From Psychrobacter sp. JB385 (GTDB taxonomy: Bacteria; Pseudomonadota; Gammaproteobacteria; Pseudomonadales; Moraxellaceae): a stretch of 64,000 nt of DNA. The stretch covers positions 62,001 through 126,000 of the forward strand of contig NZ_FUKN01000012.1 of assembly GCF_900163785.1 (NCBI RefSeq). The letters are read 5' to 3'. The position numbers were made by a program, and so were the translations under genes. Below, piece after piece: positions 1 to 64,000 of the stretch; position 1 is the first letter of the stretch; each line of letters begins with the position of its first letter. Below the pieces are notes generated by a model. The model was given only the letters and a program-made list of their open reading frames with translations, was not told the DNA's origin and searched no databases.

Positions 1-854
1 GGAACGCGATCAGCTCAGCGGATAGCCAACTGTATCCATGGGATGAAGCGTCAACGTATATCAAAAACCCTCCGTTCTTTGATGGTATGACCATGGAGCC
101 AGAAGGTATTCCTGATATCGAAGGTGCGCGTATCCTCGGATTATTCGGCGATTCAATCACGACCGATCATATCTCGCCAGCAGGTAATATCGATCCAGAT
201 TCACCAGCCGGTAAGTACTTGCAAGAGCGTGGTGTGATGCAAGCCGACTTTAATAGCTATGGCTCACGTCGTGGTAACGATGCGGTCATGACTCGTGGTA
301 CCTTTGCCAATATTCGTATCAAAAATACTATGATGGGTGGCAAAGAGGGTGGTTATACCTATTACTTCAGAGGCGACAATGCCACATTACAAGATGGTGA
401 AGAAATGGCCATCTATGATGCAGCAATGAAGTACAAGGAAGATAAGCGTCCACTCGTAGTATTGGGCGGAGCTGAGTACGGTTCTGGCTCTAGCCGTGAT
501 TGGGCGGCTAAAGGGACCATTCTACTGGGCGTAAAAGCGGTATTGACCAGCTCGTTTGAGCGTATTCACCGCTCTAACCTCGTCGGTATGGGTGTATTAC
601 CATTGACCTTTAAAGAGGGCGAAAATGCTGAGACTTACAAGCTCGATGGCTCAGAGGTGCTCAGCATCACAGGCCTCGACAATGGTGAGAGCAAGACCGC
701 AAGCGTCACTGCCACACGCGCTAATGGTTCGACTGAAACGTTTGACGTCAACGTCATGCTACAGACACCAAAAGAGCGTGAATATGTGCGTCATGGCGGC
801 GTATTGCACTATGTACTACGTCAATTGGCTGCTGAGAGCAAAGAGGCAGGCTAG
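1..854 (+). CDS. acnA: Aconitate hydratase, C-terminal part (partial)
   Basis: The reading frame is open from base 3 with no start in the window, so this is the 3' end of a gene beginning upstream. The product would isomerise citrate to isocitrate in the TCA cycle (cytoplasmic 4Fe-4S enzyme). Visible are the start of the swivel domain (GDSITTDHISPAGNI) and the conserved EYGSGSSRDWAAKG substrate-binding segment near the end, both typical of AcnA/IRP1-type aconitases. The iron-sulfur cysteines lie in the missing part. An ATG at 87 is internal and not the real start. A hairpin terminator follows closely. Confidence 0.93.
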   Translation, partial: NAISSADSQLYPWDEASTYIKNPPFFDGMTMEPEGIPDIEGARILGLFGDSITTDHISPAGNIDPDSPAGKYLQERGVMQADFNSYGSRRGNDAVMTRGTFANIRIKNTMMGGKEGGYTYYFRGDNATLQDGEEMAIYDAAMKYKEDKRPLVVLGGAEYGSGSSRDWAAKGTILLGVKAVLTSSFERIHRSNLVGMGVLPLTFKEGENAETYKLDGSEVLSITGLDNGESKTASVTATRANGSTETFDVNVMLQTPKEREYVRHGGVLHYVLRQLAAESKEAG

Positions 855-878
855 TAATTAGTTAAGCTTTATATGACA

Positions 879-917
879 AAAAGCCCAATCCCCGTCAAAG
901 TAAGGGATTGGGCTTTT
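879..917 (+). terminator. Rho-independent terminator after aconitase gene
   Basis: An inverted repeat (AAAGCCCAATCCC / GGGATTGGGCTTT) is followed by a T run, 25 bases after the stop codon. The A run on the other side means it could also stop transcription coming from the right. Confidence 0.88.
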
Positions 918-1098
918 TTATGGGTTTATATAAACACTTCACCTTCGACAAAAGATGTTTAAGAGCAACGAGCTTGAATAGGTGTTGCTAAGATAAAGAA
1001 AATAAAAATATTTCCACTAAAGAGTCTGTGACATGGCAAACTATTTTCTGATTATATCAAGTTATTATACAACTCGCTGGGAAGATATTTTGAAATTA

Positions 1099-4000
1099 TC
1101 AGTAAAGCCCAAAGCCATGCTCTTCATCTCGTCTTGACTCTTCATCTATTTGGCGATTGATATAAGAAATATGGTCTTTAACCCAACTTCTCACATTTAA
1201 ATTTTCATGATTTAACAAAGGGGTAAAAGCAGCTTTATCAGATTTTAAATAAGGAACTAGAGAGCCTGACCAACCACGGGAACTCATATTGGCTCTAAGC
1301 GAACTAGCAACACTTTGATTAGTGCCAAAATTCTCAAGCAATTTTAGAAACAATTGCGTTGGCTGTACTTCATTATCAATTGTTTCTAAAATATTCAAAG
1401 ATTGAGCTATAAAAACTGGCGCAATCTCTGGGTGTGTTTTGCACCAATGTATGATATCGCTTACAGGGATTACAGATAGTACACTAGGTAAGTTACGTAC
1501 CAATCCATTTGTTCGACCTAGTAGTTGTTTTAACCAATAACGCTTTCTTACATCTGCCTCAATTATAGCATTGCTGAATATTGGCCAGAGAATATCGCTG
1601 TAATTACGCATTAGATTTAATAATAGAGGTTTGATATATGACCAGATATCACCATGATCCAAACCATCCTCAGAATCAGCTATAATCTTTTTAGAAAGTG
1701 CAACGGCAAATACAGGATCGTTTACTTTCATCAGCTTTTCTGCTAAATCATTCCAGTGATGAATATCTATACGTGTATCGTTAAGTTTACTATGTAGAGG
1801 TACAGTAATAATTAAGTGCTTAAGGGAGCAACGTAACTCTTTCATACTATCTGCATTACTAAAGCAGTACATATAAATTATATTAAGTGCTGTCCAACTT
1901 GCTTGTTCCCCTAATTCGGAAAGTTGCAAACAAAAATTAGCTATCACAAGAGGTTCAACACTATTAGTTACACTACCATAACTAAGAACATTCGCACTAT
2001 TTGGTGATAGTATTTCGCCCTGAATGAGCTGTAATAGTGTGTCTAAGTGTGCTTTTTGGATATTACCAGTTCTAATAAAATCAGGATAAAAATGTACTAA
2101 ATAGCTATCTAAAACTAGTCGATCAATATTTTTTTGCCATAGTTTTGGTGATTGCTCGAATAAGCCTTTATAGAAACCTAAAATTAACCTCGTATCAGGC
2201 TGTTCGATACTAACTAAGCACTCAAATGCCAAATCAATCAATGGTGTAATGTCAGTTAACTCGTATGCCAATTGGTAACCGAAGGAATAGGATTGCTTTT
2301 GATCACCTTGCAACAATATACTAATATGAGGTAGAAATTCTTCAATATTATTGGAGAGCTCTTTCGCAAGGGCTTTTGCATTTTCTGCAGCCACATCAAT
2401 GTATTTGTTGTTTTCATCTTGATGATGTTCCCAAGGAGGGTCAGTCACAATGATTTTTAGTTTCTCTGGTAGTTCAGAATCCTGTGGGCTTAACAAAGCT
2501 AACCAACTGTTAAGCATCTCTGTTGTTTCTTGATTCATACCTTCCGAGTCATACTTTAAGGTATTTTTAATACTGGTTAGAGCTGCTGGCCAATAACGAC
2601 CATTGATATCTACTATTTTTTTTATGGCAGTGTCCAACATTGCTATACGACCTTGACTAACAAACCCTCTAATTGAATTACCTATATTAAAAAGGACTTT
2701 AGCTTTTTGAGTATCACCCCGTTCAAGTAGAACTATCATTAAATCAAAAGCTATATTCCAGAAATCAAAAACTTGCTGCCATAGCTCCGGCCGCCACTCT
2801 TCAAGTCCAGCTTTGGTCCCCTGATATTCAGCACCAACTGTTCGTCTGTCCCCGTAAGTATCAATGGCCTGCCTCAAAGCTTCTAGGACTACGATGTCAA
2901 TATTAGAGTCTTCAGTATTAATAGCCCGTTTTAGTACATCGAAGCGAACTTTAGGATTTGCCTGTGTTCCAGATAGATTTACTTGAAATAACTGAGCGAA
3001 CATACCAGTTGCATTGTTACTCCAACTTTCATTTTCAGCTGATGCAAGCAGTAACATACACCATGCTGACTTTTCAAATACATCAGAATGAAAACATAGT
3101 TTCTCTAGTCCCCAAACCAAGTTTCTTCGAGTGTTTCCATCTATAGCTTCAAGATCTTTGTGACTGAATGTAGACAAAATATTGTACAGGGCATTGCTAG
3201 TTGATTCACGATTTACTTCTACAAATGCGCGGAAGAGTTTCGAACCCTTTTCTGTAAGTAACGCTTCCGCTTGAACAAAAGGGCTAATCCCTCCAAACAA
3301 TTGATCTGAAAATCGTTGAACGCTTGGCTGGCTATCAAGATATGCTACTTGCGTACAAAAACTTTGCATGAGAGATTCAGGCATAGTATCAATTAGTTGT
3401 TGTTTACGTTCATAAGATGCCTCTTCCCACCATTCAGAGGCTAATGTCACAGCAAGTGGCTTAGGAACTAGCCTAGCGTACCTTCCTGCACGATTTATGA
3501 TCTGCCGACGAGTGAATTCTCTTAGTACCTTATCAAATATCCTTAGGCTTGATTCAGCGACAACTTCTGCAATGTACTTAGCTTCTTCACCAGCTGTACC
3601 TTCTTCTGTACCAAAAACATCGAATAGTGAACAAGCAGACAATATTTCTTTTTCTGCATCCGTTATACCCCCGTCACCATCAATCAGCTTTCTTATTACA
3701 GAACTACTCTCAATAGAGCCTAGTAGCTGGCCTTCTTTTTGATATTGTTCAGCTATGAGTGTCGCCATCAAGGGATAGCCTTGAGCAAATTGAGCTACTC
3801 GATCAACCTCACCTGAATCCATTTCAACCAGTATTGGCAATAGAATTTGTTTTATAGAGTCGTTCTTCAAAGGAGAAAGTTTAATGTGAATAGAGTCGTC
3901 CACTTGTTCATCAGAGTAACCAATGGTAACAACTTTTAGCAAGCACTCTGTTTTATTGACCTCTTTCACCAGTTTTTCGTGCAAATCAACACTGCAGTTT

Positions 4001-4998
4001 TCAATAACAACTAGGCCATGAACGCGATCTTCAACCATTCTTTTGATACTTTCTTTAATTATTGTATCGTGTCCAGACGAATCAAAAATAAGCACACAGG
4101 AATCATCAATAGAGGTAGAGGTTTCAATAGCTTCTAACAGTAAGCGTGTTTTACCTAGCCCAGATGCACCCGTTAATCTTATAACTATAGCTTTTTTTAA
4201 TTCTAGTGCATCAGTAAGGGCTTCAAAGTTATTTTTTCGCGCGTCATCACTTACGTAAGGATAACTATGTTTTCTTTCGACACTTTTCCAATCTTCAAGG
4301 TTGCGGGAAGCCGAGTTCCTATATCTGGATACTGTGTTTTTTTTTAAAACAAAACCCTTAAAAACAATATAAGCTGACGAAAAGGTATCTTTTGGCTTAA
4401 CAATTGAACGGTGGTTGACGTTGTTGATTGTTTCAACTGCATGTCCTCTAAAAATACTTTTCGAGCTAGAAGAAGAGACGATATCATCATTAGCTGAAAT
4501 AATACTTAAAATATCTAGAACACCATTAAGATTAGTATTGCTCCACTGATCATTTAGGTCATCCAGTTCACTAGAATCACGACGTAAACCCTTTAAGTGA
4601 TAATTCCTCCATGAAATAAAAGCTAAAGCATTTGCGAAACTTGAACCATCATGTGGAACATCGAAAAAGCAAACTTTTACTATTTTATGGGAGATATGCT
4701 TATTTGCTAAAAGTAAAAGCACTTTCTTTACTATGACTCCACCTAGGCTATGACCTACCAAAATAATTTCATCATTCTCTATGTCACAATGAGCTTTGAT
4801 GTCAGTTAATAAACCAGCAGCAATATTGACAATGCTTGGAGTTCGCTTCCATACTTGCCATAGACTTGGAGACTCATAACCAAGAAGGAGAATATCAAAA
4901 TCTATATCGCTGTCTCCTTCTAGAAGATTCGGGAATTGCCCCCAAGTACCATCTTTAGTACCACCTAACCCATGGACCAGTATTATTTTTTTTGCCAT
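1099..4998 (-). CDS. Alpha/beta-hydrolase fused to STAND-type P-loop NTPase (candidate anti-phage NLR-like protein)
   Basis: A protein of 1299 residues. Residues 1-200 look like a serine esterase/lipase: an early HGLGG turn, the nucleophile elbow GHSLGG with Ser84, a possible acid at Asp171/172 and a possible catalytic His196. After a linker comes a P-loop ATPase with GASGLGKT at 277-284 and a Walker B-like strand GLVVIENC at 328-335. The remaining 800 or so residues look alpha-helical, as in STAND sensor arms, but no repeat family is recognised. STAND ATPases with an N-terminal effector enzyme and a C-terminal sensor include bacterial anti-phage Avs proteins; a hydrolase effector would damage lipids or another ester once activated. 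That role is inferred from architecture. The gene stands alone between housekeeping genes, is more AT-rich than they are, and has GGA seven bases before its ATG. Confidence 0.75.
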   Translation of the reverse strand: MAKKIILVHGLGGTKDGTWGQFPNLLEGDSDIDFDILLLGYESPSLWQVWKRTPSIVNIAAGLLTDIKAHCDIENDEIILVGHSLGGVIVKKVLLLLANKHISHKIVKVCFFDVPHDGSSFANALAFISWRNYHLKGLRRDSSELDDLNDQWSNTNLNGVLDILSIISANDDIVSSSSSKSIFRGHAVETINNVNHRSIVKPKDTFSSAYIVFKGFVLKKNTVSRYRNSASRNLEDWKSVERKHSYPYVSDDARKNNFEALTDALELKKAIVIRLTGASGLGKTRLLLEAIETSTSIDDSCVLIFDSSGHDTIIKESIKRMVEDRVHGLVVIENCSVDLHEKLVKEVNKTECLLKVVTIGYSDEQVDDSIHIKLSPLKNDSIKQILLPILVEMDSGEVDRVAQFAQGYPLMATLIAEQYQKEGQLLGSIESSSVIRKLIDGDGGITDAEKEILSACSLFDVFGTEEGTAGEEAKYIAEVVAESSLRIFDKVLREFTRRQIINRAGRYARLVPKPLAVTLASEWWEEASYERKQQLIDTMPESLMQSFCTQVAYLDSQPSVQRFSDQLFGGISPFVQAEALLTEKGSKLFRAFVEVNRESTSNALYNILSTFSHKDLEAIDGNTRRNLVWGLEKLCFHSDVFEKSAWCMLLLASAENESWSNNATGMFAQLFQVNLSGTQANPKVRFDVLKRAINTEDSNIDIVVLEALRQAIDTYGDRRTVGAEYQGTKAGLEEWRPELWQQVFDFWNIAFDLMIVLLERGDTQKAKVLFNIGNSIRGFVSQGRIAMLDTAIKKIVDINGRYWPAALTSIKNTLKYDSEGMNQETTEMLNSWLALLSPQDSELPEKLKIIVTDPPWEHHQDENNKYIDVAAENAKALAKELSNNIEEFLPHISILLQGDQKQSYSFGYQLAYELTDITPLIDLAFECLVSIEQPDTRLILGFYKGLFEQSPKLWQKNIDRLVLDSYLVHFYPDFIRTGNIQKAHLDTLLQLIQGEILSPNSANVLSYGSVTNSVEPLVIANFCLQLSELGEQASWTALNIIYMYCFSNADSMKELRCSLKHLIITVPLHSKLNDTRIDIHHWNDLAEKLMKVNDPVFAVALSKKIIADSEDGLDHGDIWSYIKPLLLNLMRNYSDILWPIFSNAIIEADVRKRYWLKQLLGRTNGLVRNLPSVLSVIPVSDIIHWCKTHPEIAPVFIAQSLNILETIDNEVQPTQLFLKLLENFGTNQSVASSLRANMSSRGWSGSLVPYLKSDKAAFTPLLNHENLNVRSWVKDHISYINRQIDEESRRDEEHGFGLY

Positions 4999-5194
4999 TT
5001 AAAAATCCATATATGAATAATCTGACTATTTAATAATTGTGAAGTTTATTATAAGCATATTAATTAAATTGATATCAGGTCGATTAGACTACGTATGTCT
5101 AGTAATTACAAGGTTGTATTTTCATATTTTGAAAATTACTTGGCATAGTGCTTATCTGCCACAGAGCCTAAATGAATAACTTAGGCACTTCTAC

Positions 5195-5848
5195 CTAACC
5201 CTTCTCAGTCAATAATTTAATCCCTAAACCAATAAAGACAAGACCGCTGATCTTGTTTAATATGACTTCAATAGAAGGTTTTTCTCGCAGTTTTTTGCTG
5301 AACCGAGCCGCTAATAATGCCAAACACGAACACCATACAAAACCCGTGGTCGCAAAGGTCAGTCCCAATATTAAAAATGACAGCATGCCATAAGCGTAAC
5401 TGGGATTGATAAACTGCGGAAAAAAGGCGATAAAAAATAAGGCAACCTTTGGATTAAACACATTGGTCAAGACGCCTTGTTTATAAATTTGCCAACCCTC
5501 TATCTTGCGCTGTCTGATAACGCATGTGTTTTGAGGCAGACTGCTTACTATCGATGAGGATTGTTTGCTCGTGAGCATTTTGAATCCTAAATAACACAAG
5601 TAACCTGCACCAACATATTTGACAAGCATAAAGACAGTGGGGGAGCTAGCCAATAAAACCGACAAGCCTAACGAGGCTAACAAAGTATGAATTAAACTGC
5701 CCGTGGTGATACCCAAAACAGAATACAGTCCTGCGCTCTGCCCTTGAGAGACACTACGAGTAATGATATACATACTGTCTGTACCAGGAGTAAGATTGAG
5801 TAAAATAGCCGCGAGGATAAACCCTAGGTAGTTTTCAATACCGAACAT
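5195..5848 (-). CDS. LysE/RhtB family amino-acid exporter
   Basis: A membrane protein of 217 residues with about six hydrophobic segments, matching the usual 205-215 residues of the family. The N-terminus has the signature LNLTPGTDSMYIITRS, close to the LysE/RhtB motif with its conserved Pro-Gly. It would export an amino acid or derivative across the inner membrane; the substrate cannot be read. The frame runs on upstream to 5974, but the start at 5848 is chosen because GAAAGGA lies about 11 bases before it, the family begins there, and the extension is hydrophilic without a ribosome site. It is monocistronic. Confidence 0.85.
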   Translation of the reverse strand: MFGIENYLGFILAAILLNLTPGTDSMYIITRSVSQGQSAGLYSVLGITTGSLIHTLLASLGLSVLLASSPTVFMLVKYVGAGYLCYLGFKMLTSKQSSSIVSSLPQNTCVIRQRKIEGWQIYKQGVLTNVFNPKVALFFIAFFPQFINPSYAYGMLSFLILGLTFATTGFVWCSCLALLAARFSKKLREKPSIEVILNKISGLVFIGLGIKLLTEKG

Positions 5849-6021
5849 AGCCAACCACGTCCTTTCATAGCGCCAATCATTATTGTTTAAAACCTGCGAA
5901 TACAGGTCATAAAAGCTCCCATCGTAGCGATAGTAACGAGTATTAAATGAGTTGGCAATAAGGTTTATAACCATGAATGACTAAAAGTAGAAATAAAGGA
6001 TAGGCTAAAAATAATAACCAT

Positions 6022-6059
6022 AAAAAAGCCCAATCACCAATGATGATCGGGCTTTTTTT
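6022..6059 (-). terminator. Terminator after the 6110-7150 gene
   Basis: A GC-containing hairpin (AAAAAAGCCCGATCATCA paired with TGGTGATTGGGCTTTTTT on the minus strand) ends in a T run just past the stop of the minus-strand gene. It also insulates the LysE gene. Confidence 0.85.
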
Positions 6060-6109
6060 ATGTCATACGAATAGGATATTAGTGTCGCTTTGATTTTTTA
6101 GCCAGTATC

Positions 6110-7150
6110 TTAGCGAACGTTGTCATTTAGCGTAACCATAGGCTTGGCTAAACGATATTTTGAAGCGGCGCTTCTTGCACCCATAGTGGCAGCAATGAAA
6201 GTCAACAATGTGCTGATTAACCAAAATAGACCACTATATAATGCTGCTTTACGGGCAACATCTTCAGCTTGCTGTAGTCTTTGCTCAGCTGCTTGTCTGG
6301 CTTCTGCAATTGTCTGCTCAGTTTTCATTTTGTATTCGTTAAATGACTGCTGAACTTCCGTACGAACCTGAATTGCTTCTGCTTCGCTCAAACCTTCTTG
6401 TTGCAAGCGAGCGATAAATTCAGGGCCTTCTAAAGTTTGCTCGATAGATGCCATACGTTGTTTTGCATAATCATCAATGTTGCGCCATGTATCTAAATCG
6501 GTGAAGTCCATTTCAGCAACTTCATTTTTAGTACCGTTGACAAGGTCTTCCACCACACGGCTGGTCGCTGCAACTTGCTGTTGATCTAAATTCTGCGTAT
6601 TTTTTGCAACCATGGCTTGGATATCTTGTTCGCTGATATCACCCGATACACGCTGGTAAATCTCTTGCGCTTTTTGTTGTACGCCTTCGCTTTGAGAGGC
6701 TTTACCAGCAGCAGCTGTGCCAGCGGCAGCAGCGCCACCCGCTGTTTTAGCGACTGTACTTACGGTTCCGCCAACCACATTACCTGCTGATGCCAAAATA
6801 CCAGTGGCACTACTGAGTGTGAAAAAAGTAGTCAATAAAACGATCAAAGCCGCCGTCAACATACCCGTAAGCGTAGCATCTTTTGGATCAATGTCTGTAC
6901 CATCACCAAACAAAGCTTCTGGCGCTGAAAACTTGATCGCAAAATAACCTGCCACGAACGCACTAACCAAGGCGGTAACAGCTGCATAAATACCACCAGC
7001 AATACTAGTACCTTTTAAATCAAACGGTAAGAATGAGCTGAGTACCAAAGCGAGAGCAATCATCGCCATGACCACAATCATTCCCATGACAAGACCGGCA
7101 ATGACACCGCGCCACGATGGACGACGCTGAGGGGTATAAGTAGATAACAT
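6110..7150 (-). CDS. Membrane protein with central coiled coil, unknown function
   Basis: A protein of 346 residues that I do not recognise as a named family. It has hydrophobic segments near residues 17-40, 52-72 and 95-117, an Ala/Gly-rich stretch around 120-150 (a glycine-zipper-like region), a charged Gln/Glu-rich helical section from about 155 to 300, likely coiled coil, and one last membrane segment near 305-328. Both ends would be in the membrane with the helical section on one side of it. The ATG at 7150 is preferred over 7156 because AAGGA sits six bases ahead. It is alone, with its own terminator. A stress or envelope role is possible but only a guess. Confidence 0.7.
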   Translation of the reverse strand: MLSTYTPQRRPSWRGVIAGLVMGMIVVMAMIALALVLSSFLPFDLKGTSIAGGIYAAVTALVSAFVAGYFAIKFSAPEALFGDGTDIDPKDATLTGMLTAALIVLLTTFFTLSSATGILASAGNVVGGTVSTVAKTAGGAAAAGTAAAGKASQSEGVQQKAQEIYQRVSGDISEQDIQAMVAKNTQNLDQQQVAATSRVVEDLVNGTKNEVAEMDFTDLDTWRNIDDYAKQRMASIEQTLEGPEFIARLQQEGLSEAEAIQVRTEVQQSFNEYKMKTEQTIAEARQAAEQRLQQAEDVARKAALYSGLFWLISTLLTFIAATMGARSAASKYRLAKPMVTLNDNVR

Positions 7151-7480
7151 AACCATTCCTTTTAAAAATCACTAATTATTCGTTATTTGTTTAAATTTTT
7201 TACTATGTAGACAACAAAGTTTTCTATAATTTCGTTTTTGCCAAATATTATCCATAGTGAATATACGGCAATCATAAGGAAAAAATAATGAGATTAATAA
7301 TGTGATTGAGTAGGAAAATACAAGCGTTTTGTAGAGGATTGTTAAACTAGGTGAAAAAATCGAGGCTATGTAAGAATGTGTAAAACACCTAAATTGAAGG
7401 TTTAAGTGATGGTTGATGAATATAGACAGTCGTTTAGTAAATTAAAGAAAAGTGCAGTGGTGATTCATAAATTTAAGCCA
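7151..7480. other. Intergenic region without a gene
   Basis: AT-rich sequence upstream of the minus-strand membrane-protein gene. It must hold that gene's promoter, but no confident -35/-10 pair or coding frame was found. Confidence 0.4.
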
Positions 7481-7483
7481 TAA

Positions 7484-7519
7484 AAAAAACCCAGTCATCA
7501 TATGATGACTGGGTTTTTT
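7484..7519 (-). terminator. Terminator downstream of tRNA-Glu
   Basis: A near-perfect hairpin, AAAAAACCCAGTCATCA against TGATGACTGGGTTTTTT, lies about 60 bases past the 3' end of the minus-strand tRNA genes. It probably ends the tRNA-Ala/tRNA-Glu transcript. Confidence 0.85.
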
Positions 7520-7581
7520 AGTGTTCGCTTATTAGTCTTATCTGATGCTAAGCAAAAGTGCTAATAAGTGACGCCGAATAG

Positions 7582-7657
7582 TGGCGTCCCCAGGGGGATT
7601 CGAACCCCCGTTACCGCCGTGAAAGGGCGGTGTCCTAGGCCTCTAGACGATGGGGAC
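7582..7657 (-). tRNA. tRNA-Glu (anticodon TTC)
   Basis: A 76-base cloverleaf on the minus strand beginning GTCCCCA and ending TGGGGACGCCA, with CCA encoded. The anticodon arm is CCGCC-CTTTCAC-GGCGG, giving TTC, and the T arm is CGGGGGTTCGAATCCCCC. It lies downstream of tRNA-Ala in the same direction. Confidence 0.97.
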
Positions 7658-7812
7658 GCATAGAGTGTCATAACCAAGGTTACAACGGTACTTCACAATA
7701 TCAGAGTGCTTATCTATGAATAGAGCAAGCCTTGCCTAGGTGCTGATACTGTTCTACTAGCGAGTATTTATGATGACGTTTCAGTAATACTGAGCGTTGC
7801 TATAAATAAGTA

Positions 7813-7888
7813 TGGTGGAGCTAAACGGAGTCGAACCGTTGACCCCTTGCATGCCATGCAAGTGCTCTACCAACTGAGCTATAGCCCC
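7813..7888 (-). tRNA. tRNA-Ala (anticodon GGC)
   Basis: A 76-base cloverleaf on the minus strand from GGGGCTA to TAGCTCCACCA, with CCA encoded. The anticodon stem-loop CTTGC-ATGGCAT-GCAAG gives GGC. The acceptor stem has the G3:U70 wobble pair that identifies alanine tRNAs. Confidence 0.97.
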
Positions 7889-8010
7889 TCGCTAAGAGTG
7901 AGCACATTTTAGGGAAGTAACGGGTATGTGTCAACACCTATTTTTAAAAAAAGTCATAAATATGCAAAAAAAATCGTTTTAGTCTATTTTAAAGGCTTAA
8001 TAAACCTAAA

Positions 8011-8376
8011 TTAGCGTGGATTTTGCTTAAGCGCGATCTCTTTAATGGCTTTATCGGTATAAAACGCTGCTTCGCTACCATCAGAAAAAATAATCGCACC
8101 GCATTCCGTTGGTACATACTGACCGCCTTTCTCTCGGATCGTTCTTATACCTTTGACGCCAATGATGTCATATTCGCCCAATTTATCTAGGTTGTGCTTG
8201 GTATAGCTACAATAAGTGGTATATATCCATTTTAAATCTTCAAAATCCTGACCTGTGGTTAGGGTAAGGTTTGCCTCAAAAAGCTCTTTTACAATGGCAT
8301 CATAATATTTCTGTGCTTCTTTTAATGTGTTAAAGACATAATCTTTGCTTTCTATTGTGACGGTTTTAGCGGCCAT
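8011..8376 (-). CDS. Conserved hypothetical protein, DUF3223-like
   Basis: A small soluble protein of 121 residues. An N-terminal part (VTIESKDYVFNTLKEAQKYY) is followed by a helix and a C-terminal beta region (GAIIFSDGSEAAFYTDKAIKEI). The pattern resembles DUF3223 proteins from memory; no function is established. The ATG at 8376 is used because GGAA lies seven bases upstream; the frame extends four codons further only through a TTG. It is a single gene between tRNA-Ala and gltX with no clear partner. Confidence 0.65.
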   Translation of the reverse strand: MAAKTVTIESKDYVFNTLKEAQKYYDAIVKELFEANLTLTTGQDFEDLKWIYTTYCSYTKHNLDKLGEYDIIGVKGIRTIREKGGQYVPTECGAIIFSDGSEAAFYTDKAIKEIALKQNPR

Positions 8377-8431
8377 GTTTATTTCCAATTAAAATTTTGA
8401 TGATATCGGAGTAGTTGTCTTGACTAACAAC

Positions 8432-8463
8432 AAAAAAAGGGTCAGAGATGGTCTGACCCTTTT
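8432..8463 (-). terminator. Terminator downstream of gltX
   Basis: Hairpin AAAAGGGTCAGA / TCTGACCCTTTT with a T run on the minus strand, about 60 bases past the gltX stop. Confidence 0.85.
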
Positions 8464-8520
8464 AAATTCGACAAGTTTCGCTAATTAACTATTTAGCAGA
8501 GAAGTTATTCAGCTTCTAAA

Positions 8521-10056
8521 CTACTCAGCAGCCAAAAAATCTGGCAATTCAGCCGCTTGCTTCTCTAATTTTTTCAGTTTCTTTTTGCCAAGACCGCCAA
8601 GGACATCAACGGCATGACGCAAGCGAGTCAGCGTCATATCCGCACCGATAATCGCCATAGAGTTCATGACGGGCGTCGATGAGGTACTACCCGCAATCGC
8701 GATAAAGAACGGTGCCATAAAGTCACGCATTTTAATATCAAGATGAGCGGCTAGACCTTTTAGCGTGGCGTAGATATTTTCTTCCGACCACGTTGGTAAG
8801 GTCTCAAGCTGCCAAAGCGCCAATTGTAGCGTCTCGATGATTTGCTCAGGCGTCAGCGTTTTATGCGCAAAGCTCTCCGCGGTAATATTAGGTAGGTTTT
8901 GGAAATAAAAACCACCCCAGTTCACCGCATCAGACAATAGCTCAATACGTGGCTGAATCGCGGCGGCAATGGCGGTAAGCTTGTCGCTGTTGCTCGCCCA
9001 CTCAAGAATTTTGTTTTTTAGCTCTTCAGGCGTGAGGGCGCGTAGCCACTCGCTGTTTACCCAGTTGAGTTTTTCGATATCGAAGATCGGCCCACCAAGT
9101 GACACGCGCTGAATATCGAAGCTTGCAATCATCTCATCTAAGGTGAATTTTTCAGCGTCATCAGGCATTGAGTAGCCCATGCGACCAAGATAGTTTAGCA
9201 ACGCCTCTGGCAATACGCCTGCATCACGATAATAAGTGATGGAGGTTGGGTTTTTACGCTTAGACAGTTTTGATTTGTCAGGGTTACGCAGGAGTGGCAT
9301 GTGGCAAAGCGTTGGCATCTCCCAGCCAAAATACTCATAAAGCAGCTGATGCTTGGGCGCAGAGTTGAGCCACTCTTCACCGCGCATCACATGAGTGATT
9401 TCCATCAAGTGATCATCGACGACGTTGGCCAAATGATACGTTGGCATACCGTCTGTTTTTAGCAGCACTTGCATATCCACTTGTGTCCAAGGAATCTCAA
9501 CCGTACCGCGTAACATATCCTGAACCTGACAAGTGCCTTCGGTTGGCACGCGCATACGAATTACGTGCGGTTTGCCCTCATTGACCAACTGTGCGGTTTT
9601 TTCTGGGGCGAGGTGGGCACAGCGACCATCATAACGCGGCGTCTCGCCATTGGCCATTTGCTCAGCGCGCATAGCATCTAGCTCTTCGCTGGTACAAAAA
9701 CAGCGGAATGCATGATCTTTTTCTATGAGTATCTCTGCATGCTGTTTATAAATATCACTGCGCTCGCTTTGGCGATAAGGGGCGTGCGGGCCACCGATAT
9801 CTGGGCCTTCGCTCCAATCGAGACCGACCCAATGTAGGGCATCTAAAATCATCTGCTCAGACTGTTCAGTCGAGCGGGTTTGGTCAGTATCTTCGATACG
9901 CAAAATAAACTCACCGCCATGGGCTTTGGCAAAGGCTAAGTTAAAAAGAGCGATATAAGCTGTCCCTACATGCGGAAAACCAGTTGGCGATGGCGCAATA
10001 CGCGTGCGGACAGGACGATTGCTGTCAGTGGTAGAGGGTGTCGAGGTTTGCATCAT
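8521..10056 (-). CDS. gltX: Glutamyl-tRNA synthetase
   Basis: A 511-residue class I aminoacyl-tRNA synthetase that charges tRNA-Glu. The ATP-binding HIGH box reads HVGT at residues 29-32 inside [16 protein letters not shown], and the KMSKS loop reads KLSKRK near residue 260. FCTSEEL and CRCAHL-like segments in the N-terminal half match the zinc-binding part of bacterial enzymes. The length is close to the usual 470-510. The start is a double ATG (10056 or 10053) without a strong ribosome site, so it may be off by one codon. A tRNA-Glu gene lies less than 1 kb downstream, and rsmH diverges upstream. Confidence 0.96.
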
Positions 10057-10341
10057 AAAAATCTCAAAATGTGGTGATGAAAGAAAAGTGACAAATAAAA
10101 CGATGAATAAAGAAGATGACTAAAAAATACAGGCGAAAGAATAGAAGTCAACGTGAAAAAATAGCGTAAAATATGCCGTTAGTATAACAGACGGACGGGA
10201 TATTTTTAATGAAAAGCCCGTCTAGCGCTTGACTACCTGCGTATCCTTGCGATAATAATGCTCAGTAAGTCATAACTTGTTTATTTTCATCCGATTTTTT
10301 ACTATTACTGGCCAACATGGTCATCATCTACTGAGTTGTTT

Positions 10342-11484
10342 GTGTCCCTATCAAAGTCTAAATCAAATACCAACGCCCATTCTTCTTTAGTCACTGACCA
10401 TGCTGAGTCAGAGGTAAGTTTGTCTGCTGTCGAAAAAGATGCCAATCACATGCTGATACAGGCATCGATTCAAGACTCGGCCACGTCTGATGAAGTGGAT
10501 TTTGTCCACGATGCGGTACTGTTGCCAGAGACCGTCGCGGCAGTGCTGGGTGTAAAATCATTACCCACGCAAGCAGAGGGCAATGACCAAAATTGCTTAA
10601 ATATGAGCGGTATATACGTTGATGCAACCTTTGGTCGTGGCGGCCATAGCAGGCTATTGTTAAGTCAACTTGCCGATGATGCAAAACTGATTGTTTTTGA
10701 CAAAGATCCGACAGCCATTAGCGTGGCTCAAGAGCTGGCAAGCAAAGACAGCCGTGTGCATGTGGTTCACGATAGTTTTGCTACTTTAACGACCAGTTTG
10801 GCAGCCCTTGGTATCACCCAAGTTGACGGGCTCATGGCGGATTTAGGCATTTCCTCTCCGCAGATCGATGACGGTAGCCGAGGTTTTAGCTTTATGCGGG
10901 ATGGCGCGGTTGATATGCGGATGGACACCAGCCGTGGTCAGTCCGTTGCCGAGTGGCTTGAATACGTCGATGAAGAAACCTTGGCCAATGTGTTGTATGA
11001 ATTCGGCGAAGAGCGCCATAGTCGCCGCATCGCCCGTGCCATCAAGCAAATGGAGAGCTATGACTCAACGCTTGCGCTGGCAGAAGTGATTAAGGTGGCG
11101 CATCCTAATTGGCAGCGTGGCAAACATCCAGCCACACAGAGCTTTCAAGCCATGCGTATTTTTATCAATAATGAGCTTGGCGATGTTGACGATTTTTTAG
11201 CACAAAGCATACCGCTTTTAAAAGTAGGCGGGCAGCTGGCAGTGATCAGCTTTCACTCGTTAGAAGATCGCCGCATCAAGCAGTTTTTGCAGCGTCACAG
11301 CAAAGGTCAGTATCCAGAAGATGAGAATTTACCGATGCCACCCAAGCGCCCGCGTTATTTTAGCAAGCCCAAACGCGTGGGTCCAAGCAAGACTGAAACC
11401 AGTCGCAATCCACGTGCTCGAAGTGCTTGGTTGCGAATGGCCACTCGTACAGACAGTGATTATGTCATCGACGATGCGCCATAA
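10342..11484 (+). CDS. rsmH: 16S rRNA (cytosine-1402-N4) methyltransferase RsmH
   Basis: This enzyme methylates C1402 of 16S rRNA and classically opens the division and cell-wall gene cluster. The SAM-binding segment YVDATFGRGGHSR, GLMADLGISSPQID and the C-terminal VISFHSLEDRRIKQF are diagnostic. The protein is about 380 residues, longer than the usual 310-320 because of an acidic N-terminal tail of some 50 residues. The start is uncertain: TTG at 10336 and GTG at 10342 are both possible, with no convincing ribosome site. The next gene, ftsL, begins 234 bases on, a larger gap than usual. Confidence 0.93.
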   Translation: MSLSKSKSNTNAHSSLVTDHAESEVSLSAVEKDANHMLIQASIQDSATSDEVDFVHDAVLLPETVAAVLGVKSLPTQAEGNDQNCLNMSGIYVDATFGRGGHSRLLLSQLADDAKLIVFDKDPTAISVAQELASKDSRVHVVHDSFATLTTSLAALGITQVDGLMADLGISSPQIDDGSRGFSFMRDGAVDMRMDTSRGQSVAEWLEYVDEETLANVLYEFGEERHSRRIARAIKQMESYDSTLALAEVIKVAHPNWQRGKHPATQSFQAMRIFINNELGDVDDFLAQSIPLLKVGGQLAVISFHSLEDRRIKQFLQRHSKGQYPEDENLPMPPKRPRYFSKPKRVGPSKTETSRNPRARSAWLRMATRTDSDYVIDDAP

Positions 11485-11718
11485 AACGGTGATAAATTGA
11501 TCGACGTAATGGACAGTTGGTTTTTTATGAGTGGTATATGCCTGAATGTTTCAATGATTACGCTGCTGTTAAAAAGCTGTAAACATTATCTGCTAGGCTC
11601 GGCGTTTACTTTTGCATTTGGCTGTATATGTATTGATGGTGCGGATAACTGACAAGGGTTTTAACTCGCAATTGGTTATCGCTTTTTATATTTTTAAGTT
11701 CACTTTTTTGAGATAGTC

Positions 11719-12261
11719 ATGGCAATATCTGACAAAACCACAAACCGTCGTGCCGCAATACCTCCTAATGCCGATATTGGCGAATTATTTGTGCGCCGAT
11801 TCAATATGGTCAGTATTTATGTCGCCATATTAATGCTGCTAGCGGCGGCTATTATTTGGAGTGGAATTAAAACTGCCGAGGGCATTCAGCAATACCATCA
11901 GGATTATAAAGCTTTGCAAGACATGAAAAAACAAGAGAGAAAGCTCCAAATCGAACACCAGCGCCTATTGATTGAACAGCAAACATTTAGTGCAACTCCG
12001 CAAATTGCCAGTCGTGCCGTCGCTGAGTTGGGTATGTTCTCTCCTATGCTCGAAGATAAGTTGATTATCCAGCCAGGGGTAGCAGGCGCAGAAGCACCAG
12101 TCGAGACGACAGATTCTACTGCTGTGGCGACCAATGATTCAGATATCGTTGGTGAAGGACGAGCGAGTAATGTACCACCTACGGTGCCTGCGGAAACCGG
12201 CTCTGCCGAGACAAATGAGGTTGCTCCAAGCGAAGCCGACCTAACGGAGGCAGGACAATGA
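11719..12261 (+). CDS. ftsL: Cell division protein FtsL
   Basis: A bitopic inner-membrane protein of 180 residues: a short cytoplasmic N-terminus, one membrane segment at about 31-50, then a leucine-zipper type coiled coil at about 55-90. FtsL forms the FtsQLB complex that activates septal wall synthesis by FtsW-FtsI. The place between rsmH and ftsI and the topology identify it, since sequence conservation is low in this family. It carries an extra low-complexity C-terminal tail of about 70 residues rich in Ala, Glu and Thr. Its stop overlaps the ftsI start by four bases, so the two are translationally coupled. Confidence 0.9.
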   Translation: MAISDKTTNRRAAIPPNADIGELFVRRFNMVSIYVAILMLLAAAIIWSGIKTAEGIQQYHQDYKALQDMKKQERKLQIEHQRLLIEQQTFSATPQIASRAVAELGMFSPMLEDKLIIQPGVAGAEAPVETTDSTAVATNDSDIVGEGRASNVPPTVPAETGSAETNEVAPSEADLTEAGQ

Positions 12262-14366
12262 GCGATAAAAAACCCAATACCAAAAACACTAAAGCCGCCT
12301 CAAAAAATACCAGTAAAAAAACTGCCAGTGGTAAAGTCATTAAGCCTTTGCGCCGTACTAATGCCGCCAAGTCTGGACAAGCAGGTGGTAAATCTGATTC
12401 TAAAGCTGCCAATAGCCGTAAAGAAAGATTATTTGGTCGTCTCAAAAAGAATGATGAACAAGGTGCCTATACCAGCGTCAAAAACCAAAAAAGCAAAAGA
12501 GGGTTTTTGGGTAAAGCGTCTGGTGCATCCTCTCGTGGTGGTTTTGAGCAGGACAAAAACCGCTTTCGCATGATTTGGGTCATCTCTTTGGTCATTTTGG
12601 GTCTGCTCATCGCCCGTGCTTATTATTTACAAGTGGCCAATGCACAGTTTTATCAAGACAAAGGCAATGAGCTTATCACCAGTGTGCGTACGCAAAAATC
12701 CTATCGCGGTATGATTACCGATCGCAACAATCTGCCATTGGCCATCAGTGCGCCTCTTGCGACAGTGACGTTTAGTCCGCACGATTATGCACGTGAATAC
12801 TATGAGCTCAAACGCATCATTCTGACCAACCCTGATAGTCCGAAGTTGGTCGCACGTATGCAAAAGCGTTTGGACAATATGGATTTAACCAAATTGGCAG
12901 CAGCGGCTAATGTACCGGTCGATGAGCTCAAGAAAGTCACTGCCATTGATGCTAGTGTCGATGTGACAGATGAAGAGGCAGTCAAAGCAGCCCTACCCAA
13001 GGGTGCAGGTTCCCATTATCTCCCCCTTTTAAACAAAGTCACGCCAGAGATTGCCCAAAGCGTCAGCTCGCTTGATTTTCCTGGTGTTTATGAGAAAAAC
13101 TTCTTCCAGCGTTACTATCCACAGCCGCAACCAAATTCTCAGCTTTTGGGTTTTATGGGACAAAACTCAACCGATCCTGAAGGGGGCTATGAAGGACGTG
13201 CTGGTATAGAGCATCAATACGAAACAGAGCTGTCAGGCTCCGATGGTAAAGTGTTGGTACTCAAAGATGCCAAACAAAACAGCCTAAAAGAGCTGAAACA
13301 GATTGAACCTGAAGTTGCTGGCAAAGATGTGGCATTGACCATTGATTCGCGCTTGCAGTATTTACTTTATAAAGAATTAGAAAAGGCAGGACGTGTCCAA
13401 AAAGCGCGTTGGTCTACTGGTATGATCGTCGACGTACAAACAGGTGAGGTACTAGCCTTATCGACATGGCCATCATTTAACTCCAATAACCTGAATGAGA
13501 TGACGGGTGAAAACCAGCGTAACCGTGCCCTCCTTGATGTTTTTGAGCCAGGTTCGGTGATGAAGCCGTTTACCGTTGCTACCGCCTTGGATTCAGGCAA
13601 GTATACGCCAACTTCTTTGATTGATACCAACCCAGGCTCTATTCGTGTTCGTGGTTATACCATTCGAGATCATAATAATTTGGGTCGCATTAACTTGGCA
13701 ACCTTGTTACAAAAATCCAGTAACGTGGCATCAACTAAGATTGCTCTGTCGCTACCACCTGAAGCCATTACCAATATGCAAAGGCAGTTTGGTTTTGGTA
13801 AAAAAACACCGCTACAGTTCCCAGGGGAAGGTAGTGGAATGATTGTTACCCCAAAAGAGAAAGAGACGGCAAGACGGGCGACGGTCAGTTACGGGTATGG
13901 CCTACAAGTGACGTTGGCGCAAGTTGCACAGGCTTATTCGGCATTGGCTGCGGGCGGCGTTATGCATCCATTGACCCTCATCAAAGACGATAAAACCAAG
14001 CCGAGCAAGCGTATTATGGCCCATGAGCAGGCGATGTCTATTGTACAGATGCTGGAGAGTGTCACCGAAACAGGTGGTACGGCAAAAGCAGCTGCTATCG
14101 ATGGCTACCGCGTCGCGGGTAAAACTGGGACATCGCGCCGTATCAACCCAGAGGGTGGCTATTATTCGGATCAATATCGTAACGTCTTTGCAGGTATAGT
14201 GCCTGCATCAAATCCAAGATTGGTGGGTGTGATGTTGATTGAAGACCCGCGTGGTCAGATGTATGCAGGGTTAACCGTAGCACCTGTCTTTCACAATGTG
14301 ATGAAAGAAGCGCTGCGTTTATATAATGTGCCGTTGGACAAACCGCTAGAAACAAAAGCCAAGTAG
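12258..14366 (+). CDS. ftsI: Septal peptidoglycan transpeptidase FtsI (PBP3)
   Basis: A division-specific penicillin-binding protein that cross-links septal peptidoglycan with FtsW. It has a basic Lys/Ser/Ala-rich cytoplasmic tail of about 100 residues, a membrane anchor at 105-122, a pedestal domain, and a transpeptidase domain with all three active-site motifs: SVMK at 433-436, SSN at 487-489 and KTG at 622-624. At 702 residues it is about 110 longer than the E. coli protein, mostly in the tail. The start overlaps the ftsL stop (ATGA) and an AGGACA ribosome site lies just upstream. Confidence 0.97.
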   Translation: MSDKKPNTKNTKAASKNTSKKTASGKVIKPLRRTNAAKSGQAGGKSDSKAANSRKERLFGRLKKNDEQGAYTSVKNQKSKRGFLGKASGASSRGGFEQDKNRFRMIWVISLVILGLLIARAYYLQVANAQFYQDKGNELITSVRTQKSYRGMITDRNNLPLAISAPLATVTFSPHDYAREYYELKRIILTNPDSPKLVARMQKRLDNMDLTKLAAAANVPVDELKKVTAIDASVDVTDEEAVKAALPKGAGSHYLPLLNKVTPEIAQSVSSLDFPGVYEKNFFQRYYPQPQPNSQLLGFMGQNSTDPEGGYEGRAGIEHQYETELSGSDGKVLVLKDAKQNSLKELKQIEPEVAGKDVALTIDSRLQYLLYKELEKAGRVQKARWSTGMIVDVQTGEVLALSTWPSFNSNNLNEMTGENQRNRALLDVFEPGSVMKPFTVATALDSGKYTPTSLIDTNPGSIRVRGYTIRDHNNLGRINLATLLQKSSNVASTKIALSLPPEAITNMQRQFGFGKKTPLQFPGEGSGMIVTPKEKETARRATVSYGYGLQVTLAQVAQAYSALAAGGVMHPLTLIKDDKTKPSKRIMAHEQAMSIVQMLESVTETGGTAKAAAIDGYRVAGKTGTSRRINPEGGYYSDQYRNVFAGIVPASNPRLVGVMLIEDPRGQMYAGLTVAPVFHNVMKEALRLYNVPLDKPLETKAK

Positions 14367-14437
14367 ATATTGGTAGTCGGTTTTTACATGTTTAGCCATT
14401 CTCTTTTTGATTTGTTTTAACTGTTTAGGATTTGCCA

Positions 14438-16204
14438 ATGACCGTGTCTACTTCATCGCTCAACCGCACTACTGTCACCTTGCAACAATTGGTCGAATCC
14501 AGTAAGAAACACAGTTTGCAGCAAGCCCTAACAGCGATGATAGCTGAATTTGCGCAATCGCCATTGGCACAGACAGTATCGACGCATACTCGCTACAATC
14601 AACAGGACTCAATTGAGGCTATTCCATTCCATCAGTTTTGTTTGCACAGCCGTCAGCTCAAAACCAATGATGTGTTTGTCTTATTAAAAAGCCAAGCACT
14701 ACAAAACCAAACACGACACAGTCAAAAAAGTCGTGACTATCTGATACAAGCGGCCAACAGTGCCGCATTTATCTTATCTGAAATCGATCCTATCGCTTTA
14801 CTGACCACAGACGATGTAAATGCGTCTTCACTAGCAGATGATGCACAATCAGTTGTACAGCAGCTTAGCGCGTTGCCTTGTCCCGTTTTATACGTGCCAC
14901 ATATTCGGGATTTTTTGGGTGATTTGATTCAGGCGCGTTTGCAATATCAGCAACCAGTGACTTTGCCAGCAGTCGTAGCCGTTACGGGCACCAACGGTAA
15001 AACCACCATCAGTCAACTGGTCGCGCAATTGGCGCAACTAATGGGCATGAGTAGTGCTGTTATGGGTACAGCGGGCAATGGTAAGCTTGGGGCATTGGTG
15101 CAAGCCAGTCACACGACAGGGGATGCATTAGCCGTCCAGCAATTCTTGTATCAAATGGGGCAAGAAAACGCTGATCTACTTGCATTGGAAGCAAGTTCGC
15201 ACGGTCTGGATCAGCAGCGCCTACAAGGCATGCCGGTGTCAGTGGCGATTTATACCAATTTGAGCCGTGATCATTTGGACTATCACGCCGATATGGCAGA
15301 GTATGCCGCAGCCAAAGCTAAGCTGTTTGACAAAACGCACTTTTCAGAGTTGACCCATGCCATTATCAATCTTGATGATGAACATGCACAGATTATGCTA
15401 GATATGGCGCACGCCAGTGCTTTAACCGTGTGGACATACAGCTTAAACCCTTCCAGCAATGCAACTTTTGTCGCCGCCAGTATCAATCCGAGTTTACAAG
15501 GGGTTGAGATTGCTGTGCGCTATAACGTCAGTGATAATACTGGCGACACTCATACAGATTCTCATCAAGACAAAGCCAACACCATAACGGTCATAAGTCC
15601 ATTGTTGGGCCGCTTTAACGTAGCCAACTTGCTGGCAGCCATTGCCGCAACAGTGGCGCTTGGGTCTGACATTGATCAGGATATCGAGCGTATCGCAGCC
15701 GTTGTACCGCAGCTGCAAGGCGCTGTTGGGCGTATGCAGCGCGTACCCTCTCATGAAGGCTGTTTTATTGTGGATTATGCGCACACGCCTGACGCTTTAC
15801 AACAAGTACTTGCCAGTCTTAAAACCCATTGTGATGGTCAGCTATGGGCGGTATTTGGTTGTGGCGGCGACCGTGATGCTGGTAAGCGCCCATTAATGGC
15901 ACAAGCGGGTTTGGCAGGTGCAGATCAAGTCATACTGACAGCAGACAATCCTCGTACCGAAGATCCGAATATGATTTTGCAAGACATGCAAGCTGGCATG
16001 AGTGCTGAGCAATATCAGCGTACGCATATTGAGCCTGCACGTCAAAAAGCAATTGAGTATGCTGTCCAACAAGCCGCCGCCGCTGATATCGTGGTCATCG
16101 CTGGTAAGGGACATGAGACCTACCAAGAAATTAACCATGTGCGTTATGATTTTGATGACAGTGTTGTTTTACAAAATGCGCTTAAGCAAGCTGGACGAGC
16201 ATAA
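14438..16204 (+). CDS. murE: UDP-MurNAc-L-Ala-D-Glu--meso-DAP ligase
   Basis: This enzyme adds meso-diaminopimelate to the UDP-MurNAc dipeptide in the cytoplasmic stage of wall synthesis. It shows the Mur ligase ATP loop GTNGKTT at about 184-190, the DHLDYH segment and the DNPR motif that reads meso-DAP rather than lysine. At 588 residues it is some 90 longer than the E. coli enzyme, largely in the first domain. The ATG at 14438 is chosen because AGGA lies eight bases upstream; a TTG at 14432 is in frame. It follows ftsI by about 70 bases. Confidence 0.96.
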   Translation: MTVSTSSLNRTTVTLQQLVESSKKHSLQQALTAMIAEFAQSPLAQTVSTHTRYNQQDSIEAIPFHQFCLHSRQLKTNDVFVLLKSQALQNQTRHSQKSRDYLIQAANSAAFILSEIDPIALLTTDDVNASSLADDAQSVVQQLSALPCPVLYVPHIRDFLGDLIQARLQYQQPVTLPAVVAVTGTNGKTTISQLVAQLAQLMGMSSAVMGTAGNGKLGALVQASHTTGDALAVQQFLYQMGQENADLLALEASSHGLDQQRLQGMPVSVAIYTNLSRDHLDYHADMAEYAAAKAKLFDKTHFSELTHAIINLDDEHAQIMLDMAHASALTVWTYSLNPSSNATFVAASINPSLQGVEIAVRYNVSDNTGDTHTDSHQDKANTITVISPLLGRFNVANLLAAIAATVALGSDIDQDIERIAAVVPQLQGAVGRMQRVPSHEGCFIVDYAHTPDALQQVLASLKTHCDGQLWAVFGCGGDRDAGKRPLMAQAGLAGADQVILTADNPRTEDPNMILQDMQAGMSAEQYQRTHIEPARQKAIEYAVQQAAAADIVVIAGKGHETYQEINHVRYDFDDSVVLQNALKQAGRA

Positions 16205-16314
16205 ATCATAGCGGTTGCAGTTGCGTTTTAATTTTTTCTAGAACACGCCCTAGTACGTATAAATCAGTACATTCAAATATAAGAAACAAGTAGTCATCAT
16301 ATAAGGTAACCACT

Positions 16315-17769
16315 ATGACAGCCGACAACGATAACACCATCCAGTCACAAGGGCTGTATGTTTGGCAGGCAGACAATTTGCTTGCGGCCACACAGTCGCT
16401 TAATGGACATTGGCAGCTACCAGAAGTCCAAGCAAACGCCGGTCAGGCAGAGCCAGCGAATCATGGGGTAATCAGTAATCGTATTGCCACCGATACGCGT
16501 ACCATAAAAACAGGTGATATCTTTTTGGCATTAAGTGGTGATAATTTTGATGGTCATCATTATATCAATATGGCAGCATCAAAAGGGGCTGTCGCCGCTA
16601 TCGTCTCTCGTCCTATCTCTACCAGTATTCCACAGCTGGTTGTGAGTGACACACGATTGGCACTTGGACAACTGGCCGCTTATCGTCGTCAGCAGCATCA
16701 AGATTTGACTGTGATTGCCATCACAGGCTCTAGTGGTAAGACCACTTGTAAAGAGATGCTGGGTAGCATTTTTGGTCGCTTGGCACCGACACTGATTACC
16801 CGTGGCAACCTAAACAATGATTTGGGTGTGCCAATGATGCTTCTTGAATTGTCTGATCATCATCGTTACGCCATTTTAGAATTGGGTGCCAATCACATTG
16901 GCGAGATTGCGTATACCACTGAGATTGTCCAGCCTGATGTCGCTTGTATCTTAAATATTGGTACGGCGCATTTGGGTGAGTTTGGTAGTCGTGAAGGCAT
17001 TTGCCAAACCAAAGCAGAAATTTATCATACCTTGACCGACACGCAGTTTGCGATTGTTCCTGATAAAGACGATTTTACCAACCAGTTACGCCGTATCGCT
17101 GAAAAACACACTTCACACGTTATCGGGTTTGGTAATACCGATGTGAGTGCCAGTCATTTGGATGTAGAGCCTGAACGCAGTGAGTTTAAGCTACATATTG
17201 GTAGTCAATTGCACGATATCAATTTGCCACTTGCAGGCGAGCATAATGTCAATAATGCGCTCGCTGCTGCTGCCTGTGCTCATGCATTAAATATTGATGC
17301 AAAAGATATCGTCATTGGTCTTGAGAATTCACGTCCTGCCAAAGGTCGTTTGAATAGCCAACTGCTTGGTATGCATCGCTTGATTGATGATACTTATAAT
17401 GCCAATCCTCATTCGGTACGTGCCGCGGCAAAAGTATTGGCCGCGCAGACGGGCATACAAGTCATGGTGTTGGGTGATATTGGAGAGCTTGGCGATGCGG
17501 CAGTGAGCGAGCATCAGAGTTTAGGTCGTACCATTGCGACCACAGGCATAGATGTATTGCTTTGTGTGGGCGAGTATGCGCCTTATACGGTAGCAGGAGC
17601 GCAAGAGATTGCTAATATCAGCGCTCACGCGTTCGCCGATAAAGAGCGTTTATTACAATATTTGCAGCCGTATTTGCAAGCGCAACAAGCTCAGACTTGT
17701 ACCGTGTTATTCAAAGGCTCTCGTTCCATGCAGATGGAAACCCTTATCAATGCGCTAGTCGAGGAGTAG
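16315..17769 (+). CDS. murF: UDP-MurNAc-tripeptide--D-Ala-D-Ala ligase
   Basis: A Mur ligase family enzyme of 484 residues that adds the D-Ala-D-Ala dipeptide to complete the pentapeptide precursor. The ATP loop GSSGKTT is at 138-144, followed by GNLNNDLGVP and LELGANHIGEI, which are MurF signatures. AAGG stands nine bases before the ATG. The 110-base gap after murE contains no recognisable gene. The 3' end touches mraY, whose ribosome site GAGGAG overlaps the murF stop. Confidence 0.97.
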   Translation: MTADNDNTIQSQGLYVWQADNLLAATQSLNGHWQLPEVQANAGQAEPANHGVISNRIATDTRTIKTGDIFLALSGDNFDGHHYINMAASKGAVAAIVSRPISTSIPQLVVSDTRLALGQLAAYRRQQHQDLTVIAITGSSGKTTCKEMLGSIFGRLAPTLITRGNLNNDLGVPMMLLELSDHHRYAILELGANHIGEIAYTTEIVQPDVACILNIGTAHLGEFGSREGICQTKAEIYHTLTDTQFAIVPDKDDFTNQLRRIAEKHTSHVIGFGNTDVSASHLDVEPERSEFKLHIGSQLHDINLPLAGEHNVNNALAAAACAHALNIDAKDIVIGLENSRPAKGRLNSQLLGMHRLIDDTYNANPHSVRAAAKVLAAQTGIQVMVLGDIGELGDAAVSEHQSLGRTIATTGIDVLLCVGEYAPYTVAGAQEIANISAHAFADKERLLQYLQPYLQAQQAQTCTVLFKGSRSMQMETLINALVEE

Positions 17770-17772
17770 GCG

Positions 17773-18891
17773 GTGTTAGTTTGGTTGTTTGGCTGGCTTG
17801 GTCAGTATTATACGCCGTTTTCGGCGGTTTCTTCGTTGACGCTACGCGCGCTACTTGCGGTCATTACCGCACTTGCCTTTAGTATGATTTTTGGCGGACG
17901 TGTCATTAAACATCTACGCTCGCTCAAATACGGACAGGCGATTCGTGATGATGGCCCGCAGTCTCATTTGGTCAAAACGGGCACGCCAACCATGGGCGGC
18001 GTGTTGATTCTCAGTGCTATCGGTATATCGACGTTGCTTTGGGCGCGCCTGAACAATCCCTATGTGTGGATTTTGCTGGTCGTGATGGTCATTTTTGGGG
18101 CAGTAGGTTGGGCAGATGATTGGCTAAAAATCAAATACAAAGACCCCAAAGGCTTAATCGCCCGCAAGAAGTATTTTTGGTTGTCGATAGGGGCGTTATT
18201 TGTTGGTGTGTCTTTATACTATATTGCCACGCTACAGCCTGATATCAATACCACGCGTGAGATGCAAGATTTGTTATTACCGATCTTTAAAGACTGGATG
18301 ATTCCATTTTCAGTCGTACCCTTTGGTATTGGCTTCATCATTTTTACGTATTTTGTGATCAATGGCGCGTCTAATGCGGTCAATTTAACCGACGGTTTGG
18401 ATGGTTTGGCGATTTTGCCAGTGGTACTGGTGGCAGCAGGTTTGGGTGCCATGGCCTATGTATCAGGTGATGTGCGTTTTGCTGATTATTTGCATGTACC
18501 TTATATCGCTTATAACTCTGAGGTCATCATTGTTTGTGGCGCTATGATTGGCGCAGGGCTGGGTTTCTTATGGTTCAACGCCCATCCAGCACAAGTGTTT
18601 ATGGGTGATGTCGGTGCGCTGGCACTTGGGGCGATGCTGGGCACCATTGCGGTCATGACACGTCAAGAGATTGCTTTTGCGATTATGGGTGGTCTGTTTG
18701 TCGCTGAAGCCTTGTCGGTTATGTTGCAAGTGGGTTCATACAAGCTGCGCAAAAAGCGTGTTTTTCGTATGGCGCCGCTGCATCATCATTTTGAAGAAAT
18801 CGGCTGGAAAGAAACCCAAGTGGTGGCACGATTTTGGATCATTGCCATCATATTAGTTATTCTTGGCCTAATGACGCTAAAACTGCGGTAA
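17773..18891 (+). CDS. mraY: Phospho-MurNAc-pentapeptide translocase MraY
   Basis: A polytopic inner-membrane enzyme of 372 residues that transfers phospho-MurNAc-pentapeptide to undecaprenyl phosphate, forming lipid I. Signature segments are [28 protein letters not shown] and the [11 protein letters not shown] loop. The start is GTG, set by an excellent GAGGAG ribosome site that overlaps the end of murF, three bases away, so translation is coupled. It is the last gene of this part of the cluster; a terminator follows, and murD/ftsW are not next to it. Confidence 0.97.
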
Positions 18892-18929
18892 AGAAACGCC
18901 TCAAATATTCCTATATTATATTTATAGAT

Positions 18930-18960
18930 GCCATCTCAATGATTATTGAGGTGGCTTTTT
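18930..18960 (+). terminator. Terminator after mraY
   Basis: Hairpin GCCATCTCAAT / ATTGAGGTGGC with a four-base loop, followed by TTTTT, 38 bases after the mraY stop. It ends the rsmH-mraY run. Confidence 0.85.
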
Positions 18961-19017
18961 ATCGCTTAAGGCCCATGAATTTTGTTAAAATGCCAGTCAT
19001 ATTGCTACGATTTTGAG

Positions 19018-19989
19018 ATGCCTGTGTCCTTATTTACCTGTCCCCTTTGTCACTCTCCCATACAGCCTGCACCAGATACATGGCGCTGTGACGGCAGCCT
19101 AAATCCCAAACAGACTGTCCATACTTTTGATGTGGCACGGCAAGGTTATGTCAACCTATTACCAGTACAACAAAAAAAATCCAAAGCGCCTGGTGATAGC
19201 CAAGATTCTATCGAGGCACGCAAGCGCTTCTTGAAGGCAGGCCATTATCAACCGTTGCAGGCATTGGTTGGTCAACAAATGCAGGCATTGTTGGCAAAGC
19301 AATTAAAAGATGAACAAGGTAAAGCCCCTATCAACTGGTTAGATATTGGGTGCGGTGAAGGCTATTACACTCAAGCGATGGCAGAGCTAGAATCAGGTCT
19401 TATCGATAATTTGATCGCCGCTGATATTAGTAAGCCTGCGTTGGTTGAGTTGGCCAAGGTAGGGAAGGCAGCAGGCAGGCTCTGGTATCAGCAAGATAAA
19501 GCCACCTCTGCTAGAGCGACTATTATTTATCCATTGGTGACGAGTGCGGCGAATCTACCGCTAAGTGCTCATAGTATGACAGGTATCAGTAGTATTTTTA
19601 GTCCCATCTTACCAAGCGCATTTGCTGAGGTACTGGTTGACGATGGCTATTTGATCATTGCAAAACCAGACGCAGGACATTTGGCATCGATGCGCGAGGC
19701 ACTATTTGATGATGTGCGTGAGCATGATTCCGATAAGTTTTTACAAGAGCTGTCCTCTGAATTCACGCTTTTACATACGCATCGGGTCAGTCATGAGTTG
19801 GCTTTATCTGCTGATGATTTAAGGGATTTGATGACGATGACGCCATATGCGTACCGTGCTAAAAGCGAAAAAAGACAAGCGCTATTAGAGGCTGTTGCAG
19901 CACAAGACTTTAATACAGAAGCAAAGTTTGTGCTTTACGTTTTACAAAAAATCTCTAAACGGTCGGATACTATGAAACCTTTATCGTAA
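19018..19989 (+). CDS. RlmA-like 23S rRNA (guanine-N1) methyltransferase
   Basis: A SAM-dependent methyltransferase of 323 residues. The N-terminus carries a zinc site like that of RlmA (Cys8, Cys11, a third Cys in WRCDGS and a His in HTFD), then QGYVNLL and the SAM loop WLDIGCGEGYYT. RlmA methylates G745 of 23S rRNA in E. coli, which fits these features. It is some 50 residues longer than that protein. The start at 19018 puts the zinc motif near the N-terminus; the frame opens earlier at a TTG (18982). It is monocistronic. Confidence 0.87.
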   Translation: MPVSLFTCPLCHSPIQPAPDTWRCDGSLNPKQTVHTFDVARQGYVNLLPVQQKKSKAPGDSQDSIEARKRFLKAGHYQPLQALVGQQMQALLAKQLKDEQGKAPINWLDIGCGEGYYTQAMAELESGLIDNLIAADISKPALVELAKVGKAAGRLWYQQDKATSARATIIYPLVTSAANLPLSAHSMTGISSIFSPILPSAFAEVLVDDGYLIIAKPDAGHLASMREALFDDVREHDSDKFLQELSSEFTLLHTHRVSHELALSADDLRDLMTMTPYAYRAKSEKRQALLEAVAAQDFNTEAKFVLYVLQKISKRSDTMKPLS

Positions 19990-20320
19990 TCGTACGATTC
20001 GATTTTATACGATATGAGTTTTACGAGTTATGATGTTTGGCTGTAGATGATAGCGCCACAATTTTGTTTAACGAATTCTACATTTTGAAAAGCGGCAAAT
20101 AATTTGGCTACTTTTTGACATATCTATAAAAGGTTTAGCGCTGTAAACGCTACATTCGTTACTTTTTATCAGCATAAATCATTTAGACATCAAGATTGAC
20201 ACTGTGTCATTATCCTAATCGCAATAGACATTTTATAAAGAGTGTCATGATGGATTCATGACATTATTTCACTGAATACTTGTCTTCAAAGGATATTTGG
20301 AGATGCATTAGGATATTATT
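19990..20320 (+). promoter_or_regulatory. Regulatory region of the PepSY gene with two dyads
   Basis: A gene-free stretch of 330 bases. Two palindromes stand out: TGACAC-T-GTGTCA at 20197-20209, and TGTCATGA paired with TCATGACA across a five-base spacer at 20243-20263. Both are upstream of the PepSY gene and share TGTCA half-sites, as expected of binding sites for a dimeric regulator. Which regulator is unknown. Confidence 0.4.
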
Positions 20321-20914
20321 ATGAAAACAACACCAATGACGAAAATAACACCAATGATGAAAAAAACCTCAACATTAAAAAAATCATTAGCGGTAGCACT
20401 GAGTGTCGCAACCCTTAGCATGGCCTCTATTTCAGCCAGCCAAGCGGCCACTTCTATGAATGAGATTACCGCTGCTTCGCAAAGCAAGATCAGTCTAGAG
20501 CAGGCACTGACGCTTGCCAATAAAGCAGTAAAAGGCGATATCATTAGTGCAGATTTTGATCAAGAAGATCGTGCAGAAGATAGTCACTATGACATCAAAA
20601 TCATCGCCAATAACAATGAACAAGAAGTCAGAGTGAATGCGAGCACTGGAAAAGTCACAAAAGATGAGACAGAGCGTCTAGATAAAGACGATTTGGCAGA
20701 ATATAACACCATGAAACAAGCAAAAGTGAGCTTGTCTCAAGCCATCAAGAATGCCAATAAAACGCTAAAAGGATCCGTACTTGAAGCTGAATTCGATATG
20801 GATTTTGGCAAGCCCGTTTATAAGATTGAAATTGGCAAAGGCAATCAAGTCCATAAAGTGGTTGTCGATAGTATGACTGGCAAGATTACGAGCAGTCAGA
20901 TCGACAATGATTAA
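20321..20914 (+). CDS. PepSY domain-containing periplasmic protein
   Basis: A secreted protein of 197 residues. A long signal sequence (basic start, hydrophobic core ending SASQAA) precedes two PepSY-type repeats at about 48-105 and 120-195, each with an ISLEQAL/VSLSQAI helix and an NASTGKVT/DSMTGKIT hairpin. PepSY domains are thought to bind or inhibit proteases or metals in the envelope; often they sit next to a two-component system, but none is adjacent here. AGGA lies nine bases before the ATG. A strong terminator follows. Confidence 0.85.
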   Translation: MKTTPMTKITPMMKKTSTLKKSLAVALSVATLSMASISASQAATSMNEITAASQSKISLEQALTLANKAVKGDIISADFDQEDRAEDSHYDIKIIANNNEQEVRVNASTGKVTKDETERLDKDDLAEYNTMKQAKVSLSQAIKNANKTLKGSVLEAEFDMDFGKPVYKIEIGKGNQVHKVVVDSMTGKITSSQIDND

Positions 20915-20940
20915 TCACTGACGGTTTAAATCGACTACTA

Positions 20941-20981
20941 AAAAGCCCCAAACTGCTTCTACGAGTGGTTTGGGGCTTTTT
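20941..20981 (+). terminator. Terminator after PepSY gene
   Basis: Hairpin AAAAGCCCCAAAC / GTTTGGGGCTTTTT, 26 bases after the stop. Confidence 0.9.
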
Positions 20982-21077
20982 AGTATGCGCTTAATGGTTC
21001 AGTCCAAGCAAATGAGCAATACTGTTTAAACCTTATTGAATCAAACCATATTTTACTAAACGATGGCCAAAGTAGGG

Positions 21078-21278
21078 CTATGTCTCTGTGTGAATGGCTG
21101 TTTTGAGCTGACGAATGACTGAGCTGAGTAACATCTCGTCGATATCAGTCATGGCGTTCAACCCGTAGTCATAAGTCTTTAAGATCATGGCTTGTTGGTC
21201 TTGCGATAGATGGACGGTGACATCTTTGCTGGCGACCAGATGCCTATAGTCTTCTATGGTCTTTTTATCCTTACTCAT
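21078..21278 (-). CDS. Small hypothetical protein
   Basis: A soluble, probably helical protein of 66 residues without a recognised domain. Coding status is supported by a strong GGAG ribosome site seven bases before the ATG and a charged, natural-looking composition. It lies alone between the PepSY gene and a secreted small protein. Confidence 0.6.
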   Translation of the reverse strand: MSKDKKTIEDYRHLVASKDVTVHLSQDQQAMILKTYDYGLNAMTDIDEMLLSSVIRQLKTAIHTET

Positions 21279-21676
21279 ATTCAGCTCCTTTTCTCATTAT
21301 AAACGCCGCTTACCTATGATCATTTTTGAGCTTTTTTATCAAAACATTAGCTAGATTTTATGAAGCCCTGATGACATTGACAACCCTTTTTTAAAGGTGT
21401 TGAGTTAGCAATCGCAATAACAACGCTTTGCCATAGGCTTGGTTACTATCTTAGCTTATAACTATTTAAGCGCGATATTTTTTATTTGGAGTAAGCGTAT
21501 CAAGTAGAATCGAGCCGCGAGCAATAATCGCAACCTTTCTTCAAGTTTCATAAAGCTACTTAATACTAAAGTTGTTTATCATCTCCCTTGTCGATAGAGC
21601 GCCGCTTTATCACGATATTTTATTTGATACTTTATAAAGTGTCTGTAATCATCATTTATCAAATTGGGAAACAACA
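21279..21676. other. Intergenic region between divergent small genes
   Basis: About 400 AT-rich bases between divergent genes. It should hold both promoters; no coding frame or clear operator was recognised. Confidence 0.35.
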
Positions 21677-21937
21677 ATGAAAAAAATCATAATCAGTTCA
21701 ATTTTTGCGGTAACTGCTTGCTTATCAATGGTTGGTCAAGCCAATGCAGCGCCTCATTTTACTCAGCATCAGGCGTCTCAAGTACAGCATCAAAAACATG
21801 GGAATAAAGACAACCATAAGCACAAGCAGATGAATAATAAGAAAAAAAGTGTCTATTATCACTCAAAGGCTGCGCCAGCTAAATATAAGGTGAAAGGCAA
21901 GTATCAAGGTAAACATATCGAAGGACACCGCGGTTAA
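21677..21937 (+). CDS. Small secreted His/Lys-rich protein
   Basis: A protein of 86 residues with a clear signal peptide (MKKII, hydrophobic core, cleavage after AQANA). The mature part of about 62 residues is very basic and rich in His, Lys, Gln and Asn, ending with KGKYQGKHIEGHRG. The composition suggests periplasmic metal or nucleic-acid binding, somewhat like RcnB-type proteins, but this is inference. GGGAAACAACA precedes the ATG. A perfect hairpin follows downstream. Confidence 0.7.
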   Translation: MKKIIISSIFAVTACLSMVGQANAAPHFTQHQASQVQHQKHGNKDNHKHKQMNNKKKSVYYHSKAAPAKYKVKGKYQGKHIEGHRG

Positions 21938-21977
21938 TGGTTAGGGCGTGTTCAACAGGTTCTAAGTCTACACATAC

Positions 21978-22008
21978 AACAATGGCGCCTTAAATAGGCG
22001 CCATTGTT
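21978..22008. terminator. Hairpin between convergent genes
   Basis: AACAATGGCGCCT / AGGCGCCATTGTT, 13-base perfect arms with a five-base loop, between convergent genes. T runs are short, so it is a probable bidirectional terminator. Confidence 0.7.
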
Positions 22009-22064
22009 GTTTAACGATAAAATCTTACGCATTTATGGACGATATATTAACGCAATCACAAGGA

Positions 22065-22766
22065 CTACTGACTGGTAAATATCACTTTATTCTTACCATT
22101 ATTAGCAGGCTGGCTAATAGTGACTTTGCTATCTAATATATCGCCTCGGGCATTGATTTTGTAGCATTCTGACGATGTGCCTTGAGGGTCAACCTTGAGG
22201 AGTAGATTGCCGGACGTTTCAATACAGAACCACGCCGTATTATTGCTATCTCGCGTCAAAGACCAGTCTTGGTCATAGGTGCCTATTTTTTTGCGCATAC
22301 TACTATCGCTATACACAGTTTCAGTAATCAATTTGCTAGAAGAACCTACCGTCGCCATTTTAGGAATGGTGGTTGTTTGATTCGAGAGTGAGTATTTGCC
22401 AGAGCTGTCTGTAAACCCGTGGAATACCAAAGGATTCAGGGTAAAGTAGTTGATAGCCACCGATTGATCGGTGATTTGATTATTCACTTTATTGATGGTG
22501 TTGACCTCGGCACCTTGTACCGCTTTGTTATTGAACATCATCCGGCCTTTAGGCGTGACGTTGATCTCGGCTGAGGCACTTTGATTACCAATCGTCGCCA
22601 TTAATTTATCACTGCGCGCTTTGGTATAGATATTGAGCATCGCGGTTTCAATAGGATATTGTGTCACTACGTTATTTTGAGTATTGCCCGTTGTTCCGCT
22701 GTTCATACCTGTTGCACAAGCACTCAAACTCAAGGCTGCCACCGTACATAATCCAAGTGTTTTCAT
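22065..22766 (-). CDS. Lipoprotein, unknown function
   Basis: A protein of 233 residues with a lipoprotein signal: MKTLGL start, hydrophobic core and lipobox LSAC followed by ATGMNSG, with Cys19 the likely lipidated residue. The mature part looks beta-rich with no domain I recognise. The frame extends upstream to 22838, but the start at 22766 is fixed by the lipoprotein signal and a GAGGAA ribosome site nine bases away. It is monocistronic. Confidence 0.75.
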   Translation of the reverse strand: MKTLGLCTVAALSLSACATGMNSGTTGNTQNNVVTQYPIETAMLNIYTKARSDKLMATIGNQSASAEINVTPKGRMMFNNKAVQGAEVNTINKVNNQITDQSVAINYFTLNPLVFHGFTDSSGKYSLSNQTTTIPKMATVGSSSKLITETVYSDSSMRKKIGTYDQDWSLTRDSNNTAWFCIETSGNLLLKVDPQGTSSECYKINARGDILDSKVTISQPANNGKNKVIFTSQ

Positions 22767-23145
22767 GATTTGATTCCTCAGTGAGTTTAAATAAATATTA
22801 TCAATATCCACTATAATCGAATTCATGAGTGAAGGCATCTGTCAACTACCACAGACACGGCCTTCATTACATCACTATAACAACCAGTAATCCTCTAGTG
22901 TCTAATGCAAAGGTTTGTATCGAAGAATAGGGCAGTTTTGAGGAGTAAGATGAGTGAACAATAGGGTAAGTGTGGGTATTAAAAAGAGAAAGTATCGATA
23001 AAAAGGTGACTGATAACACCTTTAGTTGTTGTATAAAAATCACTCTGAATCTACGACATCAAATAAATAGGAACATGATGACATTTGCAGAATTTGCCGT
23101 ATTGTTATCCTTCCTAAATTAAGTAAATAGCTATTATTACATAAT
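22767..23145. other. Intergenic region without a gene
   Basis: About 380 AT-rich bases between two minus-strand lipoprotein genes. The part next to 22767 should contain the promoter of the 22065-22766 gene. No coding frame or repeat was recognised. Confidence 0.35.
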
Positions 23146-23174
23146 AAAATAGCGCCTATTTTAGGCGCTATTTT
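23146..23174 (-). terminator. Terminator after first duplicated lipoprotein gene
   Basis: AAAATAGCGCC / GGCGCTATTTT hairpin. The same stem sequence occurs after the paralogous gene (26192-26225), so the terminator was duplicated with the gene. Confidence 0.8.
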
Positions 23175-23218
23175 CTATTTATATATATAAGTAGCTAGGT
23201 CTTCATGCATAGCTAATA

Positions 23219-24142
23219 TTAATAGCTGGCTTTGACTTGTGTTTCAAAGAAATCGGCCGCTACATCGTTGTATAAGTTGCAATCTACGACATCTTTTGTA
23301 AAGTCAGTCATAGCAGCATCTTTCACGCCCTTTTGGTAATAGTAAGCATTATAGACTAAACCATTGTATTGTACGGCTCCTACCATATCGCCGTATTCAT
23401 CAGTATACCTAACGGCTGGTAGCTCGTTGTTGCGTCCGACTTTCTCTTTGACAAGATCAGTAGCGGTATTGGCTTCTTCTTCGTCAGCGATCCACTCGTC
23501 AAGCGTTATATCTTGACCAGCATCATAATCATAAAATGCATAGTAGGACTGGGTAGGTGTTTCTTGTAAGATGTAGCACTGAGAGCCATTAGGGAAAGTA
23601 GCACTAAAGTTATCAGAGAAAGAGTTTAAGTCAGTCCTGATACCGGTCGTCGCACTAGACGGAAGCCTACCTACGCCACTAAGGTCAATCGTGACAATAT
23701 CATAAGTAGAGTCGATAGAAGAGCCATCCATTTGGATGCTTGACTTGAACGTATTGCTATCAGTGAAGTTGGCTTTATAAAATTTATCTTCAGACCCTGC
23801 GGGAACTGCCACAAACGTGTTTTTACCTGCATAATACTCTATGTCAGTATATTCACTTGTACTCTCTTGATAAGCGGTAGGTGAGTTACCCACGACGGTA
23901 GAGATAGTTTCAGAAAACTTGTTGTTACCGATGACATAAGCGAGCTTACCCCAGCCCCCTTGGAACTGACCATTCACCACCTCAGTGAAAGAATCGAACA
24001 CCGTATAACTTAGTTCGTTATTAACGATAGGACCGCCATTGTTATCTGGGTTTGACACATTGTTATCGTCATCATCACCGCATCCTGTCAATATTAGTGT
24101 ACTTGCCAATGCGATCCCTGCGTATAGCTTATTGATTTTCAT
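23219..24142 (-). CDS. Lipoprotein, paralogue 1 of a duplicated pair
   Basis: A protein of 307 residues with a lipoprotein signal (MKINKLYAG, lipobox LTGC, likely Cys21) and a run of Asp/Asn after it. The mature part is rich in Tyr, Thr, Asp and Asn and has no recognised domain. It is clearly a paralogue of the gene at 26270-27193: same length, same N-terminus, same ending (FFETQVKASY versus FFETQIKANY). The upstream 100 bases are also nearly identical. A GntP-type permease gene lies between them. Confidence 0.75.
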   Translation of the reverse strand: MKINKLYAGIALASTLILTGCGDDDDNNVSNPDNNGGPIVNNELSYTVFDSFTEVVNGQFQGGWGKLAYVIGNNKFSETISTVVGNSPTAYQESTSEYTDIEYYAGKNTFVAVPAGSEDKFYKANFTDSNTFKSSIQMDGSSIDSTYDIVTIDLSGVGRLPSSATTGIRTDLNSFSDNFSATFPNGSQCYILQETPTQSYYAFYDYDAGQDITLDEWIADEEEANTATDLVKEKVGRNNELPAVRYTDEYGDMVGAVQYNGLVYNAYYYQKGVKDAAMTDFTKDVVDCNLYNDVAADFFETQVKASY

Positions 24143-24297
24143 ATTGTTACCTATTGATAGCTTCCCGTAAGAAATCTAAGGTTAGTCTTATAACTTTCTA
24201 TTTGCAAAACAAATATTCAGTTTTAACAGTGTTGCTACAATAGATCTGCTTTTCTAAAAACCAATGATATTTATATTATTAAAACCAAAAACGCTTT

Positions 24298-25686
24298 TTA
24301 AAAAGAGCCAAACATACTGCCTAGTACAATAACGAGGATAAGCGCAATGATAGGAACGATCACTGCGACCACAAATATATCTTTGTACGATTCTCTATGC
24401 GTTAAACCACAAATAGTGAGCATGGTTATGATAGCGCCGTTATGGGGTAGAGAATCTAGACCGCCTGAGGCAAGCGAGGCGATACGGTGCATCAGTTCAG
24501 GGTCAATATTGTATTGCTCTGCCAACTGCATATAGTTATCACCCATGATTTCTAATGCAATACCCAAGCCACCGGAAGCAGAGCCTGTCACGCCTGCTAG
24601 GACGTTAACCATGATGGCCTCTGATATGAGCGGGTTTTCGGGTGAAATACCCATAAGGTATTGTTTGATCACCGCAAAACCAGCAAGCGTCGCAATCACA
24701 GAGCCATAACCCACTTCTGATGCTGTATTGAAAATGGGAAGCAAAGATCCCATTGCGCCTTTGTTCAGGCTTTCTGTCACACTGCCTATTCTTTTAAAAT
24801 TTAAAGCAATGACAAAAACACAGGCCAAAAACAATGACAAAATAATCGCCCAAATACCAATCACTGAGCTTAAGGCGATCCCGCCAAATTGCTCATCAGC
24901 CAAATAGCTGTTATTCCACATCGGGATAATCAGTTTGGAAAATGCGTAATTACCGATAATAACGATAAAAATCGGGGTCAGTGCCAACCAAAAATTCGGT
25001 ACATCGATACCTGAGTGAGGCGCCTTTTCATTTAACATATGATTGCCATAGCCTTCATGATTAGCATGAGCAACCTGTAATTGGCGATACATCCATAGCA
25101 TACCGCCACCTAACATGACAATCGCTGCAATGATGCCTAGACCTGGAGCAGCAAAAGCATCGGTCCCAAAATAGGGCATGGGTATGACATTATGGATGGC
25201 AGGGGAGCCGGGTAAGGCAGTCATGGTTAAGGTGAGCGCACCAATACAAATTGCTCCTGGTATCAGCCTTTTGGGAATATTTGTCTGCTTAAATAAGGCT
25301 GCTGCGATAGGATAGATGGCAAACGTTACAACAAAAGCGGATATACCCCCATAAGTGAGAATACAGCAGGCTAGCACGACCGCTAGCAAAGCATGTTTGT
25401 CACCCAATTTTTCGACTATGTTGTGAGCGATACTATAGGCATAACCAGAATCTTCCATTAACGTGCCAAAAATAGCGCCCAATATAAATAATGGAAAATA
25501 TTTGATAGCAAAGCCGCCCAAGCCTTGCATGAACACTTCTGTATACATACCCATAGTTTGAGTGCTTTCGCCACTTAAAACCACGGCCAAAATAGCGAGT
25601 ACAGGGGCGAGCACTAAGACGCTAACACCTCTATAAGCAAAATATATCAAGAGTGACAAAGACAACAAAATAGCAAAAATACTCAT
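24298..25686 (-). CDS. GntP-family permease
   Basis: A membrane protein of 462 residues with about 12 hydrophobic segments, of the gluconate:proton symporter (GntP) family. Segments such as AYRGVSVLVLAPVLAILAV and TMTALPGSPAIHNVIP match family members that import gluconate, D-serine or 3-hydroxybutyrate; which one is not decidable, as no catabolic enzyme is adjacent. The start at 25686 is set by GGAAGGAAA upstream and by the onset of the first membrane segment; the frame opens earlier at 25737. The 580-base upstream gap holds operator-like palindromes. Confidence 0.85.
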   Translation of the reverse strand: MSIFAILLSLSLLIYFAYRGVSVLVLAPVLAILAVVLSGESTQTMGMYTEVFMQGLGGFAIKYFPLFILGAIFGTLMEDSGYAYSIAHNIVEKLGDKHALLAVVLACCILTYGGISAFVVTFAIYPIAAALFKQTNIPKRLIPGAICIGALTLTMTALPGSPAIHNVIPMPYFGTDAFAAPGLGIIAAIVMLGGGMLWMYRQLQVAHANHEGYGNHMLNEKAPHSGIDVPNFWLALTPIFIVIIGNYAFSKLIIPMWNNSYLADEQFGGIALSSVIGIWAIILSLFLACVFVIALNFKRIGSVTESLNKGAMGSLLPIFNTASEVGYGSVIATLAGFAVIKQYLMGISPENPLISEAIMVNVLAGVTGSASGGLGIALEIMGDNYMQLAEQYNIDPELMHRIASLASGGLDSLPHNGAIITMLTICGLTHRESYKDIFVVAVIVPIIALILVIVLGSMFGSF

Positions 25687-26191
25687 AATTTTGATTTCCT
25701 TCCATGGAAAAACGATGTTGTTGAATATGTTTGTCAAACAAGCTTGATTGTCAGCAACAGATACGGCTTAACCTATTGCTTTTATCTAAAAGAACAGGCG
25801 TTATAACTGTACGATGGCTAGATGCTAAAAAATATGGATGCTTTTGAGTTTGACTGTGCGAAAGGCATTTTGAACGGTGGAAGCAGATTTGGTAAATGAT
25901 CGTTCATCATAGCTATCCTTGGCATGAACTAAATTGACTGACATAACCACTATCAAGGGTATTTTGATGTGGTGAAAAAAACACTATCCATAGTGTTTAT
26001 TAAAAACGATACGTTTTGTATCGTATTAAAATTTAACAGAGCGACAAACAAAGGTCAACCGTTAAGTATTTATATTGTTTATTCTTACTAAGCTGATTTG
26101 TATTGTCGTTTATCTATCTTACGGGATAATGGGCATAGCCGTATGCTATATAGATTCAGAATGAGATAGTAGAGAAGGTGTTAAAATGGAT
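25687..26191 (-). promoter_or_regulatory. Upstream region of GntP permease with two palindromes
   Basis: A gene-free region. AAACACTAT-CC-ATAGTGTTT at 25979-25998 and ACGATAC-GTTTT-GTATCGT at 26006-26024 are perfect dyads eight bases apart. They look like operators of a dimeric regulator for the permease gene, about 300 bases from its start. No regulator gene is adjacent. Confidence 0.4.
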
Positions 26192-26225
26192 AAAAAAATA
26201 GCGCCCATTGTAGGCGCTATTTTTT
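26192..26225 (-). terminator. Terminator after second duplicated lipoprotein gene
   Basis: AAAAAATAGCGCC / GGCGCTATTTTTT hairpin with a T run on the minus strand. Confidence 0.85.
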
Positions 26226-26269
26226 GTCTTGATGTATACAAGTAGCTAGGTCTTAACTCACAGCTAATA

Positions 26270-27193
26270 CTAATAATTGGCTTTGATTTGTGTTTCAAAG
26301 AATTTAGTCGCTACATCGTTATACAGATTACAGTAAACCTCGGAAGTTTCAGGATCAGTATTTTCTTTTTCTTGAATGCCTTTTTGATTGTAGAACGCGT
26401 CGTAAATCAACCCTTTGTATCGGACAACGGCAATGGTATCTCCATCCTCGTCGGTATATCTAGCAGCTGGTAATTCATTATTGAGTCCGATATTTTCTTG
26501 CACAAGATTAGTGACGGTATTGTTTTCTCTTTCATTAGCAATCCACTGCTCAATAGTCATGCTACCTACATCATCACCATCAGCAAAGCTATAGTAATTT
26601 TGCTCAGGGGTCTCTAAAATAATATAGCATTGAGAGCCACTAGGGAAAGTGGCATTAAAGCCCTCAGGGAAATAGTCTAAATCAGTATCTATACCTGTAG
26701 TAGCATTGCGTGGTTGCTTGCCTACGCCCGTAAGGTCAAGAGTAGTAATGTCATAAGTAGAGTTAAAAGTTGAATTATCCATTTGAACTTTTAATGTAAA
26801 GGTATCGCTATCAACAAAGTTGATTTTATAGAACTTACTATCAAAATTCTCAGGAACAGCGGCAAACGTGTTTTTACCGACATAATATTCCAACTCATTA
26901 TCGTCACCTCTACTGTCTTGATAAGCAGTAGGTGAGCTTCCTATCACGGTAGATATTGTTTCCGTCAATCCCCTGTTACTGATTTTGTACGCCAGCTTGC
27001 CCCAAGCTTCTTCATATTTATCATTTGACATGTCAGTGAAAGGATCGAAAGTTGCATAGTTCAGTTCATTATTAACGATAGGCCCCCCATTATTATCTGA
27101 GTTTGATACATTGTCATCGTTATCATTACCGCACCCTGTCAATACTAGTGTAGTTGCCAATGCAATCCCTGCGTATAGCTTATTGGTTTTCAT
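26270..27193 (-). CDS. Lipoprotein, paralogue 2 of a duplicated pair
   Basis: A 307-residue lipoprotein with the same signal (MKTNKLYAG, lipobox LTGC) and layout as the 23219-24142 gene. The two differ at many positions in the mature part (for example DSFTEVVNGQ versus DPFTDMSNDK), so the duplication is not recent, while the upstream sequences remain almost identical. Function unknown; surface-exposed or outer-membrane anchored by inference. Confidence 0.75.
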   Translation of the reverse strand: MKTNKLYAGIALATTLVLTGCGNDNDDNVSNSDNNGGPIVNNELNYATFDPFTDMSNDKYEEAWGKLAYKISNRGLTETISTVIGSSPTAYQDSRGDDNELEYYVGKNTFAAVPENFDSKFYKINFVDSDTFTLKVQMDNSTFNSTYDITTLDLTGVGKQPRNATTGIDTDLDYFPEGFNATFPSGSQCYIILETPEQNYYSFADGDDVGSMTIEQWIANERENNTVTNLVQENIGLNNELPAARYTDEDGDTIAVVRYKGLIYDAFYNQKGIQEKENTDPETSEVYCNLYNDVATKFFETQIKANY

Positions 27194-27340
27194 AATGTTA
27201 CCTATTGTTAGCTTCCCGTAAGAAATATAAGATTAGTCTTATAATTTTCTATTTGCAAAACAAATATTCAGTTTTAACAGTGTTGCTACAATAGCATCCA
27301 TTTCTATATATTAGTATTTCCGCGTCAGCGACTTGACAAC

Positions 27341-27481
27341 GTAATATTGCACGAGCTGTGTCATATCGCCGAGCACAATCATAATGAGCATTTTTGGCGC
27401 TTGTTAACTCAAGTTATGCCGAACTGGAAAGAGGTAAAAGCGAGACTTGATGGTATGGCCGAGCTGTATTTGAATGAGTGA
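27341..27481 (+). pseudogene. 3' remnant of a YgjP/DUF45 metallopeptidase gene
   Basis: An open stretch of 46 codons plus stop reads VILHELCHIAEHN and continues nearly identical to the last 46 residues of the intact gene at 38660-39484; DNA identity is also very high, with a handful of silent changes. There is no start codon or N-terminal part. It lies just outside the left end of the island, so it is a leftover of an earlier related element. Confidence 0.85.
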
Positions 27482-27699
27482 GCAAGAGCGACATTTTAAA
27501 ATTTTTAAGACAATGGCATTGATCGTTTTAAGGTACAAATGAATATTAAATAAGTCACGCTCTTGAGATGCCTGACATATCTTAGAAGTGTTTCGGACAG
27601 CAGTAGATAATTAGTATGGACTGAAAGTCATACTATTAAAAAATTCAAGAGGTTTTAGGAGCGTTTAGGACAAGATAGGAAAACTGAAATAAAAGATGA

Positions 27700-27725
27700 T
27701 TTTATAAGATTGGCGGTGAAGGAGG
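27700..27725. repeat. Left attachment site (att) of the tRNA-Ser island
   Basis: A 26-base sequence identical to 54506-54531. It contains the last 15 bases of the tRNA-Ser acceptor stem region (TGGCGGTGAAGGAGG as read on the plus strand) plus 11 flanking bases, TTTTATAAGAT. Only the tRNA end is present here, as expected for the tRNA-distal end of an integrated element. Confidence 0.88.
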
Positions 27726-27786
27726 AAGTCGTACTTATATTATAAGTTATTGATTTTAAAATATTTTTTATTATAATTTAAAGATA

Positions 27787-27807
27787 TAGACCAACTATTA
27801 GACCAAC
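27787..27807. repeat. Paired TAGACCAAC repeats at left island end
   Basis: TAGACCAAC occurs at 27787-27795 and 27799-27807, 12 bases apart. The same pair with the same spacing lies at 54350-54370, and inverted single copies lie near the integrase start. These are probable arm-type integrase or excisionase binding sites. Confidence 0.6.
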
Positions 27808-27924
27808 ACCTTTTAAGTATTGGATGCGAAACAGATAATGGGATTTATCTCATATTAAATTGAAACAAAATGTTTCTGGGTTATTATTTAGTTTCAAACA
27901 CATATTTTTCCTAAAAAACCATTT

Positions 27925-28143
27925 CTAATAGAATGGTTCAAGTGAACTCTTCTCCACAATACCTGCGTAACGCTCATTATACACACGTAAGATAATATTC
28001 TTATCTAGTATCAATTGCCTGTCAACGAAACCACCATTTATCAGCGCAATCGCAATGTCTTGATAGCATTCTATCAGTGAGCGATCAACGATTAATAGAT
28101 CGTTAGATTAGATAGTGATATTAACTAGACTATTATCCTTCAT
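27925..28143 (-). pseudogene. Small decayed gene with one internal stop
   Basis: On the minus strand an ATG at 28143 opens MKDNSLVNITI, then an in-frame TAA, then 60 open codons including LIECYQDIAIALINGG and IILRVYNERYAG, ending TAG. The continued protein-like reading across the stop suggests a 72-residue gene killed by one change. The family is not recognised. It may instead be a shorter gene starting after the stop. Confidence 0.4.
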
Positions 28144-28245
28144 TTTGACTAGATAAATTGATGCAGAGTAGCGTCTAAACAGATTACTAAAATAGATATG
28201 GTTCTACATATAGTTACGTGGTTCAAAAAATAAAGCAAAAATATT

Positions 28246-28331
28246 TTATGCATAATTGATGTTTATGCATAAAAGTCGTTGACTCCTGTGCTAACTTAGT
28301 AGATACTTGCATAACTTGGAATTATGCATAA
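28246..28331 (+). promoter_or_regulatory. Promoter of the defence operon with three TTATGCATAA operators
   Basis: The perfect palindrome TTATGCATAA occurs at 28246-28255, 28263-28272 and 28322-28331. Between the second and third is a sigma-70-like promoter: TTGACT at 28279-28284, a 17-base spacer, and GATACT at 28302-28307. The operators therefore flank the promoter, the last lying just past the expected start of transcription. This suggests tight repression of the operon; the repressor is not identified. Confidence 0.6.
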
Positions 28332-28344
28332 AAATGGAGTATCT

Positions 28345-28956
28345 GTGAAGAACCAATATAAGCATTTGGAACTTATTCAAATATGTGAAATAAAATCAGG
28401 TCGTTCGATCCGTGGTGCTATCACTGAAGTTGAGGATACTGGTATAAGAATTGTGCAAATGAAAGACTTATCTGTAGATGGTATTTCTTGGGATTCTTGT
28501 ATTTCTACTGAATTGACAGGTAAAAGCGCGCCTGACTGGCTTGTTAAAGGGGATATTCTAGTACTGGCACGTGGTAATCAAAATTATGCAGTTTTAGTTG
28601 ATGACTTTATAAACGATATAAATGCTAAGGTGATAGCAGCACCTTATTTTTTTATATTGCAAGCTAAAACTGAAAAAGTACACTCTACCTATTTAACATG
28701 GTGGCTGAACCAGAAACCAGTACAAAACTACTTTAAAACTAAGTCTAGAGGTACAGGGTCACTTAGTTTGCCCCGTTCTGCACTAGAGGAAACAGAGATT
28801 GTACTACCTACTGTTAAGGAACAACAGATTATCGCCAGTTTATATAGCAATCTCGCTCAGCAGAAGGCTGTGCAGCAAGAACTGATATCCAATAGTGAAC
28901 AGTTATTAGCTGGGATAGCCCAGAGAATTAATAACAATAAAGAAGGATCTCGCTAA
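28345..28956 (+). CDS. Half-size type I restriction specificity (S) subunit-like protein
   Basis: A protein of 203 residues with a single target-recognition domain instead of two: opening LELIQICEIKSGRSIRG, central KGDILVLARG, the TGSLSLPRSALEETEIVLP segment typical of HsdS, and one C-terminal coiled coil (EQQIIASLYSNLAQQKAV). Half S subunits can dimerise to make a working DNA-recognition unit, so this may pair with itself or with HsdM. The GTG at 28345 is chosen because GGAG lies five bases upstream; an ATG at 28324 is inside an operator palindrome and is possible. It is the first gene of the operon and is AT-rich compared with hsdM. Confidence 0.75.
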   Translation: MKNQYKHLELIQICEIKSGRSIRGAITEVEDTGIRIVQMKDLSVDGISWDSCISTELTGKSAPDWLVKGDILVLARGNQNYAVLVDDFINDINAKVIAAPYFFILQAKTEKVHSTYLTWWLNQKPVQNYFKTKSRGTGSLSLPRSALEETEIVLPTVKEQQIIASLYSNLAQQKAVQQELISNSEQLLAGIAQRINNNKEGSR

Positions 28957-29591
28957 TGCTAAAAATTGAAGGTTTGAATTTAGTATTGGTAGGGCTTACT
29001 GCGTCAATACCATTGCTATCGCCTTTTCTTCCATTCTTAAGGGATTTTATCTCAGCTACAATAAGTCGAGTGGTTAAAGATAGAGCTGCAATAGAGAAGC
29101 TGAGACTAGATTTAGATAATTTGCTAAGTAAAGAAAAATATATACAGGATATTAACGTTTTAAACGTAAAAATGCTTAGAAATATACCGTTTGAAAAGAT
29201 AAATATCTTGCTGCGTAAAAATATCAGTTTGACACACCTTATAGAAATGAGTGATATCACTAAAAAAGGTTTATGCACCTATGTACCAGAATCCGAAAAA
29301 ATAGGAATAGTAAGCGCAAAAGAATGTATAGCTGTTAAGAAAAAAGATATTATTTTGCATCTATATTTTATTTCATTTTTAATGACTGTCTTATTACTTT
29401 TTATAGATATCGTTTGGCTTCAAGAGCCTATAACAATAGTATTATTGTTTATTTTCTTTTGCATTCTTGAGATTGCTTGGCTCACAAGGAGAAGTCCCTA
29501 TGAGTCATATAAAGAGCTGACTAAAAATGAAGAAAGCATAAATGAACTTCGTAATCAGGGCATTATAGTTGCTCAGACTATTACTAGCTAA
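28956..29591 (+). CDS. Membrane protein of the defence operon, unknown function
   Basis: A protein of 211 residues with a hydrophobic N-terminal segment (about 8-28), a charged helical middle, and two strong membrane segments at about 131-150 and 155-175, followed by a charged tail. No family is recognised. Its ATG overlaps the stop of the half-S gene (TAATG), so the two are translated together. The high AT content matches the half-S gene rather than hsdM, suggesting both arrived as one insert upstream of hsdM. A membrane-acting toxin or sensor is one possibility. Confidence 0.6.
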   Translation: MLKIEGLNLVLVGLTASIPLLSPFLPFLRDFISATISRVVKDRAAIEKLRLDLDNLLSKEKYIQDINVLNVKMLRNIPFEKINILLRKNISLTHLIEMSDITKKGLCTYVPESEKIGIVSAKECIAVKKKDIILHLYFISFLMTVLLLFIDIVWLQEPITIVLLFIFFCILEIAWLTRRSPYESYKELTKNEESINELRNQGIIVAQTITS

Positions 29592-29688
29592 GTCATGCGA
29601 ACAATTGTAGATACCAGTCATATACAAATCAGTTCTTCAAATAGAACCAATAGAATAAATAATTTTAGCTTATCAATAGGAACAGAGA

Positions 29689-31218
29689 ATGAGTACAACC
29701 GATACGATTGCCACCACCCAAATCAATCAAGACGATATCAATAAAGCCGTATGGAACGCCTGCGACACCTTTCGCGGGGTTATCAGCGCCGACACCTATA
29801 AAGACTTTATCTTAACCATGCTGTTCCTCAAGTATTTATCTGACGTTTACCGCGATGAGTACATCAAGCTGGTCGAGCAGTTCGGCGACAACCCCGAGCT
29901 GATCCACGCCATGATGTCCAAGCAGCGTTTTGTATTGCCTGAGGGCGCAAGCTTTTGGGATCTATACGAGCAGCGTCATCAGCCAGGCAACGGTCAACGT
30001 ATCGATGAGGCGCTACATGTGATTGAAGAAGCCAACGGAACCAAGCTCAAAAACGTCTTCCAAGACATCAGCTTTAACACCGATAAACTCGGTCAAGAAA
30101 AACAAAAGAACGAACTATTACGCCACTTATTAGAAGACTTTGGCAAAGACATTCTCAATCTAAGTGCCGAGCGTGTCGGTAGCCTCGATGTGATCGGTAA
30201 TGCGTACGAGTATTTAATCAAGCACTTTGCTGCCAGTAGTGGCGCGACGGCTGGTGAGTTTTATACGCCGCCTGAAGTGTCCAATTTGCTAGCGACTATC
30301 CTTGAGCCTGTCGAAGGTGATGAAATCTGTGATCCAGCCTGTGGTTCGGGTTCGCTACTCATTAAGTGCGGGGCGATGGTACGCAAAAACTCAAACTCTA
30401 AGAAGTATGCACTATACGGTCAAGAAGCCATTGGCTCGACATGGGCACTGGCCAAGATGAATATGTTTTTGCATGGTGAGGACAACCACCGTATTGAGTG
30501 GGGCGATACCATCCGTAATCCGCTGCTACTCGACAAAGACGGCAAGCGTTTACTACAGTTCGATGTGGTGACCGCCAATCCGCCGTTTTCACTAGATAAA
30601 TGGGGTCATGACGATGCCAGCAGCGATCCCTATGGTCGCTTCCATCGCGGCGTACCGCCCAAGACCAAGGGCGACTATGCCTTTATCAGTCATATGATCG
30701 AAACGCTCAAACCTGCGACTGGTCGCATGGGCGTGGTCGTACCGCATGGCGTGCTGTTCCGTGCGTCAAGTGAAGGCAAAATCCGTCAGCAGCTCATCGA
30801 AGAAAACCTGCTCGATACGGTAATAGGCTTACCAGAAAAGCTATTCTTTGGAACAGGTATTCCAGCGGCTATTTTATTGTTTAAAAAGAACAAAACTGAT
30901 GACACGGTACTGTTTATCGATGCTAGCAATGAGTTTAAATCAGGTAAAAATCAAAACCAGCTGACTGAAGATAATATTGCTAGGATCATTGAGACCTATA
31001 AGGCGAGAGAAAGCGTTGATAAATATGCGTATCTAGCGAGCTTTGATGAGATAGCAGAAAACGATTTTAACCTAAACATTCCACGCTATGTCGATACCTT
31101 TGAAGAAGAGGCGGAGATTGATCTGGATGCGGTGCGTAATGAGCGTCTTGAGTTAAAAGCTGAACTCGATAAATTAGAGACTGAGATGGCAGATTTTTTA
31201 AAAAGTTTGGGGTATTGA
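29689..31218 (+). CDS. hsdM: Type I restriction-modification methyltransferase subunit HsdM
   Basis: An N6-adenine DNA methyltransferase of 509 residues that works with HsdS to modify host DNA and with HsdR to cut foreign DNA. An N-terminal helical domain (DTFRGVISADTYKDFIL) is followed by the SAM motif DPACGSGSLL at 215-224 and the catalytic NPPF at 297-300, the normal layout. AGGA lies before the ATG. It is markedly more GC-rich than the genes on either side. hsdS follows three bases after the stop. Confidence 0.95.
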   Translation: MSTTDTIATTQINQDDINKAVWNACDTFRGVISADTYKDFILTMLFLKYLSDVYRDEYIKLVEQFGDNPELIHAMMSKQRFVLPEGASFWDLYEQRHQPGNGQRIDEALHVIEEANGTKLKNVFQDISFNTDKLGQEKQKNELLRHLLEDFGKDILNLSAERVGSLDVIGNAYEYLIKHFAASSGATAGEFYTPPEVSNLLATILEPVEGDEICDPACGSGSLLIKCGAMVRKNSNSKKYALYGQEAIGSTWALAKMNMFLHGEDNHRIEWGDTIRNPLLLDKDGKRLLQFDVVTANPPFSLDKWGHDDASSDPYGRFHRGVPPKTKGDYAFISHMIETLKPATGRMGVVVPHGVLFRASSEGKIRQQLIEENLLDTVIGLPEKLFFGTGIPAAILLFKKNKTDDTVLFIDASNEFKSGKNQNQLTEDNIARIIETYKARESVDKYAYLASFDEIAENDFNLNIPRYVDTFEEEAEIDLDAVRNERLELKAELDKLETEMADFLKSLGY

Positions 31219-31221
31219 TCT

Positions 31222-32496
31222 ATGCGACTATTAGCTAAAGAAGAAACACCTTTAGACTGGACTTCTAAAAAAATAGGTTCTTATGTTTTAGGGCATAAAG
31301 GTGGTGCTGCACTACGTCCAAGTGACTTCAGTGATGTTGGATTTCCTGTCATACCAAAAAAAGCTATCCAGCCTACTGGCGAATTGTTGATTGAAAGCCC
31401 TACATATTGTACTAATGAATTTGCTAGTAATAACAAGCGTTCTATTGTCGATAATTCTTATACTATAACTACTCTTCGAGATCTTGTTCCAACCGGACCA
31501 ACTATAGGAACGGTAGTTAATTTTACTAGTGAAGAAAAATATATTCTATCTCAAGGAATATACGGGCTAAAACTTAATGATGATCTTGATAAAAAGTACC
31601 TTTCATATTTGAGTAATACGTCTTTTTATAGAAAAGTAATGCAAAGAATTATGGTCGGAAGTACCCAAGTCCACATCCGCACCCCAGAATACCTTGATTT
31701 AGAAATTCAAATTCCACCTCTCCCAGAACAACAAAAAATCTCCAACATCCTATCCACTTGGGACAAAGCGATCAGCACGACTGAGCGTTTGATTGAGAAT
31801 AGTACCCAGCAGAAAAAAGCGTTGATGCAGCAATTGCTGACGGGTAAAAAGCGGTTGCTGGATGATAATGGGGAACGATTTGCGGGGGAGTGGGAAGAGG
31901 TTAAGTTAGAAGATATAACTATTGTTAATCCTAAAAAACCATCTCAGCCTGAAGACAGCTTTGTCTCTTTTATACCGATGGAAGCAGTTTCAGAAAATGC
32001 TAAGTTGATTAAACAAGAAATTAGGAAGTATGAAGACGTATCTAAGGGCTTTACGGCCTTCATGAATCAAGATGTTGTAGTAGCAAAGATAACCCCGTGC
32101 TTTGAAAATGGTAAAGGCGCATTTGTAGATGATCTTCGTAATGGCATTGGTTTTGGTTCAACAGAATTTCACGTACTTCGTGCCAAAAGACAAAATCATC
32201 CAAGATTCATTTATTATCTAAGTTTGACTAATGATTTCAGAGGTAGAGGTCAACTAAACATGCAGGGCTCAGCAGGCCATAAACGAGTTACTACTGATTA
32301 CGTCAAACTGTATAAGTTCTTAGTGCCACCAACCTATAAAGAACAACAAAAAGTCGCCACCGTATTAACCAATGCCGATAAAGAAATCGAATTGCTTGAA
32401 CAGCAGCTGGCTGATTTACAGCAAGAGAAAAAGGCGTTGATGCAGGTGTTGTTGACGGGTAAGAGGCGGGTGGTAGTTGATGGGGAAGCAATTTAA
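31222..32496 (+). CDS. hsdS: Type I restriction-modification specificity subunit HsdS
   Basis: A full-length S subunit of 424 residues that reads a bipartite DNA target. It has two variable recognition domains, each followed by a conserved helix: LPEQQKISNILSTWDKAI with LMQQLLTGKKRLL, then EQQKVATVLTNADKEIE with LMQVLLTGKRRVV. The recognition domains are AT-rich and the conserved helices GC-rich, which is common in S genes that exchange domains. The start lies three bases after hsdM. The stop overlaps the next ATG by one base. Confidence 0.94.
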   Translation: MRLLAKEETPLDWTSKKIGSYVLGHKGGAALRPSDFSDVGFPVIPKKAIQPTGELLIESPTYCTNEFASNNKRSIVDNSYTITTLRDLVPTGPTIGTVVNFTSEEKYILSQGIYGLKLNDDLDKKYLSYLSNTSFYRKVMQRIMVGSTQVHIRTPEYLDLEIQIPPLPEQQKISNILSTWDKAISTTERLIENSTQQKKALMQQLLTGKKRLLDDNGERFAGEWEEVKLEDITIVNPKKPSQPEDSFVSFIPMEAVSENAKLIKQEIRKYEDVSKGFTAFMNQDVVVAKITPCFENGKGAFVDDLRNGIGFGSTEFHVLRAKRQNHPRFIYYLSLTNDFRGRGQLNMQGSAGHKRVTTDYVKLYKFLVPPTYKEQQKVATVLTNADKEIELLEQQLADLQQEKKALMQVLLTGKRRVVVDGEAI

Positions 32497-33029
32497 TGGA
32501 AGTTAGTCCTCGAATAAGTGATGAAATACTAGAGAGAAATTTAGAGAGAATAATAGGCTTTGTGGCGAACTGTGATAGCAAAGTATCCTACTTACTCTCT
32601 GCTGTAGGAATTATTCTTACTATCTTATTTGCTATAAAGCCTACAAATCTCAACTTTCTGAAATCAGCTCTAGGTAGTGATGAGACGAATGTACTCCTTG
32701 GATTTAGTGTATTAACAATTATTTTGTCTTCATTCTATTTTCTACAAGGGGTATATCAATTATCACAAGCATTAACAGCACGAACAAAAATACATTCTGG
32801 AAATAGCAGCTCTATGATCTTCTTTGGTGCGATATCCGCTCAAGCAGGTAGTCATGATTACTTACAGAATATCGAGAAAAGTGAGTATAGCTACAGAGAG
32901 GATCTAGCTTGTCAGATATACATTAATTCAAAAATATGCACAGAGAAATTCGAAAGATACAACAAAGGCTTTAAACTCATTTTATTTAGTTTGCCATTAC
33001 TTGTAGTTTCTTGGTCCTACTTGTTTTAA
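32496..33029 (+). CDS. Pycsar effector-like membrane protein (PycTM)
   Basis: A protein of 177 residues: a cytoplasmic N-terminal helix, membrane segments at about 30-47 and 66-88, a cytoplasmic loop with SSMIFFGAIS and EDLACQIYINSKI, and a last membrane segment at 159-176. This layout and the FFG.I and DL..QIY.nS.I patterns match PycTM effectors, which on binding cyclic pyrimidine nucleotides damage the inner membrane and stop phage spread. The identification is from memory of the family plus the cyclase gene immediately downstream. The start overlaps the hsdS stop (TAATG), with GGGGAAG upstream, so it is part of the hsd operon. Confidence 0.78.
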   Translation: MEVSPRISDEILERNLERIIGFVANCDSKVSYLLSAVGIILTILFAIKPTNLNFLKSALGSDETNVLLGFSVLTIILSSFYFLQGVYQLSQALTARTKIHSGNSSSMIFFGAISAQAGSHDYLQNIEKSEYSYREDLACQIYINSKICTEKFERYNKGFKLILFSLPLLVVSWSYLF

Positions 33030-33043
33030 ATAGGGAGAAAAAA

Positions 33044-33778
33044 ATGTCGGAATATGATTATAAGCAAGGAAAGAACAGAGTGGAGTCTATCCTTGATAAC
33101 TACATGAAAATAGAAGAAAAAAATAAGCTTCCAAGTGATGATAACTTCACTTTTGAAAATGGTTATTTGTCATGGGTGACTGCTATATTTGTTGATATAA
33201 GAGACTCTACTTCTTTATTTTCTAAAAATGATGAACCTACTGCTAAGTTAGTTAGAGCATTTACTTCAGAGATTATTGAGATTCTTAGAGATGATGAAAA
33301 TATGCGTGAAATAGGTATTCGTGGAGACTGCGTTTATGCGATTTATACTACCCCTGAAAAATCCGATATTCTAGAATGTGCTAACAAAACTTTTTATATT
33401 AATACTTTTATTAATATGTTTAACAAATTACTCGAAAATAGAGGACAGGATAAAATTAGAGTAGGGATTGGTATGGCTACCGATAAAGAACTAGTAATTA
33501 AAGCGGGTAGGAAAGGAGTAAGTATTAACAGTAAAGTATGGATAGGAAAGGCTGTAACTATTGCATCGAAATTGTCTTCTTATGGTGATAAAAACTTCTA
33601 TTCTAGATTAATGTATTCTCCAGTATCTTACGAAAACTTTATTGACGGTTTTGAAAAGAAACAACCAAACGATAATGTAAGAAACTGGTTTTCTTATCAA
33701 AGCGGCTTAAATGCTTATGGATCAGGGATTTTGATGAGTGAATTTGATGATTGGATCAAAGGTGGTTTCGCAGAATAA
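33044..33778 (+). CDS. Pycsar-type pyrimidine nucleotide cyclase (PycC-like)
   Basis: A class III nucleotidyl cyclase of 244 residues. It shows the metal-binding FVDIRDST (Asp51), the second metal Asp95 in GIRGDCVYAIY, RVGIGMATDKELVIKAG, and the IGKAVTIASKLSS helix. In Pycsar systems such stand-alone cyclases make cCMP or cUMP on infection and switch on a membrane effector. The PycTM-like gene ends 14 bases before this start, which strongly supports the assignment; a generic adenylate/guanylate cyclase is the alternative. The ATG at 33044 has GGGAG six to seven bases upstream. The product (cCMP or cUMP) cannot be told from the sequence. Confidence 0.82.
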   Translation: MSEYDYKQGKNRVESILDNYMKIEEKNKLPSDDNFTFENGYLSWVTAIFVDIRDSTSLFSKNDEPTAKLVRAFTSEIIEILRDDENMREIGIRGDCVYAIYTTPEKSDILECANKTFYINTFINMFNKLLENRGQDKIRVGIGMATDKELVIKAGRKGVSINSKVWIGKAVTIASKLSSYGDKNFYSRLMYSPVSYENFIDGFEKKQPNDNVRNWFSYQSGLNAYGSGILMSEFDDWIKGGFAE

Positions 33779-33927
33779 GCAGAAACTTAGATGTATATAA
33801 CCAAACCTAAGAAAATTAAGCTAAAAATCTCCTGGCTTAATCTTGCTTGTGATGCTGGATTGCTAGTTTGTTCTGTAGCAGTTATTAATGCGTGAAAATT
33901 ATCAATTCCAATTAGAGGAACAATAAA

Positions 33928-35298
33928 GTGAATGTGACTATTACGAAAAAAACATTCGATGAAGAACAAGGTGGGCGTGATGAGTTTCAACGTAAAAGCA
34001 TCGCTGTAAAAGTTATTAAGCTTCTGAAATCTGATATAGATATTTCACCAATGGTTATTGATGGCAGCTGGGGCACAGGTAAAACTGAGTTTTGCCATAA
34101 ACTTATAAATCTAATGAAGCAAGATAATACACACAATATAATTTATATTGACGCTTTCAAAGCTGATCATGTTGATGAGCCTTTGATGACTGTACTCGCA
34201 GAGATTATTAAAATCTTACCTGACGGTCCACGTAGAAAGGCTTTTATAAATAGAGTGTTACCAGCTGTACGATATAGTCTAAAAACAGTTGCTAAAGCTG
34301 GGGTTTCCCATCTTCTAAGACAAGACTTTGCTGATCTTACAAACGATTTTGATGAGGCAATTCAAAAAGCAGCTGACGATTCAATAGATAAAACAGCAGA
34401 GTTAATACTCAAAGATCATGTGGAGGCAGAAAAGAGTTTACAGACGTTACAAACTGCTTTAACTGCTATCGCATCTCAAAATCCTATTATCATATTTATC
34501 GATGAACTTGATCGCTGTAGACCAAACTTCGCGGTCGATATGCTTGAGATAATAAAACATACTTTTGATGTTGAAGGCGTTAGCTTTGTACTTATTACTA
34601 ATACTCAACAACTTAAAGCCTCGATTAATCATTGTTATGGTCAAGCAGTGGATGCACAGCGTTATCTAGATAAGTTTATAAAGTTTCGATTTGAGTTGTC
34701 ACCGCATTCTCAACGACATATGACAAATCCCGTTTTAGCTGCTAATGCTTACTTTTACCAGCTGATAGGAGAAAAAGGTTTTTTATCTAGTAGACTACTA
34801 TCAAATACCCTTTTAAAAAAATTTATTGCAAAATTTATTGGTCATCAAGGTCTTTCTCTCAGAGAGATAGAGACATTAGCTCTACATATAGAAGTTGTAC
34901 AAGTACTATCCAATTCGACTCGTTTTGTTCCTGACGAATATATTGGTTATTCGTTGTTGAGATTAGTTGGTGTTATGCTAGTTTGCTTTAGACCTGATAT
35001 TTTAAGAAAGATTAGAAAAGGTGTTGTTGATGCTGATTTGCTCGGTGATTTCTTGGGTGTAACAAAATTACCTTACCTTGAAGAGGACGGTCGTGAAATA
35101 CCTGAAGTATGCGAATTTATCATGGCTTCTCTGATTACCGACTTCAATGAAAATAAGGTTAACTATGCTATATCAGAAGATCAGCAAAGAAAATGGGATT
35201 CATACATGAGACATGTCAGTTTTATGGAAGAAATACCATATAGAGGTAGAGCGGTAGCTCAATTTATAGAAACAGCAAATATAATGGCGTTCGAATAA
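33928..35298 (+). CDS. KAP-family P-loop NTPase
   Basis: A protein of 456 residues with Walker A GSWGTGKT at 46-53 and Walker B IIIFIDELDRC at 187-197, the latter a hallmark of KAP ATPases. Members are often tied to membrane or defence functions. No clear membrane segments are seen in the insert between the motifs. The start is GTG with GAGGAA eight bases upstream. It is AT-rich like the Pycsar pair and lies in the space between hsdS and hsdR where type I systems often carry extra genes. Its target is unknown. Confidence 0.85.
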   Translation: MNVTITKKTFDEEQGGRDEFQRKSIAVKVIKLLKSDIDISPMVIDGSWGTGKTEFCHKLINLMKQDNTHNIIYIDAFKADHVDEPLMTVLAEIIKILPDGPRRKAFINRVLPAVRYSLKTVAKAGVSHLLRQDFADLTNDFDEAIQKAADDSIDKTAELILKDHVEAEKSLQTLQTALTAIASQNPIIIFIDELDRCRPNFAVDMLEIIKHTFDVEGVSFVLITNTQQLKASINHCYGQAVDAQRYLDKFIKFRFELSPHSQRHMTNPVLAANAYFYQLIGEKGFLSSRLLSNTLLKKFIAKFIGHQGLSLREIETLALHIEVVQVLSNSTRFVPDEYIGYSLLRLVGVMLVCFRPDILRKIRKGVVDADLLGDFLGVTKLPYLEEDGREIPEVCEFIMASLITDFNENKVNYAISEDQQRKWDSYMRHVSFMEEIPYRGRAVAQFIETANIMAFE

Positions 35299-35310
35299 TA
35301 GGAGTACCTA

Positions 35311-38300
35311 ATGACATCAGCCATAAACTTCGCTGAAGACTTCAGCTCAAAAATCCCTGCCTTAACCTTACTTACTACACTCGGCTATGAGTTTATTCCG
35401 CCCAGCCAATGCAACGCCATGCGCTCAAAGGTGGTTTCAAGCAAAGCCACTAACCAAGTGGTACTATTGCCCATCATGCGTGCGTTCTTAGCCAAGCAAA
35501 CCTTTATGTTTGAAGGCACACCGCATTATTTATCAGATAGTGCCATTGATAAAATCATGCACGAGCTAAACCCAGCGATGAACTTAGGCTTGCAGCTCGC
35601 TAATGAAAAGCTCTATAACGCCATGCTATATGGCGTGACGGTGACTGAGTTTATCGATGGTAAAAAAACCTCGCAAACCATCAGCTTGATAGATTGGAAT
35701 CATATCGATAATAATAGCTTTCATGTGACCGAAGAGCTAGTCGTGCAGAATGCCGAGGGCACCGGCAACATCATTCCTGATATCGTCTGCTTCGTAAATG
35801 GTCTACCGTTGGCAGTGATCGAAGCCAAGCGCCCTGACTCCAGTAGAGAGTGGCAATCGACCAATGCTCAAGCTGTCTCCCAGCACATCCGTAATCAAGG
35901 TCAAAAACAAATCCCGCACCTGTTTGCCTATAGCCAGTTATTACTAGCGGTCAATGGTAATGACGGTCTATATGCCACTTGCGGTACGCCTGAGAAATTT
36001 TGGGCAAAATGGGTCGAAGAAGAGATATCAGAGGCCGAATTTGCCCGATTAAAAAACCAAAAGCTTAATAGTGAGCAGATTGAGAGTTTGTTTAACCATC
36101 GTCCTGCCTCAGCTAAAAAAGAATATCTGTCACTGATTAATGCTGGTGATCTGGTCGTTACCGATCAAGACCGCTTAATTATCAGCTTATTACAGCCTGA
36201 GCGTTTGCTTGAGATGACACGCCTGTTTACCTTATTTGATAAAAAGGCCGGTAAAATTGTCGCTCGTTATCAGCAAGTCTTTGGTATCAAAGCGCTGATT
36301 AAACGTATTAGCAGTTTCGATGAAAAGGGCAGTCGCGAAGGTGGAGTGATTTGGCACACTACAGGCAGTGGTAAATCTTTCACGATGGTGTTCTTCTCCA
36401 AGGCGCTCATTTGGTTAGAAGAGCTCGCGAAGTGCCGTGTTATTGTCGTCACCGATCGTGTCGATCTTGAAACTCAGCTTAGTCAAACCTTTGCTTCTGG
36501 TGGCGTATTATCCGATCGCGACAAAACGGGTGCCATGGCTACCTCTGGTCGCCGTCTAGCACAGCAAATCGGTCATGGTAATGAGCGCGTTATTTTCTCT
36601 ATCATTAACAAGTTTGGCTCAGCCGTTAAGTACGATGAATGCTATAACGACAGCCCAAACATCATAGTCATGGTTGATGAAGGTCACCGTAGCCAAAACG
36701 GTGAGAATAATATCCGCATGGCACAAGCCCTGCCAAACGCTGCTTTTATTGCCTTTACAGGTACGCCGTTGCTTAAGGATGATAAGACCGAAAACAAATT
36801 TGGTAGCATTATTCACTCCTACACCATGCAGCAAGCGGTCAAAGACGAAACCGTCACGCCACTGTTATACGAAGAGCGTATCCCTGAGCTGAATACCAAT
36901 GACCAAGCCATCGATAGCTGGTTTGACCGTATTACCCAAAAGCTCACCAATGATCAAAAAACGGATCTCAAACGTAAGTTCTCCCAAAAGGGTCAAATAT
37001 ATCAGGTTGAAGGTCGTATTGAGCTAATCGCTCATGACATCTCTGATCACTTCCAAAACTTTAAACAGCAGCATCTAAAAGGTCAATTGGCGTGTGATTC
37101 TAAAGCCTCAGCTATCCGTTATAAGATGGCTTTGGATAAGATTGGTAAAGTGACCTCAGTGGTTGCCATGTCACCACCCGATACCCGTGAAGGGCATGAT
37201 ACCGTTGATGGGGAATCAAAAGACATAGTACAAAACTGGTGGCAAGCCAATGTCGTCAAAGAGTACGGCGGTGATGAAAAAGCCTACACCAAAGCCATCA
37301 TAGAAGCCTTTAGTCAGGACGATGGTCCTGACATTATGATCGTCGTTGATAAGTTATTAACGGGCTTTGATGAGCCAAAGAATACCGTCCTGTATATAGA
37401 CAAGCCGTTAAAGCAGCATAACCTCATTCAGGCGATTGCACGGGTGAACCGCTTACATGAGAAAAAACGCTTTGGTTATCTGATTGATTATCGTGGCATC
37501 TTAAAAGAGCTGGATATCACCATTGAGAAATACCAAGACTTAGCCGAGCGTACACAAGGTGGCTTTGATATCGAAGACCTTAAGGGTCTGTATAACGCGA
37601 TGGATACCGAGTATAAGCAGCTCCCAAGACTACATAGTGATCTATGGGCTATCTTCTTATCAGTGAAGAATAAACAGGATGGACAAGCGTTAAGACAAGT
37701 ACTTGCACCAAAAATGCAGGAAATAGATGGCAGGGTAGTCGATACCAAGCTCAAAGAACGTGACGACTTTTATGCGGCTTTGACCAGATTTTCTAACGCC
37801 ATGAAAATTGCGTTGCAGTCAGCGTCTTTCTTTGAAGATGCCTCGTTTGATGGCAAGCGTGATCGTTATAAACAAGATCTAAAAGCTTTCATCAATTTAC
37901 GTAAGCAAGTACGCGCTGATGCGGACGAAACTATTGATTATGACGAGTATGAAGCAGATATTCGTAGCTTGCTTGATAAACATATCGCAGGGCTTGAGGT
38001 TCGCGAAGCCAAAGGCGTTTACCTAATAGACAACCTAGGAAAAAACGCTAAGCCTGAGGCGATGAGTGATGATGAAGCGCGTAACCAAACAGATAAAATC
38101 ACTGGTCGTGTGACCAAGATGATTGAACAAGATCTAGCTGATGATCCTTATGCACAAGAGTATTTTTCAAAATTACTTAAGCAAGCAATTGCTGATGCCA
38201 AGGCCATGTTTGATGCACCAGTGAAGCAGTACATGATGTTTGCTGACTTCGAGCAAGCCGTAAAAGACCGCGATGTCGCTGATGTACCCGATGACTTTAT

Positions 38301-38649
38301 CGATGATAGTGGCAAATTAAACAAACATGCTCAGGCGTATTTTGGTTTGTTTAAGCATTTATTTGATGCTGGTTTCTTGATAGATAAAGAGTTAAATAAC
38401 GATAAGCTCGTTGCTTACGCCTTTGAGATTGATAAGATTGTTAAGACAGCAGTGGCTGAGTATTCTATTAATCCAGCAGAAATTGAAAATGCGATTAATA
38501 GACGCTTATTGCCAATGTTATTTGCTGACTTAGGTATCGATAAAGCGCAGCAGCTCATTGAAGCAGTACTAAAAATTACCCGACTTGGGCTTTCAAGAGA
38601 AACAAGAAATACGAGAGAGAAAAGCAGCGCAAGAGCAGCAAGAGGGTAG
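35311..38649 (+). CDS. hsdR: Type I restriction endonuclease/translocase subunit HsdR
   Basis: The cutting and DNA-pumping subunit, 1112 residues. The N-terminal nuclease has PD at 156-157 and EAK at 171-173 (PD-ExK). The helicase motor shows TTGSGKS at 350-356, DEGH at 456-459 and AFTGTPL, then motifs around DKLLTGFDEP and AIARVNRLH. The length fits type IC/ID-like R subunits. AGGAG lies ahead of the ATG, 12 bases after the KAP gene. Its base composition resembles hsdM, unlike the genes between them. Confidence 0.95.
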   Translation: MTSAINFAEDFSSKIPALTLLTTLGYEFIPPSQCNAMRSKVVSSKATNQVVLLPIMRAFLAKQTFMFEGTPHYLSDSAIDKIMHELNPAMNLGLQLANEKLYNAMLYGVTVTEFIDGKKTSQTISLIDWNHIDNNSFHVTEELVVQNAEGTGNIIPDIVCFVNGLPLAVIEAKRPDSSREWQSTNAQAVSQHIRNQGQKQIPHLFAYSQLLLAVNGNDGLYATCGTPEKFWAKWVEEEISEAEFARLKNQKLNSEQIESLFNHRPASAKKEYLSLINAGDLVVTDQDRLIISLLQPERLLEMTRLFTLFDKKAGKIVARYQQVFGIKALIKRISSFDEKGSREGGVIWHTTGSGKSFTMVFFSKALIWLEELAKCRVIVVTDRVDLETQLSQTFASGGVLSDRDKTGAMATSGRRLAQQIGHGNERVIFSIINKFGSAVKYDECYNDSPNIIVMVDEGHRSQNGENNIRMAQALPNAAFIAFTGTPLLKDDKTENKFGSIIHSYTMQQAVKDETVTPLLYEERIPELNTNDQAIDSWFDRITQKLTNDQKTDLKRKFSQKGQIYQVEGRIELIAHDISDHFQNFKQQHLKGQLACDSKASAIRYKMALDKIGKVTSVVAMSPPDTREGHDTVDGESKDIVQNWWQANVVKEYGGDEKAYTKAIIEAFSQDDGPDIMIVVDKLLTGFDEPKNTVLYIDKPLKQHNLIQAIARVNRLHEKKRFGYLIDYRGILKELDITIEKYQDLAERTQGGFDIEDLKGLYNAMDTEYKQLPRLHSDLWAIFLSVKNKQDGQALRQVLAPKMQEIDGRVVDTKLKERDDFYAALTRFSNAMKIALQSASFFEDASFDGKRDRYKQDLKAFINLRKQVRADADETIDYDEYEADIRSLLDKHIAGLEVREAKGVYLIDNLGKNAKPEAMSDDEARNQTDKITGRVTKMIEQDLADDPYAQEYFSKLLKQAIADAKAMFDAPVKQYMMFADFEQAVKDRDVADVPDDFIDDSGKLNKHAQAYFGLFKHLFDAGFLIDKELNNDKLVAYAFEIDKIVKTAVAEYSINPAEIENAINRRLLPMLFADLGIDKAQQLIEAVLKITRLGLSRETRNTREKSSARAARG

Positions 38650-38659
38650 GTAATAGGCA

Positions 38660-39484
38660 ATGACTGAGAATGGCATTTTTTATTATGGTCAAGATAAGAT
38701 CTACTACGAAATCGTGCGTAAAGAAGTAACGTATAAAGCAACAACAGGTAAGTCTAAAGCTGACATTCTGACCACTGAAAAAAGCAAACCTCGCAAAGTT
38801 GTGATTAAGGTACATCCTGATCAACGTGTGGTTGCCACCGCACCTATCGATGCGACGAATGAGATGATACATGACGCGATGATAAAGCGTGCGCGCTGGA
38901 TATGGCAAAACCTACAGGACTTTGCTAAGCAAAAAGACCATGTATTGCCCAAACGTTATGTCAGCGGTGAGACTCAGTTTTATCTGGGTCGTCGTTATGT
39001 GTTAAAAGTGATAGCAGATGCAAAAACTAACGATAGAATAAATAGCACGGTGAAGCTCAGTCGCGGTAAGTTACATGTAGAATTGTCTCAAAGTGATTCT
39101 GAATTAGACGCTGAAAAAAGAGCGGTTCTAGTGAAAAGCTTGATTGATAAATGGTATAAAAATAAATTTACGTCGGTCTCTAGAGAGAGGCTTGAAGCCT
39201 TGATACATAAGGCCTCATGGGTGAAAAATAATCCTTCATTGAAGTTAATAATAATGAAAAAACAATGGGGAAGTTGCTCAAATAAAGGAAATTTAATCCT
39301 CAATCCGCACTTAGTCAAAGCGCCGAAAGAATGCATCGATTATGTGATACTGCATGAACTGTGTCATATCGCCGAGCACAATCATAGTGAGCATTTTTGG
39401 CGCTTGTTAACCCAAGTTATGCCGAACTGGAAAGAGGTAAAAGCGAGGCTTGATGGTATGGCTGAGTTGTATTTGAATGATTAG
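38660..39484 (+). CDS. YgjP/DUF45-type zinc metallopeptidase
   Basis: A protein of 274 residues with the zinc motif HELCH at 232-236 followed by AEHNHSEHFW, where a further His completes the site; KKQWGSCSNKGNLILNP just before is typical of the YgjP/DUF45 family. These proteins are frequently encoded next to hsdR, with unknown role; protease control of restriction is a reasonable guess. It starts 10 bases after hsdR and ends the operon. A 3' fragment of a second copy lies at 27341-27481. Confidence 0.9.
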   Translation: MTENGIFYYGQDKIYYEIVRKEVTYKATTGKSKADILTTEKSKPRKVVIKVHPDQRVVATAPIDATNEMIHDAMIKRARWIWQNLQDFAKQKDHVLPKRYVSGETQFYLGRRYVLKVIADAKTNDRINSTVKLSRGKLHVELSQSDSELDAEKRAVLVKSLIDKWYKNKFTSVSRERLEALIHKASWVKNNPSLKLIIMKKQWGSCSNKGNLILNPHLVKAPKECIDYVILHELCHIAEHNHSEHFWRLLTQVMPNWKEVKARLDGMAELYLND

Positions 39485-39789
39485 CTTTATATAGTTGGAG
39501 TAGTAGTCATACATAGTCTTATCTATCAAGATACTCATCAAGACTGTTCTACATTTTGTGATACGTCTTTTTTAGTCTAAAAACATATATATGTTTCTAA
39601 GATATCTATGCTAGTATATTTTTTGACTATGTAAATCAAGAAAAAATGTTTTTGGAAATTAATAGTTGATGGTGCGTTAAGACTCGAACTAAGGTTAGTT
39701 TAGGTGTCAATATTATTCAGTCTTATCTAAGCATCAAAGATACGTTCAACATTATTTTCTAAAAAATATAGAACCATGTTGAGAGAAAA
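39485..39789. promoter_or_regulatory. Intergenic region with a 16-base perfect palindrome
   Basis: Gene-free and very AT-rich. AAACATATATATGTTT at 39581-39596 is a perfect palindrome that could be an operator or weak terminator stem between the defence operon and the dipeptidase gene. No clear T-run terminator is visible. Confidence 0.35.
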
Positions 39790-40491
39790 ATGCTTTTATC
39801 TTCAATACCTACTCCTATCGAACACGACTGGAGACATATAGAAAATATATCTATATTCGAATCAAATGAATCATTATTAGCTGTTCCAAACACTCAAAAC
39901 CTTAAGCAACTTCCTATTTATTTTGATAGTAACGTCAAGCATGCCATTAATATTTGTGTGGCAAGGCAATCTGTTATTCAAAAATTACAACAAGCTGCTG
40001 ATTTGCTTCCTAACCATTTAGGGATTTTGGTACTTGATGCTTGGCGTTCAAGCGCCGTACAAAAAGCCCTGCAAGAAAAAATTGGCGACAATATTAAAAC
40101 CATATACCCACATCTTAGCGTTGATGAACAACAACAGCTCCTATCGGATTTTGTTGCACCAGTGCGAGCGGATTTTATTAGCCCTCACTTAACAGGAGGC
40201 TCTGTAGATATCACTTTGTTCAATCGTGAAACAAATGAATGGCTTGATATGGGTGCTGGTTTTGATGAGCCTACTGAGCGCTCACATACGCATTTTTATG
40301 AAGACCAACCTACACATCCTGCTTGCCAAAACCGACGCTTACTGTATTCGGTAATGAATCTTGTAGGTTTTAGCAACTTACCTACTGAGTGGTGGCATTT
40401 TGATTATGGCAATTCACTTTGGGCATATTATAACCAAAAAAGCCATGCTATTTATGGTGCCGCTCACTGGGATGTTATAAGCCGTCAATGA
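39790..40491 (+). CDS. D-Ala-D-Ala dipeptidase-like enzyme (M15D, VanX/DdpX type)
   Basis: A zinc dipeptidase-like protein of 233 residues. Expected metal and active-site segments are present: LVLDAWRSSAVQ, SPHLTGGSVDI (His and Asp ligands) and PTEWWHFDYG (catalytic Glu and last His ligand). VanX/DdpX enzymes cleave free D-Ala-D-Ala. No vancomycin-resistance genes are near, so peptide scavenging or wall recycling is likelier. No signal peptide is seen, so it acts in the cytoplasm. GAGA lies before the ATG. The DUF819 membrane protein follows 53 bases later and probably belongs to the same transcript. Confidence 0.82.
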   Translation: MLLSSIPTPIEHDWRHIENISIFESNESLLAVPNTQNLKQLPIYFDSNVKHAINICVARQSVIQKLQQAADLLPNHLGILVLDAWRSSAVQKALQEKIGDNIKTIYPHLSVDEQQQLLSDFVAPVRADFISPHLTGGSVDITLFNRETNEWLDMGAGFDEPTERSHTHFYEDQPTHPACQNRRLLYSVMNLVGFSNLPTEWWHFDYGNSLWAYYNQKSHAIYGAAHWDVISRQ

Positions 40492-40544
40492 CTGTAATTT
40501 CAAAATTTTGACATTTATCAATATTAGGTTCAAGGAGGAACATG

Positions 40545-41765
40545 ATGGAAACATTGATTCAGGCAGATGATCATTTAGCGCTATGGACATTTGTGATGGT
40601 TGCAGCCACTTCTGCTATTTTTATTGAACAACGTTATAAGTGGGCCAGTAAAATACCAGGCGCAATAATTGCATTACTGATTGCAATTATTGCCTCCAAT
40701 CTAAAAGTTATTCCAACAGACGCTCCTACCTATGACATCGTCTGGGGTTATATTGTTCCTTTAGCAATACCTTTGCTCCTATTTAAAACAAACATACAGT
40801 CTCTTGTCAAAGAAAGCTGGAAGTTACTACTGTTATTTTTGACTTCGTCTATAGCGACTATGATTGGTACTGTCTTTGCGTTTATGGCACTACGGCACTA
40901 CATTCCAGAACTAGACAAAGTAAGTGGCATGATTTCAGCTTCGTATAGTGGTGGAGGGGTAAACTACGCTGCTATGTCAGCTAAGTTAGCACCAAGTGAA
41001 AGTATTAATGCTGCGACTATTGTCGCTGACAATATGATGATGGCCGTATATTTCTTAATATTGATTGGATTGGCTGGAGTCCCTATCATACGTCGAGTAT
41101 GGGGTTCACCGCATACAGACGCAATTGAGAAAAATCCAGAAATGTCGAATAGTCGGACATTGTCTGAAGCATACTGGAAACCCAACCTGATTTCCTTAAA
41201 AGATATAGCGATTTGTTTGGCTGCTTCTATGCTCATAGTTTTAATATCATTTAAGCTATCCGCATTTTTACAAGCCTTATTGGGTACTAGCGATAATGTC
41301 GTGATTGGTCTGCTTATTAGTTTGATTACTGATAAGTACCTTTTGCTAACAACAATAACCTTTGTAATAGTTTCTATTTTTAAGAGCAGTTTCGAAAAGT
41401 TAAATGGTAGCCAAGAGCTGGGAACTTATTGTATTTATCTGTTCTTTGTGGTCATTGGTATTCCAGCCTCTATTGGTCTAATTGTGACCAAAGCACCATT
41501 ATTATTCGTATTTGTACTCATAATTGCGCTGATTAATCTAGCTATCACTATGGGTGTGGGAAAGCTATTCAAGTTTAGTATTGAGGAAGTCATATTGGCT
41601 TGTAATGCCAATATTGGTGGTCCAACAACTGCAGCCGCTTTAGCAATTAGTAAAGGCTGGACGAATTTAGTGGGGCCTATTTTAGTTATCGGTACGGTAG
41701 GTTATGTCATTGGTAACTACATAGGCACTATTATTTACTTTATAGTGACCCAGATTGGTATGTAA
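40545..41765 (+). CDS. DUF819 family membrane protein (YjcL-like transporter)
   Basis: A polytopic membrane protein of 406 residues with roughly 11-12 hydrophobic segments and the conserved SYSGGGVNYAAMS and NANIGGPTTAAA repeats of DUF819, related to sodium-coupled carriers. Family members are often encoded with dipeptide or muropeptide enzymes, which fits the neighbouring D-Ala-D-Ala dipeptidase; uptake of wall-derived dipeptides is my inference. Two ATGs occur in tandem; the second (40545) has AGGAGG at the better distance of six bases. Confidence 0.85.
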   Translation: METLIQADDHLALWTFVMVAATSAIFIEQRYKWASKIPGAIIALLIAIIASNLKVIPTDAPTYDIVWGYIVPLAIPLLLFKTNIQSLVKESWKLLLLFLTSSIATMIGTVFAFMALRHYIPELDKVSGMISASYSGGGVNYAAMSAKLAPSESINAATIVADNMMMAVYFLILIGLAGVPIIRRVWGSPHTDAIEKNPEMSNSRTLSEAYWKPNLISLKDIAICLAASMLIVLISFKLSAFLQALLGTSDNVVIGLLISLITDKYLLLTTITFVIVSIFKSSFEKLNGSQELGTYCIYLFFVVIGIPASIGLIVTKAPLLFVFVLIIALINLAITMGVGKLFKFSIEEVILACNANIGGPTTAAALAISKGWTNLVGPILVIGTVGYVIGNYIGTIIYFIVTQIGM

Positions 41766-41887
41766 TTATTAGAATATAAAGACGCTATTAATATTGATCT
41801 TTTACTTTTTGAAGGCTAGACGAGAAACAGTTATATACGCGGATGCTTTTATATATTTCATAAAACTGATGGACTTACACATAAAAA

Positions 41888-41959
41888 GAGCCTTTCCTAA
41901 ATTTCGTGTAAGTACTTCTACAATCTAAATGATAGTTACACACTTTTTAAGAAAGGCTC
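41888..41959. mobile_element. 72-base MITE-like remnant with inverted ends
   Basis: The left end GAGCCTTTCCTAAATTTC and the right end, read in reverse, GAGCCTTTCTTAAAAAGT continue for 24 bases each with about 19 matches, around a 24-base centre. The ends resemble IS256-family termini from memory. There is no transposase, so this is either a mini-element or the healed scar of an insertion sequence. Confidence 0.55.
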
Positions 41960-41963
41960 GATA

Positions 41964-42003
41964 CCCCCCCCTATTACGTCAAGTAGTAGGGGGGGCATTT
42001 TTT
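41964..42003 (+). terminator. C/G-rich terminator after DUF819 gene
   Basis: A run of seven or more C, then a loop, then seven G, with TATTAC / GTAGTA in the stem, followed by CATTTTTT. It directly follows the MITE-like repeat and would end the dipeptidase-DUF819 transcript. Confidence 0.7.
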
Positions 42004-42119
42004 ATATGTTCTAAATTTCCTAGAGAAACAATAGTTTTTTAATGAGATTATGAAGCTTTCATTGTAGACGAGCAGAGTGACGGATTCATTTACTGATTTA
42101 ATATAACTAAGCTGTTGAT

Positions 42120-42360
42120 TCAAAAATGATCTGTATTTAAAGCCTTCTCGATATCTTCTTTAGACTCAGCACCGACCTCTCTAAAAATATCAACCATATC
42201 ATTGAGTGAAAATTGACCACCTGACACAAGCTGCCATAACTCGTCACCTACTAACAGATCTTGGCGGTCATAAAAGTTGCCTCAACGCTTATAATTATTA
42301 TCCGTTCTCGACTCAGGGTTATAAGGAATGGCGATGTAGGTTTGAATTTTATTAGTGTCC
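42120..42360 (-). pseudogene. C-terminal remnant of a type II restriction endonuclease (TdeIII-like)
   Basis: On the minus strand a frame reads QTYIAIPYNPESRTDNNYKR, an in-frame TGA where Trp would be expected, then GNFYDRQDLLVGDELWQLVSG and on to a TGA stop. The YNP...RW...DLLVGDELW..VSGG...L..F..VG pattern resembles the C-terminus of TdeIII-type restriction enzymes from memory. The N-terminal part is missing and no methyltransferase is adjacent, so it is a dead fragment. Confidence 0.55.
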
Positions 42361-42569
42361 TAAATTAGTTGACCGCTACAACTTTTCACTTACAACACGC
42401 AACCTTTTTAACACACGTTGATTATAAATCTCGATTTTCAAGGTGCTAATATAATTGAGTAATACTTAACTTAGATAACATAAACCACTGATTCTAATAA
42501 TTTTCATCTTGTATTATCACAGCTTATTGTTTAGCTAGATTTTGCAATCTTTATTTAATTGGAGAAATT

Positions 42570-43733
42570 ATGCGTGCTTTAACCTACCACGGTGCTAAAG
42601 ATGTGCGAGTGGACAATGTCCCAGACCCTAAACTGCAAGAAAAAGATGATGTTATTTTACGTGTGACTGCGACTGCAATTTGTGGCTCAGATTTACACTT
42701 GTATCGTGGCAAAATGCCTGCAACCGAGGAAGGCGATATTTTCGGTCATGAGTTTATGGGTGTGGTTGAAGAAGTAGGCTCTGAAGTCACTGCTGTTAAG
42801 AAAGGCGACAGAGTTGTTATTCCTTTTGTTATTGCATGTGGTAACTGCTTTTTCTGTCAGCATGACTTAATGTCTGCTTGTGAGACTACAAATACAGGCC
42901 CAGGCGCTGCTATTAATAAAAAAATAATTCCGCCACCGGCTGCTTTATTTGGTTTTAGCCATTTATATGGTGGGATTCCTGGTGGACAAGCAGAATTTGT
43001 ACGGGTTCCTAAAGGTAATTTTAATCCGTTCAAAGTACCTGGCTCACTGTCAGATGAGAAGGTTTTATTTTTATCAGATATTTTACCGACTGCTTGGCAG
43101 GCCGTGACTAATGCCAATATTACTAAAGGTTCAACCGTAGCTATTTATGGTGCGGGTCCTGTGGGGTTATTATCAGCAGCTTGTGCCAAAATGTTAGGCG
43201 CTGAGCAGATCTTCGTGGTAGATCATAATGACTACCGTTTGCAGTATGCCAAAGACACGTACGGCGCTATTCCGGTTAATTTCGATAAGGTAGATGCTGC
43301 TGAATTCATCATTGAACAGACCAAAGGACATCGCGGCGTTGACGGCGTTATTGATGCGATTGGCTTTGAAGCCAAAGGCAGTATGCTAGAAACAATAATG
43401 ACCAATTTGAAAATTGAAGGGTCAAGTGGTGCAGCTTTACGTCAATGTATTGCAGCTGTGCGTCGTGGCGGGGTCGTTAGTGTTCCGGGTGTGTATGCAG
43501 GACCCATTCATGGTTTCTTATTTGGTGATGCTTTTGATAAAGGGCTTACTTTCAAAATGGGTCAAACCCATGTACACAAGTATTTACCACAATTATTAGA
43601 ATATATTGAAAATGGTGATTTATCACCTGAAGCTATTATTACTCACCGTATGAATTTGTCTGACGCTGCTAAAGGTTACGAAATTTTCGAAAAGCGTGAA
43701 GAAGAATGTCGTAAAGTCATTTTAACTCCTTAA
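42570..43733 (+). CDS. Zinc-dependent alcohol dehydrogenase family protein
   Basis: A medium-chain dehydrogenase of 387 residues. Catalytic zinc ligands are Cys38 and GHE at 59-61; structural zinc cysteines are at 90, 93, 96 and 104; the NAD(P) fold is GAGPVGLL. The insert after Cys104 and overall length resemble glutathione-independent formaldehyde dehydrogenase-like and threonine dehydrogenase-like enzymes. The substrate is not decidable. GGAG is seven bases before the ATG. It is monocistronic within the island. Confidence 0.9.
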
Positions 43734-43779
43734 TTTTTCAAATTTACCCTTAACTTTTAACATTTAAAGGTTAGGTCAT

Positions 43780-43828
43780 AGCTGCTTTAACGAGATTATC
43801 CTAAATAATGGTTATCGCTAAAGCAGCT
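43780..43828. terminator. Hairpin after alcohol dehydrogenase gene
   Basis: AGCTGCTTTA at 43780-43789 pairs perfectly with TAAAGCAGCT at 43819-43828, with partial pairing in the loop. There is no T run afterwards, so termination is only probable. Confidence 0.4.
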
Positions 43829-43945
43829 AGTAAAAAAATCTTTGACTTGCTTTTCTCTGCACACGGCAAAAAAATCACCCCCCAACCGATTTTCATGGGT
43901 TTAGGGATTAAAAAACTAATTAACTGTCTTAGATGGTCTTAAAGC

Positions 43946-44146
43946 TTAGAAGTGTAAAGCACAATAAACTTTCTTATATTTATCAGGATCATCTTTATTA
44001 GCTACAAACCCTTTGCTAACCAACTTTACCGAGTTAAATGTTTCACCTTCATCATTAGTTATCATAACAATCAAGTTTTGATCTTCAAAACTTTGGAGTT
44101 CTTTAATCAGCTCTTTAATTGTCTTAGTTCTATCTTCCCATTGCAC
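43946..44146 (-). CDS. Small hypothetical protein
   Basis: A possible protein of 66 residues beginning at GTG, with helix LIKELQSFEDQN and beta segments LIVMITNDEGETF. The regular helix-strand look and balanced composition favour coding, but there is no clear ribosome site, so it could be a truncated gene. Family not recognised. Confidence 0.4.
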   Translation of the reverse strand: MQWEDRTKTIKELIKELQSFEDQNLIVMITNDEGETFNSVKLVSKGFVANKDDPDKYKKVYCALHF

Positions 44147-44295
44147 TATAATCTATTGTAAGTATGCCTATGGCAAACCAGTCAGGCGTCTTTACTGGTA
44201 TAGTTCCCTAGTGAGGAATTGAATATTTGGCTGTAGGCTAAGAAATAGTCCCAGTGTACTTACCATACAAATTTTATTTGTGATCGGTGCGCTAC

Positions 44296-44332
44296 ACAGA
44301 CTGTAATACTCAGCATGAGTATTACAGTCTGT
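44296..44332. repeat. Perfect 37-base hairpin downstream of pliG
   Basis: ACAGACTGTAATACTCA, three bases GCA, then its exact reverse complement: 17 base pairs without a mismatch. It lies about 45 bases past the pliG stop but has no T run; it could be a terminator-like stem, an RNA-stabilising end or an integration scar. Confidence 0.6.
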
Positions 44333-44377
44333 ATATGTGATAGCGTAGGTCAGCATTATAATATTAAGCTTATATAA

Positions 44378-44797
44378 CTATAAAATAGATACTTCTAGCC
44401 AATATGGAGGTGTTTTTCCTTTAGAAGCTTGAGAACGTGGCTGAAGAATACGCAATTCATATTTACCTGAATATGGAAGCGTGTAATAACCTTGGTTATC
44501 TAGTTCAGAGGAATATTCTCCTACATTGACAGAATCTGATAAATTCTTATTAAATAAATAAGAATCTACATTCCCTCCCGTTGTTTTAACAGAAAGCTTT
44601 TGGTTCTTTTTGGCATAAAATGTATAGGAATCGTACTTACTACCCTTTAATTTCCCATAATAGTTAGCTGAACTAGCGCCTTTTTTAAATTGAACATCAA
44701 CAGTTTTAGCCACTGCATCTGAAGATGCGGCCATGACTGTAGGGCTTACCATTAGAACAGGAAGCGCAATTAGAATAGCAGCAGTTAAGTTTTTCAT
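44378..44797 (-). CDS. pliG: PliG-type inhibitor of g-type lysozyme
   Basis: A periplasmic protein of 139 residues with a signal peptide (cleavage near VMAASS). The mature part, VQFKKGASSANYYGKLKG, YDSYTFYAKKNQKLSV, SSELDNQGYYTLPYSGKYELRI, follows the E. coli PliG sequence closely as I remember it. PliG blocks goose-type lysozymes of animal hosts or grazers, protecting peptidoglycan. GGGG lies before the ATG. It is divergent from a lipoprotein gene whose family overlaps other lysozyme-inhibitor-like folds, so this may be a small protection locus. Confidence 0.87.
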   Translation of the reverse strand: MKNLTAAILIALPVLMVSPTVMAASSDAVAKTVDVQFKKGASSANYYGKLKGSKYDSYTFYAKKNQKLSVKTTGGNVDSYLFNKNLSDSVNVGEYSSELDNQGYYTLPYSGKYELRILQPRSQASKGKTPPYWLEVSIL

Positions 44798-45059
44798 ATT
44801 TTAAGTCCCCGAGCAGTAAAAAATACCGATTTTAACTTACTTCACGCTGTTAAATTTTATAGATATGTTACATTAGAATTACTAATATAAAGAGTGTATC
44901 GGCAAGGTATTAATGGCGTTACCTGTAATGAATAGTGTGAATCAATGCGCTAGCCTACCGCAAACCAAACTATGATAGCCAAAATCTGAATTTCATCACG
45001 TAAACCAAGAGAATACTGCTAGATAGCAGTGTTCTCTTATTATATTCAAAGGGAAAATT

Positions 45060-45488
45060 ATGCGTTCTTTGCTTCTAACGACAATATGCTTAACGGGCAG
45101 TTTAGCTCTAGTGGCGTGTAATAACCATCGAGCCGAAACCACGGATCTTAGTCAGCAATCTACAATGAAAATGCCGGTAGCATCAGCGGCATTTACCGCT
45201 TTTGGCAATAAAGGAAAAAGTTGGCGGACAGTGGTTAAAGGAAATAAATTAAGTGTAGAAGCAGATTTCTTAAAGCCCACTACAGTTGTAGTAGTGGGCG
45301 CCGCTAATACTAACGGCTTCGAATACGAGAGCACAATAAACGGGCAACCTATTATTTTGAATATACGAAAAAATATTTGTATTGATGACAATGGTTATCA
45401 AAATGAATTTATTGCCACATTAAGCTATGCAGACAGAACATATCAGGGTTGTGCTGTTACTGGTGCAATAGAAATTGCGCCCACATAG
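45060..45488 (+). CDS. COG3650-like lipoprotein
   Basis: A lipoprotein of 142 residues: signal peptide with lipobox LVAC (Cys20), then TAFGNKGKSWRTVVKGNKLSV and GCAVTGAIE near the end, with Cys in NICIDDNG and YQGC likely forming a disulfide. The A.G.....W.....G..L pattern matches COG3650-type lipoproteins, relatives of which accompany lysozyme inhibitors of the MliC type. AGGG precedes the ATG. Diverges from pliG. Confidence 0.7.
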   Translation: MRSLLLTTICLTGSLALVACNNHRAETTDLSQQSTMKMPVASAAFTAFGNKGKSWRTVVKGNKLSVEADFLKPTTVVVVGAANTNGFEYESTINGQPIILNIRKNICIDDNGYQNEFIATLSYADRTYQGCAVTGAIEIAPT

Positions 45489-45582
45489 ACGATAAGCTTA
45501 AGTGGTATCGGAAAAGGCTGCTATCTTATCGAATGAATAGCATACCCCAGCGGAACAAGCTATTTCATCCCTCAAACCTATT

Positions 45583-45620
45583 AATAGACTACTTAAAATA
45601 GACTACTTAAAATAGACTGA
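45583..45620. repeat. 14-base direct repeats AATAGACTACTTAA
   Basis: AATAGACT begins at 45583, 45597 and 45611, a strict 14-base period, giving two full units and a partial third. The third copy, TTAAAATAGACTGA (45607-45620), recurs inverted at 51425-51438. They may be iterons or regulator sites of the island backbone. Confidence 0.55.
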
Positions 45621-45798
45621 TGTAATGGAACCACTTATAACAGACTATTTTAGGTGTTTAATTTATCAGAATTCACTTTGCAGTTTTTATAAGATAAAAA
45701 TTCGTAAGACTTGTTAACAATGGGTTATTCAAATACAAAGCTTTGAAATCTATTAAGAAAACTGCCTTATCTATTTGAGTTAAGGCAGCTTAATAAAC

Positions 45799-46059
45799 TC
45801 ATGCTGAACGCTCTAAAATCTTGGTATTAATCCACTCAGCGACTTCACTTTCCACCCAGGCAACACGCCCCTTTGATAACTTGACTTGTGTAGGGAAGGT
45901 TGGGTCATAGCGGTTTGATCTTTTATCCAGCATATCGTAAATCGTTGTACTACTAAGTCCAGTATAATATATGACCTGCTTGAGTGGTATCATACGCGGT
46001 ATCTGTAACGTACTAGGTATGGATACGTTTGGTGGTTTGCTCTCGTTTAAATTTTCCAT
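45799..46059 (-). CDS. AlpA-family helix-turn-helix regulator
   Basis: A protein of 86 residues with a MerR-like winged helix: MIPLKQVIYYTGLSSTTIYDML (recognition helix) and FPTQVKLSKGRVAWVESEVAEWI, the standard AlpA pattern. AlpA proteins activate integrase expression or act as excision factors in islands and P4-like elements. GGAG lies before the ATG. Probably controls excision of this island. Confidence 0.9.
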   Translation of the reverse strand: MENLNESKPPNVSIPSTLQIPRMIPLKQVIYYTGLSSTTIYDMLDKRSNRYDPTFPTQVKLSKGRVAWVESEVAEWINTKILERSA

Positions 46060-46168
46060 TACTTGCTCCTTATAAGTTAATGAGAACTTTTCTTCTCATA
46101 CAGTTACGGAGTCCCATATTTTTTTACGGCATCCCATACCGTCCGGCTTCTAACTTTGACTCAGACAA

Positions 46169-46195
46169 TAAAAAAAGAGCTGAATCAATCAGCTC
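46169..46195 (-). terminator. Terminator after the RDF-like gene
   Basis: GAGCTGA-ATCAA-TCAGCTC hairpin with seven As on the plus strand (T run on the minus strand), about 30 bases past the stop. Confidence 0.85.
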
Positions 46196-46226
46196 CTGTT
46201 TATGCCTCATATCTGACTCGAATGCT

Positions 46227-47138
46227 TTAACTTACCGCTGTCACGCTTTTTCGTAAACCTTGCTCAATGCTGCTCATGTTCTGAGTGGCTAACCCGTTCT
46301 GATAGTTCCTCTGCTGAGTACTACTCACATCCTCTGTCTCCATCGGATAAAACTCTTCAGCCACATCAAGTAGACCATCGCTATCGATCTCAAAGCAGGA
46401 ATTCACATAGCCTTGTTTGGCCGCTGTCTCTAATGCCGCTTGATCAAAGCCGTGTTCGCTAAGCTCACGATCAATGACCCCAGCATCTTGTACTGCTTGC
46501 TTGAGTGTCACATCATCACGCAACGTTAAATCCACAAAGTAAATCGGCGTCCGATAGCTCTGGGTTGTGCTTTTGCCTCGTAAGGTGAGTTGTAGTGGTA
46601 AACACGACAGCTTATTACCTGATACTGCGGCAAAGTAGCTTAAGCGTGCTGCAAGCGTTCGAATACTATTAAAGCCAGTGGTTCGAAAGATAAATGTACC
46701 TAGCTCATCGTCCTCAGACAGATTGACGTAGAGACGGCCATAAGGCTTACAAGCACCGCCTTGCGCCAACGGACAACGATCGGGTGATAGGCAAGGAAGC
46801 TGCTCGACACCATTATTAGTACGACGCTGACAATGTTCACCGTCACCCACGCATAGTGGGCGGCCAGTTTGTCTATCAAATAGCGTGTATTCTGCGCGTA
46901 AATTCAGCTCAGGATCATTAAACAACATGCGTACCGGTATTTGTCTGAGCTTACCGTCATTATTTTCGCGTAGCTTTGCATCAAGTGGATGGTTAACCCA
47001 GCCATCTTTGTTTTGGATTTGACTGGTAATCGTGAATTGATCGTCTTTGGCAGGCAGACGCTTGCCGTCTTTTTCAATGACACGGCCAATGCTGATGCGA
47101 CCTAATACGGGCGGGGTAATTGTTAGACCTTTAATCAT
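46227..47138 (-). CDS. Island backbone protein, recombination directionality factor-like
   Basis: A protein of 303 residues starting MIKGLTITPPVLGRISIG. A central part has several Cys (CVGDGEHCQR, LPCLSPDRCPLAQGGACKPYG), likely a zinc site, followed by FIFRTTGFNSIRTLAARL and GKSTTQSYRTPIYFVDL. Proteins like it in integrative elements are annotated as recombination directionality factor or hydrolase/metal-binding protein; activity has not been shown to my knowledge. AAGGA lies nine bases before the ATG. Encoded next to YqaJ and DUF932 genes, the usual island company. Confidence 0.75.
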   Translation of the reverse strand: MIKGLTITPPVLGRISIGRVIEKDGKRLPAKDDQFTITSQIQNKDGWVNHPLDAKLRENNDGKLRQIPVRMLFNDPELNLRAEYTLFDRQTGRPLCVGDGEHCQRRTNNGVEQLPCLSPDRCPLAQGGACKPYGRLYVNLSEDDELGTFIFRTTGFNSIRTLAARLSYFAAVSGNKLSCLPLQLTLRGKSTTQSYRTPIYFVDLTLRDDVTLKQAVQDAGVIDRELSEHGFDQAALETAAKQGYVNSCFEIDSDGLLDVAEEFYPMETEDVSSTQQRNYQNGLATQNMSSIEQGLRKSVTAVS

Positions 47139-47174
47139 GGTGATATTCCTTATGTGTTTTTGTTTTGATAAGCC

Positions 47175-47206
47175 ATAAAAAAGCCCACCTGTGATAGGTG
47201 GGCTTT
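47175..47206 (-). terminator. Terminator after YqaJ gene
   Basis: AAGCCCACCT-GTGAT-AGGTGGGCTT hairpin with an A run on the plus strand, between the YqaJ and RDF-like genes. Confidence 0.85.
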
Positions 47207-47270
47207 ATGCGCTGTGATTGATTTGCTTTGATTTGTTGATTGCTGTGTTGATGATTGAGTGACTGACAGC

Positions 47271-48425
47271 TTAGTCATCTAAGATAACAAAGCGTCTGCT
47301 GCCGTGCTTTGTTTTACTAAACTGCTTAAGCAATTCAGGATGTGCCTTGATGACAGCCTTGCTATCAAGACCGACACTGTCTTTCGAACGCTTCCAAGAA
47401 ATAGCGCCTTTACCGAACACAGCCACCTCATTATCGGCAATCAGTGTTTGCAGTTGATGCTTGACCTGGTCATGACGCTGCTCAATGTCTTCAATGGATG
47501 CTCGGTAGCTAAGCAGTTGTTCAAACAACCTGTTGGCCCCGTCATCGCCTCGTAGATCGATCTTGCTTGATGGTTTAGGCGTTGGATACAGCTGTTTTAA
47601 TGCTCTTGCTGCTGACTCGCTATGATCAGGGGTTGGCGGCGTGTCTGTTTCTACGTATTGCCAGAACAGTCGCTCATGCTCAGTGATGGACTCAATTAAG
47701 CGCTCGTCACGCTCAACCTTATAAATCTTCGCTTCATGTCCACACAGCAGTACGCAGATATGGGCAGCTTGTTTACCAGTCACCGCCAGTTGATGTTGTA
47801 CTTGGCAGGTCACATACAAAGGCACGCCATATTTCCACAGTTTGGCTCCATGTTCACCAGCGGTTTTACACTCTAAAATCTGTACTTCATCATTGCCAGT
47901 GATGGCATAGTCTAAATTCGCCAGCATAAACGCTTTATCAGGATCGGGATGCTGCAAGACAGCATTAACGCGGCGTACTTTATTACCTGTATGCTCTTGA
48001 TAATATTTAGCGACCATGGGCTCTAACGTATTGCCCCAGTAAAGCGGCGAATACCCATCAATACCGTTATTACTACTGGCATCAATGTTTGAGCTCATGC
48101 GTCCTGTCTTAATCATCCATAGCTCAAGCATGGATAGATACGGATGGATACCGCAGGCAGCGGCGGCGTCACTACTACCAATACCTTGTCTACGTACCTC
48201 AAGCCAGTCTTCACGGCTTAGTTTTTTGGTGTTGATCAAACGCTTAGGCGTGGTTGATGGCTTTGGTTGAGCAAGTTTATCAAACTTCTTATTTTGCTTT
48301 AGCATGACTTCTGCTGTTTTGGCCTTGGTTTTAGGTTTAGCAGTTCTGGACGTTTTACCTGTCATGACTGAACGTTTGGGTTTTAGCTGAGTCGTGGTGG
48401 TATGGTTTACTGCGATCAGGTTCAT
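47271..48425 (-). CDS. YqaJ-type viral recombinase (lambda-exonuclease-like)
   Basis: A protein of 384 residues. A basic, Lys/Thr-rich N-terminus of about 90 residues is followed by the exonuclease fold: RRQGIGSSDAAAACGIHP, GNTLEPMVAKYYQ, then ANLDYAI (Asp) and ILECKTA (Glu, Lys of the PD-ExK site) and QVQHQLAVTG. Such enzymes resect double-stranded ends for single-strand annealing recombination. The start at 48425 has AGGAG seven bases upstream; the frame opens earlier at 48467. No obvious annealing protein is adjacent. Confidence 0.88.
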   Translation of the reverse strand: MNLIAVNHTTTTQLKPKRSVMTGKTSRTAKPKTKAKTAEVMLKQNKKFDKLAQPKPSTTPKRLINTKKLSREDWLEVRRQGIGSSDAAAACGIHPYLSMLELWMIKTGRMSSNIDASSNNGIDGYSPLYWGNTLEPMVAKYYQEHTGNKVRRVNAVLQHPDPDKAFMLANLDYAITGNDEVQILECKTAGEHGAKLWKYGVPLYVTCQVQHQLAVTGKQAAHICVLLCGHEAKIYKVERDERLIESITEHERLFWQYVETDTPPTPDHSESAARALKQLYPTPKPSSKIDLRGDDGANRLFEQLLSYRASIEDIEQRHDQVKHQLQTLIADNEVAVFGKGAISWKRSKDSVGLDSKAVIKAHPELLKQFSKTKHGSRRFVILDD

Positions 48426-48490
48426 GGTGAACTCCTTTAATAGATTTATTCTTAGCGATATGCGCATGTGATTTATTTGGTTGACGGCAT

Positions 48491-48517
48491 AAAAAAACCA
48501 CGCGCAAAGGCGTGGTT
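48491..48517 (-). terminator. Terminator after DUF932 gene
   Basis: AACCACGC-GCAAAG-GCGTGGTT hairpin with seven As on the plus strand. Confidence 0.85.
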
Positions 48518-48548
48518 GATTTAAGAGATAGGTAGAGCGGCTAAGCGA

Positions 48549-49544
48549 CTAGGCAATTAAGCGTAGCGCTTCATCAAGGCTTTTGTCTTTGAGCTTAGCA
48601 CCAGCCCCAAACCAGGCGGAATCCAAACGATGGTCTTGCGACATCGCACGGCGTTCATGATCAACAAACTCCGTCATCGCATTCAATAAACCATAAGCCG
48701 TGTCTTTAGCGGACGCCATATCTGCACCGCGACCTTGACCGTTAAACATGGACATGACTTGGTTCATCGCTTTTGCATTAGGAACCGCATCCTTTTCTTT
48801 CTTAGCCGTATTAAACAGAATCAAGCCATCGTCTTTGACATCGTTAAACACACGGTTTAAGTAGTTGGCCGCTTCTGCTTGCGTGACGCGTCTATTGGTT
48901 AATTGCTTCATCTCATAATTGAAGTCATCCCATTGGCTGACGGAGACGCCCAGTTGTTGCTTGACCTTTTCTGCATCAAAGGTCGTGCTATGCGGTACTT
49001 TCACCACACTGCCACTGCCATTAGCCAAGCTGATCGCTAAGGTGTTATTACACACCACGCGAATATTGGTGAACTGTGCTGTGGTGGCAAGCGTACCATC
49101 ACAAGCGGTTGCTAGTAGCAGATAGCCATGACTGACATCACCGCCACGTAGCGTCGCTGATTGACCAGTACGGGCGAGTGCCCAGAACTTACGGCCTTCT
49201 TTAAGTACACCAGCGGTTTCTAATTCAAAGTCTGCTTGTTCAGTCAGATCACGATAAAACTCTAATATCTCACTTGGTTGTACTTCTTGGTAGCGCTGAC
49301 TCACCACTGATAACGGCTCAAGCGTGTCTGAGCGATACAGCACCTTATTATTGTCATAAGGCATGATCAGGTTTTGACCTTTATCATTGGTTGCCATGTA
49401 GCTGACATCTGAGGATTCAATACGCCAATCCATCCCAGCCTCGCGTGCCCAGACCTCAATCGGCTGCTTGGGAGATAGCTCGTTACCCAAGCCGTGCCAA
49501 GGGGTTTCACCGACGTATGCCATGCTTTCGATTAAATGTGCCAT
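48549..49544 (-). CDS. DUF932 (TIGR03299-like) phage/plasmid protein
   Basis: A protein of 331 residues with the typical opening MAHLIESMAYVGETPWHGLG, then VVSQRYQEVQPSEILEF, ALARTG and FTNIRVVCNNTLAIS. Members are widespread in plasmids, phages and islands near recombination genes; the function is not established. AAGGAAA lies before the ATG. Separated from its neighbours by terminators, so probably expressed on its own. Confidence 0.88.
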   Translation of the reverse strand: MAHLIESMAYVGETPWHGLGNELSPKQPIEVWAREAGMDWRIESSDVSYMATNDKGQNLIMPYDNNKVLYRSDTLEPLSVVSQRYQEVQPSEILEFYRDLTEQADFELETAGVLKEGRKFWALARTGQSATLRGGDVSHGYLLLATACDGTLATTAQFTNIRVVCNNTLAISLANGSGSVVKVPHSTTFDAEKVKQQLGVSVSQWDDFNYEMKQLTNRRVTQAEAANYLNRVFNDVKDDGLILFNTAKKEKDAVPNAKAMNQVMSMFNGQGRGADMASAKDTAYGLLNAMTEFVDHERRAMSQDHRLDSAWFGAGAKLKDKSLDEALRLIA

Positions 49545-49608
49545 GATGATTTTCCTTTTAAGTTCAATAAAATAAGTGGTTTGATAAACACGTAAATAAA
49601 TGAGGACG

Positions 49609-49896
49609 TCAGATACTAAAGGTATGCTGACAGGTACTGCACAGATAGCGCGGCAGGATAGCCGCTTTCAGTAGTGGCGGCTGCATCAGCCGTTGTTGTG
49701 CCAGATTAATCATAGTGGCAATAGCGCCACCTGCAACCATCCCGATCATGGGGTTGATCTTGTAGTACTTGCAGACGCTCATCCCAATACTGACTAATAG
49801 CTTGGGTGAGCACAGATGCTCTGACATGCTTTGCATACTGGTATCCGTATTCTCTATAACGTGTGCTGAATGACAGTTCGGACAGATAGGTTTCAT
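49609..49896 (-). CDS. Small zinc-ribbon protein
   Basis: A protein of 95 residues. Two Cys pairs, CPNC near the N-terminus and CSTC near the C-terminus (with a further His), form a split zinc ribbon around a helical hydrophobic middle that includes MIGMVAGGAIATMI. The ATG at 49896 is set by AGGAGATCCT upstream; the frame opens earlier at 49920. No function is known. Confidence 0.65.
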   Translation of the reverse strand: MKPICPNCHSAHVIENTDTSMQSMSEHLCSPKLLVSIGMSVCKYYKINPMIGMVAGGAIATMINLAQQRLMQPPLLKAAILPRYLCSTCQHTFSI

Positions 49897-49920
49897 AGGA
49901 TCTCCTTGATAGTGGCGCAT

Positions 49921-49946
49921 AAAAAAGGCCTGCTATAAGCAGACCT
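49921..49946 (-). terminator. Terminator after Gp2-type gene
   Basis: AAGGCCTGC / GCAGACCTT stem with a loop of five and an A run on the plus strand, about 80 bases past the stop. Confidence 0.8.
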
Positions 49947-50025
49947 TGATTAGACGTTGAGTGATAGACGGATAAGGCAGCGACGGCTTCTTATCTCATC
50001 TCATGGGGATACTGTATATCTGAAA

Positions 50026-50982
50026 TTATTTTGCTATTGGTGGTAAGCCTCTACGTTTTGATGTTCTATAAACACCATGACCGAAAGTACGCATATTTGG
50101 TAGCAATAGTTTTAGTTGCTGCTTATCCTTATTAGGCCGCTGCTTATCCTTATTAGGCCGCTGCTTATCCTTATTAGGATCAGTTAAATATAGAGCTGAT
50201 CGCACTGCGTTTTCTACTTCTTGAGGGTTATCACGATGAATCATACCGATACCTAACTTGCCATATTGCTTATACTGCTGCTTACGCTCTGGATCGTGAT
50301 AGCTATAGTACTCACCTAGACCACCAGTGATGGCTTTCCACTTCTCACCCACTTCTTTAGCAATATGCCAGTCATTCTGTCGCTTTGATCCATCGTACAT
50401 AAGTAGCAAATGACAGTGCAATCCACCATTGATTCCTCCTTGCTCAAGAGCCCAAGCATTGCCTTGCAGGTGCTCAAAGCAACTTTTTGTTTTACCAATA
50501 AGCTCTCTCAATTTGTTCATATGACAGTAGAAATCCTCAAGACTAACGAGATGGCTCGTTTCTTGTGCATATTTTAAATCTATACGGACAAATAGCAGCC
50601 TTGAATAGTGGGTGATCAGATTATTAACGTAGCAACGTAACCGTCTTTTATTTTGAGATTCTTGGTAAGTGAACGCATTTCGTTCATTCTCAATATCGTT
50701 TTTATAACATGACAGCGTGGCGATGAATCGCTGGGTTTTATCATGATCCCAAATCACATTTTCTGGATAGGTATCGCCAACGACAGCTTGTGTACTACTA
50801 AAGAATGCCACGACTGCTTGTGAATAAATTAGATCAGAATTTAGATGATTCATGAACGGGTAATACCACCCGTTCAGTTTATCCATGATCTCGTTAAAAC
50901 TGACAGTGTTTGCCAGTATATCCGTGACCAAATTATGAACGTTTGCGACAACTAGCGGCTGGTTTAGGTGTGAGTAAGACAT
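50026..50982 (-). CDS. Inovirus Gp2/YfjJ-type replication initiator-like protein
   Basis: A protein of 318 residues. Features of rolling-circle initiators are present: LFVRIDL, then GGLHCHLLLMYD with an HxH metal site, and KLGIGMIHRDN. This is the Gp2/YagK-YfjJ pattern found in filamentous phages and P4-like islands. It could drive replication of the excised island. Near the C-terminus a seven-residue unit, NKDKQRP, is repeated. AGGA before the ATG lies inside a possible hairpin. Confidence 0.8.
   Translation of the reverse strand: MSYSHLNQPLVVANVHNLVTDILANTVSFNEIMDKLNGWYYPFMNHLNSDLIYSQAVVAFFSSTQAVVGDTYPENVIWDHDKTQRFIATLSCYKNDIENERNAFTYQESQNKRRLRCYVNNLITHYSRLLFVRIDLKYAQETSHLVSLEDFYCHMNKLRELIGKTKSCFEHLQGNAWALEQGGINGGLHCHLLLMYDGSKRQNDWHIAKEVGEKWKAITGGLGEYYSYHDPERKQQYKQYGKLGIGMIHRDNPQEVENAVRSALYLTDPNKDKQRPNKDKQRPNKDKQQLKLLLPNMRTFGHGVYRTSKRRGLPPIAK
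50119..50178. repeat. 21-base tandem repeat inside the Gp2-type gene
   Basis: CTGCTTATCCTTATTAGGCC plus one base repeats at 50119, 50140 and 50161 (last unit partial). It encodes NKDKQRP units, keeps the frame, and is identical at DNA level, so it may vary in copy number. Confidence 0.8.
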
Positions 50983-50991
50983 GATAGGGTT

Positions 50992-51013
50992 CCTATGAAG
51001 TTGGTTTCATAGG
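50992..51013 (-). promoter_or_regulatory. Hairpin covering the Gp2-type ribosome site
   Basis: CCTATGAA / TTCATAGG, eight-base perfect arms with a six-base loop. Read on the minus strand its 3' arm contains the AGG of the ribosome site, so it could limit translation of the replication protein. Confidence 0.4.
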
Positions 51014-51568
51014 GTGAGGTAAGTCTGTATTTTTATAACTCGATGAATAGATGAATCAGTGCTAAGCGATAAGCGCTTAGCTGTAATAATTAGATAAGCT
51101 TAATAGTAATTAGTAATAATATAAATAACCCATTAAGAGCAGGCTGCTAGAGAGCAGATTTTTTCTTGTGTGCTTGGAGTTTTTTTTTCAGATCCGATGG
51201 CAGATCGCTGTCTGCTTTGGAGTTTGTATTGGGGTGGAGTTAGCGGACTGTGGATGTTGAGACGTGTCATCAAGTGTCCTTATTTAGTGCGGAGATTATC
51301 TGTTCCAACGAACATAGGTAGCGCTTAAACGAAGTGTTGATGTTGAGATAAAGCAATCCAAATTTAGTGCTAGGACGAAGTTTACATACAAGGTATAGTT
51401 AAACCGGAAAGTGAAAGAATAAATTCAGTCTATTTTAAGGTAAGAAAGGACATAGGACTGCTCACGCCCCTACATTAGGGAGTTTTAAAGTACCAGATAC
51501 GTAGTTTTTTCCTACTAAAACAGACTATATACCTACTTTTTAAGAGTTTTTTTGAAGGAAATTTGGCT
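51014..51568. promoter_or_regulatory. AT-rich region between divergent genes, possible origin
   Basis: A gene-free 555 bases between the Gp2-type gene and the divergent 408-residue gene. It holds TTAAAATAGACTGA inverted at 51425-51438, matching the repeats at 45.6 kb, and a related AAAACAGACTAT at 51517-51528. Position beside a rolling-circle-type initiator makes it a candidate replication origin, but no nick site was recognised. Confidence 0.35.
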
Positions 51569-52792
51569 ATGACAGACGCTAATGACACAAATTATAATGA
51601 TGCAAACTTCGTTTGTACTGATGATCAGTTTAACGATGACTCCGAAGTCTCAGTCGAAGAAAGTGGAGAAGGTACTACAGCTTTAGCCACTACAGTTGAT
51701 AATAATGAGGTCGTAACAGAAGACCATCATCAGTCAATTAGCAGATTAAATCAGGAATTGTTAAACCAAGCTAATGCATATCATTTGGCCCAACAATATA
51801 AATTTAATACTGATTTATATTTTTATCATTTAAACCAAAACTGGAAAAACTCAGAGGACTTTTATAAGACGATTGGACGTTTTAATGAGGAAGAGTGCAA
51901 GAGCTTGGTATTTGCGCACAATATGTATTTGGGGAATTTATCAGCTAATATTGATTTAGATAAAGGGGCCTTCAAGTCTATTTTGCTAAGTATCTTTGAA
52001 TCCCAACAATATCCAATCCCATATTTTCATGAGTTGATGCGGTTTAAAATTAACAATCAACTACCAGATAGTTTGCTCAACTGGATCAAAGATGATCTCC
52101 GTAGCGCTCTGCATATTGCTTATTTAGTTCAAGGTATTCTTTACAATAAGACTATGGTTGGAGGTAATGAATTAGTTGCACACATTTTAAATTATTTAAA
52201 GTATGAGATCATTCATTTCAATTACATCCCACTCATTTTACCGTATTATGCAAATCATGTAGACGTAAACAGCTATCCGTTGATAGGTACTATTGAAACA
52301 GTTAAGTCCAACTATTTTAGAAATCGTACTGATAGAGAAATTAAGTGGCTCAAGGATGATGATAGCAATCAAATTGAATGGGCTTATAATTATCTGAGCT
52401 CAGACAAGAGAGACTATCTTGTACTTCAGAATATTTTCATACCCACCTCTCTAGAAGACAAGTACAATTTAATCTTAGCGAGTCTTGATGTCCTATCAAA
52501 TGTAGAATACACATATGAGACTTATACTCAAGATATAAATATAAACGACTCTACAATTGATCTTGAGTCAATAGCAGAAATATCATATAGAGCTAAAATC
52601 ATAGAGAACATGAAAGACGCATGGAATAAATTTTCAGCGAGCAACAAGAACGAAGACCTAAGTGAGGTCAAGATATATAAGAAAAACCAAGATCAATTGG
52701 ACTCTATTATGAAAATCAGAGGCACAACGGCCACTAAGGTTATCAATCAGCTCGTTGAAGATGATTACAAAAAAAAATTCAACAAAGTCTAA
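51569..52792 (+). CDS. Unrecognised island protein
   Basis: A protein of about 407 residues that I cannot place. An acidic low-complexity N-terminus (Asp, Asn, Glu, Thr; about 60 residues) precedes an AT-rich, Tyr/Asn/Ile-rich helical body with pieces such as YHLAQQYKFNTDLYFYHLNQ and ends with a basic helix that includes KIRGTTATKVINQLVED. It is the only plus-strand gene in the backbone. The ATG at 51569 has GAAGGAAA nine bases upstream; a TTG two codons earlier is in frame. Its place next to the integrase is where P4-like islands often carry defence or regulatory cargo. Confidence 0.65.
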   Translation: MTDANDTNYNDANFVCTDDQFNDDSEVSVEESGEGTTALATTVDNNEVVTEDHHQSISRLNQELLNQANAYHLAQQYKFNTDLYFYHLNQNWKNSEDFYKTIGRFNEEECKSLVFAHNMYLGNLSANIDLDKGAFKSILLSIFESQQYPIPYFHELMRFKINNQLPDSLLNWIKDDLRSALHIAYLVQGILYNKTMVGGNELVAHILNYLKYEIIHFNYIPLILPYYANHVDVNSYPLIGTIETVKSNYFRNRTDREIKWLKDDDSNQIEWAYNYLSSDKRDYLVLQNIFIPTSLEDKYNLILASLDVLSNVEYTYETYTQDININDSTIDLESIAEISYRAKIIENMKDAWNKFSASNKNEDLSEVKIYKKNQDQLDSIMKIRGTTATKVINQLVEDDYKKKFNKV

Positions 52793-52883
52793 ATGGATTT
52801 AGTAGGTAAAGCCACTTGATTCGATGTAGTTGTTGAGTATTTTATATAAACAGCAGTTATACAGCATCTGGGATGGTATTAAA

Positions 52884-54233
52884 TTATAATAGCTCTTGTA
52901 ACTCTGTTTTTGTCATACCTTTATTAATGAGTGCTTGAATAAGTTGTTGTTTATTCCTTGCTTCAAGGCTGTCAGATTGATGATTGACTAACGACTGCTC
53001 AATTTGCTGCCTAGCAGTTTGAAAGTCTACTACCTCACCTTTGTCTCTGAGCAGATCTAAAAAATCAGCCCAAACTTGCATGATCTTACGGCGCTCTTCT
53101 AAGTGTTGCGCGTGGTTATAAACTGCGCGAATGCTGCTTTTTTTATCATGGGCCATCTGCTTTTCGATGGCATCTCCCATATAGCCAAGCTCATTTAGGT
53201 TAGTGGATGCGATATGACGGAAACCGTGTCCGGTCTGTCTACCAGCATATCCTAGTATATCTAGCGCGTTATTGATGAATTCTTCGCTATAAGGCTGGTG
53301 CATACCAGTATGATAGAACACATATTCGTATTGGCCTGTGATGGGTCTCATCTCTTCTAACGCTGCTAGCATTTGGTCTGACAAAGGAACAACATGCTTA
53401 CGTGCAATCTTAAGGTTATCAATATCGACACGCCATAGACGGTTGGGGAAGTCGATATGTTCCCATTTCATCATACGTAGCTCGATAGTACGACAGAATG
53501 AATAGGCTAAAAATTTCATGCCCAATCGAGTTTGGTCATGACCATGATAGCTTTCAATATCTTGCAAAAGCTTAGGTAGCTCACTAAGCTCAACATGTTT
53601 CATGTGCTTAGTCTTGGCTTTTGGATATAGCTCTTTCAACCCTTCAGTATGATTTACCTCGATTAGACGCTCTCTCTTAGCTCTTTTAAGAATATTAGCA
53701 ACGAGATCAATAGTGCGTCTGGTTACTTCTCGTGGTGGTGTCCCTTTTTTAGCTCTACTTTCAATATTATCTGCCATTGACTTACAATCTTCGAATGTCA
53801 CATCTTTTAAAGCGATACCTTTAAAGCTCGGCAGCACGTCTTTGTGCATTCGGTTGTAGTCTTGCTGATAGGTGCGAGGTTTCACGTTGCGTTCACGCTC
53901 CTCTAGCCATTCAAGCGCATATTCATTGAACATTTTAGCTTGCTCGTTGGCAAGCTTATCTTGACGTTTTTTATTCTTTGGATTGACCCCATTAGCTACT
54001 AAAGCCTTGATATCAGAGTTAGCTACTCTCGCTTCTGCTAAGCCCATCTGCGGGTATGTACCTAAGGTAGTCTTCTGCTGCTTACCATCGAAGCGATATG
54101 CACTTACCCATGTTCGCGTGCCTGAGCTACGTACCAGTAACTGCAAACCTTGCTGATCGCTATATTTATCTGGCCGAGAAGGGGTGCATTTATCAGTGGG
54201 TTTGAGCTTACGAATTTTAGTATCACTTAACAT
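52884..54233 (-). CDS. int: Tyrosine site-specific integrase (P4 type)
   Basis: A 449-residue phage-like recombinase: N-terminal DUF4102 arm-binding domain (LQLLVRSSGTRTWVSAYRF), core-binding domain (about 100-200) and catalytic domain with Arg248 (FCRTIELRMMKW), His336-x-x-Arg339 (GHGFRH), His362 and the nucleophile Tyr372 (AVYNHAQ). All catalytic residues are present, so it looks active. It lies 270 bases from tRNA-Ser and would catalyse integration and excision of the island at the 26-base repeats. A TAGACCAAC copy, inverted, abuts its ATG, suggesting self-regulation. Confidence 0.95.
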   Translation of the reverse strand: MLSDTKIRKLKPTDKCTPSRPDKYSDQQGLQLLVRSSGTRTWVSAYRFDGKQQKTTLGTYPQMGLAEARVANSDIKALVANGVNPKNKKRQDKLANEQAKMFNEYALEWLEERERNVKPRTYQQDYNRMHKDVLPSFKGIALKDVTFEDCKSMADNIESRAKKGTPPREVTRRTIDLVANILKRAKRERLIEVNHTEGLKELYPKAKTKHMKHVELSELPKLLQDIESYHGHDQTRLGMKFLAYSFCRTIELRMMKWEHIDFPNRLWRVDIDNLKIARKHVVPLSDQMLAALEEMRPITGQYEYVFYHTGMHQPYSEEFINNALDILGYAGRQTGHGFRHIASTNLNELGYMGDAIEKQMAHDKKSSIRAVYNHAQHLEERRKIMQVWADFLDLLRDKGEVVDFQTARQQIEQSLVNHQSDSLEARNKQQLIQALINKGMTKTELQELL

Positions 54234-54370
54234 GTTGGTCTATTTCCTATACCTACGAGCTATATGTTTAAAGCGTTAAGACGATTACGTTGGTCTAAGG
54301 CATATAAAAATAGATCGAATGTTGGTCTAATTGATGAATATATAGATAATAGACCAACGAATAGACCAAC
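54234..54370. promoter_or_regulatory. Cluster of TAGACCAAC sites upstream of int
   Basis: GTTGGTCTA occurs at 54234-54242 (touching the int start), 54289-54297 and 54321-54329; the reverse orientation TAGACCAAC occurs at 54350-54358 and 54362-54370. With the pair at the left end, seven copies are confined to the island termini, as expected of integrase arm-type sites that also block the int promoter. Confidence 0.65.
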
Positions 54371-54505
54371 ACAAGAAACGGGATAGGTGGGTTATGTTCG
54401 GATAGCTTGGGAAAACAGTAGACATAAAAAAAACGCTAGACGCGTTATTTATAAAGGGATTAAGGGGGGTTGAGGAGAGGGTGGGACAGGATAGGAAAAC
54501 TAGGG

Positions 54506-54531
54506 TTTTATAAGATTGGCGGTGAAGGAGG
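54506..54531. repeat. Right attachment site (att) at the tRNA-Ser 3' end
   Basis: Identical to 27700-27725. Here it overlaps the last 15 bases of the intact tRNA-Ser. A weaker match extends to the left of both copies (shared GATAGGAAAACT, at 27674-27685 and 54490-54501). Confidence 0.88.
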
Positions 54532-54607
54532 GATTCGAACCCTCGATACGCGATTAACGTATACACACTTTCCAGGCGTGCGGTTTCAGCCACTCACCCA
54601 CTTCACC
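54517..54607 (-). tRNA. tRNA-Ser (anticodon GGA)
   Basis: A 91-base tRNA with a long variable arm, from GGTGAAG to CTTCACCGCCA. The anticodon stem-loop CACGC-CTGGAAA-GTGTG gives GGA. It is intact although it is the island's integration site, because the att repeat restores its 3' end. Confidence 0.95.
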
Positions 54608-54754
54608 GTTTTGAGACGGCTTAGTATAGCCGATAGCATTTAAAATGTCACGACTTACGCCTTATCTTTATTTATTGGCAGACGCCTGCTAGGATAGCGT
54701 CTATGTAATGACACACATAAACGCCGCAACAGGTATAGATGGTTGAAAGTTAAC

Positions 54755-55657
54755 ATGATCAGTCTTGGTAGACTCAAATATAGTTTTAGAAGTGGCCTCT
54801 TCGTGGCAGTGATAGCGACGCTAGTCCCAATAGCGACTATCACCTCAGTACAAGCCAACGACTTTAGTCAATGCAGCCAGTCCTTTTATGGCGGTATTTA
54901 CCCTGAGTTTACAAATGCCAAATTAAGCAATAAAACGCAAGCACTATGCATGGATGGTTTTGCAGTGATGTACTCTGGTGTATCGCGGACGCCACTATGG
55001 TCAGCAGAATATTTGGATCGCACCCGTCTACAGCAAGCCAAGCAAATAGACCGCGAAGACAGCTTTCACGAGGAGAGTAGATTACCAAAATCCATGCGCG
55101 CCTCATTATCGGACTATTCAGGCTCTGGTTATGACCGTGGGCATTTATCACCCAATGGTGATATGGCAACACGGAGCCAGCAATACGATAGCTTTAGTCT
55201 AGCAAATATTGCCCCGCAGTCGCCACGTAACAACCGCTACATTTGGCGCAATATCGAATCGGCGACCCGTTACTTAACTCAGCAGTATGGTGAGGTTTAT
55301 GCGGTAACAGGAGTCACTTTTACGGACAAAAAAACCAAGCAACTGGCGAATCGAGTGCTCGTACCCAGTCATTTCTATAAAGCTGTTTATATTCCAGCGA
55401 TTAATCAAGCAGGGGTTTATTATGCGCCCAATGACGAGTCAGAGCGTATAGAAATCATCAGTATTGATGAGTTAATGGATAAGACAGGTATCGATGCATT
55501 ACCTGTGCTTGATACCGAAACCAGAGCGCAAGCTTTTGACTTGCCACTAAAGGCAGGGGAGAGCTTAGGTGTGCCCGAAGCGTCACAAAAAGAGCCTGAA
55601 TGGATGCTATTTGTTTGGGCAATTATTGATTGGATATTGACGCAGCTACAAGCGTAA
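54755..55657 (+). CDS. Secreted DNA/RNA non-specific endonuclease (NucA type)
   Basis: A protein of 300 residues with a signal peptide (hydrophobic core, cleavage near VQA-ND). The beta-beta-alpha-Me catalytic site YDRGHLSPNGDM contains the general-base His, and NIAPQSPRNNRYIW supplies the metal-binding Asn. Enzymes of this kind degrade external DNA and RNA for nutrition or biofilm turnover. The ATG at 54755 is preferred; a TTG four codons earlier is in frame and neither has a strong ribosome site. It lies just outside the island. Confidence 0.92.
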   Translation: MISLGRLKYSFRSGLFVAVIATLVPIATITSVQANDFSQCSQSFYGGIYPEFTNAKLSNKTQALCMDGFAVMYSGVSRTPLWSAEYLDRTRLQQAKQIDREDSFHEESRLPKSMRASLSDYSGSGYDRGHLSPNGDMATRSQQYDSFSLANIAPQSPRNNRYIWRNIESATRYLTQQYGEVYAVTGVTFTDKKTKQLANRVLVPSHFYKAVYIPAINQAGVYYAPNDESERIEIISIDELMDKTGIDALPVLDTETRAQAFDLPLKAGESLGVPEASQKEPEWMLFVWAIIDWILTQLQA

Positions 55658-55821
55658 AGCGTAAAAGAACAGTAAGCTCAGTCAATATCGACTTTATGGT
55701 CCCCTATTTTAAATCATTATCTAAAAAACCGTTGGTCGGATATGATTAATGATAAGTTGTTTGGTCATAAAGACTGATGAATAAATATAAGTAAAAGCGT
55801 GTCAATAAAAAGGATGACAAG

Positions 55822-56085
55822 ATGATTGAACCATTTGCTAACAACCACCAAAGCATGCAGATAGGCGAGCTTGTCATTGAGAATCAAGAAGATAAAATCA
55901 TTATGTATGGTGATGTTGAATTGACGCTAGACCCCGCTGGGTATGAGCAAGCCAAGCAGTTGCAGGAGCTGGCAAACAGAGTTGTCCAAGCGTTTGAAAG
56001 TCATAGCCTGTATAGTAACTCTGAGACCAAGTCAAAAGAAAAAGATGACCAAGTGGGCAAAAATATCGACAACCCCTTCTTGTAA
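55822..56085 (+). CDS. Small hypothetical protein
   Basis: A soluble acidic protein of 87 residues: a short beta hairpin (GELVIENQEDKIIMYGDVELTLD) and a helix (YEQAKQLQELANRVVQAFES), then a charged tail. AAGGA lies about nine bases before the ATG. No family is recognised and no operon partner is clear. Confidence 0.6.
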   Translation: MIEPFANNHQSMQIGELVIENQEDKIIMYGDVELTLDPAGYEQAKQLQELANRVVQAFESHSLYSNSETKSKEKDDQVGKNIDNPFL

Positions 56086-56334
56086 CTCTTTGATATGGTT
56101 TTGTTTTCTGGAAAGAATAATGCGCAAAAAAATTACTAGGCAAATGCTAAAAATTGCTTATAATGAATTCAAGACATCGCTTATGTCTTTGAAAAAACTA
56201 GCAGGCAAACACGATACATATCTTTTACATTATATAAAATCGTGGTGTCTATAGTAGGAAATTCTAGCAAAGGATAAGCATAGAAATCAGAAACATCATG
56301 TTTCGAGCAATCATTGTATGAAGGGAGTCAATCT

Positions 56335-56718
56335 ATGAAACTATTTACAAAAACCACATTAGCTGTTGTTGGTATCAGTGTTGCTAGCATGGCATTTGCC
56401 GCCGACCCATTAGCCAACACCACTTGGCAGACGTTTGATGAAGGTCAGCCAAAAGGTACTGTAAAAATCACTGAATCTAATGGCGTATTGACTGGTAAAC
56501 TCATTGCTGCCAATACAGAAAAAGGTAAACAATATATCGGTACGACAGTCATCAAGGGTTTGAAGTCTGATGGCAATGGCAAATATAGTGGCGGTACTAT
56601 CACTGATCCAGCAAAAGGTAAAGACTATCGTATGACAGCCAGCTTAAGTGGCAATACCTTAAACATCAAAGGGTATATCGGGCCATTTTCACGCAGTCAA
56701 CAATGGAAAAAGAAATAA
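56335..56718 (+). CDS. DUF2147 periplasmic protein
   Basis: A secreted protein of 127 residues: signal peptide ending MAFAAD, then a lipocalin-like DUF2147 domain with TWQTFDEGQPKGTVKITES, KGLKSDGNGKYSGGTITDPAKGK and NIKGYIGPFSRSQQW. Function is unknown for the family. The start at 56335 begins the signal peptide and has GAAGGGAG upstream; the frame opens seven codons earlier. Confidence 0.88.
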   Translation: MKLFTKTTLAVVGISVASMAFAADPLANTTWQTFDEGQPKGTVKITESNGVLTGKLIAANTEKGKQYIGTTVIKGLKSDGNGKYSGGTITDPAKGKDYRMTASLSGNTLNIKGYIGPFSRSQQWKKK

Positions 56719-56753
56719 GCTGATCTATATTTTTTTATAAAGTTATAACCAAT

Positions 56754-56791
56754 AAAAAACCCGCAGAACCTTTTGGCTCTGCGGGTTTTTT
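56754..56791. terminator. Bidirectional terminator between DUF2147 gene and amtB
   Basis: AAAAAACCCGCAGA / TCTGCGGGTTTTTT hairpin with T runs on both strands, between convergent genes. Confidence 0.93.
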
Positions 56792-56813
56792 GTTGGATAG
56801 TTATTTAGTCATA

Positions 56814-58076
56814 TTATCTGACAAACTCTGGATACGCTTCCATACCACACTCAGCAATATCGGCACCTTCATATTCATCTTCTTCAGAGATACGTAGACC
56901 AATCACTAATTTGATAATTGACCAGACGATTAAGCTTGCAACGAATACCCATACAAAGATGGTGGCAGCACCAGCAAGCTGTCCAATAAACGTGACGTCT
57001 GGATTGGTAATTGGTACGATAAGTAGACCGAACAAACCTACCACACCGTGAACTGAAATAGCACCAACTGGATCATCTATTTTTATTTTATCCAATGCTA
57101 AGATAGACAGTACCACGATGACACCAGCGATCAAACCAAAGATAGTGGCTTGCAGGGCAGAAGGCGTAGAAGGTTCTGCCGTAATTGCAACCAAACCTGC
57201 AAGTGCACCATTTAAGAGCATGGTTAAATCTGCTTTACCAAAAATCAAGCGAGCGATTAATAATGCGCCAATAGCACCGCCTGCTGCTGCTGCATTGGTA
57301 TTCAAAAATACCATGGCAACTGAGTTGGCACTCGCAATATCACCAAGCTTCAACACAGAGCCACCATTGAAGCCGAACCAGCCCATCCATAAGATAAGTG
57401 TACCAAGTGCCGCAAGTGGTAAGTTTGCCCCAGGAATGGCACGTATCTCGCCATTAGAGCCATATTTGCCTTTACGTGCACCTAGTAATAAGACACCCGC
57501 CAAAGCTGCTGCTGCCCCTGCCATATGGACGATACCAGAGCCGGCAAAGTCAGAAAAACCCATGTCGCCAAGATTGTATAAGCCAAAGACGTCGTTGCCG
57601 CCCCATGTCCAGCTGCCTTCCAATGGATAAATAAATCCAGTCATAATGACGGCAAATAGTAAGAAAGACCATAGCTTCATACGCTCAGCCACTGCACCCG
57701 ATACGATTGACATACAGGTGGCAACAAATACCACTTGGAAAAAGAAGTCAGACGCAGCGGAATAAACAGAATCACCATCAAAGCCATTTTCTGCTGAAGC
57801 AGCCAACGCATCTTGTACCAATGTTTCACCGCCTGCGATACCGCTTAAGAAAAAATCGCCGCCATACATAATGGCGTAACCACATACCATGTACATGATA
57901 CTGGCAGTAGCAAAAAGCGCGACGTTTTTGGTTAAGATTTCAACTGTGTTTTTTGAACGAACCAGACCAGCTTCTAGCATGGTGAAGCCCGCCGCCATCC
58001 ACATGACTAGCGCCCCACATATTAAAAAATAAAAGGTATCAAGTGCGTACTGGAGCTCGAAGATTTGGTTTTGCAT
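56814..58076 (-). CDS. amtB: Ammonium transporter AmtB
   Basis: A channel-like ammonium transporter of 420 residues with 11 or so membrane segments and no long signal peptide. The pore histidines are seen in GIVHMAGAAAAL and ISVHGVVGLFG, and the phenylalanine-gate region in the first half is conserved. Expressed in nitrogen limitation and blocked by GlnK. The PII gene lies 76 bases upstream in the same direction, forming the classic glnK-amtB operon. Confidence 0.96.
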   Translation of the reverse strand: MQNQIFELQYALDTFYFLICGALVMWMAAGFTMLEAGLVRSKNTVEILTKNVALFATASIMYMVCGYAIMYGGDFFLSGIAGGETLVQDALAASAENGFDGDSVYSAASDFFFQVVFVATCMSIVSGAVAERMKLWSFLLFAVIMTGFIYPLEGSWTWGGNDVFGLYNLGDMGFSDFAGSGIVHMAGAAAALAGVLLLGARKGKYGSNGEIRAIPGANLPLAALGTLILWMGWFGFNGGSVLKLGDIASANSVAMVFLNTNAAAAGGAIGALLIARLIFGKADLTMLLNGALAGLVAITAEPSTPSALQATIFGLIAGVIVVLSILALDKIKIDDPVGAISVHGVVGLFGLLIVPITNPDVTFIGQLAGAATIFVWVFVASLIVWSIIKLVIGLRISEEDEYEGADIAECGMEAYPEFVR

Positions 58077-58152
58077 GTTAATTCCCCCTTGAATTGATGC
58101 AATAAGCTATAGGTATGACTGTTATGATCTGTCTATAGAGTGGTCTGGTGCG

Positions 58153-58572
<420 letters not shown>

Positions 58573-58573
58573 T

Positions 58574-58592
58574 CATTCAAGAACTGTGCCAA
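58574..58592 (-). promoter_or_regulatory. Possible sigma-54 promoter of glnK-amtB
   Basis: On the minus strand TTGGCACAGTTCTTGAATG fits the -24 TGGCAC and -12 TTGC(A/T) boxes with the required ten bases between GG and the -12 dinucleotide, but has GA in place of GC. It lies about 85 bases before the glnK start, a usual distance. It overlaps an inverted repeat, GCCAATTTAC / GTAAATTGGC, at 58588-58619. Confidence 0.4.
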
Positions 58593-58619
58593 TTTACTCA
58601 AGGGGGGAGGTAAATTGGC

Positions 58620-58933
58620 TATATTTTCTAAAAATGAGTACAGCAGTGGCAAAAGATACTGACCCGACTGCAACGGCAACAGCAATTGTAATCAGCATCA
58701 CTAATGTCTATTAACCGTTGGCGTGAACCAACGAAAACTTTATTATAACCAACTTTTTGAGTGCTTGGGGAGGCTATCCCCTTATTTCATGTGATGTTTT
58801 GCTAACCTGATTTGACAATACAATGTCAGAGTCTGATAAAACGAGAATGCAGAGAAGAGGTCGATAATGACAAGCAGCAGAGCATGGTACTACTCATGCT
58901 CTGCGTGTAGATAGAGGGGGCTTGGGCCCAAGA
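58620..58933. other. Intergenic region without a confident gene
   Basis: About 310 bases between the glnK regulatory region and the universal stress protein gene. A short hydrophobic frame on the minus strand (58594-58698) lacks a ribosome site and is not called. Confidence 0.3.
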
Positions 58934-59794
58934 CTACGCGTAGGCTTTCGGTAAAAGAAGATAAGGGGTTTTAGTACTGTGTAGCAGTTTTTTGGTATCG
59001 CTGCCTTTTAGTAGGCCACGCAGACGAGATTGACCAAAAGCACCCGTCATCAAAAGCCCGATATTATTTTGCGTCTGATAGTAATTCAAAGCCGCAGTCA
59101 CGTCACGGCAGTCCAATAGGGCTTTTTTGGATTTGATACCGGCTTGTCTAAGGCGTGCATAGGCTTCACGTAGCGCATCACAGTTCTCAGAATTCTCTTT
59201 ACCCACCATGACAATGTGAACCGTCAAGGCACGAACGAGAGACGTTTTGCACAGCCAATTAAGGAGTTTGTGGGACGTTGGACTGTTATCAAAGGCAAAT
59301 AGTGCGGTAGTAGGGGGCAAAAATGGTGCATGCGTCACCAAAATGGGGCAGTGACTGACTCTAATCAGTTGGCCCAATGTTGATTTGCAGGTCACATGGT
59401 GACCGATCACAATCAATTGTGCTTCATCATCGACATAATCGATACTTTCGCTCAAGTTTTCGTGACGATGTAAGGTATAGGTCTTGAGCTTGTGACGCTG
59501 CTGTTCGCAATAGGTAGTGGCTTGATGTAGGAGCAGCTTGCCTTGCGATTTTAGCTCACAATTACCCAAATGCTCTGTGGTTGTGAACTGCTCTAGCAAT
59601 GTGTTTTCATCATCAATATTCAAACAGCCTGAATAATTGACAGCGGCTTTTTGCTGTAAGCTGGGTACAGAATGTAGCAATCCCACAGGCGCTTGCATAC
59701 GGGTAGAAGCCCACATACTTGCTTCTAGTACGGCCTGTACGTGATCTGGGCAGTCTAAACAGGCTATCACACTATCGGGTTTTAAATTACTCAT
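58934..59794 (-). CDS. Tandem universal stress protein (two UspA domains)
   Basis: A cytoplasmic protein of 286 residues with two Usp domains. The first ends around VIGHHVTCKSTLGQLIRVSHCPILV; the second keeps a nucleotide-binding motif, TGAFGQSRLRGLLKGSDTKKLLHS. Such tandem proteins resemble UspE and help survival in stress. It lies 160 bases downstream of a SulP transporter gene in the same direction and may be co-transcribed with it. Confidence 0.9.
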   Translation of the reverse strand: MSNLKPDSVIACLDCPDHVQAVLEASMWASTRMQAPVGLLHSVPSLQQKAAVNYSGCLNIDDENTLLEQFTTTEHLGNCELKSQGKLLLHQATTYCEQQRHKLKTYTLHRHENLSESIDYVDDEAQLIVIGHHVTCKSTLGQLIRVSHCPILVTHAPFLPPTTALFAFDNSPTSHKLLNWLCKTSLVRALTVHIVMVGKENSENCDALREAYARLRQAGIKSKKALLDCRDVTAALNYYQTQNNIGLLMTGAFGQSRLRGLLKGSDTKKLLHSTKTPYLLLPKAYA

Positions 59795-59952
59795 AAGACC
59801 ACTCTATCATTGCAGTAATAAGATGCAGCTGCTTGCTTCAAGTCAGGGCATCAGATTGACACCCCGTCTTTTATGCCAGTACAGCTGTTTATTCAACCGT
59901 TTATTGATGATCGATATCTAACTGTTGGTTCGATCAATAGATATAGCGTTGG

Positions 59953-61452
59953 CTAATCGAGCAAACCAATCTCGCGAAGATCATGGACAGAAAAGCGATC
60001 AATCAATGTTCGGCTTGCATGATTGAGTCCTACCACTTTGACATCTGTACCTTCGCGTTGCAAGCGCATAACCAGCTTATCTAGCGTATCGACGGCACTG
60101 ACATCCCAAAAATGTGCTTGGCTGACGTCGATCTGAACGTTGTCCAATGCTTCTTTGGTATCAAAACTGCCTAAAAATTGTGTCGTAGACGCAAAGAAAA
60201 CTTGCCCTTGCACATAATAATAGCGCGTGTTGCTGCTTTCATCATACTCACTAAATATGGTTAAAAATTGACCAATCTTATTGGCAAATGCCAAGGCAGA
60301 GAACAACACACCCACGCCGACGCCATAAGCCAAGTTGTGTGTAAACACGGTAGTCAAAACGGTCGCTAACATCACAATATTGAAGGACATAGGATGCGTT
60401 TTAAACTCGCGAATAGATTGCCAATTAAACGTACCGATGGAGACCATAATCATCACTGCCACGAGGGCTGCCATTGGAATTTGGCTGACCCACTCACTTA
60501 AAAACACCACCATGATGAGCAACACCACCCCTGCGATTAAGGTAGACAACCGTGTCCGCCCACCTGATTTGACATTGATCATAGACTGACCAATCATCGC
60601 ACAGCCTGCCATACCACCAAAAAAACCAGACACAACGTTTGCCATACCTTGACCGCGACATTCACGGTTTTTATCACTTGGTGTGTCTGTCAACTCATCG
60701 ACAATCGTGGCTGTCATCATAGACTCTAATAAACCAACGATGGCAAGCGCGATAGAATAAGGCGCAATAATAAACAACGTGTTTAGGTTCAATGGAATAT
60801 CAGGCAGTAAAAACATCGGTAATGAGTCAGGTAGATCACCCATACTGCCAACATTACGAATATCCAGATTCATATACATCGCGACAGCGGTTAATCCAAC
60901 AATACAAATGAGCGGTGAAGGAATGACACGTCCAATCTTAGGAATAAGCGGGAACAGATAGATAATTGCTAAACCCGCTGCGGTCATGATATACACCGTC
61001 ATACCAACGCCTTCAGTCATTGGGTTTAGCTCTGGCAACTGGGCAGCAAATATCAATATTGCCAGCGCATTGACAAAGCCAATGACCACTGAGCGCGACA
61101 CAAAGCGCATCAAGTTACCAAGTTTTAAGATACCCATCACAATCTGAAAGACACCGCATAGTAAAGTCGCTGCCAGTAAATACTGCAAGCCATGCTCGGC
61201 AACCAGATCGACCATCACCAGTGCCATTGCCCCTGTCGCTGCCGAAATCATAGCAGGACGACCTCCGACAAAACTGATGACCACAGCGATACAAAACGAA
61301 GCGTATAAGCCAACTTTTGGGTCAACCCCTGCGATAATAGAAAAGGCAATGGCTTCTGGAATTAAGGCCAGTGCAACGACCAAGCCTGATAAAACGTCCC
61401 CGCGAATATTGGAAAACCACTCATCACGCAAGTTATCAATAAAAGATGTCAT
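59953..61452 (-). CDS. SulP family anion transporter with STAS domain
   Basis: An inner-membrane anion carrier of 499 residues with 10 or more membrane segments and a C-terminal STAS domain (about 400-499: [23 protein letters not shown]). The N-terminal [22 protein letters not shown] is the SulP signature. SulP members move sulfate, bicarbonate or dicarboxylates; the substrate is unclear. The ATG at 61452 begins the conserved part; a TTG nine codons earlier is in frame. Neither has a good ribosome site. Confidence 0.9.
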
Positions 61453-62109
61453 AAGTAAACTGTATAAGGTTGGAGGCAAAAAAAGTAATCATTATTCACT
61501 GATAAAATGATTGCGTCGCTATAATCATAGCGGTTCATTTTTTACAACAACATGAGCTTCGTCGTGTTGTGGCATTGAAGTATTAAAGACCAATACGAAT
61601 CATGGCTACTGATTTATTAACCCATATCATGCATACGCTCGACAATCATCAACACAAGAGTAAACGCTGTGAGATTGCCGAAAAATCGTGTTTAAAATAG
61701 GATGCGCAAAGTCAGGTATTAAAAATAGCGTATATAATAACGAATAGCGTCAGCAGTGAGGTGCTGCGTTAGAGAGTGACAAATAACCTGTCAGATAAAA
61801 GTGACAGTCTGATATATCATGATCACATACGGACTGCTGCTAAAGGAACGACAGTAGCGCGTCACGTGTGACAACATGATAAACTAAAATGGGTGAGTTA
61901 ATACCCAATCATATATCAATCAGAATGACTATTATAACATTAGCTTCTGTATATAAAAACAGGCGCATCATAGCATAAAGTCATAAAAAAGCAGTACCGA
62001 AATCTAAGCGATACCGTTATGATGCTTCTCATCTCAGCGGCATCGTTTTGCTTATTGCCACCCTAGGTTTGTTTGATGCCATTTTGTGCATTTTATAGAA
62101 GGAATAGAT
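61453..62109. promoter_or_regulatory. Intergenic region between divergent sulP and murD
   Basis: A 650-base gene-free region that must contain both promoters. Several short dyads built on GTCA/TGAC occur (for example GTCAC-GT-GTGAC at 61861-61872), possibly regulatory. No coding frame was supported. Confidence 0.35.
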
Positions 62110-63534
62110 ATGACCACCAGTACCGCAGCAGACGTTTTACTTCATAAAGGCAGTGGGCTACAAGTTGTGGTCGGTTTGGGACAGTCTGGGCTATCGGTTG
62201 CGCGCTATTTGGCCGAGCAAGGTTATCAGGTAGCCGTCACAGACGCGCAAGAGACTCCCAGCTTAGCCAGTCAGCTACCGCCTGAGGTTAGCATTCGCCA
62301 GTTTGGTAACATCGACGCAGAGCTATTACAGAAAGCCGCGCGTATTATTATTAGTCCTGGCATCTCTCTTGCTACTGATGCTGTGGCAGCTGCACGGCAA
62401 GCCAACATTCCTGTCGTTAGTGACATTCAGCTATTCTGTGAGGCTTGTACTGTACCAATAATAGCGATAACAGGCTCTAACGCCAAAAGTACGGTGACGA
62501 CATTGGTTGGACAGATGGCAGCGGATGCTGGCGTCAATGTGGGTGTCGGTGGCAACATAGGCGTACCAGCCTTGACACTACTTACCAATGACGACATGGA
62601 GTTGGCTGTGCTTGAGCTGTCGAGCTTCCAGCTAGAAACGGTGACTAACTTGGGAGCGCAGGTGGCTACAGTATTGAATATGTCGCCTGATCATTTGGAT
62701 CGCCATGGCGATATGCTTGGCTATCATCAAGCAAAACATCGTATCTTTCAAGGTGCCAAATCCGTCGTCATCAATCGAGAAGACGCCTTAACTCGTCCAC
62801 TGGTTGCCGATAACCTGCCGAGAGTGAGTACCAGTATTCAGGCTCCTGATAAAGGACAGTATGGTCTTATCCTCGATTCTGAAGGTCAAACTTATCTGGC
62901 GCGTGGTACAGAAAGGCTACTGTCGGCAGACAAACTGTTGATTAAAGGTCGTCATAATCTGCTCAATGCGCAAGCTGCGTTGGCATTGGGCGAGCTTGCT
63001 GGTTTGCCACTTGATAGCATGCTACAGACTTTGCAACAGTTTTCAGGACTTGATCATCGCTGTCAGTACGTGGCCAAAGTTGCCGATATCGATTACTTTA
63101 ATGATTCAAAAGGCACTAATATTGGCTCGACCATAGCTGCTATTCAGGGTTTGGGCGAGGTCTATGCGCCAAAAGATGGTAAGCTATTATTGATTTTAGG
63201 CGGGCAGGGTAAAGGTCAGCAATTTGGTGAGTTGACGCCTTTTATCAACCAATATGTCAGTCATGTGCTAATGATTGGAGAAGATGCCAAGATGATTGAG
63301 CAGCATCTTCGAGCCGCTAAGCTCAGTGAGGATGTCACACTTTATCAGTGTCAGACCATGGAAAATGCTTTTGCTACTGTACCGCAAGTGACTAAAAGCA
63401 GCCTATCACAAGTGCAGGCTGTATTATTGTCACCCGCGTGTGCCAGCTTTGATCAATACAGCGGTTATGCTGCCCGTGGTGAACATTTCAGTCAGATCGT
63501 CGCTCAGCTAGGTATGGACAATCAGGCAGTCTGA
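62110..63534 (+). CDS. murD: UDP-MurNAc-L-alanine--D-glutamate ligase
   Basis: A Mur ligase of 474 residues that adds D-glutamate to UDP-MurNAc-L-Ala. Visible are the UDP-binding VVGLGQSGLSVARYL, the ATP loop TGSNAKST at 121-128 and the ending SPACASFDQYSGYAARGEHF, all typical of MurD. The usual TGTNGKST here reads TGSNAKST, a tolerated variant. The ATG at 62110 is chosen for GAAGGA six bases upstream; the frame extends eight codons back to a GTG. ftsW follows after 280 bases. Confidence 0.96.
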   Translation: MTTSTAADVLLHKGSGLQVVVGLGQSGLSVARYLAEQGYQVAVTDAQETPSLASQLPPEVSIRQFGNIDAELLQKAARIIISPGISLATDAVAAARQANIPVVSDIQLFCEACTVPIIAITGSNAKSTVTTLVGQMAADAGVNVGVGGNIGVPALTLLTNDDMELAVLELSSFQLETVTNLGAQVATVLNMSPDHLDRHGDMLGYHQAKHRIFQGAKSVVINREDALTRPLVADNLPRVSTSIQAPDKGQYGLILDSEGQTYLARGTERLLSADKLLIKGRHNLLNAQAALALGELAGLPLDSMLQTLQQFSGLDHRCQYVAKVADIDYFNDSKGTNIGSTIAAIQGLGEVYAPKDGKLLLILGGQGKGQQFGELTPFINQYVSHVLMIGEDAKMIEQHLRAAKLSEDVTLYQCQTMENAFATVPQVTKSSLSQVQAVLLSPACASFDQYSGYAARGEHFSQIVAQLGMDNQAV

Positions 63535-63816
63535 GTAAATAGACACTTGTATTTTCTGTATAAATGATTGTTTTGGCTATAGATTACTGCTACTGTCAAC
63601 CATGATTGGCCTATTGGGTAGTAACCTCTACGGTTTGCTCAACGATATGTTTCATATTGAGGCTATATTGAATGAGGAATGGATGTTACATATAACATGA
63701 TTCCTCTATTAGGGTCGTGTCGTACTATCGGCATCTGATTCGATTTACTTCTTATTTTTCAAACGGTGGCGTTTAATAGACGCCGTGTTTTTTCGTTCGT
63801 TAGTGTATATAAAATT
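63535..63816. other. Gap between murD and ftsW
   Basis: About 280 bases without a gene; larger than the usual overlap of murD and ftsW in other gammaproteobacteria. It may hold a separate ftsW promoter, but none was identified with confidence. Confidence 0.3.
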
Positions 63817-64000
63817 ATGGCGCTCTCTTCTTTGTTTCGTTCCTCATCTCAGCCAAAACCAGCCTCAGGTACAGATGGTGTGCTATCTATACCATCAGCC
63901 CGTGCCATTTTAATCTCAAGCGTTGGCTGTATGATGGTGCTGAGTTTATTGATGGTGGCTTCTGCATCCATTCCTTTTGCCCTTAGTCGCGGTATGACAG
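63817..64000 (+). CDS. ftsW: Septal peptidoglycan polymerase FtsW, N-terminal part (partial)
   Basis: The first 61 codons of a membrane protein cut by the window edge. A cytoplasmic tail rich in Ser and Pro is followed by ILISSVGCMMVLSLLMVASA and SIPFALSRG, matching the first membrane segment of FtsW/RodA/SpoVE proteins with its MV.SAS motif. Position after murD supports FtsW, the lipid II polymerase working with FtsI. Confidence 0.85.
   Translation, partial: MALSSLFRSSSQPKPASGTDGVLSIPSARAILISSVGCMMVLSLLMVASASIPFALSRGMT

Follow-up and report, generated by a model that had tools for sequence, protein, structure and literature searches.

In Vibrio, the islands IEVpaBan1a and IEVpaBan1b are arranged in tandem at one attachment site, dusA (PMC8409611). 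The Proteus plasmid pZN5-103kb carries a type I restriction-modification operon in the order hsdS-hsdM-hsdS-hsdR-peptidase, the last gene encoding a YgjP/SprT-type metallopeptidase. The end of such an operon is found as a truncated relic in the window analysed here, a stretch of 64,000 nucleotides from Psychrobacter sp. JB385, where it lies just outside the left end of an island integrated at a tRNA-Ser gene.

The present island and the relic at its left end

The island is bounded by two identical 26-bp copies of TTTTATAAGATTGGCGGTGAAGGAGG, the attL core at 27700-27725 and the attR core at 54506-54531, the latter overlapping the 3′ end of tRNA-Ser(GGA) (54517-54607, minus strand). It encodes a tyrosine integrase (52884-54233, minus strand; PF00589 and PF13356) and an intact ygjP-like gene (38660-39484, plus strand; PF01863), the paralogue of the relic. 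Paired TAGACCAAC direct repeats lie just inside both island ends (27786-27809 and 54349-54372, 22 of 24 positions identical) and recur within attL in G054 and G027 as well as at the right ends in G104 (G numbers designate other Psychrobacter genomes); they look like candidate arm-binding sites of the integrase. A hairpin followed by a T-run on the tRNA strand at the right end of the island (54426-54446), spotted by eye rather than by folding, is perhaps a putative replacement terminator for the tRNA. Within the type I restriction operon, a Pycsar-like pair occupies 32496-33778, with an adenylate/guanylate cyclase domain and a PycTM match just under the Pfam cut-off.

Left of attL, positions 27341-27481 (plus strand) hold the 3′ end of a ygjP-like metallopeptidase gene, 46 codons and a stop, at 93% identity to 39344-39480 in the island copy. 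An earlier note on this DNA had reported such a fragment beside the att repeat, and alignment of 27.3-27.7 kb with 38.6-39.5 kb bears this out: 27341-27477 aligns to the island gene without gaps (128 of 137 nt identical, E 2e-55), and the frame at 27341-27478 translates to VILHELCHIAEHNHNEHFWRLLTQVMPNWKEVKARLDGMAELYLNE, followed by TGA, in phase with the island ygjP. The two copies differ at 10 of the 46 codons (8 synonymous and 2 non-synonymous changes), and, judged from sequence, the relic is an allele separate from the island copy. Over 139 bases, the nearest of the 29 distinct tails compared were those of G002 and the island copy (127 identical bases each), followed by G035 (126) and G104 (125). 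Searching the complete genome from which the window comes at the DNA level (E 0.001) turned up these two copies of the tail and no third. No function is evident for the 46-codon piece.

Homology of the relic to other genomes begins at about 27333 in DNA searches of the genus with 27307-27760 and 27300-27760. An extension of the ygjP frame left of 27341 (PRQRLDN) was considered and set aside, the similarity there being only weak; homology is safe from about 27333. The DNA between the stop and the tRNA trailer (27482-27583) is uncovered by the genus matches listed, and when the origin of 27479-27600 was sought in the loci of relatives, the matches were weak and none was convincing. A phage collection gave zero matches, and in a class-level search 16 of 369 genomes matched, mostly weakly and with the window's own genome among them.

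Survey of tRNA-Ser(GGA) sites in Psychrobacter

We surveyed 102 tRNA-Ser(GGA) sites from 104 other Psychrobacter genomes, with G087 (no full tRNA among the matches listed) and G073 (full tRNA not found by the script) left out. The stretches read left of the tRNA ranged from ~1.3 to 20 kb, many of them ending at contig ends, and absences are lower bounds. A related tyrosine integrase lies within 700 bp of the tRNA at 40 of the 102 sites, with none there at the remaining 62. At most of the integrase-bearing sites listed, the integrase is followed by YfjJ, DUF932, YqaJ and RDF-like genes, matching the window. Among the 62 integrase-less sites, hsdR and/or a near-complete ygjP is present within 20 kb at 11, and at 22 a flanking chromosomal gene lies no more than 3.5 kb away while matches to hsdR, ygjP, DUF932 or RDF are missing; these 22 "island-gene-free" flanks were selected solely by the lack of integrase, hsdR, ygjP, RDF and DUF932 matches. 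A further class, 19 attL sites with the window counted, was picked by script (core with at most 2 mismatches, tRNA not next).

Tails of ygjP were sought in the 700 bp left of each site, or less where the locus ended. They were found left of attL at 3 of the 19 attL sites, namely the window, G054 (256 nt, 81%) and G027 (57 nt, 79%, decayed), and at 1 of the 102 tRNA-adjacent sites, that of G078 (36 nt, 81%); one shuffle per site yielded zero tails. With a tail at a single tRNA-adjacent site, tRNA flanks in the genus do not ordinarily include such a relic, and the possibility raised in the earlier note, that the relic belongs to a conserved flank of strains without islands, fails.

The tRNA-Ser trailer beside the att cores

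The earlier note had also taken the similarity left of both att copies, GATAGGAAAACT with weaker similarity beyond, as the trace of an old island that left its tRNA-proximal end behind. GATAGGAAAACT occurs at 27674-27685 and 54490-54501, and both copies sit within an ungapped 84-nt repeat of 71% identity (gapped match 73%, E 8e-11). The left copy falls in the 3′ trailer of tRNA-Ser (27584-27699), which was split from the tRNA by the present island and matches DNA beside the tRNA in relatives. In 12 of the 22 flanks without detected island genes, its portion at 27584-27645 has a match adjoining the tRNA (83-92%), and this portion is likewise matched next to the integrase in G016, G019 and G062. 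Tracts like GATAGGAAAACT, with at most 2 mismatches, were present in 16 of the 22 island-gene-free flanks, 25 of 62 integrase-less sites, 29 of 40 integrase-bearing sites and 11 of 19 attL sites, compared with 34 of 2420 shuffles. GATAGGAAAACT was thus rejected as a mark of an old island. The stretch back to ~27584 corresponds to the tRNA trailer in other genomes, among them flanks where island genes were not found, and the supposed tRNA-proximal end therefore cannot be taken for island DNA. Similarity left of both att copies is expected wherever the right end of the island brings a trailer copy of its own, and it does not speak for an older island.

In a tree of 124 trailers, the window's left trailer falls in a seven-member group (support 0.79), four members of which are integrase-bearing (G013, G016, G019 and G062). 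This group is nested in a clade of 35 (support 0.92), in which 28 of the 30 members listed are attL or integrase-less sites. The three nearest trailers by tree distance are integrase-bearing, whereas by pairwise score the eleven closest all come from attL or integrase-less sites.

Restriction-modification blocks at the same tRNA and their scars

In the stretches read beside the tRNA in G104, G054, G090, G027 and G044, coverage exceeds 60% for each of hsdM, hsdR and ygjP, and an hsd-ygjP block is also present at this tRNA in G077. The order in G104 is a lipoprotein-like gene (73% at the protein level), shared upstream DNA (86%), a paralogue of the gene at 22065, hsdM (95%), hsdS, hsdR (92%) and ygjP (80%), with 3.3 kb from ygjP to the tRNA. 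In G024, att is followed by the lipoprotein-like gene, its upstream DNA, hsdM, hsdR and ygjP, up to near the contig end. The G054 block is near-complete, with broken frames in hsdM, hsdR and ygjP. In G077 and G101, hsdR-ygjP-M15-DUF819 lies directly left of the trailer match, followed by the tRNA, and an integrase was not found; in G077, the 17.6 kb that were read to the left of hsdM contain no att core with at most 3 mismatches. A block of the same family is island cargo in G003, with an att core at the boundary and the integrase at the tRNA, as it is in the window. Where integrase-less sites have a near-complete ygjP, this gene ends 1.2-7.5 kb from the tRNA, and no genome examined carries a block with the window's spacing, in which the ygjP stop is 102 bp from the trailer.

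In G002 (C1:2400000-2415000), hsdR-ygjP-M15-DUF819 (DUF819 98% identical at the DNA level) lies ~740 kb from the tRNA-Ser site of that genome, and the block therefore moves between sites. Among the matches listed, G002 is the closest to the window in the tRNA-side flank (87%), and both the lipoprotein-like gene and the tail are absent left of its attL.

Remnants of the other end of the block were also detected. A decayed 5′ tip of hsdM lies beside the lipoprotein-like gene in G041 (57 nt, 76%) and likewise in G042, where local scores of 37 and 58 were obtained with two references, the 58 deriving mostly from DNA just upstream of hsdM; the highest scores among 300 shuffles each were 29 and 31, short of the observed value for both references. 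This hsdM-head scar is the counterpart of the window's ygjP-tail scar. Other scars in the stretches are a short ygjP tail in G046, an hsdR head with a ygjP tail in G047 and an hsdM head in G034, and partial ygjP matches occur in G006, G013, G018, G052, G062 and G073. Beyond the genus, orphan ygjP tails were found in Reinekea forsetii, Catenovulum sediminis and a Shewanella aestuarii plasmid. The plasmid tail (L281:2404-2580) is flanked by a cytochrome c gene on one side and a small hypothetical gene on the other, and a tyrosine recombinase and a further restriction system are encoded nearby. The tails start at different codons (~190, 217, 223-226, 247 and 253), and a common start point, as an attachment site would give, was rejected on these differences. 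Both ends of the block being left, with varying breakpoints, is as would be expected of ordinary deletion.

The lipoprotein-like gene and the probable deletion junction

The gene at 26270-27193 (minus strand) is, by the gene order in relatives, the probable left neighbour or a remnant of the same block; its label as lipoprotein-like was read by eye from the gene start, and it has no Pfam match. Its upstream region (27194-27306) is 93% identical to that of a paralogue at 23219-24142. Homology to the upstream regions of lipoprotein-like genes stops at 27292 for G024 and at 27295 for G104, and homology to the upstream DNA of the paralogue stops at 27306. The interval 27296-27333, which runs up to the start of ygjP homology, is the probable deletion junction between this upstream DNA and ygjP codon ~223-226. 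The two paralogous regions (23219-24256 and 26270-27306) are mostly ~58-71% identical per 80-base step and reach 86-94% at the 5′ end and upstream, a pattern that suggests gene conversion.

The lipoprotein-like gene is found upstream of hsdM in G104, with one gene between, and in G024. Orthologues in G099, G057 and G048 lie at other sites, where the 14-15 kb read contained no hsdM, and G026 carries the gene at the same tRNA site in the absence of hsd genes. A strict tie of this gene to hsd genes was ruled out by these four genomes. Its link to the lost block is likely and not certain, because orthologues also exist without hsd genes.

Discussion

The relic is very probably a scar: a type I restriction-modification block (hsdM ... 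hsdR-ygjP) once situated between the lipoprotein-like gene and the tRNA trailer was deleted down to its ygjP tail. The tail is identified by its sequence and phase, it is placed outside attL, and in relatives the same site holds blocks as well as other scars of a single block end. An older hsdM-hsdR-ygjP block would have sat between the gene at 26270-27193, which we infer to have flanked it, and the trailer of tRNA-Ser. Nearly the whole block would have been removed by a deletion reaching from just upstream of that gene on the left to about ygjP codon 223-226 on the right. The present island, which has an hsd-ygjP block of its own, is integrated at the tRNA 3′ end, and the scar therefore lies outside attL. 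The view of the earlier note that the fragment is left from something that once occupied this tRNA is borne out for such a block by the blocks in G104, G090, G027, G077 and G054, the tails outside attL in G054 and G027, and the hsdM-head scar in G041 and G042. What counts against this account is the unmatched 102 bp after the stop, the spacing, the lipoprotein-like orthologues without hsd genes, and the lack of both gene and tail in G002.

The lost block may have been inserted left of the native trailer by other means than as an integrase island, which has somewhat less than an even chance in our estimate. G077 and G101 have this arrangement today, with the integrase not found, and the pairwise scores of the window's left trailer favour it; however, in G003 and the window, att-bounded islands with an integrase at the tRNA carry blocks of this family, and those of G077 and G101 may thus be decayed islands. 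It is rather doubtful that an older integrase-bearing island of the same family was co-resident to the left of the present one and then decayed, as the earlier note had supposed. A search of relatives for tandem islands at this tRNA did return G104, in which two island right ends lie ~23 kb apart, the one at the tRNA 83% identical to the window's right end over 273 nt and the left one 83% over 168 nt, the latter with integrase-side repeats, a trailer and a decayed att core; a window-type integrase was not found in the G104 DNA read. Two right ends in a row mean that island build-up at this site happens, and the integrase at the tRNA in 40 of 102 sites and the grouping of the window's left trailer with four integrase-bearing sites in a group of seven also fit co-residence. 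Yet this trailer is without the integrase-side TAGACCAAC repeats, no integrase or integrase-side remnant was seen at 27482-27699, and the window has only two att cores in a search allowing up to 5 mismatches, which a more decayed core could escape. Moreover, further left in the 102 stretches, none of which runs past 20 kb, a second integrase of the window's type was not found, and the eleven trailers nearest by pairwise score are attL or integrase-less.

The remaining readings are far less probable. Least likely of all is a recent partial duplication of ygjP from the present island as the source of the tail: the island copy ties as the closest to the relic (127 of 139 among 29 distinct tails), but 10 of 46 codons differ between them, the copies of G002, G035 and G104 are equally or nearly as close (127, 126 and 125 of 139), and the tails outside attL in G054 and G027 carry alleles of their own. 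Hardly more credible is a role of the ygjP 3′ end as a site of recombination or attachment, by which tails would be left systematically. Orphan tails in the Shewanella plasmid, Reinekea and Catenovulum fit that idea, whereas the differing start codons and the block heads left as well (hsdM tips in G034 and in G041/G042) speak against it; about five tails against two independent heads, at unequal detection sensitivity, give no clear bias. The recurrence of orphan tails, about five in Psychrobacter besides those in Shewanella, Reinekea and Catenovulum, might alternatively mark the ygjP 3′ end as a preferred endpoint in the swap or loss of hsd blocks, a notion that is slightly better placed but still very improbable. 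If it were true, such tails would mark past defence-system turnover at a site.

The earlier block deleted to its tail looks like ordinary island turnover at a busy tRNA insertion site and, for the window alone, a minor and ordinary finding. Across the genus, the locus records how type I restriction-modification blocks have been gained and lost repeatedly at a single tRNA-Ser site, with scars of both block ends, and gene tails outside attL can act as a fossil record of earlier defence systems. The second element of the Vibrio dusA tandem still encodes two predicted integrases (PMC8409611), whereas the older element of the window is a gene tail alone, and co-residence is for the window no more than a candidate reading. 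Compared with the operon of Proteus pZN5-103kb, which ends in its peptidase gene, the window relic keeps only 46 codons.
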